Source of the DNA: Calvatia gigantea
Lineage: Eukaryota; Basidiomycota; Agaricomycetes; Agaricales; Lycoperdaceae
Direction of reading: 5' to 3'
DNA: 64,000 nt
Assembly (NCBI GenBank): GCA_025093985.1
Contig: JACAAK010000014.1
Location: forward strand, 1,240,001 to 1,304,000
The position numbers and the translations under genes are program-made. The notes under the pieces were generated by a model, which made no database searches, was not told the DNA's origin, and saw only the letters and a program-made list of their open reading frames with translations. Below are positions 1-64,000 of the stretch, piece by piece (the stretch's first letter is position 1; each line of letters begins with the position of its first letter).

Positions 1-420
1 AACTTTTGGATATAGTGCTACGCTGTCATATTAATCCTCCCCGATCACCCCACTGTGCCCAGATTCGATGGTACATGATTCTAAGGCGAAGGTATGTACA
101 TTGAACAGACGAGGTTCACTCAACTATTGCAAACCTTTTACTGAACTTTCATGACCGAGTCAATCCCTGCAGCCTGGGTGTTCTTCCTCAGGTTTTTCCA
201 AACAGGGAAATCACAAATAATTGTAGATGTGACATAAAGGTGACAATAAAAACTCAACGGGGGGACTCACTCCGAGGCTGAAGCCAATATGGCGTTTCTG
301 GCAGACGTGGAGAATGTACAAAGATTCAAGTGCATGTAATGAAAAGACCATGTTCGAAAGCGTTTTTGAGAATGCCAACTCCGACGATTTGTTGAACGAG
401 GTCCACCATGTAAAAGGTAG
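1..420 (-). pseudogene. Truncated duplicate of the DUF2470 gene 3' end
   Basis: Reading the minus strand, 138-420 matches the last part of the intact DUF2470 gene at 3815-4668: the LVQQIVGVGIL stretch, a frameshifted copy of the ESLYTLHLC region, the same GTGAGT splice donor after FSLG, and a last exon ending in DSVMKVQ and a TAA stop at 138-140. The flank also matches: 1-60 resembles 3310-3370 and 61-137 resembles 3725-3815. Homology stops near 420, so the 5' two thirds of the gene are missing. The copy is frameshifted and should not make a functional protein. It looks like a segmental duplication of a gene end plus its downstream region. Confidence 0.7.
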
Positions 421-739
421 TCTAAAACATAACAACAGTACTTTCACTTCAAAAGTTACTCCTAAAACAATCCACAGATGATCGCGCGAAATTACCTAGA
501 CAAAGTACACTACACTCGGGAAGAGGATAGGAAAGTCAAACAATAAGAGAGAATTGAACCCAGGAAACTGGGGTTCAGGTATCGTTGCTTACATATTACA
601 TCGTTGCAGTCACTGAATGAATGACCTGGTCCACTGGCGTTAATGGCAGCAAGGTCTCCTGGTGGAATATCGGTGGCATTGGTGCCGCTTTAGACCTGTC
701 CTGGGTGCCCTCTTCGCTCCTCTCTAGTGTTCGAATTGG

Positions 740-2658
740 CTACAGCTGACCGGGTTGCCGGGGATCTGCTGGTGTGTTGGATGTACATTGGCTGGCGATC
801 GCCTTTCGCGCATGATGCAGCCTCCCTAATATTAGGTGACCATGTTGTAGGGGGCTGACAAGAGGAGCCGCTGGTGAGACTAGCGGTGGCAGAAATGAAG
901 ATGGGTAAGAAGGGGGTCCAGAACTGACCAGTGAGTCCAAATCTGTGTTATGTCTTTGTAAGGTTGAACACATTGACGGAGACTCTTGAGCCCTCTCGCG
1001 GGCTTCCAAGTCACCCCTTGACTCTTCGCCTGTACGCACCATATCGGGATATATCTCAAACTCTTCAGGATCTTCTAATTCGGACGTTATCCAGGGATTG
1101 GCAGTCAATAACACCCATGGCTCGTCGCTGCATAGGTCAGGAGACGATACGGATAGACAATTCCAATTATCCTGTTGTTGAGGTTTGACGACGGTCCGCG
1201 GGTCACTCCCACTACCTTCTGGTAGATCAGGTCGGGGTGTTTGGGATACAGAGACAGTGGATTGGGCTGGGGGTTGGGATTGGATATTGGGTGACGATGT
1301 CTCGAGGGGAAATCCTAGTTTTTCATCTTGTCGATCCTCCTGCTGCGTGTCGATATCGTTGTCGGGACGAATTTTCTTGGCACCACGTACTGCTTCGTTG
1401 TATATCAGTCGGACGGTGTAGGTGGCAAAAACGACAGTAAAACACAGTATGCCAGTGACAACTGCCAGGGCAACAGAAGTGACAATTTCTTTGCCGGAGG
1501 CGTGAGGTTCATCAAAATCGATTGTAAGATTCATGAAAAGTTCTAGGATGCAGCAAATGAAGAGCACGATTGACCTGAATGGAGTGTATTAGGCCATGAA
1601 TAAACAGCGACTCCGCGTACTCGTACCAAACCAGCAAAACGCCAGGCTTGGCGAGGACCGCACTGAAGGTCTTCAATAGAAATCGATTATGAGCATTTGC
1701 CTGCCGCAATAACTTGTTAACGAACGAGCTTTCCTCAGTCAAGATTTGTTACCAAGGCGAATTCTGCAATCATGAATCTTTGACGCATGAGCGAGGAGGC
1801 ACCAATGCACAAGCAACCACATAGCAGGCTAGAAAACGATAAAAGGAGCACGATAGAGCAAAGAAATACTATGAAAACGTCGTTTGAGGTGTTCCCAACC
1901 TGGAGAATGGTCACGGTTGCGCTGTTGATAAGGTTGATAATGTATGACTCGAGAGTAACGCTAAACACTTACGGTACTAACAAAGCTGAGATGATATTAC
2001 AAGTGCTCAATTCCGTTACGGTACCATCCAATAATCTCTCCCATACAATCTCGATCTGGTGGTATTGCGGTGGCATCTTGATGTCATTGGTTGCGCTGTG
2101 CGTCCTCATTGCGATGGCAAATTTTTCCAATTCTTCTGATGTCATATTGGCATCTTCAAAAACTCGCAGGAGTCGGGAGAGATAGAAATCTGGAAGCTTA
2201 AAGTGAAGTAGGCGAATTGGCATCGCCATAACGGTCCGGAACGTTACAAGGGAGCCGTTATTGCATTGAAGGAGGGCTCGTAGGGTACCAGGAACGGAAG
2301 GCGGGTTCGGTGCATGTGGAGACCCTGATTTATCCAATTTTGTGTTGGAGCTATGGCGGGAATCGGTACCGGCATATGGGCGAAGAACTCCAGTGCAAGA
2401 CTGAACCGGAGAGGGGCAACCTGCTTTGGGTCGAGTGGCAGGGTCATGGGCTGATGATTCAGAGGAATCAATGCCACCAGGATTGCCAGCACCAGGCAGG
2501 GAACGAGATCCATGGTCGGACCATAAAGGCAAGAGGGGTTCTGGAGCAGAATTTAGGTGAACCTCTACCATCTGCGTTTCTGGTGACATGGGGGTTGTAG
2601 AAGTGTGAGGACGGAAAACAGGCTGCGCGCGAAACACAGCAGCCTGCATACTAGTCAT
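740..2658 (-). CDS. Predicted four-TM membrane protein, four exons
   Basis: I join complement(740..1574, 1627..1700, 1753..1921, 1973..2658). The introns are 52, 52 and 51 nt, all GT-AG (donors GTAAGT, GTAACA, GTACGA) and all phase-consistent, giving 587 residues. Residues 1-125 are Pro/Ser rich and low complexity. A soluble region follows, with a PPQYHQIEIVWERLLDGT segment just before the membrane part. Hydrophobic segments lie at about 214-236, 243-268, 304-324 and 341-365. The tail (366-587) is acidic and Pro/Ser rich, probably cytosolic. The layout resembles uncharacterised multi-pass proteins of Agaricomycetes; I recognise no catalytic domain and give no function. The start is the first ATG of the long exon. 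In-frame splicing at three introns argues that it is a live host gene. Most likely alternative: an internal start. Confidence 0.72.
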
Positions 2659-2904
2659 TTTCCACTCTGGTCCTTAAGCAGTTCTACTTGGCCCAATATA
2701 CGCATCGGGAGAGAGTGCCGCACTTGGCGACGATAGACCAAGTGCAATATCTTGGGCTGAGTCCGTTGATGGTGATGCATGTGATGTGTCAGATCTTCAG
2801 ATGAATTTCTTGCCAAGAGCTCACCCGAGCTCATAATCCATTATCTAAGGGTAATACAATGATGTTAATTGTCATGTCCTATCTTGCTAGACCTCAAGAT
2901 CTCA

Positions 2905-3075
2905 CTTCATATTCCAGCCTCAGAATAATCTCGGGTTTCTCTATATAGTGCACGCGCGCGTGAAAGGGTCAGTGAGGCAAGATTGTGGATTACGCGGGGA
3001 AGGTACGTACGACGGTGAACTTGGTTTGCTTGTTCTTGTTCTTCATGGTGGACAGAATCGACCCGTGAGTGGGAA
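2905..3075 (-). pseudogene. Possible ribosomal protein L38-like exon fragment
   Basis: On the minus strand, 3011-3070 reads STMKNKNKQTKFTV followed at once by a GTACGT donor. This resembles the KKNK..TKFKV segment of eukaryotic ribosomal protein eL38, which is often followed by an intron before RCSRYLYTL. After a possible TATATAG acceptor near 2942 the continuation reads RNPRLF and then a stop, a poor match. I see no upstream exon with the start of L38. It is either a decayed fragment or a chance similarity in a short Lys-rich stretch. Confidence 0.2.
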
Positions 3076-3565
3076 TATACGTTAGGCATCAGTTGATATA
3101 GAAGTCTGTTTTCCGCTTTGTTCTGCCACCCATCAACCCATCAATTTGGACCCCGTGCGGTCTGATAGCTTATGGACGGACGCTCGTCTACATGAAGAAT
3201 AATTCGAAACACGACGGGAATGTCTTCCAGTGTTCGCGTTTCCTAAGCTGTGCGTGAGAACGCCCAAGGTTATGTGTAGGCTGCGACCAAAAATAACTAC
3301 CAAGAGTTATGAGCTTTTGGATACAATGCTACGCTGTTAAACATATCAACCCCTCCAGGCCACCCCACTGTCCGGACACGAGTATCTCAATATTCTGGAA
3401 AGGGAACCTCCCATTTGTCTGCATTTCGGACCACAGGATACAACCGTCTCGTTACTGGCAATCAAGAGAATATCCAGAAATAAATCCGCCAGTTGCTGTC
3501 TCTGTGGTGGGCCAGCCCTGGGCCCCTTATTTTCAGTTTACGCCCCAACCTCATTAGGCATGTGT

Positions 3566-3605
3566 AGGACCTCCGCGTTCAACGCGGGGTCTTCGGGGAG
3601 GTCCT
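3566..3605. repeat. Perfect-arm hairpin (9-bp arms)
   Basis: AGGACCTCC at 3566-3574 pairs with GGAGGTCCT at 3597-3605, and the interior (GCGTTCAACGC) is itself self-complementary. It sits in about 340 bp (3375-3720) absent from the parallel copy at 1-140, so it may belong to a small insertion. It lies downstream of the DUF2470 gene on the opposite side from its promoter; a structural or terminator role is only a guess. Confidence 0.4.
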
Positions 3606-3814
3606 AAACGGCTCTTAGTTTTTCTTTGACCAGAGCCACAAAACTAGTTTTCGGCCCAAGACCCCGCATTATCTATGTCGGGTGATCAGGCAAATAAATC
3701 GTGGGCTTGTTATCTACTTAACAAGGAAGCGCATTGATGATATATGATTCTACAGCAAAGGTACGTACATTGAACGCAAGTTACACTCAGCTACACTCAG
3801 CTGTTGCGAACCTT

Positions 3815-4668
3815 TTACTCGACCTTCATGACTGAGTCAATCCTAGCAGCCTGAATATTTTTCCTCAAGTTCCTCCAGACGGGGAGACCGCAAAGAAAAG
3901 CTGACGAGACGTAAAGTGCCTGGTGAGGGAAGTGTTCAATAAGATGTAACAATAAAAACACAATGAGGGGGGGACTCACTCCGAGGCTAAAGCCGGTGTG
4001 GTGTTTCCGACAGAGGTGGAGAGTGTACAAGGATTCAGGTATGTGTAATGAAAATACAATATTTGAAAGCGTTCTGAGGATACCAACTCCGACTATTTGT
4101 TGAACGAGATGCGCCACGTAGAAGGCAGGGGAAGAGGAGCCAACAGGGGAGTAGGCAGAATAGGCTAGAAGGAGTGCGGCGGGTACTGCCACAATTATAT
4201 CACGAGTAAGAGGGAACGTGGTGATGTGCGGGGCCTTGATCTGTGAGGAAATGGTACCGAGGTTCGGTGGTCAGCATGTGTGGTATGACCGCATGGGATG
4301 TTGGACTTGCCATGCCCAATCCTTCCTGAGCCAGTGCCTTCATTTCCAAGAGCCTCGGTTTGACGTCCTCGTAACCTTTGAGAGGAGGCTCTATGGGAAT
4401 GTACACCTCTTTCTTGGCACCGTTCTTGAGGGCACAAGTCAAGGTCATGCTCTGATAGGTCGAGAGTCAGGGTAGAAAGTGGGCGTGAGGAGTTAGAGTA
4501 GGATCGTGCCTTGGTATCGATTGCGGTCATCTCAGCACCCGCCATAGCCTCTTTGACTTTTCCGTACCATTTTGCATAGGCAACGAGAGTGTCCGGGTGA
4601 TTGGACATGTACATGCGCAGAAAGCCAGACTTTTCTGCGACTGGGTCAGGTTGTTGAGACATCTTCAC
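3815..4668 (-). CDS. DUF2470 domain membrane protein
   Basis: I join complement(3815..3919, 3980..4240, 4311..4451, 4510..4668), giving 221 residues. Introns are 60, 70 and 58 nt, all phase 0. The N-terminal half is a DUF2470-like domain: residues around LRMYMSNHPDTLVAYAKWYG, then AIDTK spliced to SMTLTCALKNG, then the EPPLKGYEDVKPRLLEMK segment. The C-terminal half has several hydrophobic helices (AVPAALLLAYSAYSPVG, the VAHLVQQIVGVGIL region and YVSSAFLCGLPVW) and ends RIDSVMKVE. Length and order match fungal relatives as I remember them; the biochemical role is unknown, and a membrane location is inferred. Two of three introns start with GC rather than GT (4509 GCACGA, 4310 GCAAGT), and both splice exactly at the family junctions. 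A second ATG at 4662 could be the start. Confidence 0.8.
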
Positions 4669-4763
4669 CGCGTCCTGGAGCTCAAAATTTTTGAGGATGA
4701 GATGTTGAGACTTTGAACGTTACGGCTTGAAGTGTTGCAGTTACCCGAGTTAAGTATCCGTGA

Positions 4764-4937
4764 ATTGTTACGGAGGTTCAGGATATCTCACGTGATGGCG
4801 ACATTGGTAATGCAGCTTCTCTTCTCCTACAAATACTTGCCACAAATCTGCGTGTACAGGCAGCGAAGGAGGAAAAGAAAGTGGCCTTTAAGAGGGAAAT
4901 TGAAGGACGTGAGGGGCTATTGATGCACATGACCTGA
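4764..4937 (+). other. Possible orphan C-terminal exon
   Basis: Frame 4764-4937 reads a helical, charged peptide (NAASLLLQILATNLRVQ, then AAKEEKKVAFKREIEGRE, then GLLMHMT) ended by TGA. The composition looks coding, and a CAG acceptor-like site lies just before GATATC at 4782. A stop (TGA 4761) bounds it upstream, so it could only be a last exon or a truncated remnant. No partner exons were found toward the left, where the divergent DUF2470 gene begins. Function is not recognised. Confidence 0.25.
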
Positions 4938-5209
4938 GGCCTGAGGCCCCCCAGTGAAGGGTTTCTAGGAATACCTGAGCAAATCACACGGAAATGGAAA
5001 TGTCATGTTAAAACTGAGAAATAGATATATGTACTTCAAGAGTCCTAATCCTGCTGTGTCTGGGATTTTCTGATGATACCTGCCCCCCTTCAACTTGCTC
5101 TGGCATGCCAACAAAAAATACAGCAACAAACAATATCTGCTCACTTTAATTTGTCCTTTGTTCCTCCATATCTTTCTTTCCTTTCTCCACATCTTTCTTT
5201 CCTTCCTCC

Positions 5210-5643
5210 TGTTGAGGTGAGTACACCAGTAGACTACTCTAGTGGTGGAGGAGAGTCACTACTCATTGGGATATAGCTTGTACAAGCTTGAAGGATTTGC
5301 TAAAGAGTAGTAGTTCAAGTAAGAAGATAGAAGACTAGAATTGTCTAAAGAATATATGCATACTACATAAAGCTTATATACTAAGGTCCTTGGTGAAATA
5401 CCCTACAACCTGGGTACAGGGAGAGTTATTATCTACTAATAGCATATGTACAGCATAATGTGTTAACAGCATGTAAGTAATGTAAGTACTCTACTAGCTA
5501 CAAATCATGCAGTATAATGCTGTTATGACCTAGTCCATAGCATAATGTAGTAATATTAACTCACTCCAAGAGTGGACTTCTCTAGATCTGTTTCATTTAA
5601 ATATAGAATGAACCAATGTAGTGGTACAGATTGAGATTCAACA
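5210..5643 (-). repeat. Diverged solo copia LTR (Cop-1 family)
   Basis: In minus orientation it starts TGTTGAATCTCAATCTGTACC at 5643 and ends at 5210 with a sequence matching the last part of the Cop-1 LTR (GTACTCACC..AACA). The flanks CCTCC (5205-5209) and CCTCT (5644-5648) are near-identical 5-bp target duplications. It is older than Cop-1, with many substitutions and small gaps. No internal element sequence is attached, so it is a solo LTR left by LTR-LTR recombination. The flanking 4940-5209 and 5644-5902 hold only pyrimidine-rich intergenic sequence with no gene that I can see. Confidence 0.75.
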
Positions 5644-5907
5644 CCTCTACCTCAAGTTCCTTCTTCCCTTTGCACTCTTACCTTCTTCCATGCTTCCCTC
5701 CTCCATTCATGTTCTTCCCAACTTTCTGGTACTATTATCCTTTGGAATAATGTCTTGAGTCACTGACTTACACACAGTCTATTGTGATTAGTGGCCTACT
5801 AGTCTCCAAACTAGTAATTACCCATAGAAGTATGTTTACACAGGTCTTATAACTACTTAGAATCTTTGTCCTTTCAAACCAAAGTATTGACAGTAATTAT
5901 GCCTTGG

Positions 5908-5946
5908 TGTTATGACCTTAGTCTGAGTAAACCTCAGGTTGCAACT
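5908..5946 (-). repeat. Solo Ty3-2 LTR, left piece
   Basis: This starts TGTTATGACCTTAGTCTGAG and continues at 19403-19664, beyond the inserted Cop-1. The joined LTR is flanked by CTTGG at 5903-5907 and 19665-19669, a perfect 5-bp target duplication, which fixes both ends. The orientation is minus relative to the Ty3-2 element. Confidence 0.9.
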
Positions 5947-6333
5947 TGTTGAATCTCGATCCGTACCACTACGTTGGTTCAGGCTATTTATACCTGAAAC
6001 GGCTTCTTGAGTACTTCACTCTTGAAGAGAGATAACAAACAATGTACTAGACCGCACTCTAGGTTGCTGGTCATGGTCTATTAAATAGAACAATGTACGC
6101 AGTATGCTCTGTATATGCTACTGGCAGATAAGACCTCACCTGTATTAGGTAGAACGGCGCACAGACCAGAGACATTAGATATATAAGACCTATGTAGTAT
6201 GCGTACATTCCTTAGACAATTCAGTCTATCCTTTGCCCATCATTCCACTAAGATATCCATTAGCTACGGTCTACAATGCACATCTCAACAAACCCAGTGA
6301 GTACGACTCCCCTCCGCCACTAGCATAATGCTA
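5947..6333 (+). repeat. Cop-1 5' LTR, main part
   Basis: These are the first 387 bp of the 409-bp LTR; the last 22 bp lie at 12976-12997. The break is the Ty3-1 insertion, marked by GCTA at 6330-6333 and again at 12972-12975. The LTR contains a TATATAAG-type TATA sequence near 6180, a plausible promoter. Confidence 0.9.
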
Positions 6334-6694
6334 TGTAGGGCGGGAGTTTCGTAGACGTAGAGAAAGAGATTAGAGAACGAATTTTATTGGTAGTAACGAA
6401 AACAAGAGAATAGTAAGTTAGTGTAAGGTAGCGAAAACTGTAAACTACGGCATGACCATGGCTTTTATAACTACTGCAGACTACGTAGCGAATATTCGAC
6501 AAGATTCCTAGACTATTCTACGAAAGCTGAGGAACTATTAGGGTCAAGTAAATAGTACGCGATATCGAAAAACCAGAAAAGGATCGAAAGTTAACAAAAA
6601 TGGAATAGTCCAAACTGAAACCCCTAACTCCTCCGAGCTCACCAATTCCATCGTCTACGCATTGTCCTCGCGTAGCCGTCTTGACTCCCCTATA
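6334..6694 (-). repeat. Ty3-1 3' LTR
   Basis: 361 bp, the same as 12611-12971 except for one visible T/C difference near 6660 (GCATTGTCC versus GCATCGTCC). It lies directly after the polypurine tract in element sense. Confidence 0.93.
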
Positions 6695-6743
6695 CCTGCC
6701 CATTTTTTTCTGATAGCAACTGTCCTCAGTTGCCAAATCCCCT

Positions 6744-9700
6744 TCACTCCCTGTCCTCTCCATCTGATCCTGCCAACTCCTTCGGATCCACGAATTCCGT
6801 GACTTGTAGCTGACGTCGTGACCTAGCACAGTAGGGTATAAGGCGGAATGCAGCGAATATTAATTTCGAGACCGTTCCGTTGACTTCGGCGAGGATATAA
6901 GCTCCGCTCCGGAGTCGTTTGACAACAACCATCGGACCGAAATATCGCGGCTTACATTTTCGACCAACATCGGGCTCGATTTTCTTATTGAGAACAAGAA
7001 CGAGGGAGCCCGGCGCAAAGTCGTAGTCTGTGATCCGATTAGCGAAACGTCGCTCGAAGTCTTTGAGGGAATTGAATCGTGCTGCAAAGACTTGTCCAGC
7101 CATGTAAGAGAGATCATCTTCGCGTTTTTCGAGGGCTCGAGCTCGAATTGCAATGAGATCGACATCCGAGACCTTGTGGGTGATGGGTGGTGATAAGAAC
7201 GTCACTTCGGAGATGTCGAATGGTAAGAGTGGTTCAACTCCGTGGACCATATAATAGGGCGTATGCCCTGTGGACTTGCGTGTGGTGACCCGATCTGCCC
7301 AAAAGACATATGGGGCATGTTCGTACCATTTTCGAACGTCGCCGTTGCACACCTTGACTAGTGCATCGCGAATTGTCCTATGCGTTGTCTCCACCACCCC
7401 ATTCGCTTGTGAGTTGTAAGCCGAAATTCGGATATGTCGAATGTGATATTTTTCCGCGAGCCAATCGAGTGCTGCTACAAACGCTGATCCGTTGTCAGTC
7501 ACGATTTCCTCTAATCCGCCCCATCTGCAGAGGATCTCTTCGAAGATGAATGTGCCGAGAGTGCGACCGGTTTCACGAGTGAGCGCACGCCATTCTGGCC
7601 ATCCAGTTAAGCTGCAGCGTACCTGCACAATGTACTTGTGACCATGGGAGGGGGGCATGTGCATTGTGTCGATGTATGCCTTTTGGAAGAGTAGTGCTGG
7701 AGCCTGAACGGTTGGTGGAATAACAACATGTTCTGTTGACCGAATCTGGCACTGGTGACAGGAGTCGATGAACCAACGGACATCCTTGTCGAGAGACGGC
7801 CACCAAAATCGGTCAGCCACAGTTCGTCGAGTGGCGAAAAACCCTTTGTGACCCAGGCGATCATGTGACTCAATCAACAATCGATAGCGTGTCTTCCGCT
7901 CTGTCACTACCACCTTGTGTCGTCCTCCCAGGTCCCTTCTCCACAGCTTTCCTCCGTTGACGAAAAACTTGGTTGCGCACTTCAGGAATGCTTTTCGTTG
8001 CTTATCGGTGTGTCCCTCTGGCACTTTCATCGTCTCCAAAAACCTCCTAATGAACTCTATGTCTGCATCCTTCCAGGCCATGTCGATGTCGAGCGGAATT
8101 GTGTCTTCCTCTACTTCCTCCCCCTTTCTTTCTGAAATGGCGCCCTTGCCATTCCCTGTTCCCTCCGCTTCTTTTCCTACTGCCAATGTCCACACTATGT
8201 CCTTCTCTCCTCCAACTGCCCAGGCTATACATCCCAGAACCTCGGTATCCACCCAATCCTCTGCCTCTTCCTCTCCCTCTTCGTCATCATCACTCTCCTC
8301 AGCTCTCCGTCGCCTCGATAACCCATCCGGACCTTGATGCCTACTCCCTGGAACATGAACCAACTTGAAATCAAACATCAATATCGCCGAAATCCATCGA
8401 TTCATGGCCGTGTTCAGGTGAATATCAGGTCGGTTAATCATCCCTTTGATATATTTCGCGTCAACTTCAATGATTAAGTCCTTTGCTCCAACTAGCCACA
8501 ACTTGCATGCGTTGAGTGCACGAAACAGGCCATATAATTCAAGCTTGGATTGGGAGTAGCGTGAAACTCGCTCATTCCATGCGATTGAACCAAAATGTGC
8601 TGGCCGTCGTCGTTGGGCTTCGTCGAGTTGGGCTAGGATAAAACCGACTGCGATTACCGATGTGTCGACTGATAGGATTATAGGAAATGGCAGTGTGTGA
8701 TCGATTGGACGAATTGCCTCACACTTCGCCACTCGTTTCTTCACCTCTTCCATTGCCTCTCGCTGCTTATCTCCCCACTCGAATTCCACCTTTGTTGCCC
8801 TTGTCAACTTATTCAATGGATCACAAATTTCCGCAAACGACCGTATCCAATTCCTGACTGTTCCTGCCATCCCCAGAAATCCTCGCACCTCTGAAATGTT
8901 CCTACACTCCGGCCACCTCAAAATCTTCTCCACCGTGGACTCATCTGGCTTCTGCCCCTCGTACGTACACAGTCTCCCCACTACCACAATTTCCGGCTGA
9001 CACAACTGCAACTTCTTCGCAGAAACTGTCGCTCCTGCTTGTTTGAGGCGATGTAGGACTCGATTTAGGTCGACAGCATGCTCCCAGATAAACCGCCGTA
9101 TTCCTGGATTTTCGGGAATGACTTCGTAGTTACCATCCCCCTTCTCGTACCATGTTTTCGGGCCTAGTAGAGTAATATCATCCAGGAAATTCGGTGCACG
9201 GTCGGTTTCGTCTTGAAGAAGGAAAGCAACATCGTTATGAAATATGCCAACTGATCCTGTCCATCCTTGTGGCAAGACAGTCAGCCTCATCGTTCCTAAT
9301 GGTGTGTCGAACGTCGTGAAGTCCCTTGATTCCTCCGCCAAACTCCTGTGGTCATACCCCACAAACATATCCAACCCCGAATATACTCCTCGCGCCGCAC
9401 ACTGCTCTGCATAGAGATACACAAGAGGAGGTTCTTGTGAGTCCCTGATCGTCACTGCATTTAGTGGTGTCAGGTTATGGACAATGCGTACGTTCCCATC
9501 CTTTTTCGCCACTGTGAACCATTGATGACGATATGAACTATAGGATGGCTCATACACCCCAGAGTCGATCTTCTGCTGAATGAGCGTTATGACTTTGTCA
9601 CGAATTCCGGGAGGTATGGGCAATGATTTTCGTGCCCATGGTATGTGTTCGATGACTGGAATTTTAACAGGTGCGAAATAGTCATCGCGGAACCTCCCCT

Positions 9701-11831
9701 TCTCGGTTTCGTCCCAAGCAAGTCCCCTCTCATTGTTCATCAACACCTGGGCCATCAACTTCTGTTCCTCTGGCCACAGGAAGTCGTTCGCAAACAATCC
9801 TAGTGCCTCCATCCGCTCTGTGGTGAGACGGACTCCTGGCTGAAATGGTTGTGGATGTGGCGATAAGCTGGGTAGGGTGTCTAGAGGGTTTTCTGGGAAC
9901 CTTCGGATGATTCGGTACTCGCTCGGCATTGTTGCTGGGACTGGGCGTACTTTATTCGCGACTTTCTTGTATGCAAGACAGTGAGCTTTTTCATCATATG
10001 TGAATGTTGATGAAAGGATCGTCTCCGTGAGTGGGTTTTCTCCTCCGTGTATCTCGATTTCGTCTGATACCAACTCTCCTCCTACCACCATAAATCCTCG
10101 TTTAGCTTTCTCTTCCAACCTCTCCCTCGTCCCAACAACAGTTTGCCTCCCCTCGTCCATTGGATCAGTCACCACCACCTCAACCTTCCCATCCACTCTT
10201 TCTATCTTCCCTAATCTCACTCCTCGCTGCCAAGGTCGTCCCAATAACAGACGATATGGTGCCAACTTGACAACGAAAGCATGCGCATATGTCTTTACTC
10301 CCCCGATGAGGATCTCCAACCATTCCACACACCCTTCCAACTCCTCTTTCCCTCCATTCGCCATCTGCATCACCATCCTCCTCCCTCGATTGATAGTGAT
10401 CCCCAGCTCCTCGCACAAATCCTTCCTCACCAAGACTATCTCCGACCCTTCGTCCAACAACCCCATTTCCATCACTGCCTTCCCATCCTTCCCTTTAACG
10501 ACAACTTCAACCTCTCGGAGTGGAGTTGAGAATTCAACTGTCACCCCCGGTATCGCTGTGACTACTGCATCCGTTGTTGGTGCCTTCTGAGTTCGTGCAT
10601 TTTCGACTACAAGCTTGCGAAGATCTCCACTTATCGACAATAACTCCTTCACAGTAACTGCTGGGACTTCAACATTAAGCATCTTCCGATAAATTTCTTC
10701 GACTATGTGGGGATCTGCTAGCTTCGACTCAAAACGATACGCCAGTTGATGACGAGTGACTGAACTCTTCTCCTCCACTCTCTTTTCCTCTCCTGACTTC
10801 CCTTCCTTCCCTGTCGTCTTCTTCGCCTGTGCCCTCGTCATCGCCATCCCATCAACTTGTCCTTGTCCCTCAACACCTTGTGTCCCCATTCTCTCCAACT
10901 CCGCAATCGCTCCCCATACAAAACCTTCTTCTTCCTCAATATCCTCAGCTGCAATATACGATGTGAGAGATGCCACCGGATTTGCTGGAGTAGACGAGGA
11001 GGCCTGAGTAGATGCCACTGACGTTGGTGTTGCCGTTGTAGTCGTAGGTACTTGTAGAGGTCCTCCCCACTTCTGGTCAATAGCTCCCTTGAAGCCTCCT
11101 GGGTGCCGCTCGATACGTGTCCCATCTGCATGAATATGGTACCCTCCTTGTACGATGAGCAATCGTCCTGCTCGTACATACTCTGGTACAAGTGGGCACT
11201 CTCGTATTCGGTGCTCAAGACTTTTGCAGAAATGACACCCGAAGTGTCTTGTTCTAGCCATCTGTGGTGGTGGTAGCGATGGTATAGATGGTGGTACAAC
11301 TGCTGGCATCGATGTCGCTGTCGGAGGGGTAGGGCCCCATCGTGCTGGAGGTGGTAGCCGTTCTGCGATCGTTGGTGCTATGAAGGCAAGTTGTGTATAT
11401 GCCGACAAGTAGTCAGTATCCTTCACATCCAGCCTGTCAAGCTTCTTTGTCAACTCCGCCACTTCATCCAACACCTTCGCCTTCTCTGTCTCCTTCCTCC
11501 CTTCCTCCAACTTCACCTTCCTCGTCCTAACCTCCTTCTTCCCTGACTTCCTGCCCTTAGATCCCTTCTTCCCCTTCCTATCCTCATCACTTGACTCTTC
11601 TTCATCCGATTCCTCCGACTCCTCTGATTCCTCCGACTCACTAACATCCCTATACTTCCTCGACTTCCTCCCTCGGCTCACTTCCTTCCTCCGGCTTCCC
11701 CTCAACTTTCGTTCCAACAACCTCTCAATTTCATCCTCGTCAACAGCATCCTTCGAGTATATGAATCTCCCTGCCTCCATCACCTTGTCGATCACTGGAA
11801 CTTGTGTACGATCAAACTGTGGGTCCACCAT
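6744..11831 (-). CDS. Ty3-1 Pol polyprotein with Gag zinc knuckle
   Basis: A 1695-residue open frame. The N-terminus continues Gag: a highly acidic Ser/Glu tract at 63-85 and a CCHC zinc knuckle CHFCKSLEHRIREC at about 199-212. An aspartic-protease-like motif LLDEGSE lies at 458-464, a variant of the usual D-S/T-G. RT spans about 765-900 with its active site written FLDD (882-885) in place of YxDD. RNase H is at about 1030-1140 (DTSVIAVGFILAQ; ending HQGPDGLSRR). Integrase carries an HHCC zinc domain (HDRLGHKG...CHQCQ) and the core Asp-Asp-Glu in YIDTMHMP, VTDNGSAF and NGVVETTHR. No chromodomain follows. The frame is continuous with gag upstream through one TGA, so Pol depends on read-through, or the TGA is a recent mutation. 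It is expected to form virus-like particles and integrate new copies. Confidence 0.92.
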   Translation of the reverse strand: MVDPQFDRTQVPVIDKVMEAGRFIYSKDAVDEDEIERLLERKLRGSRRKEVSRGRKSRKYRDVSESEESEESEESDEEESSDEDRKGKKGSKGRKSGKKEVRTRKVKLEEGRKETEKAKVLDEVAELTKKLDRLDVKDTDYLSAYTQLAFIAPTIAERLPPPARWGPTPPTATSMPAVVPPSIPSLPPPQMARTRHFGCHFCKSLEHRIRECPLVPEYVRAGRLLIVQGGYHIHADGTRIERHPGGFKGAIDQKWGGPLQVPTTTTATPTSVASTQASSSTPANPVASLTSYIAAEDIEEEEGFVWGAIAELERMGTQGVEGQGQVDGMAMTRAQAKKTTGKEGKSGEEKRVEEKSSVTRHQLAYRFESKLADPHIVEEIYRKMLNVEVPAVTVKELLSISGDLRKLVVENARTQKAPTTDAVVTAIPGVTVEFSTPLREVEVVVKGKDGKAVMEMGLLDEGSEIVLVRKDLCEELGITINRGRRMVMQMANGGKEELEGCVEWLEILIGGVKTYAHAFVVKLAPYRLLLGRPWQRGVRLGKIERVDGKVEVVVTDPMDEGRQTVVGTRERLEEKAKRGFMVVGGELVSDEIEIHGGENPLTETILSSTFTYDEKAHCLAYKKVANKVRPVPATMPSEYRIIRRFPENPLDTLPSLSPHPQPFQPGVRLTTERMEALGLFANDFLWPEEQKLMAQVLMNNERGLAWDETEKGRFRDDYFAPVKIPVIEHIPWARKSLPIPPGIRDKVITLIQQKIDSGVYEPSYSSYRHQWFTVAKKDGNVRIVHNLTPLNAVTIRDSQEPPLVYLYAEQCAARGVYSGLDMFVGYDHRSLAEESRDFTTFDTPLGTMRLTVLPQGWTGSVGIFHNDVAFLLQDETDRAPNFLDDITLLGPKTWYEKGDGNYEVIPENPGIRRFIWEHAVDLNRVLHRLKQAGATVSAKKLQLCQPEIVVVGRLCTYEGQKPDESTVEKILRWPECRNISEVRGFLGMAGTVRNWIRSFAEICDPLNKLTRATKVEFEWGDKQREAMEEVKKRVAKCEAIRPIDHTLPFPIILSVDTSVIAVGFILAQLDEAQRRRPAHFGSIAWNERVSRYSQSKLELYGLFRALNACKLWLVGAKDLIIEVDAKYIKGMINRPDIHLNTAMNRWISAILMFDFKLVHVPGSRHQGPDGLSRRRRAEESDDDEEGEEEAEDWVDTEVLGCIAWAVGGEKDIVWTLAVGKEAEGTGNGKGAISERKGEEVEEDTIPLDIDMAWKDADIEFIRRFLETMKVPEGHTDKQRKAFLKCATKFFVNGGKLWRRDLGGRHKVVVTERKTRYRLLIESHDRLGHKGFFATRRTVADRFWWPSLDKDVRWFIDSCHQCQIRSTEHVVIPPTVQAPALLFQKAYIDTMHMPPSHGHKYIVQVRCSLTGWPEWRALTRETGRTLGTFIFEEILCRWGGLEEIVTDNGSAFVAALDWLAEKYHIRHIRISAYNSQANGVVETTHRTIRDALVKVCNGDVRKWYEHAPYVFWADRVTTRKSTGHTPYYMVHGVEPLLPFDISEVTFLSPPITHKVSDVDLIAIRARALEKREDDLSYMAGQVFAARFNSLKDFERRFANRITDYDFAPGSLVLVLNKKIEPDVGRKCKPRYFGPMVVVKRLRSGAYILAEVNGTVSKLIFAAFRLIPYCARSRRQLQVTEFVDPKELAGSDGEDRE

Positions 11832-11837
11832 CTCCAG

Positions 11838-12488
11838 TCAAAGGCGGATAGCTTTGCGTGTTGATGATGGGAGCCCTTTCCAGAAATAGCGGTCGCGGTC
11901 GTCGGCATTTATCTTCCTTTCTTTCACAAGGTAGGTCATGATAGGCCAAACCTCACGAAAGTATTCGTTGAGATCATCTTCATCATCGATACTTCCATCC
12001 GCTGTCCTATCAATGACCTTCATCAACTTGTTAATGGTGTGCCGTTCGCCACGCAAGGACTTGGAGTAGATCTCGAGGATCTTCTTCTTCAACACTGAAT
12101 AGTCTTCACTATATCCCTCCAACGTCTTCCACAACCTCTTCGACTTCGCATCCACATAACGAACCACCAATTTCGCCTTCTCCTCCTTGTCCAACCCACA
12201 CAACTTCGCCAACTCCTCAAATTGTTCGAAAAATTCATCCAACTCCTCTGGATGTTGTGCATCGAATTCCGGGGCTCTCTTGCTCCCTGGTGCTGGCATG
12301 GCTGCCATCCCAAGTGTCGTTGTCATCATACTCATCGCTGGCAGTGGTGCTGTATCACTGAACAACTCCTTCCGTGTGTGACTCCTTAATGTTTCCTCCT
12401 CAGGCTCAGCTGCTGTCAATGTAGTCGCGTCTGGAGGAATAGATGGGCGTTGTTTCTTCCTGCCCTTAGTTGTAGGATTTGGTGACAC
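11838..12488 (-). CDS. Ty3-1 Gag (N-terminal part)
   Basis: A 216-residue capsid-type Gag: a basic, low-complexity N-terminus, then a helical retrotransposon Gag core (EFDAQHPEELDEFFEQFEEL; GEVW-like region PIMTYLVKER) ending STRKAIRL and TGA at 11838-11840. The next codons CTG GAG ATG run in the same frame straight into Pol. The natural Gag very probably extends over the TGA to the zinc knuckle about 200 codons on, because this part alone lacks nucleic-acid-binding cysteines. The TGA context is CTT TGA CTG; CTT CGA CTG would give an uninterrupted Arg codon through one C-to-T change. Confidence 0.88.
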   Translation of the reverse strand: MSPNPTTKGRKKQRPSIPPDATTLTAAEPEEETLRSHTRKELFSDTAPLPAMSMMTTTLGMAAMPAPGSKRAPEFDAQHPEELDEFFEQFEELAKLCGLDKEEKAKLVVRYVDAKSKRLWKTLEGYSEDYSVLKKKILEIYSKSLRGERHTINKLMKVIDRTADGSIDDEDDLNEYFREVWPIMTYLVKERKINADDRDRYFWKGLPSSTRKAIRL

Positions 12489-12610
12489 TGAAGAACTTCG
12501 CGAATAGGATGTTGAACGCGTCTTGAGTACAAGTTCAGCCGTGGTGATGAGTTGTGATACTTGAGATATGTATTGCCAAGAGGAATGTGTTCCCCGTCAG
12601 TGGTTCCAAA

Positions 12611-12971
12611 TGTAGGGCGGGAGTTTCGTAGACGTAGAGAAAGAGATTAGAGAACGAATTTTATTGGTAGTAACGAAAACAAGAGAATAGTAAGTTAGTG
12701 TAAGGTAGCGAAAACTGTAAACTACGGCATGACCATGGCTTTTATAACTACTGCAGACTACGTAGCGAATATTCGACAAGATTCCTAGACTATTCTACGA
12801 AAGCTGAGGAACTATTAGGGTCAAGTAAATAGTACGCGATATCGAAAAACCAGAAAAGGATCGAAAGTTAACAAAAATGGAATAGTCCAAACTGAAACCC
12901 CTAACTCCTCCGAGCTCACCAATTCCATCGTCTACGCATCGTCCTCGCGTAGCCGTCTTGACTCCCCTATA
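12611..12971 (-). repeat. Ty3-1 5' LTR
   Basis: 361 bp, the promoter-side LTR in element sense. It contains TTATAAAAG in element sense (around 12738-12746), a likely TATA box. It is bounded outside by the GCTA duplication at 12972-12975. Confidence 0.92.
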
Positions 12972-12997
12972 GCTATTGTGGTGTACTCGTCTTAACA

Positions 12998-13009
12998 GGT
13001 TATGGGCCC
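12998..13009 (+). other. Cop-1 primer binding site (initiator tRNA anticodon arm)
   Basis: GGTTATGGGCCC directly follows the LTR end ...TTAACA. It is the complement of GGGCCCATAACC, the anticodon stem-loop of eukaryotic initiator tRNA-Met. Drosophila copia and some relatives are known to prime from such a half-tRNA. Cop-2 has the same 12 bases at 51031-51042. Confidence 0.82.
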
Positions 13010-13195
13010 CGACCGCCGCTCACTCCAACCACGCTTTGCAACACTGGTAGAGTATAGGAGGCTACGGTCGTATGCAACCTGGGAGACGGTGGTCCTTTGG
13101 TCCATTTGATCCCTGTGTCTGCCCCATGTTGCGACGCGTGCATCACGCACTGCAGTCCTACATGATGCTAACGCGTGTTTACCCTATTCTTAAAT

Positions 13196-15313
13196 ATGTC
13201 TAAACCGGCCCCTGCTCCACAGGGCTTTGTTCAAACCCCTAGCGGGCAGCTTTCCATCCTTACTGGGACGGGTAACTACACTATCTGGTTGCTTCGCCTT
13301 CGGTCTGCACTTATGTGCATTTCCTTAAACGATTGCTCCTGGACCGGATGGGATTTCTCTGGAGCCATGGACGAACCCGTCCAGTATGAGCAGGCTTATG
13401 GGCCTGAGCACCCTGCTGTCCCAGCTACTAGCACTTCACCGGCACGTCCCGCACAACCAGGAACTCCAATTCCTGCGACTGCTGAGGAGCGCCGCAGTGT
13501 TGGTATGGCCAACAACCTCCGGATGCGCGCCCTTGGGTTGATAGAGGCAACTCTCCCCAATAGCATGCTTAAGCATTCCGCCCGGGACGCTCGCGCTCTC
13601 TGGTCTCAGTTGCAGGGCCAATATGGCCTTCCTGGACCAGCTCAGGTCTATAACGAGTTCATTCGTGCAATAACGTTTGAACTCCCTCTCAGTGGTGACC
13701 CCTCGCTCAAGATGAGCGAGCTCCAGCAGATCTTCGGGCAGCTTGACGCCATGGATAGTGGCATCGCCCCGGAGATCGAAACGATGATCCTCCTCCACTC
13801 TCTCCACCCGTCTTTGAGCCATGTAGCTCAGACGCTCCTCACCTCGAACACGTCGCTCCATGAGCTGACGTGGGACAAGGCCCGAAGTGGCATCATTGCC
13901 GCTTACGCCTCCAACCAGACTGCTCACGCGCAATGTGCGTGTTTTACTCCACGACAAGGAGGGCAGCAGCAGCAGCAACGTCAGCAGCAAGGCGGGCAGC
14001 GACCGCAAGGTCAGCAGCAGCCTTCGGGGTCTAAAAAGCCCCAGCAGCAACCTCAGCAGCAGCAGCAGCAGCAAAAACCATCTGGAGGAGAAGGCGACGG
14101 CGAGAAGAAACGCCGATGGCGCCCTCGAGGAAAAGGGAAGGGAAAGGGAAAGGAGGGAGGTGCGCAGGGCAATGCCGCTACCTCTTCCGGTTATATTCAG
14201 GACATGGATTTTGTGTCGCAGGCACAAACTGTGCCACCACCATCCACTCGTTCCCTTGTAGAAGCAATGTGTCGAGCCAAGACACCTCCTGTTGCCTCTA
14301 ACTCCGTTGCCACTGGCAGCAATGCCACTCCGCTCATGTCACGCATCACTGCGCCCGAGCCCGAAACTCGTCGCAAACCTTCGGTGAAAGCCAAGGTTAC
14401 CGCATTGAAGAAGTGGGACGAACGTCTCAAATCAACTTCTTCGTTGGGCGAGAGTTCGGAGGAGATGTGGAAGCGATTTGACGAGATGGATGTCGAGCCT
14501 ACTCCATCCACCGTCACAAGGGAGGAAGACACGATCGCGTGGCCGGCCCCTGTGTATAACAGGCCAGCGATTATCAAGAAGCCCAAGCCGCTCAAGAAGA
14601 AGCAGGCACCTAAGGAAATCGAGTCTGTCCTCGAGTCGGTCCTAGACGACAACGACTCGGACACCGACTACGGTTCCGACGGAGGGTGCGGGTCAGTACC
14701 TTCCACTGACTATTATTCTTGTTCTGATGCAGAAGAGGATGTACAGCCCCATCAACGGATGGGACGGAACAATACAGATGCAGGGTCTGTCCGCCTCGGA
14801 GTGGGACGCCCTGGAGATTCCGAGGTTAAGTTGGGACGACAAGGTGGCCGCCGAAGAGAGCGGGGCACCTATGCAGATATAGCACGTCGTCCACCTCCTA
14901 TAGGGACTCGTCGTAGACACCGCTGTACAGACTTTGTGAATTGCAATGTATGCTGGAAGCGCGCCCAAGGTGCTTCCCCTTCTGTTTATTCCGCTAGTGT
15001 GACTAAGCTGGAAAACAAGATGAACGCTACATATACCATGAATAATCATGAGTATTCAGACAAGTTAAGGTCAGAACTCCACGAAGAGCACGAGGATCTT
15101 AATCAGATCATAACATATCACATTTGTGATTTGTCTCAGTGCCAAAAGTGTAGAGAGGAAGGGAATAAACATTCTGTGAATAACGCAGACTGGCTCCTTG
15201 ATTCTGGAGCATCGTACCATGTCACCGGTTATCTCTCTGATTTTGCAGAGGTTAAGATGGGCCATTTCGGGCTTATACAAGCTGCTGGCAACCGGATTTA
15301 CTGTATGAAATGA
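13196..15313 (+). CDS. Cop-1 Gag plus protease
   Basis: I start at ATG 13196 (MSKPAPAPQGF); an in-frame ATG at 13175 would add seven residues. The first 250 residues are a copia-type Gag (Retrotran_gag/UBN2-like: YTIWLLRLRSAL, ARALWSQLQGQYG, LLHSLHPSL). A Gln-rich then Lys/Arg-rich low-complexity tract follows (about 258-330), then a long acidic Ser-rich linker. No canonical CCHC knuckle is visible; Cys pairs (CNVCWK, CQKC) lie near 585 and 650. The protease motif LLDSGASYHVTG is about 40 residues before the end. The frame stops at TGA 15311-15313, overlapping ATG 15310-15312 of the integrase frame (ATGA), which lies -1 to it. This could be coupled translation, but copia elements normally use one frame, so a 1-nt deletion is equally likely. 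Confidence 0.85.
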   Translation: MSKPAPAPQGFVQTPSGQLSILTGTGNYTIWLLRLRSALMCISLNDCSWTGWDFSGAMDEPVQYEQAYGPEHPAVPATSTSPARPAQPGTPIPATAEERRSVGMANNLRMRALGLIEATLPNSMLKHSARDARALWSQLQGQYGLPGPAQVYNEFIRAITFELPLSGDPSLKMSELQQIFGQLDAMDSGIAPEIETMILLHSLHPSLSHVAQTLLTSNTSLHELTWDKARSGIIAAYASNQTAHAQCACFTPRQGGQQQQQRQQQGGQRPQGQQQPSGSKKPQQQPQQQQQQQKPSGGEGDGEKKRRWRPRGKGKGKGKEGGAQGNAATSSGYIQDMDFVSQAQTVPPPSTRSLVEAMCRAKTPPVASNSVATGSNATPLMSRITAPEPETRRKPSVKAKVTALKKWDERLKSTSSLGESSEEMWKRFDEMDVEPTPSTVTREEDTIAWPAPVYNRPAIIKKPKPLKKKQAPKEIESVLESVLDDNDSDTDYGSDGGCGSVPSTDYYSCSDAEEDVQPHQRMGRNNTDAGSVRLGVGRPGDSEVKLGRQGGRRRERGTYADIARRPPPIGTRRRHRCTDFVNCNVCWKRAQGASPSVYSASVTKLENKMNATYTMNNHEYSDKLRSELHEEHEDLNQIITYHICDLSQCQKCREEGNKHSVNNADWLLDSGASYHVTGYLSDFAEVKMGHFGLIQAAGNRIYCMK

Positions 15314-17744
15314 CAGGACGAGGGTCTGTGATTTTCCAGCATGACGTGTCAGACAAGGGAAAGTCCAAGAGCGCTACTTCGTGTATTGCGCCGGTCTTTT
15401 ACATCAAAGAAATCACAGAACGGTTAATGTCCTCTGGCCAGATTCTTCGGAATGGCTACGTTTTAGAGGCAACCGTTAAAGGGACCACCATCCGTGATAA
15501 ATCAGGACGAGCAGTATTGTCCGCCTGGCCTCATCGTTTGTTTAAAAACAACGTACATACAGTGCACACGTATGTCTTGCAAAATAGCAAGGAGAAACCA
15601 GTCGCATTGACATTACGCCAACTTGATTACATCGATTGGCATCGTCGAATGGGACACCCTTCGGATCGCGTGCTCTCCGAGCTGCCAAAGCACGTAGAGG
15701 GCATCGCGTCGATTCCCGCACCATCTACTCGGAAAGGCATTTGCGACGGCTGTGCCAAGGGGAAAATGCATAATAACCCCTTTCCGATTAACTCCAAGCG
15801 AGCCACTGCAGTCTTTGAGCTATGTCACTCAGACTTGCTGGAACTGCCCGTTATTAGTTACCATAAATATAAATGGGCAATGACGTTCCTTGATGACTTC
15901 TCTTCTCACGCACATGTAGTCCTCCTTCGAAAGAAGTCTGAGGCCCCTGAAAAGCTAATTCAGCTGATCAGTGCATTAGAGAACCTCTCCAGAATGCAAG
16001 TCAAACGACTTCGCACCGATAATGGAGGAGAGTATGTCAATGAAAAGTTATTGGCAGGACTCGCGGCGCGTGGAATTACCCACGAGACCACTGCTCCCTA
16101 TGCGCATCAGCAGAATGGGAGAGCAGAGCGACTGAACCGCACCCTACACGAGAAAGCCCAAGCTATAAGGCTACAGGCATGTCTACCTGACTTATGGTGG
16201 GAATTTGCATTGAACACAGCCGTGCATTTATATAATCACACGCCAGTCCAGCGTCTACAGTGGAAGACACCTTTTGAGTGTTATTCGAGGGAGAAACCAA
16301 ATTTGTCCCATATCCATGTGTTTGGATGCGGCGCGTATGTATATCTACCTGATGAGATCCGCCCAAACAAATTGTCCGCAAAATCCGAGATTATGATCTT
16401 TCTTGGATATAAAGGCAGTAAGAATTACGTCTTTATGTGGCACACGGCAGGCAACATGATCTTTATATCACCAAATGCCTTGTTCGATGAGGGATATTTC
16501 CCTAAATGCCCCGATTCAGTGCTGGATAGCAGTAACCAGCCTAATCACGGAGGAGAGAGAAATCTGCCTAGACCAGGATTAGAGAATGAACCACCTATTC
16601 CGCCATCTTCGGATGACGCTGGAATTGTTCCACCTCCACCTGATTATCCAGTACTGTTACCCCCAGTTTCTCCACCATTTAAACCGAAATATTCTCCGCC
16701 TTCACCTCCTTTACCCCGGCGAGAGTCTACTCCGCCAGACAGCATAGATTCACAACAGCCATCACCTGGCAATATGCCACCTTGGGTTCCCCCACCTGAG
16801 TCGCCACCTTCGCGTGGAACAACCGTTGAGGAGGAGCCTGATGTACATGATAATTGGCATGTGGACAGAGATGTATAGGATACCGAGAACGAGGAATTCC
16901 CAATCCCTGTTCCCAAACGTCGTGCTGTTGGTTCTGACCAGGTAGAGCCGCGTCGCTCTGAACGACAAGGCAGGCCTCCTGTTAGACCAGGCAATACATA
17001 TGGAGAACAAAGGCGTCCAATTTCAATTGAAAGAGAAATAGATCAGACTCACCGACAAGAGCAGCAGAGGTAAAGGCAGCGCATATGCGCCAATGCCCCT
17101 CCAGACGAAATTATTCGCGAGCGAAGAGCAAGGACTAACCATCCTGAATATGTGAGGCAAAGAGTTCGTGCTGAGCGGTATCTGCCACGACCCTTTGATA
17201 TGCCTCCATTTCAGCTCCCTCCACATCCGGAACTGCCGCCTATGCCTGAAAACAATGATCCAACATCTCACGATGTAAATGACATGGACATTGAAAGGCT
17301 TGTCGCTGAGGGAGGAGTAAAATTGATCGATTTCTTGATACAGACGGTACATAATACCGCACACAGAGAGCCTGAAACTTTCCGTGACATGCTTAAGCTT
17401 CCCGAGCCTATCAAGGCAAAATGGATGGCTGCGTGTATTGAGGAACTTGATGCGTTGAAGAAACATGGGGTATATGAACTGGTAGATCTTCCGAAAGGAA
17501 GGAGGACGGTGAAAAACCGTTGGGTATTTCTTGAAAAGTCTGATGGCCGCCTGCGAGCTCGCTTAGTTGCGAAGGGTTTCTCGCAGATTGAAGGCATTGA
17601 CTATAACGAGCTTTTCTCACCAGTTGTCCGCTACGAGTCCACGCGCGTAAGCTTCGCACTCGCTGCAATCCATGATTGGGATATGCACAGCGTTGACGTA
17701 AAAACAGCCTACTTATACGGCAAACTGGATGAGGAAATATATAC
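15310..17744 (+). pseudogene. Cop-1 Pol: integrase and start of RT, broken
   Basis: One frame runs from 15310 to about 17744 with two nonsense codons: TAG at 16876-16878 and TAA near 17071, both explainable as CAG/CAA with C-to-T. It contains the GAG-pre-integrase region (IDWHRRMGHPSDR, CDGCAKGKMH) and the integrase core with D (CHSDLLEL), D (LRTDNGGEY) and E (NGRAERLNRT). A Pro-rich spacer follows, then the start of copia RT (NRWVFLEKSDG, LVAKGFSQIEGIDY). Near 17738 two extra bases before ATGGAACAG shift the frame, and RT continues at 17745. The integrase catalytic residues are intact. Confidence 0.85.
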
Positions 17745-18968
17745 ATGGAACAGCCCGAAGGGTTTCAACTTCCCGGGCAGGAAGGGAAGGTATGGAGACT
17801 TAAACGAGCGATCTATGGCCTTAAACAAGCCGGTCGCCAGTGGTGGAAAGAATTGCATCAATCTATGATTGAGCTGGGATTTACCCGCTGCAAATCCAAC
17901 TACGCTGTATACTTTCACAGACATCTGAAAACGAAAGAGCTTGTAGTAGCCATTGTTTACGTTGATGACGTGAATTTCTTGGGAAAGAAAGACTCCCCCC
18001 TCCTCAAAGAGTTGAAGGGAAAGTTCACGAAAAAGTGGGAATGCAGAGACCATGGTCCCTGTGAAGAATTTCTTGGGATGAAAATCTCGAGGAATTGCTC
18101 CAAGCGTCAAATCTTCATCCAACAGGTGAAATATCTGGATAAGATCTTGCAGCGCTTCCAGGTTCCGCAGTCTGCCGCAGCTAAAACACCATTACCAGCT
18201 GGCTTTCAGTTTGTAACGAACAAAGAAACTGCAACAATCCCCTTCCGTCTAAAGTACCAACAATTGGTTGGATTGTTAATGTACTTGATGATCGGTACTA
18301 GGCCCGACATAGCCTTTGCCGTAGTTAAGCTGGCACAACATGCCGCTAACCCCGCACCCGAGCACTATCGCGCTGGAATACATGTACTAAAGTACTTGTC
18401 CATGACAAGGAACTATGCATTAAAATATGAAGGCGATACTGGGAAATCCGCGGTGACGCTGGAATGCCTCAGTGACTCGGATTGGGCTCAAGATACAGAA
18501 ACCCGCCAATCTGTTTCAGGAAACGTTTGTATGATCGCGTCCGGTGCTGTCACTTGGACTTCGTGGCGACAAAAGACGGTTTCATTATCATCCACTGAGG
18601 CGGAATATAAAGAACTGTCTGACGCTTCACGACAAGTGAAATGGCTGTCACAGCTTCTGGAGGAGCTCAAGATTGAGCACCCAACTCCCATTCTCTACGG
18701 TGACAATGATGGGTCCAAATTCTGGACTGAAAATCCCATTGTTGAAAAACGATCGAAGCACGTGGATATTCATTACCACTATGTGCGAGAATTGGTCGAG
18801 GAGGGTATCATTGTTATTGGTGATGTGTCTTCACAAGACAATCCCGCCGATATCTTTACAAAGAATCTTGGCGTAACCAAAATCAATCTCTTCCGCCCTG
18901 AATTAGGACTGATATTCGGTTCCGATGTCGAAGCATGGGATAAAGCCGCTCGATCGATGAAACATTAA
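17745..18968 (+). CDS. Cop-1 RT and RNase H part of Pol
   Basis: A 407-residue open frame carrying the second half of copia RT (KRAIYGLKQAGRQWW, the active site YVDDVNFLG, TRPDIAFAV) and RNase H (SDSDWAQDTETRQSVSG, STEAEYKELS, YGDNDGS, ending ADIFTKNLG). It ends in TAA eight codons after the RNase H tail motif, about 25 bp before the 3' LTR. The RT YVDD is intact. It is separated from the rest of Pol only by the small frameshift at about 17738, so Cop-1 was probably active until recently. Confidence 0.88.
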   Translation: MEQPEGFQLPGQEGKVWRLKRAIYGLKQAGRQWWKELHQSMIELGFTRCKSNYAVYFHRHLKTKELVVAIVYVDDVNFLGKKDSPLLKELKGKFTKKWECRDHGPCEEFLGMKISRNCSKRQIFIQQVKYLDKILQRFQVPQSAAAKTPLPAGFQFVTNKETATIPFRLKYQQLVGLLMYLMIGTRPDIAFAVVKLAQHAANPAPEHYRAGIHVLKYLSMTRNYALKYEGDTGKSAVTLECLSDSDWAQDTETRQSVSGNVCMIASGAVTWTSWRQKTVSLSSTEAEYKELSDASRQVKWLSQLLEELKIEHPTPILYGDNDGSKFWTENPIVEKRSKHVDIHYHYVRELVEEGIIVIGDVSSQDNPADIFTKNLGVTKINLFRPELGLIFGSDVEAWDKAARSMKH

Positions 18969-18993
18969 TCTCCCTCCTTCAAGTGAGGAGGAG

Positions 18994-19402
18994 TGTTGAA
19001 TCTCAATCCGTACCACTACGTTGGTTCAGGCTATTTATACCTGAAATGGCTTCTTGAGTACTTCACTCTTGAAGAGAGATAACAAACAATGTACTAGACC
19101 ACACTCTAGGTTGCTGGTCATGGTCTATTAAATAGAACAATGTACGCAGTATGCTCTGTATATGCTACTGGCAGATAAGACCTTACCTGTATTAGGTAGA
19201 ACGGCGCACAGACCAGAGACATTAGATATATAAGACCTATGTAGTATGCGTACATTCCTTAGACAATTCAGTCTATCCTTTGCCCATCATTCCACTAAGA
19301 TATCCATTAGCTACGGTCTACAACGCACATCTCAACAAACCCAGTGAGTATGACTCCCCTCCGCCACTAGCATAATGCTATTGTGGTGTACTCGTCTTAA
19401 CA
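18994..19402 (+). repeat. Cop-1 3' LTR with polypurine tract
   Basis: 409 bp, TGTTGAATCTC...CTTAACA, preceded by the polypurine tract AAGTGAGGAGGAG (18981-18993). It shows the uninterrupted LTR, which proves how Ty3-1 split the 5' copy. Confidence 0.93.
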
Positions 19403-19664
19403 CAACTTAGGCTAAGACTTGAGGGCGAGTAAGGGGAGAAGGACTAAGTGGTTAAGCGTACTGAATACAGGAGTATGTACTGTATGTACACTTAAATACA
19501 GAAGGAACATCCAGTTGAATGGATGGAGATAACTACATGAAACATATAGTAGTTATGAGTCAGAGCTCGGAGATTGTGCAGGCAGGAATAGCTGAAACAG
19601 GTACAGGAGATTGGAATGTAGACGAAGTAAGGAATGCGATATGATCGATGAAAGGTCCACAACA
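19403..19664 (-). repeat. Solo Ty3-2 LTR, right piece
   Basis: This continues the LTR begun at 5908 (the CAACT repeat at 19403-19407 is the Cop-1 target duplication). It ends GGTCCACAACA at 19664, followed by the CTTGG duplication. Confidence 0.9.
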
Positions 19665-19732
19665 CTTGGCTTTAGAAGGATTTAAAAAAATTCTCTTCTA
19701 ATTGTTTATGGTAGGTTCATGATTCTATATAC

Positions 19733-20281
19733 TGTCATGACCTGCACATATTTGTCTGCTCTCACCTGCTTCCCCTGCTCATAGTCATCATTACCTTAGT
19801 CTGACTGTATTGGGGTGCTCTTCATTCTTTCTGTCAGTCAGTCTGATATCCTGTTTTCCATATTAATCTCTATTCCCATCAACTTCTCTACTATTGCCTT
19901 ATAGTTAAAACTTGATCCTGGTGTCTTGTTAGATGGCTGCCCTTGGCAGCTGTCCATTTTTTGTTCACCATTACTTTCATACTTCCCACTTTTCAGACTA
20001 GTATATAAACCTAGTCCCCATACTTGTAAATCCTTAGTCTAATTATTGACCATGATTACACTCTCTGATCCTGTTCCTCTCTGTCTCTGTTCCTCTGACC
20101 CTCTAACTCTACTCCCTCCTGAAATATGGACTTTGATGACAGCAGGAAGGCATAACACATATGTTGAAGTTACTGAGTCCAAATCTCATACTTGTCCGAA
20201 TTCACCTGCTCCATACATTCTCACCTGATGTCCTCTGGCAGCTAACCTTTGGCCAATATCCTGCATAACCTGATTGTAACA
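19733..20281 (+). repeat. Diverged solo LTR of the Ty3-3 family
   Basis: 549 bp from TGTCATGACC to TTGTAACA, flanked on both sides by TATAC (19728-19732, 20282-20286). It follows the Ty3-3 LTR in order: a CTCACCTGCTTC-like start, a TATATAAACC TATA box at about 20001, CTGTTCCTCTCTGTC, and CACATATGTTGAAG near the end. It is much more decayed than the Ty3-3 LTRs at 33663 and 43691, so it is older. Confidence 0.8.
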
Positions 20282-20626
20282 TATACAGATATAGCTCTAG
20301 TGAGCATTCAATTCTTTATGTTGGTTATGGTACACTTATTGAAATAAAACTAGTTAGACTGAGATTTATTTCTTAAATAATAGGATATAGTATTGACTAA
20401 TCCACTAGTTGTTAGTATATGCCTACCTGCTTTCTAACTAGTATAATTCTTAGAAAAAAATTTAACAAAATTTTTTTAGCTTGAGTAGGGCTCCATACAA
20501 CAATTGTTGAGCTAAATAGCAATAGTAATGACTTTTGTTACTATAGGGAAGGAATACTTCTACTTTATTATAGTGAAGCTGGCCTATTCCTAAACTGGCC
20601 CAGTATATATCTGTATATTGTATCAA
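20282..20626. other. AT-rich intergenic stretch, nothing recognised
   Basis: I find no ORF of note, no LTR end and no repeat match to the rest of the window. It may be original host sequence between old insertions. Confidence 0.5.
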
Positions 20627-20832
20627 AGATATTATGACCTTTAACAGTTGGTACCTCAGGTTGCAACTTGGGCTAAGACTTAAGGGTGTTCAAGAGGAGG
20701 AAAACAGAGGTGGTTAAGCATACTAAATACAAGTGATTGTATGTATGCTTAAGTACTAAGAGGGCATCCAGTTGAATGGATGGAGTAACTACATGAAATG
20801 TCCAATAAACAAGGTGTGATAGTAAATGAGTT
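20627..20832 (-). repeat. Ty3-2 LTR fragment H
   Basis: In plus sense TTATGACCTT...CAGGTTGCAACTTGGGC matches the first two thirds of the Ty3-2 LTR (minus orientation), then is cut at 20832 where a copia LTR begins. The rest of H is not in the window. It is the outermost layer of the right-hand nest. Confidence 0.7.
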
Positions 20833-21033
20833 TGTTGAATCTCAATCTATACCACTACATTGGTTCAGTCTATTTATAGCTGAAACAGTTCTTGAGTACT
20901 TCACTCTTGGAGTGAGTTAATAATGGACTGTATACAATACAGACTGTATGGACACAGTACTTACAGCACTTTACTACACCTTGTGTTGCTAGTTAGAATG
21001 TTCTATCAGATACATACTGTAGTATGCATTATA
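20833..21033 (+). repeat. Copia LTR fragment G
   Basis: It begins TGTTGAATCTCAATCTATACC, the typical start of the Cop-1/Cop-2 LTRs, and runs 201 bp before it is cut by the Ty3-2 LTR starting at 21034. Its remainder must lie beyond the window if the nest is intact. Confidence 0.72.
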
Positions 21034-21343
21034 TGTTATGACCTTAGTCTGACTGAACCTCAGGTTGCAACTTGGGCTAAGACTTGAGGGCAAGTAAGGG
21101 GAGAGGAACTGTAGATGGTTAAGCATACTGAATACAAGAGGCATATGTATGTTTAAATACAGAGAAAGTCATCCAGTTGAATGGATGGAGATACTACATG
21201 AAACATCTAATTACTATGGCATGGTAGTATGTGAGTCAGTACTCAGAGATTGCTGACACTAGAATAGGTGAAACAGGTACATGGTAGGAACAGGGTTAGG
21301 GAGCAGGCACAGCAATGTGATGAAAGCTGTAAAGTCCACAACA
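21034..21343 (-). repeat. Ty3-2 copy F, 3' LTR
   Basis: 310 bp, TGTTATGACC...GTCCACAACA in plus sense. ORF3 of the same element follows in plus coordinates, which places this LTR at the 3' end of a minus-strand element. The F copy is cut at 22551 by element D. Confidence 0.85.
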
Positions 21344-21361
21344 TTACCCCCTAGTTAAGCT

Positions 21362-22551
21362 TCATGCCTCAAGAAGCTTGTTGAAGTCCCTGTGGACTAC
21401 TGCTGCAGCAAGTGCCTTCTTGGTGGTACCAATGAGGTATTTTCCACTTTTGGATTGTACAAAGAAGACAGGTAAGTGGCTTTGGCTGTCTTGGCAGATA
21501 GGGACTGGAACCCCTTCATATGGGAACTTGGTGACCATGGAGTTCTCCCAATAGCTTTTGACTATCAAGTTCCAGTAGTGTGGGTCACATTTTTGGCTGG
21601 GTAATATAGTACAGTAATGGGCAGGTGGCTGAAAAACCAAGATGATCTAAGGTGGGGTGATGGTTTTGGTGAAGTGTTGTAGGGCATTGACTTCTTCTTT
21701 CATCAAGACTGTAATTTCTTCATCCATAGGGGTACTGGCTTGGATGTTAGGGATGGGTGGGGGTCTGACAGTGTCACATAGTTCCTTGAGAGTGTTGTGA
21801 ATTCTGTTGATGAGTTCTTCAGTGTTAGAGTCATCAGGGATGGTGTCTCTACCAAGCAGGTTAGAGGCGATGTCCCCTAGCTCTAGGAATATTTTGACAA
21901 TGTTGATACCTTTGAATACTTCAATAGTGAGGTCAATTCTACTGTGCAAGCTATCAACATGGGTTTGTTCAGTTGTGTTGAGAGAACGAGTAGACATCCC
22001 AATATAAGTTCACACTACCTAAGTGTGTAGGCGTCAGCGGTGGAGGGTAGTCGTATTCATCCGGGAGACGGTCCAATAGGAGAGGTGCATGGTAGCGGAC
22101 ATAGTCCTGCTTATACCAGCATACTCAGAGAGTCTTGAGGAGAGGAGAAGCGATGCTTATAGAAGCTAGCGTAGAGGTAAGAAGACATAGTGTCTTATGC
22201 CAAAGGGCGTACCCATAAGGGCCTACATACTACAATGCTACATAGGGTATATATACTAATATCCCTGGTCTGTGCACTCTAAACCCTTATACGGGTGAGG
22301 TCTAACTACCAGTAGCATAAAAGGAGCATACTGTGTACGACGCATGTACTAGAAGGTTCCATGCGGAGTGAATAACCGACTACCAGAAGGGCAGTACAAC
22401 TACTGCGTACGTAGTCCGTAAAGGTCCGTTATTATCGACCCTCTGAAGGTGAAATACTCGAACCCTGTTTCAGCTATAAATAGACTGAACCAACGTAGTG
22501 GTACGGAGCGAGATTCAACAAGTTGGGGTGAGTGAGGATTGACTGAGTGTA
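21362..22551 (-). pseudogene. Ty3-2 ORF3 remnant in copy F
   Basis: The C-terminal part of the Ty3-2 third ORF, recognisable by NLLGRD, TPMDEEITVLMKEEVNAL, TKTITPP and LIGTTKKALAAAV near the end (stop at 21362-21364). It is interrupted by a 545-bp solo copia LTR (21976-22520) and cut off at 22551 by element D, so about 130 N-terminal codons are missing. The residues that remain match copies A, B and E well, showing that ORF3 was conserved as protein before decay. Confidence 0.78.
21976..22520 (-). repeat. Solo Cop-2-family LTR in ORF3
   Basis: 545 bp, the same length as the Cop-2 5' LTR (50486-51030) and similar throughout. It is flanked by AGTTG on both sides (21971-21975, 22521-22525), so both ends are certain. 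It represents a Cop-2 relative that inserted into the F copy and was then reduced to one LTR. Confidence 0.92.
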
Positions 22552-22858
22552 TGTTATAGTGAAATTGACTTTGTCCTAAGTCAACCTGATATCTACAGAC
22601 AGTTGTGATATCAAAGAGGACTCCTTGAAGGCTTAAGAATATCAAAGTATTCTAACTACTTTGTATATTCTTATGTCTAAGATCAGAGGTCTTTGTCCTT
22701 CAATAGATAACTCTTATAACGTCTTATAGAGTAAACTTAATAGTTCAGAGGTAATATCTTAGGTTCAGATTATAAGAGAGTGTTAAGAGAGTTATAGATT
22801 GAGTCTCCACCTAACCAAGTAGAAATGATGTCATCTACTGGTCAAGTTGAAGGGTTTA

Positions 22859-24463
22859 CAGTAAGGGACAAAACCCTTCCAATGATTTTGACTTTTTCAT
22901 GAAATCTCAAATAACTCAGCAACCAGTAAAGGTATCCACTTCAGAATTTAAATGTAGGTAGTCTTGTATCTTATCTACAAATAGGTATAAACAGCATTAT
23001 GTAATATTAAGTTCCTGTGGTGATATGAATTAATCAACATTATGAGTCCATTGGAAGGGTTTTGTCCCTCTGTCTGAAACTACACAAAATCAGTTCTCTA
23101 GTACTTTGTATAGCCCTCTTTGGCCTGTAAAACAGCCTGAACCCTCCTAGGCATACTCTCTATCAAATTCTGACACACTGATGCAGGAATTTTGCCCCAT
23201 TCTATATCCACCCTTTCTCTGAGTTCAGTTATGCTGGAAGGGTAGTTTTCATACTCTTCTAGCCTGTTTTTGACATAAGTCCAGAGCTGTTCAATGGGAT
23301 TAAGGTCTGGGGACTGTGGTGGCCACTCCATAACCTTTAAACTACTGTTTTCAAGCCACATTTTTGCTTTTTTGCTTGTGTGTTTGGGGTCATTGTCCTG
23401 TTGGAAAAGGACTTGCCATTTCTTCTTCCTGTATTTCTTGAGACTTTGGTAAAGTTTGTCATCCAAAATGCGAACATAAAGGTCACCATCCATGGTACCT
23501 TTAATGTGGTATATATGGCCAGGCCCCTGCCATAGCATGCACCCCCATATCATGCAAGAACCTCCTCCAAACTTGACAGTTCCATTCACCAGCCTGTCAC
23601 TAAGCCCCTCTCCTGCTGTTTTCCACACCCAATGCCTTCCATCTAACCCCATCTGATTGATTTTAGTCTCATCTGTCCAAACTACCTGCTTCCAGTCCTC
23701 CACAGTCCAGTTTGCATATGTTTTTGCAAACACCAGCCTCTTCTGCTTGTGAACCCTAGTGAGTAAAGGCCGTTTTCTCTTCACTACAGCCTTCATCCCT
23801 GCCCTTTTGAGTGTCCTTCGAATTGTTTTGGATGAAACAGGTTGGTTGGTAACATTTTGGAGGGCCTTTGTGACCTGGGAGGCATTATCAGCCTTGCAAG
23901 AGATGAGAAGTCAAATGGCATATTTGGTATCAGAGGGGGAAAGCTTGCTTGGATGGCCACCAGTAGATTTGGAAATTGTTGGCCTATGTTTAGAGCGAAC
24001 TCTAGAGATAGTACTGAGGGAATAACCAGTAGTGGAAGCAATTTGGGTAGCAGTATGTCCTTTGTCAAGGAGAAAGAGGATATGATCAATCTGAGAAGAA
24101 GAGAGAGGTTTCATGTCAACAGAAGATAAGTTATTGGGTTACTTTGGCCTGGAGAAGTAAGCTTTCATCTTTATACACAATCTACTCTCATCATATAATT
24201 TTATTTGAATTTGTTTGAGAGCAGTAAACAGAGTTATGTGCCTGGAGAAGATGAGGGACAAAACCCTTCCAATGCACTCATAATATTCAATAATTCATAT
24301 CTCCATAGAAACAAAGTATAATATTAAATGCTTAAACATATTTGTAGATAAGAAGCATGACTACCTTCATTTAAAATTTGAAATGAATTGGCTTAGTGGT
24401 TGCTGAGTTATTTGAGATTTCATGAAAAAGTCAAAATCATTGGAAGGGTTTTGTCCCTTACTG
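22859..24463 (-). mobile_element. Tc1-like DNA transposon
   Basis: 1605 bp, flanked by TA (22857-22858, 24464-24465). The imperfect terminal inverted repeats are about 215 bp (22859-23073 and 24249-24463). The termini read CAGTAAGGGACAAAACCC. The inner end of each repeat carries the same GGGACAAAACCCTTCCAAT motif in reversed orientation. One transposase gene fills the interior. The outer 65 bp of the repeats are nearly identical and the middle parts more diverged. Confidence 0.93.
23098..24114 (-). pseudogene. Tc1-like transposase with one nonsense codon
   Basis: The reading frame 24114 to 23098 is 338 codons long with a single in-frame TGA at codon 69 (about 23908-23910), plausibly CGA before a C-to-T change. 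Domains in order: a paired-like helix-turn-helix DNA-binding region (LSSSQIDHILFLLDKG, ATQIASTTGYSLSTISRV), a second HTH (TNQPVSSKTIRRTLKRAG) and a DDE catalytic core with D in WTDETKI, D in QQDNDPKHT and E in NPIEQLW. The spacing of the last two is the DD34E type expected of Tc1. Cut-and-paste activity would need only loss of the TGA, so the element died recently, or it is read through at a low level. Confidence 0.9.
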
Positions 24464-24946
24464 TATATACTATAATGATGTGTTACTGTATTGTATTGTA
24501 TTGGTATGTTACTTGTCTATATACGATATATAAAAGTGGTATGACTTCAAAGTGGTACAACTTTGAATTATTATATAAGTCATTCTATTTATGTGTATTA
24601 AGTTCTAGGCATAGTCTAGGTATGTTCTAGTCTAAGAGTGTTTTAGAACTTGTATTATCTAAGTAAATAGTCATATTCATAATATTATCCTTTTCTATCA
24701 TAGATGTCCTCATCTATATTTTTATTTATTAAATTTGTTATTTAAGTTCTAAGAACTTATTTATTGTTTTATGAGTGTAACATTTTTTTTTAAATATTTT
24801 TGTAAAGAAAAATTTCTAAGAAATTCGAAAACAAGTAAAGAAAATTTTCCTCTAATACAAGTACAAAATGAAAAGATAAACATAATTTGCTACTATAGCT
24901 AAGTAGTGAAGTAAAGAAATTTTCTGTATTATTTACAAGTAAATTT

Positions 24947-26254
24947 TCAGATCATATATCCTACTGGTTCACCTGTGATGTTGGCAATTGTGTCGTCATC
25001 AAAATCAAATTCAACATCCTCTGGATAATAGCTGCCCAGTCAGGGTTGATATCCATCAAGGATATAAGATGGGTGGTTTGAGGAAATTGTTGAAGGAGTT
25101 GGGGATCAATACAGTTGCTTGAGGTTTCTGATGTCCTTGGGTTTTGCAGTCAGTTTCTTGGTGAGTTTTGGGGTATACATTGGCCTAGTTGCTATGGTGT
25201 TTGTCACTGAAGTAGAAGTGATGGGGGTGTTGGTTGAGGTGTTCTGAGTTGGATCAGAATGGGTGGAGTGGTTGATGTACTGACAGGAGGTATTGGCATG
25301 GGTAGGTAGATTGGTGATGGCCTTGGGCCCACAGGATAGGGAGGTGGTGAGGCTGACAAGGGGGGTACTGGTGTGATGGTAAGTCTCCTTTTGTTGGAGC
25401 TCATATAAGGTGTCTGGGGAGAGATTCTTGCAATCAACTCCTGGGTAAGAATTTCTGGCGCAGAATTTTGCCAGATGGCCAGGGCCTTTGGTTTGGCAGT
25501 GAATGCAGTAATAGATTCTGCATTGTGTCTTGAAATGGCCCACTCAGTCACATATCTCACAGTAGAGGTTTCTATATTGAGATGTCAGAGGGTATTGTCA
25601 TCAAGGAGTAGCAAGTTGTCAAGTAACTTACATAACTGGTAAAGTCTGAATACCCTAGTGTATAGTAGCCACATTTCAAGGTTGTGATGGTCAACAAGTA
25701 GTGATGGGAGTTGGTGGAGTTGGAGGTCTTCAGGTACCTCCATTAGGCAATGTAGGTCAGTTTGAAGTTTGTTGACTGAGGACTGAAGTTGGTTCCTCAG
25801 TGGGTTGTGTAATGGCTTTTGCTGTTCATTGAATAGCCCTAAGATAGGGGCCCATAATAAGATGGTGAGAGATGTTGATAATGTGGTTATTGGCTACTTT
25901 GTGTGCTTTGTCGTAATTGTGTTTTGCAATACAGAGCTCATCAAAAGCAAGCCCAACCTCTTGGACTCAGTGAGAGAGTCCAGAAGTCCAGCTGTAAGCA
26001 GACACAAAGTCAGTGGTTGCTTGTTCAAATGAAAGAGCAGATTGAAGGGTGGCATCTTCAAGTGTAGATGTTGCAGTTTGACTTTGTTGGTTCATAGAGT
26101 CCAAACCAGAGGTTTGTACTCTTGGTAATGATGGTGGTGAAACTTTTGTAGAAGTCAAGAGTAAAGGAGTTTTGGGGTGAGAGTTTTCATGAGAGGAGGA
26201 GGAATTGTCTGGAGTCAGGGATAGAGTAGAAGGCTTTAAGAAAACCTTAGACAT
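24947..26254 (-). pseudogene. Element D ORF3 with tandem zinc knuckles
   Basis: A 435-codon frame (ATG 26254 to TGA 24947) without frameshifts but with about a dozen nonsense codons, mostly TGA. It begins MSKVFLKPSTLSL, is Ser/Thr-rich, and in its second half has a CCHC-like pair: CEICD..GHFKTQC immediately followed by CIHCQTKGPGHLAKFC. The C-terminal end reads DDDTIANITGEPVGY. In D the Gag should lie at the other end of the element, so this is an additional gene downstream of pol. Its start ATG overlaps the putative real pol stop (CAT GTC TAA). Zinc knuckles suggest nucleic-acid binding; the role is unknown. It is not obviously homologous to Ty3-2 ORF3. Confidence 0.65.
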
Positions 26255-26440
26255 GCTCTGGGTATTGAGTCGTTCAAGTCAAATCATGGATCCTTTTATA
26301 ATGTTTGAGTTCTTTTTTTGCATTTTCTAAATTTATTTCTGGTTCCCATGAGTCTTTAGTCAGTCCATAGCCTTTCCATCATATAAGGTATTCTCATTCA
26401 ACTTCTGAATGCTTCTTTCGGAATCTATGTTTTAGGATTC
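26255..26440 (-). pseudogene. Element D Pol: chromodomain end
   Basis: In minus sense this continues the D pol frame: ILKHRFRKKHSEVE, stop, EYLI, stop, WKGYGLTKDSWEPEINL, a chromodomain signature. Both internal stops are TGA and align with expected Arg codons. Element B is inserted exactly at the start of the chromodomain (the AGAAG/CTTCT duplication), separating it from 45443-47656. Confidence 0.8.
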
Positions 26441-26445
26441 CTTCT

Positions 26446-26752
26446 TGTTGTGGACTTTCGCCTATTCTTATCCACTCCGTACTTGTCTGCATTCTACTCC
26501 GTCCTATACCTGTTTCACCTATTCCAGTCCAGCAATCTCTGAGTATTGACTCACAGTAACTACTGCACCATTATTGTTGGATGTTTCATGTAGTTACCTC
26601 TATCCGTTCAACTGGATGTCTACTGTATTTAAGCATACATACATACTCCTGTATTTGGTATGCTTAACCACCTCTAGTTCTTCTCCCCTTACTCGCCCTC
26701 AAGTCTTAGCCTAAGTTGCAACCTGAGGTTTACTCAGACTAAGGTCATAACA
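26446..26752 (+). repeat. Ty3-2 copy B 5' LTR
   Basis: TGTTGTGGACTTTC...GGTCATAACA. A TATTTAAG TATA box lies upstream of ATGCTTAACCACC, and TTTGGTTAAGTGTC follows the LTR, the decayed form of the self-priming pair seen in copy A. Confidence 0.9.
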
Positions 26753-26831
26753 TTTGGTTAAGTGTCCCCACCTCACCTTGCAAGGAGTAGGCTGAAATAG
26801 GCCTGAACAAAGACAACCTAGGAGCTAGTAT

Positions 26832-27757
26832 ATAAGCTCGAACCCAGACGAATACAGAGAACCAAACCTCGAAGTCACTGATGACGAATCTAAAACATTA
26901 GACAAAGAAGAAGCAGGGAACCCTGAAGTACCTGAAGAACCAACTGGAGAAACACATGATGAACCCAGAGTAAACCCAGCAGAAGAAGAAGTATTATCAG
27001 AACTTCTAAATGAACTCGACCTAGCAGAGGAAGAGTTAGTCCATTAGGAGAAATCAGACGAATCAAGCTCAGAGGAAACAGAATCAGAAACTGACCCTGA
27101 TATGACCGACAATGCAGTAGTGCCCATGACAGCACCCAGTGGGAAAGGCTTAGTGCCAGACCCAGGTTTTTTCAATGGTACCCACACCAAATTTGATGAC
27201 TGGTGGAGAGCAATGACGCTCTTCATGAAGTTCAACAAAATAGTCTCAGTGGATGACAAAGCCATAGCAGTCTTAGCCAGACTGAGAGGAGGAACAGCAG
27301 GAGCCTATGCAGCAATGAAGGCCCCACAAATCTTAAATGGAGAGGACTCAGTGGACTAGAAAGCATTTTCTGAAGACTTTAGGAAACCTTCTCTGATGAT
27401 GCCTTGAACAGCAAAGCAGAATGGCAAATTGAGAAGTTCAAACAGGGGAACAAAAACACAGCAGACTACTTAATTGAATTCCAAGTCCTAAAGAGCAAGG
27501 TGAAGACAGATAATAAACATGCAATGTTCCTACTCAAGAAAAATGCCAGGCAAGACATCATCCACACTATTACAGGCTACCCACCTAGCACCAGGCCAGA
27601 TACCTATGCAGAATGGACAGAAGCCATCCTCGCCATAGGACAAGGATATGAAGCATCAGAATACTGAGGAGATAAGAAAACCAACACTGGAACAACCTAC
27701 GGAGGAATGGGAGAACCAATGGAGATAAGAAGCTGACACCACATTTTCAATGCTGAA
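26832..27757 (+). pseudogene. Copy B gag, first part
   Basis: Collinear with the copy A gag (NPDEYREP start, FFNGTHTKFDDWWRAMTLFMKFNK, LARLRGGTAGAYAAMKAP, DIIHTITGYPP). The start codon is lost, there is a nonsense TAG near 27045 and TAG at 27357, and a frameshift near 27385. At about 27757 it jumps into the protease region, so both zinc knuckles are deleted. The missing stretch survives in the duplicate at 29941-30297. Confidence 0.8.
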
Positions 27758-27870
27758 GGCACACCAGCAGCATCAGCAAAAAACTGGTAGATGAGGAAAG
27801 ACTTCCTACCCAAAAACTGGAACAACAGGTCTTAGTATTAAATGTAGATGGAACACCAAACCAAGGTGGA

Positions 27871-29759
27871 AAAGTAACAGAAATGGCCACAATCAACATA
27901 GATATCCAAGGACACAAAGAATGGATCGAAGCATCAGTCGTGCAACTACAAGACTGTGTAGAGGTCTTTCTGGGACATAACTGGCTGGTCAAACATAACC
28001 TGGAAGTAGATTGGAATAATGGAGAAATCAAGTTCACCCAGTGTCTGCCAAACTGTCAATTCCCCCACTGAAACATCCCCATCACAGAGAAAATATGGAG
28101 CATGGCTGCTATAGAGGATTTATGGAAAGAAGAAGATGAGCCCGACCTGACTAAACTGGAAGACCTACCAGACTATGTACAACCGTTCACACATCTATTC
28201 AACAAAAACAACGTTCAACAAGCTCCCAGAATGAACTGAATGGGACCACAAAATAATCCTAATGGAGGACACCCCAAAAGAAATAAGTGCAGGAACGTAT
28301 AACATAACAGTCAAAGAACAGGATGAACTCAAAGCATTCATTAAAGAAAACCTAGAATCAGGATGAATATGACCATCAAAATCCCCATATGCAGCACCAA
28401 CCTTCTTTATCCCCAAGAAAGACAGATCCAAGAGATTAATTCAGGACTATAGATGATTAAACAACATGGTAGTCAAGGACAAAACACCGCTGCCAAGAAT
28501 TGGCAAAATGATCGACAAGCTTGGAAAGGCCAAGTATTTCAACAAGCTCGATATCATCTGGGGATATAACAACATCAGGATCAAGGAAGGTGATGAATGG
28601 AAAGTAGCATTCCTCACCAATGAAGGGCTTTTCGAGCCAACAGTCATGTATTTTGGACTCAGCAACTTGCTGGGGACCTTCTCCAGAATGATGACAAGCA
28701 TCTTCTGTGATCTATTGCAAAATGAAGATATTGTAAACTATATGGATGATTTTGCCATTCCTGGCGACACCAAGGAACAACTAAAAGAATGGACAGTATG
28801 GTTCCTGGAGAGTGCCGCACTCCAGGAACCATACTGTCCATTCTTTTAGTTGTTCCTTGGTGTCGCCAGGAATGGCAAAATCATCCATATAGTTTACAAT
28901 ATCTTCATTTTGCAATAGATCACAGAAGATGCTTGTCATCATTCTGGAGAAGGTCCCCAGCAAGTTGCTGAGTCCAAAATACATGACTGTTGGCTCGAAA
29001 AGCCCTTCATTGGTGAGGAATGCTACTTTCCATTCATCACCTTCCTTGATCCTGATGTTGTTATATCCCCAGATGATATCGAGCTTGTTGAAATACTTGG
29101 CCTTTCCAAGCTTGTCGATCATTTTGCCAATTCTTGGCAGCGGTGTTTTGTCTTTGATTACCATGTTGTTTAATCATCTATAGTCCTGAATTAATCTCTT
29201 GGATCTGTCTTTCTTGGGGATAAAGAAGGTTGGTGCTGCATATAGGGATTTTGATGGCCATATTCATCCTGATTCTAGGTTTTCTTTAATGAATGCTTTG
29301 AGCTCATCCTGTTCTTTGACTGTCATGTTGTACGTTTCTGCACTTATTTCTTTTGGGGTGTCCTCCATTAGGATTATTTCATGGTCCCATTCAGTTCATT
29401 CTGGGAGCTTGTCAAACGTTGTTTTGTTGAATAGATGTGTGAATGGTTGTATGTAGTCTGGTAGATCTTCCAGTTTAGTTGGGTCGGGTTCATCTTTTTC
29501 TTCCCATAAATCTTCTGTAGCAGCCATGCTCCATATTTTCTCTGTGATGGGGATGTTTTGGTGGGAGAATTGACAGTTTGGTGAACACTGGGTGAACTTG
29601 ATTTCTCCATTATTCCAATCTACTTCCAGGTTATGTTTGACCAGCCAGTCATGTCCCAGAAAGACCTCTGCACGGTCTTGTAGTTGTACGACTAACACTT
29701 CAATTCATTCTTTGTATCCTTGGATATCTATGTCGATTGTGGCCATTTCTGTTACTTTT
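27871..29759. repeat. 945-bp near-perfect inverted repeat of protease/RT sequence
   Basis: Left arm 27871-28815 and right arm 28816-29759 meet almost without spacer (..GGAGAGTGC C GCACTCC..). Each arm holds the Ty3-2 protease-RT region; the RT frames at 28466-28849 (+) and 28781-29164 (-) translate nearly identically, both with an intact YMDD. The arms are almost identical within about 300 bp of the centre and differ more toward the outer ends. At 29760 the sequence jumps back into gag in plus sense. Confidence 0.88.
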
Positions 29760-32700
29760 TACAGGCTACCCACTAGCACCAGGCCAGACACCTATGCAGA
29801 ATGGACAGAAGCCATCCTCGCCATAGGACAAGGATATGAAGCATCAGAATACTGAGGAGATAAGAAAACCAACACTGGAACAACCTACGGAGGAATGGGA
29901 GAACCAATGGAGATAAGAAGCTGACACCACATTTTCAATGCTGAAGGAAAACCTAAATGCTATAATTGCGGCATTTTCAGACATATGGCCAAAGATTGCA
30001 AGAAACCCAAGGGGTTGACTTGCTACAACTGCAGGAAAACAGGCCACATAGCAAAGGCCTGCACTGTACCAAAGAAGATACAGGTCTGAGAAGTAGAAGA
30101 AGTTGATGAAGAAAAGAAGGATTTTTCTGAAGACTCTGAGTAGGCACTACCTTGAGAGTCAGAAAGCTTGTATCTAGGATATCAGACAAATTCTACACGA
30201 TTCCTCAGAGAAGAAAGTGCAAACTAAACCTAAAAGGAAAAATACAAACAACAAGAAAAGAGATAATGGTGGATATGATTATCGACTCAAGATGCACAAC
30301 CAGCAGCATCAGCAAAAAACTGGTAGATGAGGAAAGACTTCCTACCCAAAAACTGGAACAACAGGTCTTAGTATTAAATGTAGATGGAACACCAAACCAA
30401 GGTGGAAAAGTAACAGAAATGGCCACAATCAACATAGATATCCAAGGACACAAAGAATGGATCGAAGCATCAGTCGTGCAACTACAAGACTGTGTAGAGG
30501 TCTTTCTGGGACATAACTGGCTGGTCAAACATAACCTGGAAGTAGATTGGAATAATGGAGAAATCAAGTTCACCCAGTGTCTGCCAAACTGTCAATTCCC
30601 CCACTGAAACATCCCCATCACAGAGAAAATATGGAGCATGGCTGCTATAGAGGATTTATGGAAAGAAGAAGATGAGCCCGACCTGACTAAACTGGAAGAC
30701 CTACCAGACTATGTACAACCGTTCACACATCTATTCAACAAAACAACGTTCAACAAGCTCCCAGAATGAACTGAATGGGACCACAAAATAATCCTAACAG
30801 AGGACACCCCAAAGGAAATAAGTGCAGGAATGTGCAACATGACGGTCAAAGAACAGGACAAACTCAAAGCATTCATCAAAGAAAACCTACAATCGGGACA
30901 AATATGACCATCAAAATTCCCATATGCAGCACCAACCTTCTTTATCCCCAAGAAAGACAGATCCAAGAGATTAATTCAGGACTATAGATGATTAAACAAT
31001 GCAGTAATCAAGGACAAAACGCCACTGCCAAGAATTGGTGAGGTGATCAACAAGTTTGGAAAGGCCAAGTATTTCAACAAGCTCGATATCATCTGGGGAT
31101 ATAACAACATCAGGATCAAGGAAGGAAACAAATGGAAAGTGGCATTCCTCACCAATGAAGGACTTTTTGAGCCAACAGTCATGTATTTCGGACTTAGCAA
31201 CTTGCCAGGAACCTTCTCCAGAATGATGACAAGCATCTTCTGTGATCTATCGCAAAATGGAGATATTGTAAACTATATGGACAACTTCACCATTCCTGGC
31301 GATACCAAGGAACAACTAAAAGAATGGACAGTACGGTTCCTAAAGCAAGCAACACAATACAATCTATGCTTCAAATGAACCAAATGTATCTTTGATGTGG
31401 AAGAAATCCCTATGCTGGGAGTCAAAGTGGGACATGGGTGAATCGAAATGGAGGAGGAAAAAGTCAAATTGGTGTGAGACTGGCCAGAGCTGAAAAATAC
31501 AAAAGGGGTAGAAAGGTTCCTAGGCTTCACTAACTACTACCAACATTTCATAAAAAACTTCAGCAAGATTGCAGGACCACTAAACAAACTCAAGGGGGCA
31601 ACCACATGGGAATGGAATCAAGAACATCAGGTGGCCTTTGATTACCTCAAAAGGTGCATCACTGAAGAGCCTGTATTAACCCTGCCACAAAGACAAGGAC
31701 AGTTTAGGGTAGAAGTCGACACATCAGACTATGCATTAGGAGGTGTGCTATCACAGCTACAGGAGGCCAAATGGCACCCAATTACCTTCACATCATGAAT
31801 GCTATTACCGGCAGAGTGAAATTATGAAATATATGACAAAGAGCTACTAGCCATCATCCACACCCTAAAGGAATGGAGACACTACCTGCTGGATGCAGAA
31901 GAAAAATTTGAAATCTGGACCAACCACAAAAATTTAAAGTACTACCGAGAACCACAAAAACTGAACAGACAACAAGCTCGATGATACCTATGCTTACAGG
32001 ACTACAACTTCACACTGCAACACGTACCTGGAAAAACAAATACAAAGGCTGACCTATTGTCCCAAATCCACCAAATACCAGAGAGACAAGAAGACAAACT
32101 AGTCACCATGATCCAAGAAAGTTGGCTGCAAACAGGAAACACAGACAACACAGTGCTCTTATGAGCAGAATTATTCCTCAAACCAACATTCCTAGAATGG
32201 ATCCAGAACAAGCCCCAGTGCAAGACTACAGTTCTTACCAAGTTAAGAAAACTGGAGTCCAAGCTCACTGAGGAACACAGAATCATCTACAGACAAAATA
32301 GCACATACATCCCACCCAACCCAAAGCTACAAGAAGAAATCCTAACACAGTATCATGACATGCCAGATGCAGGCCACCCGGGCCAATACAGAATGATGGA
32401 ACTAATCAGCCATAACTACTAGTGGCCAACAGTGTGAAAGGATGTGAAAAAATATATCTGAGGATGCCAAGCATGTCAAAGGAATAAAGCAAGAACAACA
32501 CCGCTCAAATCACCACTACATCCCCTCCTAGTCCCAAATGGACCTTGGAAAGAAATCAGCATTGATATGATCAGACCACTACCAGAGTTAAAGGGGAAAG
32601 ACACAATACTGGTCATCGTAGACCACTTCACAAAAATGATACAGCTTATAGCGACTACCACAGACATCTCATCCAAGGATATTGCAAAGATATATCAAGA

Positions 32701-33660
32701 CGAAATATGGAAGCTACACAGATTACTGAGGAAAGTACTCAGCAACCAAGGACCTCAATTTACATCAGAATTCACCAAAGAACTATTCAAAGGGCTTGGC
32801 ATAGAACACAACCTATCAACAGCATACCACCCACAAACGGACAGACAAACAGAGTACATCAACAGAGAAGTAGAAATGTACATCTGCTTATACTGCAATT
32901 ACAACCAGGACAACTGGGCAGAATGGCTCCCCATTACAGAATTTCAGTATAACAACAAATGACATGGAGGAATACAAGCAACACCATTCTTTCTAAACTA
33001 CAGAAGAAACCCATGGAAAGGAAAAAACAAACTACCAATAAACAATCCAGCGGCCACAGATTTCCTAAAGGAACTTCAGACTGCCTGAGATGATGCCTCA
33101 TCAGTACTACACACATACCAAGAAAAGATGAAACAGCAATATGACCATAACAAGACCCATACCAAAACATACCAAATAGGTGATGTGGTGTGGCTGGAGA
33201 ACATGAACATCCATACCAATCAAGCATCAAAGAAGCTAGGCCAAAAATGGTATGGCCCTTTCCTTATTAAGGAAAAGATAGGAGAAGCAGCATATTGGCT
33301 AACATTACCAGACAGATGGGCCATCCATGATGTGTTTAACAAACAACTCTTGACACCAGCACATCAGGCTGAGTTTCCAAGCCAAAAACAGCCACTGGCA
33401 CCTGCCCCTACAATCATAAACAATGAAGAAGAATACAAAGTGGAAGAAACCCATGGACAAAGAAAACAGGGAAGGGGATATCAATTCCTAGTCCACTGGA
33501 AGGGGTATAGCAATGAAGAAGATATGTGAACAGTGGAGTCCAATTTGGAGAACGCAAAGGATGCCATATGAGACTACCTAAAAAGGCATCCAAAGGATAC
33601 CCATAAAAGAGGGGGCAGAAAACACAAAAAAGCATTGAACAAGCAACCCCAACAAAGAAA
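29760..33660 (+). pseudogene. Copy B gag end and full Pol, decayed
   Basis: Restarts in gag (a duplicate of 27571-27750), then gives two zinc knuckles (CYNCGIFRHMAKDC-like, CYNCRKTGHIAKAC), protease, RT with YMDN (31274-31285), RNase H, the integrase HHCC region and core, and a chromodomain (YQFLVHWKGYSNEED). Stops are mainly TGA, and the integrase Asp of SDRG has become SNQG (near 32742). Most remaining sequence aligns collinearly with copy A. It ends just before where ORF3 would start, where the Ty3-3 LTR begins. Confidence 0.82.
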
Positions 33661-33662
33661 CT

Positions 33663-34285
33663 TGTCACAACCCATACACGCACTCACCTGCTTCACCCAC
33701 TCTTACCTGGACTATACTTTATATTTTATTTACCATTCGCTCTCACCTGCTCTCCCCCGTCTCCCCTGCTCTCCATTCTTACTATTATGTCTGACGTTAA
33801 TTTCCGATTATCCTCCTTGTACATTTCTCCGGTCATTATACCTACTCCTGTTTCCCTTGCAATCCCTTTTACCATTCATATCATTCCTGTTTCACCTTAT
33901 TCCTTTTAGCTAGTTGCATTCCCAGTGTTTTTATCTAGCGGCCATACCTAGCCTGCACCTGAAGTCATAGTAGTTTTCTTTTGTAGAACCACACTTCCTC
34001 GCGTATATAAACCATAGCTACTTCGCCTGTAATCCTCAGTCTGAAATCTACTTAGCGACATGCTTCTCCTATTCCACCTCTGTCTCTGTCTCTGTCTTTG
34101 CCTCTGACTCTGTCCTCATCCCTTATTCTGAAGTTAGGACCACTTGTCAGCAGGAGGGCGCAACACATACGTTGAAGCCACGGTCCTCCCGAGTTCACCC
34201 ACTTCGTCCATCTTCATCCGCATCCATGCATTATTCCCAGGCATCTAGACTCCAGTTGTCTCACCCACGTGACCCACACTTAACA
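33663..34285 (+). repeat. Ty3-3 5' LTR
   Basis: 623 bp. TATATAA at 34004-34010 is a clear TATA box. The motif AGTCTGAAAT at 34038-34047 is 34 nt downstream and likely marks the transcript start. Confidence 0.9.
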
Positions 34286-34297
34286 GTATTTCAGACT
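34038..34297 (+). promoter_or_regulatory. Ty3-3 start-site motif and complementary primer site
   Basis: AGTCTGAAAT (34038-34047) in the LTR is perfectly complementary to ATTTCAGACT (34288-34297), which starts 2 nt after the LTR. With the TATA box 34 nt upstream, the 5' end of the element RNA could fold back and prime reverse transcription, as established for Tf1. The inference rests on position and complementarity only. Confidence 0.6.
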
Positions 34298-34335
34298 CCC
34301 AACTCCTGCTGTCAATTTCTATTCCTTCACTTACT

Positions 34336-37300
34336 ATGGCTACATTTGTCAGAACTAAGACTGGTGCAACCGTTCGTCGGTCCCTTCGCAACAATCCCAA
34401 ATGAACCCCTTCATCAACCTAATCTACCCCCAGAACTCAGAGATCGAAACAGTCTCACCTATCTGTTCCAGGTGACTTCCCACAAAACTCCCCTAACCCC
34501 TTCGTAGAGCCGATCTGGGAGGAACTTCCCGAATATAGCTCCAGCCCACCTCGGAGCCCGAGTAGTGGAAACAGCGTAGGCGGCACAGTCCCACCTGGAG
34601 ATCCTGGCTACTCTGGTGGTGGTGACTATGGTATTAATGATGAAGACAACTATGGTGATGACCAGAATGATGGTCTAGAATATGCCGATTACCCTTACTC
34701 CAATCCTGATGATGGTGGAGGTGATGGGCCTGGAGGCAATGATGAACCCGAGGAACCATCGGATGATGATGATGATGGTGATGATGAAACAAGCACTAGT
34801 GAGCCGCGCAGCCATCGGGGACTTGATCGCCCTCTGGCCTGTGCTATTAGATCCCTTGCTAACGCTATAGACGATCATGCCTGCTCTCAGCCACCCCAGC
34901 CTCCTCGACCTCCCCATACTAAGGCCCGTGAACCCAAACCATTCAGCAGTGCCAACCCCGATGACCTTCCTCGCTTCCTTTTCCAATGTCGACTCTACTT
35001 CCGTGCCAACCCTACACAATTCACATCTGATACCACCAAGGTCAACTTCGCCCTCACCTTCCTCACTGATGTCGCTCTTCACTGGTTTGAAACTGGCATC
35101 GACCAGGAAGAGACTCAAGGCATATCCCATGCCTGGTCCACTGACTGGGATGAGTTCACCACTGAGCTCAAGACCAACTTCGGTGTAGCCGATAAAGAGG
35201 CAGAAATAGAATAACTAAGTGTGATATGGATGTACAGCTTAGATTAAGCTGACGGAACAGATTTTTAAAGATTTCTGCACAAGGCAAGTTCGTGGGGAGG
35301 CAATCTGACAATATAAGGGACAATTCCACAAAATAACATGAAACAACGACACGTAGAGAACACTAGAATAGCTAACTACCTTCGCTAAGAAGAGCAAAGC
35401 CAAGTTACACTGTAAAAAGCGCAACTCGCATCCCTTATCTAAGAAGTTAACAAGACACAGAACCTCAGGTACTCCCTAAGATTCACCCTTATCAAGTCAA
35501 CGACCAGAAGCGCACTGTCCTACACTTGTGATACTCCAAGTACCAGGGTGTAGCAATGCAATACGCTTGTAAACTAGGCTTACTTCACAAGTAAGCTGAG
35601 GTCTTCTTCTTAGATTACAAAGGTCTCAACCTTAGCTCAAGTCACTTAATCCAGTTAATCTCGAAAGAACTTATTACTTTGCTTCACTCAGGCACAATAG
35701 ATCGCTTTTCACTGTGCTCTGAAGGCTAGGCAATGGCTAGTAGGTTCCTTGCCACATCCGACACCTCAGAGGGGGTTTATATATTATTTGGGTGCACGTT
35801 ATGATGAGACAATGATTATACAACTAGGAACATATTATCAAGCAAGGTACAAACCGGTAGATTAGATCGTGTGCCAAGAGAGCCGCAACCTGTTAGATTA
35901 GTGAAACATTGGAAATACAGAAGGATTCTGGGTATCTGTTTGTTCCGGTGTAACGGCAAAGCCGTTTTCACGCATGAAAATCGCTAATCTAAGGCATACA
36001 AGCCTAATCTAACGATTGCATCGAACCTTCCTGTAGTAGTACGACCTAATCTAAGAGCCCAACAGTATAATAAAAGAGTACTCGATCACTGTAGAACACT
36101 ATGACCATTGATGACGGATAGCGGCGGCTACGGGATGACCACTGTGCTTAACAAAAAGCAATTCTAACAGTGTACCATATGACCAGTCGTGATTCCGGCC
36201 AGACCAGGCGGTAAAACCATTCCAATGCGTCTATACAGAGCTACGGGACCCCTCCAATGAGTCTAGACTCGAGAAATAAGTCCGACGTGCTTAATCTAAA
36301 AGGCTGATCGGCGTGTTCACAAGGAAATGCCACCGTTGTTAGATTAACGAACATCACTCAGCACTAATGACATGTATGGACGCGTTCGCGTACAATCCAC
36401 GGGGACACGTAGGAGAACAGTTCACGCGATGTCCGAAATCTTAGATGTTCTACATATTTAGAAAAGAATGCAGACCCAGAGAACGGGCTAAAACACAGCC
36501 CGGAACAAACAGATACCCAGAATCCTTCTGTATTTCCAATGTTTCACTAATCTAACAGGTTGCGGCTCTCTTGGTGCGCGATCTAATCTACCGGTTTGTA
36601 CCTTGCTTGATAATATGTTCCTAGTTGTGTAATCATTGTCTTGTCATAACGAGCACCCAAATAATATATAAACCCCCTCTGAGGTGTCGGACGTGGCAAG
36701 GAACCTACTAGCCATTGTCCAGCCTTCAGAGCACAGTGAAAAGCGATCTATTGTGCCTGAGCGAAGCAAAGTAATAAGTTCTTTCGAGATTAACTAGACT
36801 AAGTGACTTGAGCTAGGATTGAGACCTTTTGATCTAAGAAGAAGACCTCGGGCTTACTCGTGAAGTGAGCTTAGATTAAGAGCGTATTGCATCGCTACAC
36901 CCTGGTACTTGGCGTATCACAAGTGTAGGACAGTGCGCTTCTGGTCGTTAACTTGATAAGGGTGAAGCTTAGGGAGTACCTGAGGTTCTGTGTCTTGTTA
37001 ACTTCTTGGATAAAGGACACGAGTCGCACTTTTTACAGTGTAACTTGGCTTTACTCTTCTTAGCGAAGGTAGTTAGCTATTCTAGTGTTCTCCACGCGTC
37101 GTTGATTCGCGTTATTTTGTGGAATTGTCCCTTATATTGTCAGATTGCCTCCCCACGAACTTGCCTTGTGCAGAAATCTTTAAAAATCTATTCCGTCAGC
37201 TTAATCTAAGCCGAACATCCATATCACATTTAGTATTTCTATTTCTGCCTCTTTACCGGGCTGTGTTTTAGTCCGTTTTCTGGGTCTGCATTCTTCTCTA

Positions 37301-38514
37301 AATATGTAGAACATCTAAGATTTCAGACGTCGTGTGAACTGTTCTCCTACGTGTCCCTAGGGATTGTATACGAACGCGTTCATACATGTCATTAGTGCTG
37401 AGTGATGTTTATTAATCTAGCGACAGTGGTATTTCCTTGTGAACATGCCGATCATCCTTTTAGATTAAGCGCGTCGGACTTATTTCCCAAGTCAAGGCTC
37501 ATTGGAGGGGTCCCGTAGCTCTGTATAGACGCATTGGAATGGTTTTACCGCCTGGTCCAGCCGGAATCACGACTGGTCATATGGTACACTGTTAGAATTG
37601 CTTTTTGTTAAGCACAGTGGTCATCCCATAGCCGCCGCTATCCATCATCAATGGCTATAGTGTTCTACAGTGATCAAGTACTCTTTTATTATACTGTTGG
37701 GCTCTTAGATTAGGTCGTACTACTACAGGAAGGTTCGATGCAATCGTTAGATTAGGCTTGTATGCCTTAGATTAGCGATTTTCATGCGTGAAAACGGCTT
37801 TGCCATTACACTGACCTGAAGGGCGAATTGGCCGAACTCCTGGAGAATCTGAAGATGAAGCATGGTAAGAAGATCACCACCTATAATGTCGAATTCATGC
37901 GGCTCTCATCCTGACTTCGATGGGGCGATGACGTCCTCTGCTACCGCTACTACAAAGGCCTCCCTGATCGTCTCCAAGACGCCCTCTCTTCTTGCTCCAA
38001 TGGCAAGCCCACCTCGTTCAACGAAATGCATGAAGCAGCCATTATCCTTGATAATTGCTATTGGGAATGTCAACGCGAGAAGACCCGTGTGAAGGAAGTG
38101 GCTGAATCGGTGTCCGCTTCTCTCAACAGGAAGTCGGGTAACAATCCAGGACCTCCCTTGAACAAGGCCAGCAGCAACAACAACAACAGCAACAACAGCA
38201 ACAGCAACAAGCCCAACCACAGCAGCAGCAAGGGCAACACCTCAAACAAACCCACCAACACTACCCCATCCTCCTCCACACCTGCCAAATCATCCTCCCC
38301 TGCTAAGCCCAACTTATCTGACAAACTCGGCAAGGACGGAAAGCTGACTACCAAAAAACACAAGTGCCGCCTCGACAACAACCTCTGCCTGTTCTGTGGC
38401 AATGCCAGCCATAAGGTTAGCGAGTGTAGGAAGAAAGCTGCTTCAACTGCAAAGACTGTTGCCTGCAAGGCTGAAGTGGTTGGGGAGAGCTCTGAAAAGA
38501 GCTTGGAAAAATGA
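34336..38514 (+). pseudogene. Ty3-3 gag, interrupted by a foldback element
   Basis: Starts MATFVRTKTGATV at 34336. An acidic Gly/Asp-rich N-terminus has two TGA/TGA-like nonsense codons near 34400-34420. The capsid core (LPRFLFQCRLYFRANP, KVNFALTFLTDVALHWFE) runs to NFGV at 35187, and then the 2622-bp insertion (874 x 3 nt) intervenes. Gag resumes in the same frame at 37810 with TDLKGELAELLENLKM, an Asn/Ser-rich linker, and one CCHC knuckle CLFCGNASHKVSEC. It ends TGA at 38512-38514, overlapping the pol ATG by ATGA. Confidence 0.82.
35188..37809. mobile_element. Foldback-like element with X-Y-X'-Y' inverted blocks
   Basis: Four blocks: X (about 35188-35948), Y (35949-36501), X' (36502-37259, inverted X) and Y' (37260-37809, inverted Y). 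Y begins with a small hairpin, TGTAACGGCAAAGCCGTT. At least 15 copies of TTAGATTA/TAATCTAA are scattered over all blocks (for example 35239, 35893, 35985, 36005, 36047, 36292, 36339, 36548, 36871, 37202). There is no credible ORF. It splits the Ty3-3 gag between GGT GTA and ACT GAC; the target duplication, if any, is unclear. It is probably a non-autonomous DNA transposon; the family is not recognised. Confidence 0.72.
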
Positions 38515-41500
38515 GTGGCAGTCCTCAGGACTCTGCACAGGCTGAGGACCACGTTGAACTCACCTGTGCCACAGAGTGTTTTCGACTCAATGCTTCCACT
38601 CTTTCTAACCCCAATTCTCTGCAGCTCTATCTCACTTCCCCTTCTATTTCTTCATCCGCTTCATCCAACCTCGTCCACTTCAAGGCTCTTGTTGATAGTG
38701 GGTCTACCCATTGCTTCGTGGACTCTGACTTTGTACATTCGTATGATCTTCTGACCATGCCCATTCCTCCTATTGAACTTCATCTCTTTGATGGCTCGTC
38801 TAATGCGTACATTACTGAACTAGTGAAGTTTCCTGTTACCTTTGACTGTGGTGAATCTATGACTCTGGACTTTTACATCACCCAGCTTGACTCTTCCTGC
38901 TCTGTGGTTCTTGGATATAACTGGCTCACCCACTACAATCTGTCAATTGACTGATTTTTGGGCCATATCACTTTCTGACCACTTCAGCCTGAACTTCCTG
39001 CCACTTCTGCTCGCAATGTATCCATTCCAGTTGCACCTGCATCCTCTGCGGTGTCTGCTTCAGCCACCCCATCTGTTACCTCACAGTCTTCACCATCTAC
39101 TTCTTCTGCCATTTCTGTTACGGGCACAGTTGACACGGCTCATCCGCACATCTCACTGATTAACACCACTGCCTTCCTCCATGCCTCTCACCTCCCTGGT
39201 TCAGTTTAGTATAGCCTCAATCTCAATGACCCATCTATAACAGCTTCCTCCACCTCTGTTGAGGAGCCTCAGGACAACTGGTCCCATATCCTGGAAGAGT
39301 ACTGCGATTTTGCTGACATCTTCAGTAAAATGAAGGCTGACAAGCTTGCCCCACATTGGCTGTACGACCTCCAGATCAATCTCGAAGAAGGTGGCCAACC
39401 ACTAGTTAGTACCATCTATTCCCTATCTTAGGTTGAACTAGAGGCTCTACGTGAATTCATTGACGAAAACCTTGCTATTGGATTCATCCGCCCCTCCAAC
39501 TCCCCTCATGGAGCCCCTGTCCTCTTTGTCAAGAAAAAGGATGGTTCGCTCCGTTTATGCGTTGATTTCTGAGGTCTCAACTGCATTACCAAGAAGGATC
39601 GCTACCCCCTTCCTCTCATATCTGACCTACTCAATTTGCCCTGCAAAGCCCGCATCTATACCAAGATTGACCTACGCCACGCTTATCACCTCATCCGCAT
39701 CACAGAAGGTGATGAATGGAAAACAGCCTTCCGAACCCACTATGGATCGTTTGAGTGGCTCATTATGCCTTTCAGCCTTACCAATGCACCTGCCACCTTC
39801 CAGCAGTTCATGAATGACATCTTCAAAGATCTCTTAGATGTCTGTGTGACAGTCTATCTTGACAACATACTCATCTATTCCGATGACATCAGCATACACC
39901 ACAAGTAAGTCCGCGAGGTTCTCAAGCGGCTTAGGCAGAATGGTCTCTATGCCCATGTGGATAAGTGCGAATTCGAGTCTGACACGGTTGAATACCTTGG
40001 TTACATTCTTTCCCCTGATGGTCTCAAGATGTCTGAAGACAAGGTCAAGATTATCCAGGACTGGCCAGAACCAAAGAAGATCAAGGACATATAGTCCTTC
40101 TTAGGTTTTGCCAACTTCTATTGTCACTTCATTTATAACTACTCTGACATTGTAGTTCCTCTCACCCACCTTACCCACAAGGGTATTCCTTGGAACTTCA
40201 ATGATAAATGTCAAGAGGCTTTCCAATCATTGAAGGACACTTTCACCTCCACTCCTATCCTGACCCACTGGATCCCTGATGCTCAAATCATCATCGAGAC
40301 AGATGCATTTGACTATGCGCTAGCCACCATCCTCTCTATCATCACTGAGGATGGTGAAGTTCACCCCATGGCTTTCCATTCCTGCACATTCACTTCAGCT
40401 GAGTCGAACTACAACACACATGACAAGGAACTACTGGCTATCTTTGAAGCCTTTAGGATCTGGCGGCATTATCTTGAAGGTGCTCCCCTTCCCATTGATG
40501 TTGTCACTGATCATAAGAATCTGGAATACTTCTGCACCACTAAAATCCTTACCCGCCATCAAGCTCGCTGGTCCGAATTCTTGTCACAGTTTAATCTCAC
40601 CATCCACTTTTGCCCTGGCCAACTTGGTACGAAGCCCGATGCTTTAACTAGATGATGGGATATCTACCCCAAAGGGGGGAATAATGGCTATGCTATGGTC
40701 AATCCTCACAACTTCCATCCAGTCTTTACTCATGAACAACTTGCAGCCTCCGTCCGCGCTACTTATCTTTATACCCCTTCCCTTTGCACAGCCACAATCA
40801 TTGACCTCGATCAGCTGCATTCCAACATCCTTTCATCTCTTCCGCAAGACCTGACTGCGGCTCAACACCTAGCCAAACCCGAAGGATGCTGGATTGTAGA
40901 TTCATCTGGTTTTCTCTGCCTTGATGACAGGATCTACGTTCCCAATGTTGACAATCTTCGACTTCGCATTCTACAGTACAAGCACAATCACATCCTTTCT
41001 GGACACTTCGGTCAGAATAAGACTCTGGAGTTAGTCCGACATGATTACACTTGGCCCGAAATCCACACGACAGTCAAAGATTTCTGCAAATCCTGTGTCA
41101 CCTGCATGTGCTCTAAGCCACAACGACACTGACTTTATGGAAACCTCAAGCAGCTCCCCATTCCTGAATGGCCATGGAACTCTATCTTTATAGACTTCAT
41201 CGAGAAACTTCCCACATCTTCCGGCTACGACACTATCCTTGTTATCGTTGATCGCCTCACCAAGCAATCTTTGTTCATTCCTACTCATGACACCATCACC
41301 TCAGCCAAACTTGCCTGCCTATTCGTCATTCATGTATTCTCGAAACATGGCATTCCTGAACATGTTACGTCCAATTGCGGTTCTGAATTCATTTCGCACT
41401 TCTTCCGCTCACTTGGACAAGCACTGGACATGAAGTTACACTTTACCTCCAGATATCACCCTGAGGGCGATGGACAAACCAAATGGACTAACCAGACTCT

Positions 41501-42269
41501 CGAGCAATACTTCCGCATCTACTACAACTACCAGCAGGACAACTGGGCTGAGTTACTGCCACTAGCTGAGTTTGCCTATAACAATGCTCCTAGTGCCACT
41601 ACTGGTGTCTCTCCATTCTTCGCTAATAAAGGCTATCATCCCAATATCACAGTCTATCCGGAATGCAACTTGGCGTCTGCATGCACACGTCAATTTGTCA
41701 TTGACCTTGATGAACTCCACACAGTACTTAAATCCGAGATCAAGCAAGCTCAAGAACAGTACCAGTCATCCACTGATACCCGCTGGACACCTGCACCTAA
41801 CTTCACAGTTGGGCAAAAGGTCTTCATTAAGGCGCAGTTCTTCCGCATGACTCGACCATCAAAGAAACTCTCAGAAAAGTATTTGGGTCCTTATGAGATT
41901 ATCGCTCAACCCAGTTCCATTTCTTATACTCTATGCTTACCTGACTCAATGCATGCTGTTCACCCAGTATTCCACATTTCGATGCTTGAACCTGCCACAC
42001 CTAACCCATTTGACGGCCACTCTGACCCGCCTCCTCCACCCATTGAAGTCAAAGGTGAGCCAGAATACGAAATCGCCTGCATCGTTGACTTGAAGATCGA
42101 CTGTTGACATGCCTGCAAGTTATTATATAAGGTCATTTGGTTGGGTTATGAGGATACTGAAGAAGAGTCTTCTTGGCTGCCTGCTACTGAATTAGAGCAT
42201 GCAGCTGAACTTGTGGCAGATTTCCATACAGCTTATCCTACTAAGCCTGGTCCCTTGCATTCCTTGTAA
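38511..42269 (+). pseudogene. Ty3-3 Pol with chromodomain, stops only
   Basis: A single frame of 1253 codons from ATG 38511 to TAA 42267-42269 without frameshift, carrying ten in-frame stops (six TGA, three TAG, one TAA), all explainable by C-to-T. Protease ALVDSGSTHCF (about 38690). RT 39480-39900 with active site YLDN (39855-39866). RNase H about 40230-40650 (ETDAFDYALATIL, GQLGTKPDALTR). Integrase HHCC (HNHILSGHFGQN, CKSCVTCMCS). The integrase core D in FIDFIEKLP is present, the second position reads TSNCGSEF (N for D), and the Glu position reads TKWTNQ (K for E). A chromodomain near 42050-42180 (PEYEIACIVD, LLYKVIWLGYEDTEEESSW) could target chromatin marks. Catalytically dead at RT and integrase. 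Confidence 0.88.
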
Positions 42270-42391
42270 CACTTAATGGACTTATTTTCACTCTTATTCA
42301 TGGACAGACCTTTTTATTATTATTGGACATTCAACTTTATTAAACATCAAAATCACGAGGAGTGAGGAAAGCCGCGTTCACCCGCACACCC

Positions 42392-43554
42392 TCAATCCTC
42401 ATGCTGGCCCCCTTCTACACCCTCTTCTGCACCATCTTCTTTTTCTCCACTCTCCTCCGCACTTTCTTCACTTCCTTCCTCTCCACTACTACCGTTTCCC
42501 TTCTCTTCCTTATCCAAGTCCATTTGCTCACCCCCTTCTCGCACCGGTTGCGACGGCCCCTCACCCCGGTCCTTGATGTCGATGTCACCCACCTCATCCA
42601 CATGCCGTCGGATATCCACACCAGGCAGCCATTCTGCAATCTGTCCTGGACATTCAGTCCTTCCTGTGTGTGGAGGATACTGTTGACTCACCACCAGGCT
42701 GAGGGCGCGGAACTTCTCTCCATTTGCAATGGTCTCCCTCAAGATCGCAGCCGAATTGTGGGTATCATGTTCTTGGTATCAGGACTCGTGTGCCATCCAC
42801 ACATTCTGCTGATACAATAAAATGATGATTTTGTTGAGGCATAGGGTGTTCTCTTCAAGTGCGGTTGTGAATTGGTTGAGATGTCATGCGAGGACATGGG
42901 GATTTGAGACCTTGGCGCTTTCACCCGGCAGCTCACACTTTTGCTTGCCCTTGATGCAAGTCACGCATTTGGTAGTAACCTGGCTAAGGACCTCTCAGCT
43001 TAATATTCAACAGGAAGAGGCTGCACTTACTTGGAGCAGGTCTGTCCGGGTTGACACCTGATACCCATGTCGATGCAGCGCTTGCAGGGGTTGTCCCCAC
43101 CCATGGGAACGCACATCTGCAGCTGAACCTCCTCCTCTTCCTCCTCATCCAATGACCCCGGCACATCGTCCTCTTCGTCCGAATCCTTTACCCTTGGCTG
43201 TTTCCTCAATTGGCTGGGGCCCGCAACCAGTTCCTTCTGGGCCTTCCCCTTCCTACATTGTCGTTCCTCCACGTTCTCCTCCTCTTGCTCCTCCCTTTTC
43301 TTACGTGCCACCTCCTCAAGCCACTTCTTCTGCTCGTCACATTTCTTTGCCTCCTCTCATTTCCTCTCCTCATCGTGCCTCTTTTTCTCCTCCTCTTCAC
43401 ACTTCTCCCTATCCACTCTTTCTTTGGCTTCAGCGGCGGCGAGGTCCACAATCAACCTGCACTTGTCCTCTTCCTCCTGCTCGTGCTGAAGTCTGGCACG
43501 TTCACATTTCTCCTTGAGTTCGGCTTGTAGTTGGGCAGCGGTCTTGGGAGACAT
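42392..43554 (-). pseudogene. Antisense spliced gene in Ty3-3, Zn2Cys6-like
   Basis: Minus strand, between the pol stop and the 3' LTR. I join complement(42392..42983, 43031..43554), with a 47-nt GTAAGT...TTAG intron, giving 371 codons with only three internal TGA stops and no frameshift. The N-terminus is a Glu/Arg/Lys coiled coil (MSPKTAAQLQAELKEKCERA onward), then a nuclear-type basic stretch and acidic run, then cysteines across the splice: C-X2-C-X6-C-X13-C-X2-C-X6-C (PCKRCIDMGIRC ... KCVTCIKGKQKC), close to the fungal Zn2Cys6 pattern. The C-terminus is acidic Glu/Gly/Ser rich. An intron on the antisense strand means its mRNA is made separately from the element RNA. A regulator of the element or a captured host gene are both possible; function is inferred only from the motif. 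Confidence 0.68.
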
Positions 43555-43690
43555 GGTGGTAGTAGGAAGTCAAGAGGCAATCAAAGGAAAATTTTCAAAA
43601 ATGCGGATCTTATACCTGCATCAAATTTTTCAACTCCATTTCCCACAACACCTTCATGGCCTCGAGGGCTCAGCCCTAAGGGGGGAATAC

Positions 43691-44314
43691 TGTCACAACC
43701 TGTATATGCGCTCACCCGCTTCACCCACTCTTACCTGGACTATACTTTATATTTTATTTACCATTCACTCTCACCCGCTCTCCCCCGTCTCCCCTGCTCT
43801 CCATTCTTACTATTATGTCTGACGTTAATTTCCGATTATCCTCGTTGTACATTTCTCCGGTTGTCATACCTACTCCTGTTTCCCTTGCAATCCCTTTTAC
43901 CAATTCATATTGTTCCTGTTTCACCTTATTCCTTTTAGCTAGTTGCATTCCCAGTGTTTTTATCTAGCAGCCATACCTGGCCCGCACCTGAAGTCATAGT
44001 AGTTTCCTTTTGTAGAACCACACTTCCTCGCGTATATAAACCATAGCTACTTCGCCTGTAATCCTCAGTCTGAAATCTACTTAGCGACATGCTTCTCCTA
44101 TTCCACCTCTGTCTCTGTCTCTGTCTTTGCCTCTGACTCTGTCCTCATCCCTTATTCTGAAGTTAGGACCACTTGTCGGCAGGAGGGCGCAACACATATG
44201 TTGAAGCCACGGTCCTCCCAAGTTCGCCCACTTCATCCATCTTTGTCTGCATCCACACATCATCCCCAGGTGTCTAGACTCCAGTCGTCTCACCCACGTG
44301 ACCCATGCTTAACA
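43691..44314 (+). repeat. Ty3-3 3' LTR
   Basis: 624 bp, close to the 5' LTR with scattered transitions, and carrying the same TATATAA and AGTCTGAAAT motifs. It would also be the downstream region from which transcription of the antisense gene could start. Confidence 0.9.
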
Positions 44315-45117
44315 TTGATAAGGCAACCAACAGTGAAATTGAAAACATCACTGCCCAGAACAAGCAACTAGTGGTGAACTGACACATTACCCTCACCACC
44401 ACCTGCATCACCTTTGCCGACATGTATGCCAGATTCACCAACACTTCCTCCTCTACCAACCAGCACATTCCCGCCATCTTCTGAGCACTAGACCAATCCA
44501 TCCTCACCCCTAACGAACAAGATCATGTTCAAGGACTCCAAAGCTGAATTGACTTGGACCTTGAGGTCTTTAACCATCTCAACATTGCTAACATATTCCT
44601 CAAGCTCACCGACATAGCCATGAAGTTACTTGGGAGAGACAAGTCGAATGAGAACCCCGACATCAACACCCTGGTCAACAGGATTCATATCACCTTCTCC
44701 GAATTGCATGACACTGTTAACCCCATGCCACCAACCTGCACTGATACCCCCATGGACGAAGAAACCATGGTCTCTATGAAAGAGGAAGTCAATGCCCTCC
44801 ATTGATTCATAAAAACCATCACACCACCATAGCTCATATCAGTTTTTCTTCCACCCACAAGATTCCACACTGTGCTACCAGGACAAGAAAAGGACCAACA
44901 CTATTGGAACTCAATAGTCAAGAACTACTGGAACAGCTCCACCACCACTGACTTCCCATACAACGGCATCCCAGTCCCTATCTGACAAGACAGATGAAGC
45001 CACTCACCTATCTTCTTAGTGTGATCCAATGATGGAAAGTTCCTCATTGCTGCCACTAAGAAAGCACTCACAGCTGCCGTAGTAAATGGAGACTTTGACG
45101 AGCTTCCTAAGGCATGA
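44315..45117 (+). pseudogene. Ty3-2 ORF3 in copy B, 5' end lost
   Basis: Starts within the segment corresponding to KATN.EIENIT and runs to TGA at 45115-45117, covering about 270 codons of ORF3. It includes NEQD, the LGRDK and TPMDEETMVSMKEEVNALH regions, and TKKALTAAVVNGDFDELPKA. About six stops are present, mostly TGA at Arg codons. The 5' part and about 190 bp are lost at the Ty3-3 junction. The 3' LTR begins 18 bp further on. Confidence 0.78.
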
Positions 45118-45135
45118 AGCCTAATTGGGGGGTAT

Positions 45136-45442
45136 TGTTGTGGACTTTCACCTATTCTTATCCACTCCATACTTGTCTGCATTCTACTCCATCCTGTACC
45201 TGTTTCACCTATTCCAGTCCAGTGATCTCTGAGTATTGACTCACAGTAACTACTGCACCATTATTGTTGGATGTTTCATGTAGTTACCTCCATCTGTTCA
45301 ACTGGATGTCTACTGGATTTAAGTGTACATACATACTTCTGTATTTGGTATGCTTAACCACCTCTAGTTCTCCTCCCCTTACTCACCCTCAAGTCTTAGC
45401 CTAAGTTGCAACCTGAGGTTTACTCAGACTAAGGTCGTAACA
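45136..45442 (+). repeat. Ty3-2 copy B 3' LTR
   Basis: 307 bp, TGTTGTGGACTTTCACC...GGTCGTAACA, preceded by the purine run TTGGGGGGTAT and followed by CTTCT, the target duplication. Confidence 0.92.
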
Positions 45443-47656
45443 CTTCTATTTGATATTGTTCTTCTTCTTCTATTAGGTCTGGTGGTGGATTCTCATTGTG
45501 TTTCCCATATATATCATTTTCTATCATTGGTGTTAGAAGAGAAGCATGGAACTTATTGTGTATCTTCCATTTCTTTGGTAGTTTTAGTTCGTATGTTGTT
45601 GGTGAAGTTTTTCAGATGATTTCAAAAGGTCCTTCTCTTCTTTGATTTAGTTTCTTTAACAGATAGGGTAATGGTAAGTTTCTATTGTCTAGCCACACTT
45701 TATCTCTGACTTTAAATGGTTTCCACAGTTTAAAGTTCTTTTCTGCCATCTTTTGTCTTGCTAATTCATATGCTTCTAAAGCCACTTCTTGGATCTTTTG
45801 TAAATAAAGGATTGTTTCATTTATTGAAGGTATAGATGTATTATCTTGATCTTCTAATGTTGTAAATGCTTTTGGGTTTACTCCATATAGTAATTTGTAT
45901 GGAGAGTGTAATCTTCCACTGTGTGGTTTTGTATTGTGAATGAATTCTATCATTGGTAATGCTTTTGTCCAAGAGTTTGGATTTTTTGATGTATATGCCA
46001 CTAAATAGAATTCTATTTCTTGATTATACCTTTCAGTCATTCCATCTGTTTAAGGATGATAGGCTGTTGAAAATGCTGGTTTTATATTTAATTTTTCATA
46101 GAGTTTTTGTATTGATTTTGCTGCAAATCTTGGGTCTCTATCTGATATTATTTTTGTTGGAGTACCAAATTTTGAAAATATTTTCTCAAATAATATATCT
46201 GCTACTCCTTCTGCTGTAATATTTTTGTTTGTTTTTGTTAGTACTATCCCCTTTGTAAGTCCATGGTCTACTATGGACAGGATAGTATCAAATCCATTGT
46301 CTGGAGGTAAGTCTGTAATTAAATCCATTGATATTTGTATGAAAGGTTTAGTTGATTTTGGTCCAGGTATTGGTTGCATTGGTGGTTTTGTTTGATGTCT
46401 ATTAATTTTATATTGTTGGCAAACATTACATCCTTTGATATAATTTTGAATATATGTGTTCATTCCTGGCCAATATATTTCTTTGGTAAGTTTCTTGATA
46501 GTCAATATTCCTGGATGTCCTGATGTTTCGTGATCATGTGCATTTCTTAATATTTTCTTCTTTATTTCTGTATTTTCAGGTATGACTATTTTATTTTGAA
46601 ATAGATATAATCCATCTTGTTCTTTATAATTTGATTTGTTTAAAATTTGCAATTCATTTTGTTTAATTTCATCTTTTATTTCTTCTGTGATGAAATTTAT
46701 AAAATGTTCTTTAGGGATTGCTATTATATTTTCATTGTCTTTTTCTTCTATTTTGTAATCTGGTCTTCTGCTTAAAGCATCTACTAATGTATTTTGTTTT
46801 TCTGGTAAATGTTTGATTTGATAATTAAATTGTGTTATGTATAACATCCATCTTGCTTGTCTTCAATTTAGATTTTGTAGTGATTTCCATCTTGTTAAGT
46901 TTTTGTGATCAGACCATATGATGAATGGATATGGGGTTTCTTCTAAATAGTGTCTCCATTCTTTTAATACTCTAATTATAGCAAGGAATTCTCTATCAGA
47001 GGTATGATAATTCCATTCTGCTGGGTTTAGGGTTCTGGAGTAATATGCTACAGGATGTTTATCTCCATTAGTATCTCTTTGTAGAAGTACTGCTCCTGTG
47101 GCATTTAATGAGGCATCGCATTCTATTTTGAATGGTTTGTTTTCATTAATCATTTGAAGTATTGGTGCTGTTAGAAAGGCTTGTTTAAGTGTTTCAAATG
47201 ATTTTTGTGCTTCTAGTGTCCATATAAAGTTTGTCATTTTTCTTAGTAGTATGTTCATTGGTGTTGCTATTTCTGAATAATTCTTGATGAATTTTCTATA
47301 AAAATTGCAGAATCCTATGAATTGTCAAATGTTTCTTGCTGATGTTGGTATAGGCCAGTTTTGTATTCCATCCAATTTTATTGGATCCATTTCTATTTTG
47401 TTTGGTTTTATAATTACTCCTAAATATTCAAGTTCTTGTTTCTTGAATTCACATTTTTCTGTTTTTAGGAATAAATTATTTTCTTGTAATCTTTTGAGAA
47501 CTTCTTTTGTTAAGAAGTCTAGATCTTTTATGTCTTTTGCATGAATTAAGATGTTGTCTATATAAATAATTACTCCTCCTTTATCAATTAAGTCTCTAAA
47601 TATTAAGTTCATCATGCTTTGAAATGTAGCTGGGGAATTAGTCATTCCAAAGAACA
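45443..47656 (-). pseudogene. Element D Pol: RT end, RNase H, integrase
   Basis: One continuous minus-strand frame (47656 down to 45443) with five or so stops: TGA at Arg codons and one TAA in the YHP.TDG position. RT active site YIDN (47553-47564, complement) and LEYLGVIIKP. RNase H ECDASLNATGAVL, YHTSDREFLAII, WSDHKNLTRW. Integrase HHCC (HDHETSGHPG, CNVCQQYK) with D in SMDLITDLPP, D in ISDRDPRF and E in MTERYNQE, all present. The N-terminal half of RT, protease and gag are cut off at 47657 by copy E. The very high A+T content differs from the other elements. Confidence 0.85.
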
Positions 47657-47962
47657 TGTTATGACCTTAGTCTGAGTATACCTCAGGTTGCAACTTAGGC
47701 TAAGACTTGAGGGTGAGTAAGGGGAGAGAAACAAAGGTAGTTAAGCATACTGAATACAGTAGATGTATGTACACTTAAATACAAGAAGGTCATCCAGTTG
47801 AATGGATGGAGTAACTATGTGAAACATCCAATGAGGCTGGCATGATAGTTAATGTGAGTCATGCTTGGAGATCACTCAACAGAAATAACAGAAACAGGTA
47901 CACTGATAGATAAGAACACAGATGATAATGGAATATGACTTGATCAGTAAAAGTCCATAACA
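47657..47962 (-). repeat. Ty3-2 copy E 3' LTR
   Basis: 306 bp, TGTTATGACC...GTCCATAACA in plus sense. It inserts into the RT gene of D; the other end of E is outside the window. Confidence 0.87.
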
Positions 47963-47980
47963 ATACCCCCTGATTAGGCT

Positions 47981-48970
47981 TCATGCCTCAGGAAGCTCAT
48001 CAAAGTCTCCATTGACTATGGCAGAGATGAGGGTCTTCTTGTTGGCTCTGATGAGATACTTCCCATCATTTGATTGCACAAAGAAGATGGGTAAATGGCT
48101 TCATCCGTCTTGATGAATAGGGACTGGGACACTGTTGAATGGGAAGTCAGTTATGGTGGAGTTGTCCCAATAGTTCTTGACTATTGTTTTCCAGTAGTAT
48201 TGGTCCTTCTCTTGGCCTGGCAGTACAGTGTGGAACCTTGCAGGTGGGTGAAAAACTAATACGAGCTGTGGTGGGGTGATGGTCTTTATGAAACAGTGGA
48301 GGGAGTTGACCTCTTCTTTCATGGAGATAGTGGTTTCTTCATCCATAGGAGTATTGGCATAAGTTGGCAGTGTGGAGTTAATTATATTGTGTAGCTTGGA
48401 GAGCATACTGTGGATTCTGTCAATGAGGGAGTCTATCTCTGGGTCCTCAGTGGTCTTGTCTTATCTAAGCAGGTTCATGGCTGTGTTGGCAAGCTCTAGA
48501 AATATGTCGGCGATGTTGAGGTGTTTGAAGATTTCGAGGCCAAGGTCTATGTGGTTTTGGAGACCATAGATACAGTTTTGCTCGCTAAGTGTGAGCATGG
48601 ACTGTTCTAGGGCTTGGAAGATAGCTGGGATATGCTGGTTGGTGGATGAGGATGCATTGGCAAATCCTGCATACATGTCAGCAAAAGTGATGCAGGTGGT
48701 AGCAAGGACAATGTGTCAATTGATGACTAGCCATTTATTTTGGACAGTGATGGTTTCTATTTCACTGTTGGTAGCTTTGTCAACATCTTTTAGTAGGGTT
48801 TCAAGGAGCTCTTGTACTGGGGATGGTGTGGTGGCAAGATTGTAATGAGTGCTCTGAGGTGTGGATGCTTGGCTGTTGCCTGGTTCTGGGAGAGGAATGG
48901 AAGAGATCATAGTTGGGTTGGGGTGGACAAGTGAGCAGATGGTGACATGGTTTGCTTGAGAGGAGGGCAT
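47981..48970 (-). pseudogene. Ty3-2 ORF3, best-preserved full-length copy (E)
   Basis: A frame of 329 codons (ATG 48970 to TGA 47981-47983) without frameshift and with three TGA-like stops. It starts MPSSQANHVTICSLVHPNP. A Pro/Ser-rich N-terminus is followed by helical segments (KLDVDKATNSEIETITVQNK-like, FADMYAGFANASSSTNQHIPA, LVLEIFKHLNIADIFLELANTAMNLL), then TPMDEETTISMKEEV, a conserved GQEKDQYYWKTIVKNYWDNS stretch, and a basic/aromatic C-terminus. No TM segment, zinc motif or known catalytic motif is visible. It lies just after the pol stop (TAG CCAGAT ATG), as in copy A. Confidence 0.76.
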
Positions 48971-48979
48971 ATCTGGCTA

Positions 48980-49453
48980 GTTTCTTTGTCTGGGTAATGA
49001 CTTCTTGGTTTTTCTGTCCCCTCTTTTATGGGTATCCTCTGGATGCCTTTTTTGGTATTCCGCTATCACATCTTGGGCATTGGATAGGTTTGATTCCACT
49101 GTCCACATATCATCCTCATTGCTGTATCCCTTCCAATATACTAGGAATTGATATCCCTGTCCCCATTTTCGTCATCCTCAGACCTCTTCTACCTCATATT
49201 CCTCTTTGTTATTGATGATCACTGGTTTGGGTGCTGGTAATCTTTGCTGACTCGGAAATGTCACTTTTTGCACCAGGGTTAACAGCTGTTCATTGAACAC
49301 ATCATGGATGGCCCATCCTTCTGGTAGAGCAAGCTGGTATGCCACTTTTCCTATCTTTTCCTTGATTTGGAAAGGTCCATACCTTTTTTGGCCTAGCTTC
49401 TTTGATGGCTGATTGGTATGGATATTTGCATTTTCTAGCCATACTTCATCACC
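48980..49453 (-). pseudogene. Copy E Pol C-terminus with chromodomain
   Basis: In minus sense it reads the segment equivalent to copy A 57880-58360 (GYQFLVYWKGYSNED chromodomain, KRHPEDTH, ending in TAG just before ORF3). It is interrupted at 49454 by an inserted LTR. Confidence 0.75.
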
Positions 49454-49758
49454 TGTTACGACCTTAGTCTGAGTAAACCTCAGGTTGCAACTTAGGCTAA
49501 GACTTGAGGGCGAGTAAGGGGAGAGGAACTAGGTGGTTAAGCATACCGAATACAGGAATGTGCATGTACACTTAAGTACTACAGGAACATCCAGTTGAAT
49601 GGATGGGGAACTACATGAAACATCTGATAGGGATGGCATTGTAGTTAGTTGGAGTCATACTCGGAGATCGCTTGATAGGAAATAGCTGAAACAGGTACAC
49701 AGCAGATAGGAATGTAGATGGATAAGGAACGCGATATGATTGGTGAAAGTTCACAACA
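49454..49758 (-). repeat. Full Ty3-2 LTR inside copy E
   Basis: 305 bp, TGTTACGACC...GTTCACAACA. It directly abuts a second, truncated LTR at 49759. Confidence 0.85.
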
Positions 49759-50030
49759 CAACTTAGGCTAAGACTTGAGGGCAAGTAAGGGGAGGAGAAT
49801 GAGGTGGTTAAGCATACTGAATACAGGAGGATGTATGTATGCTTAAATACGAAGAAACATCCAGTTGAATGGATGGAGTTAACTACATGAAATGTCCAAT
49901 GACAATGGTGTGGTAGTTATATGAGTCAATACTCGGAGATCACTGAGATGCTAATAGGTTAAATAGGTACAAGGTAGGATGAGATGGAGATGAGTATGGA
50001 GATGTAATAGAGACAGTGGAAATCACAACA
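49759..50030 (-). repeat. Ty3-2 LTR lacking its first 39 bp
   Basis: It begins at CAACTTAGGC, exactly the site used by Cop-1 in the LTR at 5942, and runs to AATCACAACA. Probably the remains of an element inserted in an LTR of its own family and then reduced by recombination. Confidence 0.75.
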
Positions 50031-50485
50031 ATGGTCCAGGGGGATTGTTGGGGATTGTCCTAACAGTCTTCTTAAATCATGGTGACTAGCTTGCTTTCTG
50101 ACTCATCTGGTTCCTAATATATTCTGGACAACAGATTTGCTTTAGTATTGGTTTTGCCTAGTATGTGTCATAAAATGAAGTCATAGTCTTGCAGTTGTAG
50201 GTACCATCTTGCTTGTCATCCATTGAGCTTTTGGAGTTCTCTGTAATACTTGAGGTTTTTGTGATCTGTCCATATTTTGAATTTTTCTTCCACATTTAGA
50301 AGGTAGTGTCACCATTTTTTAAGGCATATACAATTGCCAGTAGCTCCTTGTCATAGATCTTATAGTTTCATTCTGCCAGTGAGAGTGTGTAGGATGTGAA
50401 TGCAATTGGATGCCATTTTCCTTCTTGGTGCTGCAATAGCATGCCTCCTAGTGCATAGTCTAATGTGTCAACTTCAACTTGGAAT
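50031..50485 (-). pseudogene. Copy E Pol: RNase H part
   Basis: In minus sense this reads the RNase H segment (EVDTLDYALGGMLLQHQ, then KWHPIAFTS, ...YDKELLAI..., ..EIWTDHKNLKYY) collinear with copy A 56390-56790. The integrase between it and 49453 is missing. It is cut at 50486 by the Cop-2 5' LTR. Confidence 0.78.
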
Positions 50486-51030
50486 TGTTGAATCTTGCTC
50501 CGTACCACTACATTGGTTCAGTCTATTTATAGCTGAAATGGGGTTCGAGTATTTCACCTTCAGAGGGTCAATAATAACGGACCATTACGGACTACGTACA
50601 CAGTAGTTGTACCGCCCTTCTGGTAGTCGGTTATTCACTCCGCATGGAACCTTCTAGTACATGCGTCGTACACAGTATGCTCCACTTATGCTACTGGTAG
50701 TTAGACCTCACCCGTATAAGGGTTTAGAGTGCACAGACCAGGGATATTAGTATATATACCCTTATGTAGCATTGTAGTATGTATGCCCTTTGGCTATGCC
50801 CTTTGGCATAAGACACTATGTCTTCTTCCTTCTACACTAGCTTCTCTAAGCATCGCTTCCCTTCTCCTCAAGACTCTCTGAGTACGCTGGTATAAGCAGG
50901 ACTCTGTCCGCTACCATGCGCCCCTCCTACTGGACCATCTCCCGGATGAATACGACTACCCTCCACTGCTGACGCCTACACGCTTAGGTAGTGTGAACTT
51001 ATATTGGGATGTCTACTTGTTCTCTCAACA
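50486..51030 (+). repeat. Cop-2 5' LTR
   Basis: 545 bp, TGTTGAATCTTGCTCC...TTCTCTCAACA, with a TATATATACC stretch near 50752 and a 20-bp local duplication (ATGCCCTTTGGC repeated, about 50786-50812). It is the same family as the solo LTR at 21976-22520. Confidence 0.9.
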
Positions 51031-51042
51031 GGTTATGGGCCC

Positions 51043-53291
51043 TGACCACCGCTCACTCGGACCGCGTTAGCAACGCTGGTAGAGTTTGAGGAGGCTACGG
51101 TCGCTTTCAACCTGGGAGACAGTGGTGCCTTTGGTCCACTTGATACCCTGTCTGACCCATGTTGTGAATGCGTGCACTACGCACAGCAGTCCTACATGAT
51201 GCCGACACGTTGTTACCCGTTCTTGGTTTTTGATCTGGCAAACCGTCATCTCCGGTCTGGTTCGACCGCTTTAGGTCTGCTCCCCATTCTGGGTTGCAGC
51301 AGAACTATTCCACTCTGGTTGCTCCACCTCTGTTCTGGTATTCTCTCTCTGATCGATGACGACGTTTTGGGCTTTTTGGGATTCTCTTCAGATCCACCTC
51401 AGTAATTTACTATATGATGTATTATCTACGCTGAGCACTATGCTCCGCTTTGCTGGTCAATTAGTTGGTCTTCGTGACCACAATAAATACTGCAGTGTCA
51501 GACAAATTATAAGCCTTGTGTTCTTGTGTTTCAAGTCGATTGGGCAAGTCCCGCCTTGAGTTTCATAACACACTACAAGCATATACCTGAGCTATTTGAC
51601 TCACTTAAGCTGGCAGCCATAAGCCACTAAGGTCCGCTTAATCAAATAAAGCTGGGATATAGAAAATATCTTTGAGAAGTCCGTCGTTTGTTCCTTCACT
51701 TTAGGCTTCAACGCTTTACCCCTTCTATGTCTATTCGACTACCGCTTTATTCTTTCTACGGATAGCTCATGCGCTTTAAGCACTTTATGCCATGCTAAGG
51801 CAGTGAGCCGCCGCATTTGCAGCATTCGCAAAAATATCCAAAGAAGATAGCAAGGAGAAGAACGCTAATCGCGTCCTTGCAGCTGGGAAATAAGGGGAGA
51901 AGGATAATGAGCTGGTAATACCGCCATTATGTTGTTTCAGGAAATACTTCAGAATATAGTTAAATATGCCGCTGGCTCAAGCGATTGCCGCCATATACTA
52001 TTTCTCTTACAGAGGAGCTGCATCGCTATATATCGCGCCCTGCTTCTAGCATCAACGTTACTTCACTTGTGTTAAGCGCATGTTCACGTGCCCAAGTTAG
52101 AAGACCTGTTTTAAGTCAGAGCATGGACGAGCACGTTAAAAATGCTTTGTCCACCAACTACAGGAATACAATGATTGCTTTAAGGAAGTTTGACTTTATG
52201 GAAGTCACCGTCCACGATTAGGACTCGAGCGCACCATTTAGCAACTATAATTGAGAAAGAGGATGTGTATAGCACCATACAATGCAACATGCCGACAAAT
52301 TCCTTAAGAAATCCTTTAGACCGCTCTTTATGGAGCTTGGCGCCAGAGGAGTTCTTGTGTCGCCATCTTCGGATGTCGCTGACCTTGATACCAATGGAAG
52401 GATATATGGTAGTACTTTTGACTTCATACTCCTTGATAAATGCTACGAATAATGGTGTGCCGCATGAGATGTAAGCGCTGGCTATAAATCCTTTTCTACA
52501 CAACAAGTGAGAAATCCTTACGGGTTATATGAAGATGATAGCAGGAGCAAATCGCCTTATTCATTTGAGAAGAAAATCCTTTATAGGATCTCATGAATCG
52601 CATCATTACAAAGAAAGGAAATTACGACACGTCTAAGAATTAGTAGAATAGCTCCCAACGTATAATGGTTGAGCTTCAGTACTATGTCACCAGAATTAAT
52701 TCTTAGACCTCGCCGCTTTACATTAGGCTTGAGGCAAGAAACTGGAATCCCTCAGGAACGACAAGTATCTGAACTGCTTTTATATTCCAGCATTAGTCTA
52801 TGACATTAGGGATAAAAGATTTGTAGCACCATGTTAGTGTGCAGCCGATCTATATCGAGAAAATCTTATAATGTATGTCCTCGAGTATAATGCTTTTGAG
52901 GCAATCGTTAAAGGTCACCACCTTTGCAATAAGTCATACAGAGCTGTTTTTGTTCACCCAATCTCATCGTTGTACACGAACTTGCAATTACAAGCAAGGA
53001 GATGAATGGTTGTTGAACATTATGCCTACTAGACTATATCATTTGACATCATCGAACAGAACTTCCCATGATTATGCCTTCTCCACTCGTCTTTTATGAC
53101 TTGACGAGATGTAGCATTATTTCATTGCCACTCTGGATTATTTCACAAGGGAAATTGCATTAGTACCTTTATCCAGAATTTTTTATATGAATATCCTCGT
53201 CCTTGAGCATAATACTCGGACTTGATGGAATTGCTAGTCGTCTATTATGACGCTATTCTATGACTTCTCATCTCATGATGATAGTTGTCCT
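51043..53291 (+). pseudogene. Cop-2 gag to integrase remains
   Basis: 51043-51230 matches the Cop-1 leader, including CTACGGTCG and CCTACATGATGC. No gag ORF is left, and the start ATG region has become GGTTTTTGATC. The segment 51973-52831 has an exact-length relative inside ORF3 of copy A. From about 52860 recognisable words of the Cop-1 sequence before the integrase return (GGCAATCGTTAAAGG, ATTATTTCACAAGGG). I see no intact coding frame over 85 codons. Confidence 0.65.
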
Positions 53292-53598
53292 TGTTATGAG
53301 TTTTCACCGATCATAACGAGTTCCGTGCTATTCTACATTCCTACTTATCTGCGTACCTGTTTCAGTTATTCTAGTCCAGCATTCTCCGAAGATATGACTC
53401 GTACCAACTACCACGCCTTAACCGGACATTTCATGTAGTTACTCCATCTGTTCAACCGGATAGCTCTAGATGTATTTAAGCGTACATACACCCTGTTGTA
53501 TTCGGTACGCTTAACCACCTTTGTTCTCTTTCCCTTACTCGCCCTCAAGCCTTAGCCAGAGCTGCAACCTGAGGTCTAAACCGACTAAGGTCGTAACA
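53292..53598 (+). repeat. Ty3-2 copy A 5' LTR
   Basis: 307 bp, TGTTATGAGT...AAGGTCGTAACA. TATTTAA at 53473-53479 is the TATA box and ACGCTTAACCA at 53507-53517 the presumed transcript start. Confidence 0.92.
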
Positions 53599-53611
53599 TT
53601 TGGTTAAGCGT
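53507..53611 (+). promoter_or_regulatory. Ty3-2 start-site motif and complementary primer site
   Basis: ACGCTTAACCA (53507-53517) is perfectly complementary to TGGTTAAGCGT (53601-53611), which starts 2 nt after the LTR. The TATA box is 34 nt upstream of the first motif, the same geometry as in Ty3-3. This fits Tf1/sushi-type self-priming; the transcript start is inferred. Confidence 0.65.
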
Positions 53612-53679
53612 CATCACCTCACCTTGCAGAAAACAGAGTTGGAAAAGACTCGAACCACGACGAACCCAGGGGCCATTAT

Positions 53680-54828
53680 ATGAGCTCGAACCCCGATGAA
53701 TACAGAGAACCGCAGCTCGAAGTCACAGACGATGAACTTGAAACAGACAGTGAAACCGAGTCATCAGACGAAGAAGCAGGGAACCCCGAAGTACCTGCAC
53801 CAGAAACGGTTGTAACAGACAACGAACCCGGAGAAACCACGCAAGGAGTAAACCCAACAGGAGTAGAAGCAGTCATATCAGAACTCTTCGACGAATTCGA
53901 CATAGCAGAAGAACAGTTAGGACAACAGGAGAACCAAGACACCGAAACAGAATCAGAATCAGGAGACTCAGTAATGACGGACAATACTGCACCCACCACA
54001 GCCCCTAACACAAAGGGACTTGTGCCCGACCCAGGGTTCTTCGATGGAACACAAACCAAATTCGACGACTGGTGGAGAGCCATGACACTCTTCATGAAAT
54101 TCAACAAAATCAGCACGGCAGATGATAAAGCAATAGCAGTCTTGGCCAGATTGAGGGGAGGAACAGCGGGAGCATATGCAGCGATGAAAGCACCACAAAT
54201 CCTGGAAGGAGAAGACTCTGTAGATTGGAAGGTCTTTGCAGAAGAATTCAAACAAACCTTCTCAGACGATGCCATGAACACGAAGGCGGAATGGCAAATC
54301 GAAAAATTCAAACAGGAGAATAGGAACACGGCCGACTACCTCATCGAATTTGAGGTACTGAAAAACAAGGCAAAAACTGACAACCGACACGCCATGTTCC
54401 TATTGCGAAAAAACGCCCGACAAGATATCATCCATACTATCACAGGCTACCCTCCAGCCGCGCGACCCGATACGTACCCAGAATGGAAGGAGGCCATACT
54501 AGCAGTCGGACAAGGATACGAAGCATCCGAATACCGAGGAGATAAGAAAACTAACTCAGGAACTACTTATGGGGGAATGGGAGAACCCATGGAGATAGGA
54601 AGCAGGCGACATGTGTTCAACGCAAAAGGGGAACCCAAATGCTACAACTGCGGAATATTCGGACACATGTCCAAAGACTGCAAGAAACCCAAAGGGTTAA
54701 CATGCTACAACTGCGGCAAAATTGGACACATAGCCAAAGCATGCACCGCACCAAAGAAAGTACAGATCCAAGCCATGGATGAAGTGGAACCAGAAAAGAA
54801 CCAGGATTTTTCCGGAGACTCCGAGTAG
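53680..54828 (+). CDS. Ty3-2A Gag, intact
   Basis: 382 residues. N-terminal acidic Glu/Asp/Thr-rich segment (1-105), capsid core (FDDWWRAMTLFMKFNK, LARLRGGTAGAYAAMKAP, EWQIEKFKQ, ADYLIEFEVL), then two CCHC knuckles CYNCGIFGHMSKDC and CYNCGKIGHIAKAC at about 322-360. It ends FSGDSE and TAG (54826-54828). Pol overlaps in the -1 frame; a run of five T (54807-54811) shortly before the stop is a possible slip site and is kept in copy B. It has no nonsense codons, unlike pol of the same copy. It should form the particle shell and bind element RNA. Confidence 0.9.
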   Translation: MSSNPDEYREPQLEVTDDELETDSETESSDEEAGNPEVPAPETVVTDNEPGETTQGVNPTGVEAVISELFDEFDIAEEQLGQQENQDTETESESGDSVMTDNTAPTTAPNTKGLVPDPGFFDGTQTKFDDWWRAMTLFMKFNKISTADDKAIAVLARLRGGTAGAYAAMKAPQILEGEDSVDWKVFAEEFKQTFSDDAMNTKAEWQIEKFKQENRNTADYLIEFEVLKNKAKTDNRHAMFLLRKNARQDIIHTITGYPPAARPDTYPEWKEAILAVGQGYEASEYRGDKKTNSGTTYGGMGEPMEIGSRRHVFNAKGEPKCYNCGIFGHMSKDCKKPKGLTCYNCGKIGHIAKACTAPKKVQIQAMDEVEPEKNQDFSGDSE

Positions 54829-57800
54829 GCGCTGCCTCGAGAGTCAAGAAACTTGTATCTAGGATATCAGAAGAATATTACATGATTCCTCAGAAACGAA
54901 AGCGCAAATTAAACCTAAAAGGAAAAATCCAAACCCCGACAAAAAGAATAACAGTAAACACTATAGTCGACTCGGGATGCACCACCAGCAGCATCAGCAA
55001 AAGACTGGTAGATGAAGAAAAAATCCCCACAGAAAAATTAGGACAAGAAATCACGGTACTTAACGCGGACGGCACGACAAACCAAGGAGGAAAGGTCACA
55101 GAAAAAGCAACTATACAAATGGAAATTGAAGGGCACAAAGAAACAATCGAGGCGTTGGTCGTACAACTTCAAGACAGGGCAGAAGTATTCCTAGGACACG
55201 ACTGGCTCATCAAACACAACCCGGAAGTAAACTGGCGAACAGGAGAAATAAAGTTCAACTGATGCCCAAAAAACTGCAAAGTCCCACACCAAAGCATCCA
55301 GATAACAGACAAAACCCGAAGCATGACCACCACCGAGGATATATGGGAAGAAGAAGAAGAACCCGACCCCACTGAACCATCAGACCTGCCGGACTATGTA
55401 CGACCATTCACACATTTATTCAACAAAACTACATTCGACAAGCTGCCTGAACGAACAGAATGGGACCACGAGATAATCCTAACAGAAGACGCACCCAAGG
55501 AAATCAATGCAGGAACTTACAACATGACGATCAAAGAACAAGACGAGCTCAAGACATTTGTTAAAGAAAACCTCGAGTCAGGATGAATACGACCATTGAA
55601 ATCACCATATGCTGCACCCACCTTTTTCATCCCAAAAAAGGATGGCTCAAAATGACTCATTCAAGATTACCGACGATTGAATAACGTAGTCATCAAGGAT
55701 AAAACACCGCTGCCTCGAATTGGAGAAGTCATTGACAGATTAGGAAAAGCCAAATATTTCAACAAACTGGACATCATTTGGGGCTACAACAACGTCCGAA
55801 TCAAAGAAGGAGACGAGTGGAAAGCAGCCTTCCTAACCAACGAAGGGCTATTCGAACCTACAGTAATGTTTTTCGGTCTCAGCAATTCACCTGGAACGTT
55901 CTCAAGAATGATGGCGAGCATCTTCCGAGACTTACTACGCGACGGAGACATAGTGAACTATATGGACAACTTCGCAATCCCAGGAGACACCAAAGAGCAA
56001 TTACAAGAACGAACCATCCGATTCCTAGAAAGAGCAGCCGAACACAACCTGTGCTTTAAACGATCCAAATGCATCTTCGACGCCGAAGAAATCCCAATGC
56101 TAGGAGTAACAGTAGGACACGGACGCATTGAAATGGAGGCCGAAAAGGTAAAATCGGTACGGGAATGGCCCCAACCACACAACAAGAAAGGAATAGAAAG
56201 ATTCCTTGGTTTCGCCAACTACTACTGCCGATTTATAAAAAACTTCAGCAAGATAGCGGCCCCATTGAACAAGCTGAAAGGATCAGAGGAATGGGAATGG
56301 AAAGGGGAACAACAATCAGCATTCGATGAACTAAAACAATGAATCACAGAAGAACCCACCTTAATGCTACCCCAGAGAAAAGGTCAGTTCCGGGTGGAAG
56401 TCGACGCATCAAACTACGCACTAGGGGGAGTACTCTCACAAGAACAAAATTCCAAATGGCACCCAATCGCATTTACATCCCGCACACTATCACCAGCAGA
56501 ACGGAATTATGAAATCTACGACAAAGAACTATTGGCTATCATGCATGCACTAAAGGAATGGCGACACTACCTACTAGACGCAGAAGAGAAATTCGAAATA
56601 TGGACCGACCATGAAAACCTGAAATACTACAGGGAACCCCAGAAACTAAACGGCCGACAAGCCAGATGGTACCTACGGTTACAAGACTATGACTTCACAC
56701 TGCGCCACGTACCGGGAAAAACAAACACAAAAGCGGACCTCCTCTCCAGAATCTACCAAGAGCCAGAACAGGAAGAAGAGAAACTAGTCACCATGATCCG
56801 AGACACTTGGCTAGCGAACGAAAAAGACGATGAACCACCAGAAGGGACCATCTTACTCCGCGCCGAACTATTTATGGAACCCACCCTCAAGGAACGAATC
56901 AAGGCGAACAAAGGATGAGAAACGGCAATCATCCAAAAACTACGTGACCAAGACCCTGACATCACCGAACACGACAGAATAATCTACAAAAACGCCAGCA
57001 TGTATGTACCACCCGAACCGACACTCAGAGAAGAAATACTACACCAGTATCACGATGCCCCCGATGCAGGGCACCCGGGACAACACCAAATGATTGAGCT
57101 GGTAACCAGAGATTACTGGTGGCCGGCAATCCGAACGGATGTCCAAAAGTACATCAGAGGATGCCAAAATTGCCAATGAAATAAGCTACGCAAGACACCT
57201 CTAAAGACACCTCTGCACCCGCTTCCCATCCCCAACGGTCCATGGGAAGAAGTGAGCATCGACCTCATTGGACCATTACCCGAATCAGAGGGAAAGGACA
57301 CTATCCTAGTCATTGTCGACCAATTCTCAAAAATGATACGACTTATAGCGACAAGGACGGATGTTTCCTCAAAAGGACTAGCACAGCACTACCGAGATGA
57401 AATATGGAAGCTACATGGAATACCGAGGAAAGTCCTTAGCGACTGGGGACCACAGTTTGCGTCCGAATTCACCAGCGAACTATTCAAAGGACTAGGGATA
57501 GAACGAAACCTATCAACGGCCTATCACCCACAGACCGACGGACAAACAGAGAGGATTAACAGAGAAGTTGAAACATACCTGAGGATATACTGCAACTACG
57601 ACCAAAACGACTGGGTGAAATGGCTACCCATGGCCGAATTCCAATACAACGACAAGAAGCACACTGGCACTCAGATGACACCGTTCTACCTAAACTACGG
57701 AAGACATCCCTGGAAGGGAAAGGAAAACGGAACAACGAACAACCCTAGCAGCACGGAGTTCCTAAAACAACTCCAGAATGCAAGAAGAAATGCCGCTTCT

Positions 57801-58364
57801 GCGCTACGATCATACCAAGAAAAGATGAAACAGACACATGATAACAGCAAGATGAACACGAGGACATATCAGGTCAATGATGAAGTGTGGCTAGAAAACA
57901 CCAACATCCATACCAATCAGTCATCAAAGAAGCTAGGCCAAAAAAGGTATGGACCTTTCCGAATTAAGGAAAAAATAGGAGAAGCGGCGTATCGGCTGGC
58001 GATACCAGATGGATGGGCCATCCATGATGTGTTCAATGAACAGCTACTAACCCCAGCACAAAAGACATCATTCCACATCCAGAAAGAAGCACCAGCGCCC
58101 AAGCCAATGATCATCAACAATGAAGAAGAGTACAAAGTAGAAGAAGTCCGAGGAAAACGACGAAAAGGAAGGGGATATCAATTCCTTATACACTGGAAAG
58201 GATACAGCAACGAAGAAGATACGTGGACAGCGGAGTCAAACTTGCAAAACGCCTGAGACGCGATAGCGGAATACCACAAAAGGCATCCGGAGGATACCTA
58301 TAAAAAGGGGGGCAAAAAATCCAGAAAGACATCAGTCAGGTCAAACCCCAGACAAAGACACTAG
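54825..58364 (+). pseudogene. Ty3-2A Pol with chromodomain, seven TGA codons
   Basis: One frame in -1 register to gag, ending at TAG 58362-58364, with TGA at 55260, 55584, 55653, 56340, 56916, 57177 and 58254. No TAA, TAG or frameshift interrupts it. Protease VDSGCTTSSIS (about 54966). RT with YMDN at 55959-55970 (second Asp replaced). RNase H about 56380-56750 (EVDASNYALGGVL, WTDHENLKYY, HVPGKTNTKADLLSR). Integrase zinc domain (YHDAPDAGHPGQ, CQNCQ), D in SIDLIGPLPE, D in LSDWGPQFASEF, E in TERINREVE. Chromodomain (GRGYQFLIHWKGYSNEEDTW) at about 58160-58230. Positions with a counterpart in copy B are mostly Arg there, as expected for CGA to TGA. The spacing to ORF3 is five bases. Confidence 0.9.
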
Positions 58365-58369
58365 CCAAC

Positions 58370-60137
58370 ATGTCCTCCCAAGCCAACCACATCTCCATCA
58401 ACTCCCTCGTCCACCCCAACCCGACCACGATCTCCTCAGTCCCCCTCCCAAAACCAGGCAATAGCCAAGCACCTGCACCCCAAGGCACCCATTACAACCT
58501 CGCGACCACCCCGTCCCCAGCACAAGGACTCCTCGAGGCCCTCCTCAAGGATGTCAACAAAGCCACAAACGATGAAGTAGAAACAATCACGGCCCAAAAC
58601 AAACGACTCGCAGTAAATCGCCATATCACCCTCGCCACTGCTTGCATCACCTTCGCGGACATGTACGCCGGGTTCGCCAACGCATCGTCCTCCACAAGCC
58701 AACACATCCCTGCCATCTTCCGCGCGTTAGAATTATCCACCCTCACACCCAGCAAACAAAGTCGAGTTCACAGCCTTCAGAACCGTGTTGACCTCGCTCT
58801 AGAAGTATTCAACCATCTCGATATCGCCGACACCTTCCTAGAACTCGCAGACGTTGCTATGAACCTACTAGGACGCGACAAGACCACAGAAGACCTAGAT
58901 GCTTGGCTCGAGCGATTGCCGCCATATACTATTTTTCTTACAGAGGAGCTGCGTCGCTATATATCATGCCCTGCTTCTAGCATCAACATTACTTCACTTG
59001 TGTTAAGCACATGTTCATGTGCCCAAGTTAGAAGACCTGTTTTAAGTCAGAGCATGGACGAGCATGTTAAAAATGCTTTGTCCGCCAACTACAGGAATAC
59101 AATGATTGCTTTAAGGAAGTTTGACTTTATGGAAGTCGCTGTCCACAATTAGGACTCGAGCGCACCATTTAGCAACTATAATTGAGAAAGAGGATGTGTA
59201 TAGCACCATACGATGCAACACGCCGATGAATTCCTTAAGAAATCCTTTAGACCGCTCCTTATGGAGCTTGGCACCGGAGGAGTTCTTGTATCGCCATCTT
59301 CGGATGTCGCTGACCTTGATACCAATGGAAGGATATATGGTAGTACTTTCGACTTCATACTCCTTGATAATTGCTACGAATAACAGTGTGCCGTGTGAGA
59401 TGTAAGTGCTGGCTATAAATCCTTTTCTACACAACAAGTGAGAAATCCTTATGGGTTATATGAAGATGATAGTGGGAGCAAATTGCCTTATTCATTCAAG
59501 AAGAAAATCCTTTATAGGATCTCATGAATCGCATCATTACAAAGAAAGGAAATTACGACATGTCTAGGAATTAGCAGAATAGCTCCCAACGTATAACGGT
59601 TGAGCTTCAGTACTATGTCACCAGAATTAATTCTTAGACCTTGCTGCTTTACATTAGGCTTGAGGCAAGAAACTGGAATCCTTCAGGAACGACAAGTATC
59701 TGAACTGCTTTTATATTCCAGCATTAGTCTATGACATTAGGGATAAAAGATTTGTAGCACCAGATACGCCCATGGACGAAGAAACCACCGTCTCAATGAA
59801 GGAGGAGGTCAATGCACTCCGACGATTCATAAAGACCATCACCCCGCCACAGATCGTATCAGTTTTTCTCCCACCAGCAAGATTCCGCAGTGTGCTACCA
59901 GGCCAAGAAAAGGACCAACATTATTGGAAAGCGATAGTCAAGAACTATTGGGACAACTCAACCATCACTGAGTTCCCCTTCAATGGAGTCCCAGTCCCTA
60001 TCCGTCAAGATGGCCGGAGCCATTTGCCCGTCTTCTTTGCACGCTCCAATGAAGGAAAGTACCTCATCGGAGCCACTAAGAAAGCCCTCGCCGCCGCCGT
60101 AGTTAATGGAGAGTTCGACGAACTTCCTGAGGCATGA
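58370..60137 (+). pseudogene. Ty3-2 ORF3 in copy A, with foreign 859-bp block
   Basis: Starts MSSQANHISINSLVHPNPT five bases after the pol TAG (TAG CCAAC ATG), -1 to pol. The first 178 codons to about 58903 are intact: Pro/Ser-rich N-terminus, then helices with LEALLKDVNKATND, FADMYAGFANASS, QHIPAIFRALE, EVFNHLDIADTFLELADVAMNLLGRDK. The block 58904-59762 is not ORF3 but matches Cop-2 51973-52831; it replaces about 28 codons and introduces stops. From 59763 ORF3 resumes (TPMDEETTVSMKEEVNAL, then GQEKDQHYWKAIVKNYWDNS, then FARSNEGKYLIGATKKALAAAVVNGEF) and ends TGA at 60135-60137. Function unknown; see copies B, E and F. Confidence 0.8.
58904..59762 (+). repeat. 859-bp block shared with Cop-2 51973-52831
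   Basis: Both copies are exactly 859 bp, run from TGGCTC(A/G)AGCGATTGCC to TTTGTAGCACCA and differ only at scattered bases. The 5' motif also occurs at 62367-62383. No terminal inverted repeats or target duplications are visible. It could be a small mobile element or a repair patch copied from the surrounding Cop-2. Confidence 0.8.
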
Positions 60138-60155
60138 AGTCTAATTGGAGGGTAT

Positions 60156-60406
60156 TGTTATGAGTTTTCACCGATCATAACGAGTTCCGTGCTATTCTAC
60201 ATTCCTACTTATCTGCGTACCTGTTTCAGTTATTCTAGTCCAGCATTCTCCGAAGATATGACTCGTACCGACTACCACGCCTTAACTGGACGTTTCATGT
60301 AGTTACTCCATCTGTTCAACCGGATAGCTCTAGATGTATTTAAGCGTACATACACCCTGTTGTATTCGGTACGCTTAACCACCTTTGTTCTCTTTCCCTT
60401 ACTCGG
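60156..60406 (+). repeat. Ty3-2 copy A 3' LTR, truncated
   Basis: 251 bp starting TGTTATGAGTTTTC and nearly identical to the 5' LTR as far as CCCTTACTCG. The last 54 bp or so are missing. TTGGAGGGTAT upstream is a candidate polypurine tract. Confidence 0.88.
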
Positions 60407-60486
60407 GTATACAAGAAGAAGAATGGAAAGTCCGTACGGAAGGTTAATACGTTGATGCGGAGAGTCCAGGGGTGTGGCAAGTTCGT

Positions 60487-63400
60487 AATAGTTGTCCTCC
60501 TTCGAAAGAAGTTATGAGGCTCTAAGATTCATTAGAGAAACCTCTACAGTATAGCAGACAATGGCCAATGTCGCAACTGATTATGGAGGAGAGTTTGTCT
60601 AAATGAGAGCAATAGCAAATATTCGTGGCATGAATAACCCACTTAAACCTCCTACTCCCAATGCTTTCGCAACGGTTGATGTAGAGAGACCGATCTGCAC
60701 TACACTTTGAGAGCCTAAAAGCTTTATGGCAACGGGGAAGTCTTACCCGTCTCAGTGATAGTTTAAGCATTGACTAGAGCGTAACACGCCAGTCCAAGTG
60801 TTTATAGTGGAAGACACTTAATTGTGTAAATCAAGGGATAAACCATTAACTTGGTTCTGTACTGTGGGTTTGGCTTCGCGGCACATTGGTTAACATGATG
60901 ACTGCCCAAACATGATCGCTTATTCGAGATGTAATATACCTCGATCGTTTGATCAACGAGAACTTTCGAGTTCAAGCGGCACACAGAAAGGCTTAATGTT
61001 CTATGAACAATCCACATTTGGATGCCTTACTTAATGAGGGAATATACCCTTAAAACGTCATGATTCAGTAACTGGATAGCAGTAACCAGTTCATTTGCAA
61101 AGAAGAGAGCAAAACCTGCACGAAGCAAGAAGTTGCTACACTTCTTTATCTGCCATCTTTAGATGTCATGGGATATATTCCATTATACTCCATGATCACC
61201 TCCTGATTCCTTTCCATTTCCATTCGAGAAATCTCCGCCCACCATATCCTATGTCTTACGCTGACATAATCGCCAATTTGATGCATCATATGTGCATCCT
61301 TTACAGGATATCTACCACTTTTGACACACCACACTTCTGTGTCGCCACTTATGTGGAACGACCATTGTGGAGGAGTTATAGAATAAAATGCTGGTTGATA
61401 CACACTGCACAATTGAACCTGAATAGGAAAGACTGCACTGTTCCTTACACGGGTCACCTACAGGAAGACTATGATGGATTAGGCATTCAATTTCAAGAAG
61501 AACTCGTTTGGACTCACCGACTAGAGTTGGACAAGCATAAGACTTGCTATGCATTCATGCTAGTGTCTACCAGAAAAGCGCAACAGCTCGGATATATCAT
61601 CCTAAAAATATGTGATGGTTACACCTCCATATGAGCTTTTGCCTCGCATAGCTTAACAAACTTGCGAGAAAAAATTCTTTTATTTCTGGAATTGCATCGA
61701 TAATGATCCACCATTAACAATGCACGTTGACATTTAAATCAAAAAACACTCATTGCTGAGGGAGGAGTACAGTAAAACTAGTTCTTAATTGCTGGTGAAT
61801 AACTGCATACAATTAAAAGCTTTCAATAGCTACACTTCGCCGGTCCATCTTAATTGATGTACGCTGCGGTGGTTCGTAACATGATAAACACTCTCTAAGC
61901 CCTAAAAAGCAATACGATTGAGTAACATGTGTTAGGAAACTTAACATGCTGAAAAGCATGGAGGAGAACAATGGACACAGTATCCTTACTCCAAATCCGA
62001 TGACCGCCTTATCCCGCGCTTCACAGCAAAGGAAACTTCAATAAGTTGAAGGCATCTCTTTTGTGATTTAATTCTCCAGTTATCCGCGCATGTGAGAAAT
62101 GCTTAGTGTTGATAACAAAACTGCTTTTGCAGACTGGATGAGAAGATACACTGGAATAATCTGACGAGCTTCGGCTTACCAGATAAGAAGAGAGTTTGAA
62201 TGACACCAGACGAGCACTATACGTGTTATGTGGAAGGATTCTTTGATCTTTGATTGAGCTGGATTTAATCCGCCCTCATGCGATCATGCTGGATTTTATC
62301 CGCATTTTCCAAAACCACTTCGTCAACCTCACTTTGGCAATAAAGTCTAATGGCCTTGCAACTAGCTGGCTCGAGCAATTGCCACAACATGATACCAATT
62401 CCTACATCATCGCGAGCCCTCCTCTTTGGAGTTGATGGGGAAAACATAAAGGATATGATATTCCTTTCCGCCTTCCTATGAAGACGCTTGGATAAAAATA
62501 TTAGGTTTAGAAATATTCCTTTCCACCACAGTCACTGGAAAAATATATTCATAGGACTTTCAATTGTTTCCTATCGCCTCTCACGAGTTGCTGATAAAAC
62601 AAATGGGGAGTTATCCCCGCCGACGTCTCAAGACAAGCGTCCTAGGCAAAAATAACATTAGGAAATTATTCCTTCCTCCTCCAACGAGTTGTAGGAGAAA
62701 ATATTATAAGGTTTACACTTTTACCTTTCCACCTCTTACGAGTTGTTGGATAAAATAAATCAGGAACATATTCCTTCACACTCGTTCAAAGAGTTGACTG
62801 TAAAAATATGGCAGGAACTTATTCCTTTCGCAAGATAAAAATAAGATAGGGTCTAACAATCCTTTCTCTCTTTCACAAGATTGAGGAAAAACTTCATAGG
62901 CTTTGAATGTAACCTTCCACCTCTTCGTGAGTCTACAGTAAAACATCTATATGGAATTTATCCATCCACCTCAAATCGAGAGTCTGGAAAAATATACTGG
63001 GACTTAATCGTTCCTCCCTCCTTTTCGGAGTTGATGGGAAATAACAAAAAGTGTGTATGCATTCCTTGGGACTGAATCCTTAATCCGTATCGGCCGAAAC
63101 ACCTTTTGCATGGAGGAAAATTGCATGAGACCACTTCCATTTGCGAATCCATTAATTTGGAATTTGTTTGAGTCATATCAGAACAAGGCTTGTAGTATCA
63201 TCGCTCCGCCAGCTCATAGGACTGCCGCGGCTGATAGATCTACATAACTGCAAAGTGACAGCCTTGGTTACACTGGCTTAGTATTGCCGCTTTCCTGATC
63301 TCACAATAATCACATGCTGGATTAGTGACCAGTGATTTATCACTTAGGATTTCGCATCAGCAAAAATGGTTTTTTGTATTTCGCACCTATGCAGAAAAAC

Positions 63401-63772
63401 AGATTTGTTGAACGCTTCGAAAGAATTGCTGTTTACAATTTCTGGAGGAGCCCTTCTAGGCTTTCCTACTCCTACTCTTAGACGAAAGTCACAGCGAGTT
63501 AGTCGCAGGAGTTTAAAGTTGAGTTAAAAGGACATTTGATAGCTCAAAGCAATTGTCGTTGCGTCCTTTATGGCCATCATAGCAAACACTAGCATCAATT
63601 CCTCTCTGCTATAGGAATTCTTTTTCAACTTTCAAAAGCTGGTTAATTCCGCATGATCGTTGATGACTCCGATATTTGATGTATGGCACTGCCACTCTTT
63701 TGTTGAAGATTCCAATGTCTAAGTCTGGTTTCAATACCGCTAGATTATTGAAGCGTTAATCTTCCCCCCTTC
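60487..63772 (+). pseudogene. Cop-2 integrase to RNase H remains
   Basis: 60487-60610 follows the Cop-1 integrase core (CCTCCTTCGAAAGAAG, ATTATGGAGGAGAG equivalent to the DNGGE codons). 61130-61250 follows the Pro-rich spacer (GCCATCTTTAGATG), 62000-62110 the RT start, and 62240-62290 the segment around ATTGAGCTGG. The longest open stretch (61095-61634) is not recognisable as any domain. A tandem array occupies 62410-63075. I see no usable gene. Confidence 0.6.
62410..63075. repeat. Diverged tandem repeat array, unit about 52 bp
   Basis: About twelve units with a consensus like CCACCTCTTACGAGTTG, then GGATAAAATAA, a GG, then ATTCCTT. Clear units begin near 62680 (CCTCCAACGAGTTG), 62735 (CCACCTCTTACGAGTTG), 62915 (CCACCTCTTCGTGAGT), 62965 (CCACCTCAAATCGAGAG) and 63015 (CCCTCCTTTTCGGAGTTG). 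Units are heavily diverged. It has no counterpart in Cop-1. Confidence 0.6.
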
Positions 63773-64000
63773 AAGTGAGGAGGAGTGTTGAATCTCGCTC
63801 CGTACCACTACGTTGGTTCAGTCTATTTATAGCTGAAACGGGGTTCGAGTATTTCACCTTCAGAGGGTCAATAATAACGGACCATCACAGACTACGTACA
63901 CAGTAGTTGTACCGCCCTTCTGGTAGTCGGTTATTCACTCCGCATGGAACCTTCTAGTACATGCATCGTACACAGTATGCTCCACTTATGCTACTGGTAA
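63773..64000 (+). repeat. Cop-2 polypurine tract and start of 3' LTR
   Basis: AAGTGAGGAGGAG (63773-63785) followed by TGTTGAATCTCGCTCC; 215 of 545 bp are inside the window. The match to the 5' LTR is close, which contrasts with the ruined interior. Confidence 0.9.

Follow-up and report, generated by a model that had tools for sequence, protein, structure and literature searches.

An antisense, intron-containing gene with a Zn2Cys6-like cysteine cluster in a Ty3 chromovirus of Calvatia gigantea

We analyzed a 64,000-nucleotide stretch of DNA from Calvatia gigantea (the window), together with related sequences from the rest of the genome. In our preferred reading, to which we give a probability of roughly 55%, a Ty3 chromovirus carries a spliced, antisense accessory gene, and this gene encodes a nuclear-type protein with a Zn2Cys6-like cluster that probably targets the element's own LTR.

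The antisense gene and its carrier element

The gene sits between the integrase/chromodomain region and the 3' LTR of the element. A minus-strand frame of 371 codons, which runs from its ATG at 43554 to a stop ending at 42392, is split by a 47-nt intron (GTAAGT...TTAG). Three TGA codons interrupt the frame, and one extra cysteine lies between the third and fourth cysteines of the cluster: the copy in the window is a decayed relic. The first-pass annotation had described the gene from this copy, and its coordinates, frame, 47-nt intron, three TGA codons and cysteine spacing all held when we read the sequence again. The features of the gene and the element, in window positions, are:

43031..43554, minus strand: exon 1, with a highly charged N-terminus and the first triplet, C-X2-C-X6-C (compared in 31 family-1 and 13 sister-family copies)
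42984..43030, minus strand: intron, 47 nt, phase 2, within the cysteine cluster
42392..42983, minus strand: exon 2, with the second cysteine triplet, a helical region, an acidic tail and the stop codon (42394-42392)
42935..43086 (intron included), minus strand: cysteine cluster, C-X2-C-X6-C-X13-C-X2-C-X6-C
43609..43614, minus strand: candidate TATAAG box, 55-60 nt upstream of the ATG
42336..42341, minus strand: candidate AATAAA polyadenylation-like signal, just downstream of the stop
43678..43685, plus strand: polypurine tract AAGGGGGG, adjoining the 3' LTR, within a stretch (43653-43695) that could be aligned with the sister families
43691..44300 (end approximate), plus strand: 3' LTR, from direct repeats D1 and D2
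33663..34270 (end approximate), plus strand: 5' LTR of the same element, from direct repeats D1 and D2 with 43691-44192
37915..42107, plus strand: gag/pol remains, with Pfam matches to RNase H, integrase zinc-binding, integrase core (below cut-off) and a Tf2-1-like SH3 domain

The integrase core of the window's copy scores 28.2 bits against a Pfam cut-off of 32.6. A chromodomain seems to follow the SH3 domain and to extend to about 42260, judging by eye and from a block that aligns to 42257. The element thus has the parts by which a Ty3 chromovirus is recognized: RNase H, the zinc-binding and core domains of integrase, LTRs, a polypurine tract and (by eye) a chromodomain. In other copies, the paired LTRs are about 622-639 nt long. 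The gag region of the window's copy (35189-37811) also has two interleaved pairs of inverted repeats, with arms of about 760 and 556 nt that are 93-95% complementary; this is probably a nested insertion with rearrangement.

Both candidate signals around the gene recur in other copies. At the position of the box, 19 of 31 upstream rows have TATAAG and the other 12 have CATAAG. (We considered CATAAG as a mark of older copies and rejected the idea, because the older clade carries TATAAG.) AATAAA is present in every copy for which we compared downstream rows (12 of 31).

Copies of the gene in the genome

Across the genome (45.95 Mb in 77 contigs), the antisense gene has at least 42 DNA matches. 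We refer to the copies most like the window's as family 1. Among the 31 family-1 copies that we translated, including the window's, three are fully open and 24 are without frameshifts. (L029 is not among the 24, but its row starts four bases short, so its translation is an unfair test.) The first-pass annotation had named copies without the frame, or with random stops and indels, as what would speak against the gene, and this is not the pattern seen. Exon indels between subfamilies are mostly multiples of three.

The intron is kept in all 32 family-1 rows and in 13 of 13 copies of a sister family (family 2). In family 1, the donor is GTAAGT in 30 of the 32 rows, GTAAAT in one and GTGAGT in one, while the acceptor is TTAG in all 32; the intron of L027 is one base longer than the rest. 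The RNA genome of the element has sense polarity, so splicing does not remove an antisense intron before reverse transcription. The presence of the intron in all copies compared is what we would expect if sense RNA alone is copied.

Some loci have structures of their own. Beside the element copy in L010, positions 1-1871 are tandemly repeated, with a period of about 71 bases (self-matches are offset by 71, 142 and 213). L025 has two overlapping element units that form a directly repeated stretch of about 3 kb (96% identity); this yields a second, partial antisense gene. The antisense translation and upstream row of L018 (contig C69) are identical to those of L019 (C6), and the 11-kb contig may be a second copy of some of the assembly.

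A sister family has the gene in the same place

We searched the genome for integrases, which gave 124 listed matches, and compared 14 3' ends beside integrases that lacked a family-1 antisense match. All 13 of the 3' ends with 73-83% identical integrase carry a diverged antisense gene in the same place; these are the family-2 copies. The fourteenth, L039 (89% identical integrase), is rearranged and the antisense gene is absent. Four of the 13 family-2 copies are fully open and 11 are in frame, with in-frame products of about 348-379 residues. In all 13, the intron lies at the family-1 position, in phase 2, and has the family-1 length; the spacing of the cysteines (C-X2-C-X6-C-X13-C-X2-C-X6-C) does not differ between the families.

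Outside the cluster, the two proteins have diverged almost beyond recognition. When family 1 was compared with family 2 using hhalign, the probability was 98.2%, over 50 columns at 40% identity; these columns cover the cluster with the residues directly beside it, and the rest of the proteins did not align. Exon 2 is 30% identical between L012 and L042.

To describe placement, we tabulated exon-2 matches (33 of 70 and 35 of 50 match rows; split, short and exon-1 pieces were left out) against integrase matches (those above 40% identity among the 124, less one fragment). All but one of the 68 exon-2 matches (67) lie in antisense orientation immediately 3' of a related integrase, with a gap of 279-358 bp in 62 cases. 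The sole exception, C34:1546347, is not beside a related integrase. Conversely, 54 of the 59 integrase matches of at least 940 nt have a tabulated exon 2; in four of the other five it is split or partial, and L039 is without it. The first-pass annotation had proposed that its Ty3-3 element carries an antisense gene with an intron, and the placement of 67 of 68 exon-2 matches beside integrase makes this gene a stable part of the element. Like other antisense additional ORFs, it lies between pol and the 3' LTR and occurs in most members of the family.

In more distant Ty3 families (integrase about 34-40% identical), we saw no antisense zinc-cluster frame in eight 3' ends and one region of the window. 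Some of these stretches have nested insertions and may stop short of the 3' LTR, so these absences are provisional. Half-cluster patterns occur there on the sense strand only (L054 and L060). Because none was seen in these sequences, the gene seems to be confined to one branch of chromoviruses in this genome.

The distant elements have other frames near their 3' ends. In one Ty3 group (integrase identity about 34%), the chromodomain is directly followed by a sense-strand ORF, again an additional one, that reaches 330 amino acids (in L053, L054, L055, L058, L059 and at about 58300-59150 of the window). The 3' ends of L056, L057 and L060 share a similar open frame of about 100-130 amino acids on the antisense strand, without cysteine triplets, which is perhaps only LTR sequence.

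Purifying selection on the antisense frame

Every CpG column in the exons varies among copies (80/80, 68/68 and 72/72 by codon position). Since CpG decay dominates, we excluded these columns from the tests of selection. We considered changes that are shared by several copies separately from single-copy changes, which are expected to be mostly post-insertion. From the family-1 rows we left out L025b (a partial duplicate) and L018 (its translation is identical to that of L019); the clade contrast was made without L030, L034 and L038, and the family-2 analysis without L039, where the gene is absent.

Family 1 includes a diverged clade (L032, L033, L035, L036 and L037). Its shared non-CpG changes comprise 25 synonymous (12.2 expected), 16 nonsynonymous (28.4 expected) and one stop, which gives omega = 0.27 (binomial p = 4e-5). 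In family 2, the shared changes comprise 41 synonymous (25.7 expected) and 45 nonsynonymous (57.9 expected), with omega = 0.49 (p = 7e-4). Single-copy changes have omega = 0.68 (30 rows) or 1.24 (20 best-matching copies) in family 1 and 1.03 in family 2. The difference between shared and single-copy changes has p = 0.0013 (20-copy set) or p = 0.008 (30-row set) in family 1 (Fisher exact test) and p = 0.089 in family 2.

Among the 20 best-matching copies alone, constraint on the antisense gene was not significant (27 shared changes, omega = 0.79, p = 0.34). The same copies give omega = 0.41 for pol (p = 6e-5; L025 and L026 cover pol in part only) and 0.72 for gag, which was not significant either. 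We read these results as real constraint during the divergence of lineages, with little power among close copies. The skew of shared changes towards synonymous ones, together with the conservation between families, indicates a selected protein gene. Judged by these comparisons, the antisense frame is a protein gene that has been kept by purifying selection between subfamilies. The first-pass annotation had suggested asking this of copies in related genomes, and the copies within this genome give its gene the low shared omegas reported above (0.27 and 0.49).

The reverse frame that shares codon position 3 with the gene has a similar synonymous skew (omega = 0.36 with four stop changes in family 1; 0.51 and 0.44 in family 2). 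We rejected a gene in that frame because, in four intact copies that we examined, it is broken by between 5 and 7 stop codons.

The cysteine cluster and the predicted protein

None of the 13 family-2 copies has lost any of the six cysteines; in family 1 they are kept, in order along the cluster, in 31, 29, 29, 25, 31 and 30 of the 31 rows. (L021, one of the three fully open family-1 copies, has lost one of them.) Both families have both C-X2-C-X6-C triplets, joined by a linker of 13 residues; the classical Zn2Cys6 linker has 5-12, so X13 is slightly longer. The Zn2Cys6-like spacing noted in the first-pass annotation is thus common to the two families.

Pfam's Zn_clus (PF00172) was the best match of the whole proteins, at 10.2, 13.6, 12.6 and 14.1 bits, below the cut-off of 21 bits that defines membership. 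Three cluster pieces of intact copies reached 17.0-17.9 bits, and the exon-1 half from family 2, on its own, reached 19.2 bits, again against a cut-off of 21. The exon-1 half from family 1 and the exon-2 pieces had no Zn_clus match on their own. Pfam's RZ-type zinc finger also matched weakly (E = 0.04-0.09). By sequence, then, the cluster resembles the fungal Zn2Cys6 domain while falling below the Pfam cut-off. It shares with that Gal4-type domain a pair of C-X2-C-X6-C triplets, which hold the six cysteines, and a long helix after them; it differs in its score, its X13 linker, the intron that splits it and its location in a retrotransposon.

Another difference is that the first triplet, encoded by exon 1, aligns at positions 9-37 of the Zn_clus profile, mainly to its second half. 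In a sequence search of the PDB, the exon-2 triplet of family 1 best matched the first (basic) triplet of AlcR (E = 0.13); this was the only Zn2Cys6 chain met in any of our PDB searches, and three other half-queries found none. A cluster whose halves stand in swapped order would produce these alignments, but they are suggestive only.

We also modelled exon 2 of family 2. Residues 37-118 form one long helix (block mean pLDDT about 70-92), followed by an acidic, low-confidence tail. Overall the model is weak (pLDDT 66.4, pTM 0.25), and searching with it in Foldseek gave no match. No homologue was found in a large protein set (7988, 63 and 293 candidates were scored), which may be poor in fungi, or in a scan of viral contigs.

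Possible roles of the protein

Our best guess is that the protein is a regulator that binds the LTR, which we consider likely. The gene would be transcribed from its own promoter, located between the ATG and the 3' LTR, just internal to the latter. The long helix is suited to dimerization and the tail is acidic, and the product would be a nuclear dimer that binds DNA. Its likeliest target would be the element's own LTR, and by binding there the protein would control how the element is transcribed, in a way comparable to HBZ, the antisense-encoded bZIP protein of HTLV-1.

Candidate sites are present in the LTRs. In L012, the one family-1 LTR in which we counted, TCACCCGCT (AGCGGGTGA on the gene strand) occurs four times; two other family-1 copies that we examined have fewer. 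The motif was picked after the fact, and 5 of 1000 shuffled LTRs had some 9-mer at least four times. In family 2, all six LTRs that we compared have one related site near the LTR start, and a second site further on is exact in three and one base off in three. The octamer TCACCCGC is also found within pol and just after the gene's stop.

A bolder version of this reading is that the retrotransposon has its own spliced antisense transcription factor, with a swapped-half zinc cluster, which dimerizes and binds AGCGGGTGA in its own LTRs. We hold this version only tentatively, and think it rather unlikely as a whole. If it is true, the antisense placement shields the intron from loss at each retrotransposition, and the protein is expressed by integrated copies only.

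The product might instead be a real accessory protein with another job, such as nuclear entry of the pre-integration complex, tethering during integration, or binding of nucleic acids in particles. A charged N-terminus, a zinc cluster and a helix suit any nucleic-acid-binding role, and such roles have been suggested for plant antisense ORFs (PMC7264820). However, an antisense transcription unit of its own in the integrated copy would fit a regulator better than a component of particles, and the repeated CGGG-containing motif in the LTR also argues, as a weak point, against it. We view another job as the strongest competitor, with perhaps half the weight of the LTR-binding regulator or a little less.

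Alternatively, the gene could be a captured host gene that travels as a passenger. Introns and Zn2Cys6-like clusters are host-type features, and this genome has at least 22 matches to Pfam's Zn_clus. But none of the 22 listed falls on a tabulated antisense locus, and 67 of the 68 tabulated exon-2 matches are next to an integrase. Two sister lineages share the gene in the same place and only the cluster is recognizably alike, so any capture must be old. We judge the passenger explanation unlikely.

It is slightly less likely still that the antisense RNA is what counts, with the element held in check by double-stranded RNA from convergent transcription and the protein being incidental. The gene is antisense to the end of the genomic RNA, and control by antisense RNA has been proposed for other LTR elements, according to passages of PMC7264820. 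Against this, the synonymous skew, the multiple-of-three indels, the cysteines kept across families and the retained intron all point to selection at the level of the protein.

That the open frame arose by chance, as it might on a purine-rich strand with few stop codons, is very improbable: although dinucleotide shuffles gave frames of up to 307 (L009) and 260 (L042) codons, 0 of 500 reached the spliced frame of L009 (371 codons) and 0 of 500 that of L042 in the sister family (372 codons), and the comparative evidence (frame-specific selection and conservation across families) speaks strongly against it. Because such a strand favours open frames and the intron was preselected, this comparative evidence outweighs the shuffle test.

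If the protein is an LTR-binding regulator, this would parallel HBZ in retroviruses. With a module of DNA-binding type, open copies and candidate sites in the LTR, a regulatory role is directly testable, and the intron would mark the antisense transcript unambiguously.

Antisense genes in other LTR elements

The first-pass annotation knew of no description of such an arrangement. In fact, antisense genes between pol and the 3' LTR have been described in LTR elements since at least 1997, although their function is still called unknown (PMC7264820). In plants, additional antisense ORFs occupy this place in Grande (gene23), RIRE2, Retand and PvRetro13 (PMC7264820). Passages of PMC7264820 and PMC11963269 place a promoter upstream of the antisense gene of Grande, and PMC11963269 reports that the TRP28 domain of Retand is predicted to bind DNA. 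The plant ORFs and the gene described here share their position, their orientation, their presence in most copies and a suggested nuclear or DNA-binding role (PMC7264820 and PMC11963269). The word "intron" is absent from the main text of both papers. The plant ORFs differ in belonging to other protein families (for example TRP28 and SMC) and in their hosts, and Retand is of a non-chromovirus lineage.

A fungal example is the gene brtn, for which the original paper is Zhao 2011. It is an antisense gene of Boty-like Ty3 elements in Botrytis cinerea, according to PMC7264820, PMC8365987 and PMC4227169. Like the gene in C. gigantea, brtn is antisense and additional to the usual genes of a chromodomain-bearing fungal Gypsy element, as far as these descriptions of it go, but its host is an ascomycete.

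HBZ of HTLV-1 is also an antisense proviral gene, transcribed from the side of the 3' LTR, and its product is of transcription-factor type and acts on sense transcription (PMC11963269). HBZ is a bZIP protein, not a zinc cluster, and belongs to a human retrovirus, so this is an analogy of arrangement and not kinship. In the open-access literature, we found no antisense gene with an intron inside a zinc cluster, and no Gypsy element said to carry a zinc-cluster gene in antisense. Mushroom genomes commonly encode zinc-cluster-like hypothetical proteins, and genes of the type described here may have been filed as host hypothetical proteins in fungal annotations.
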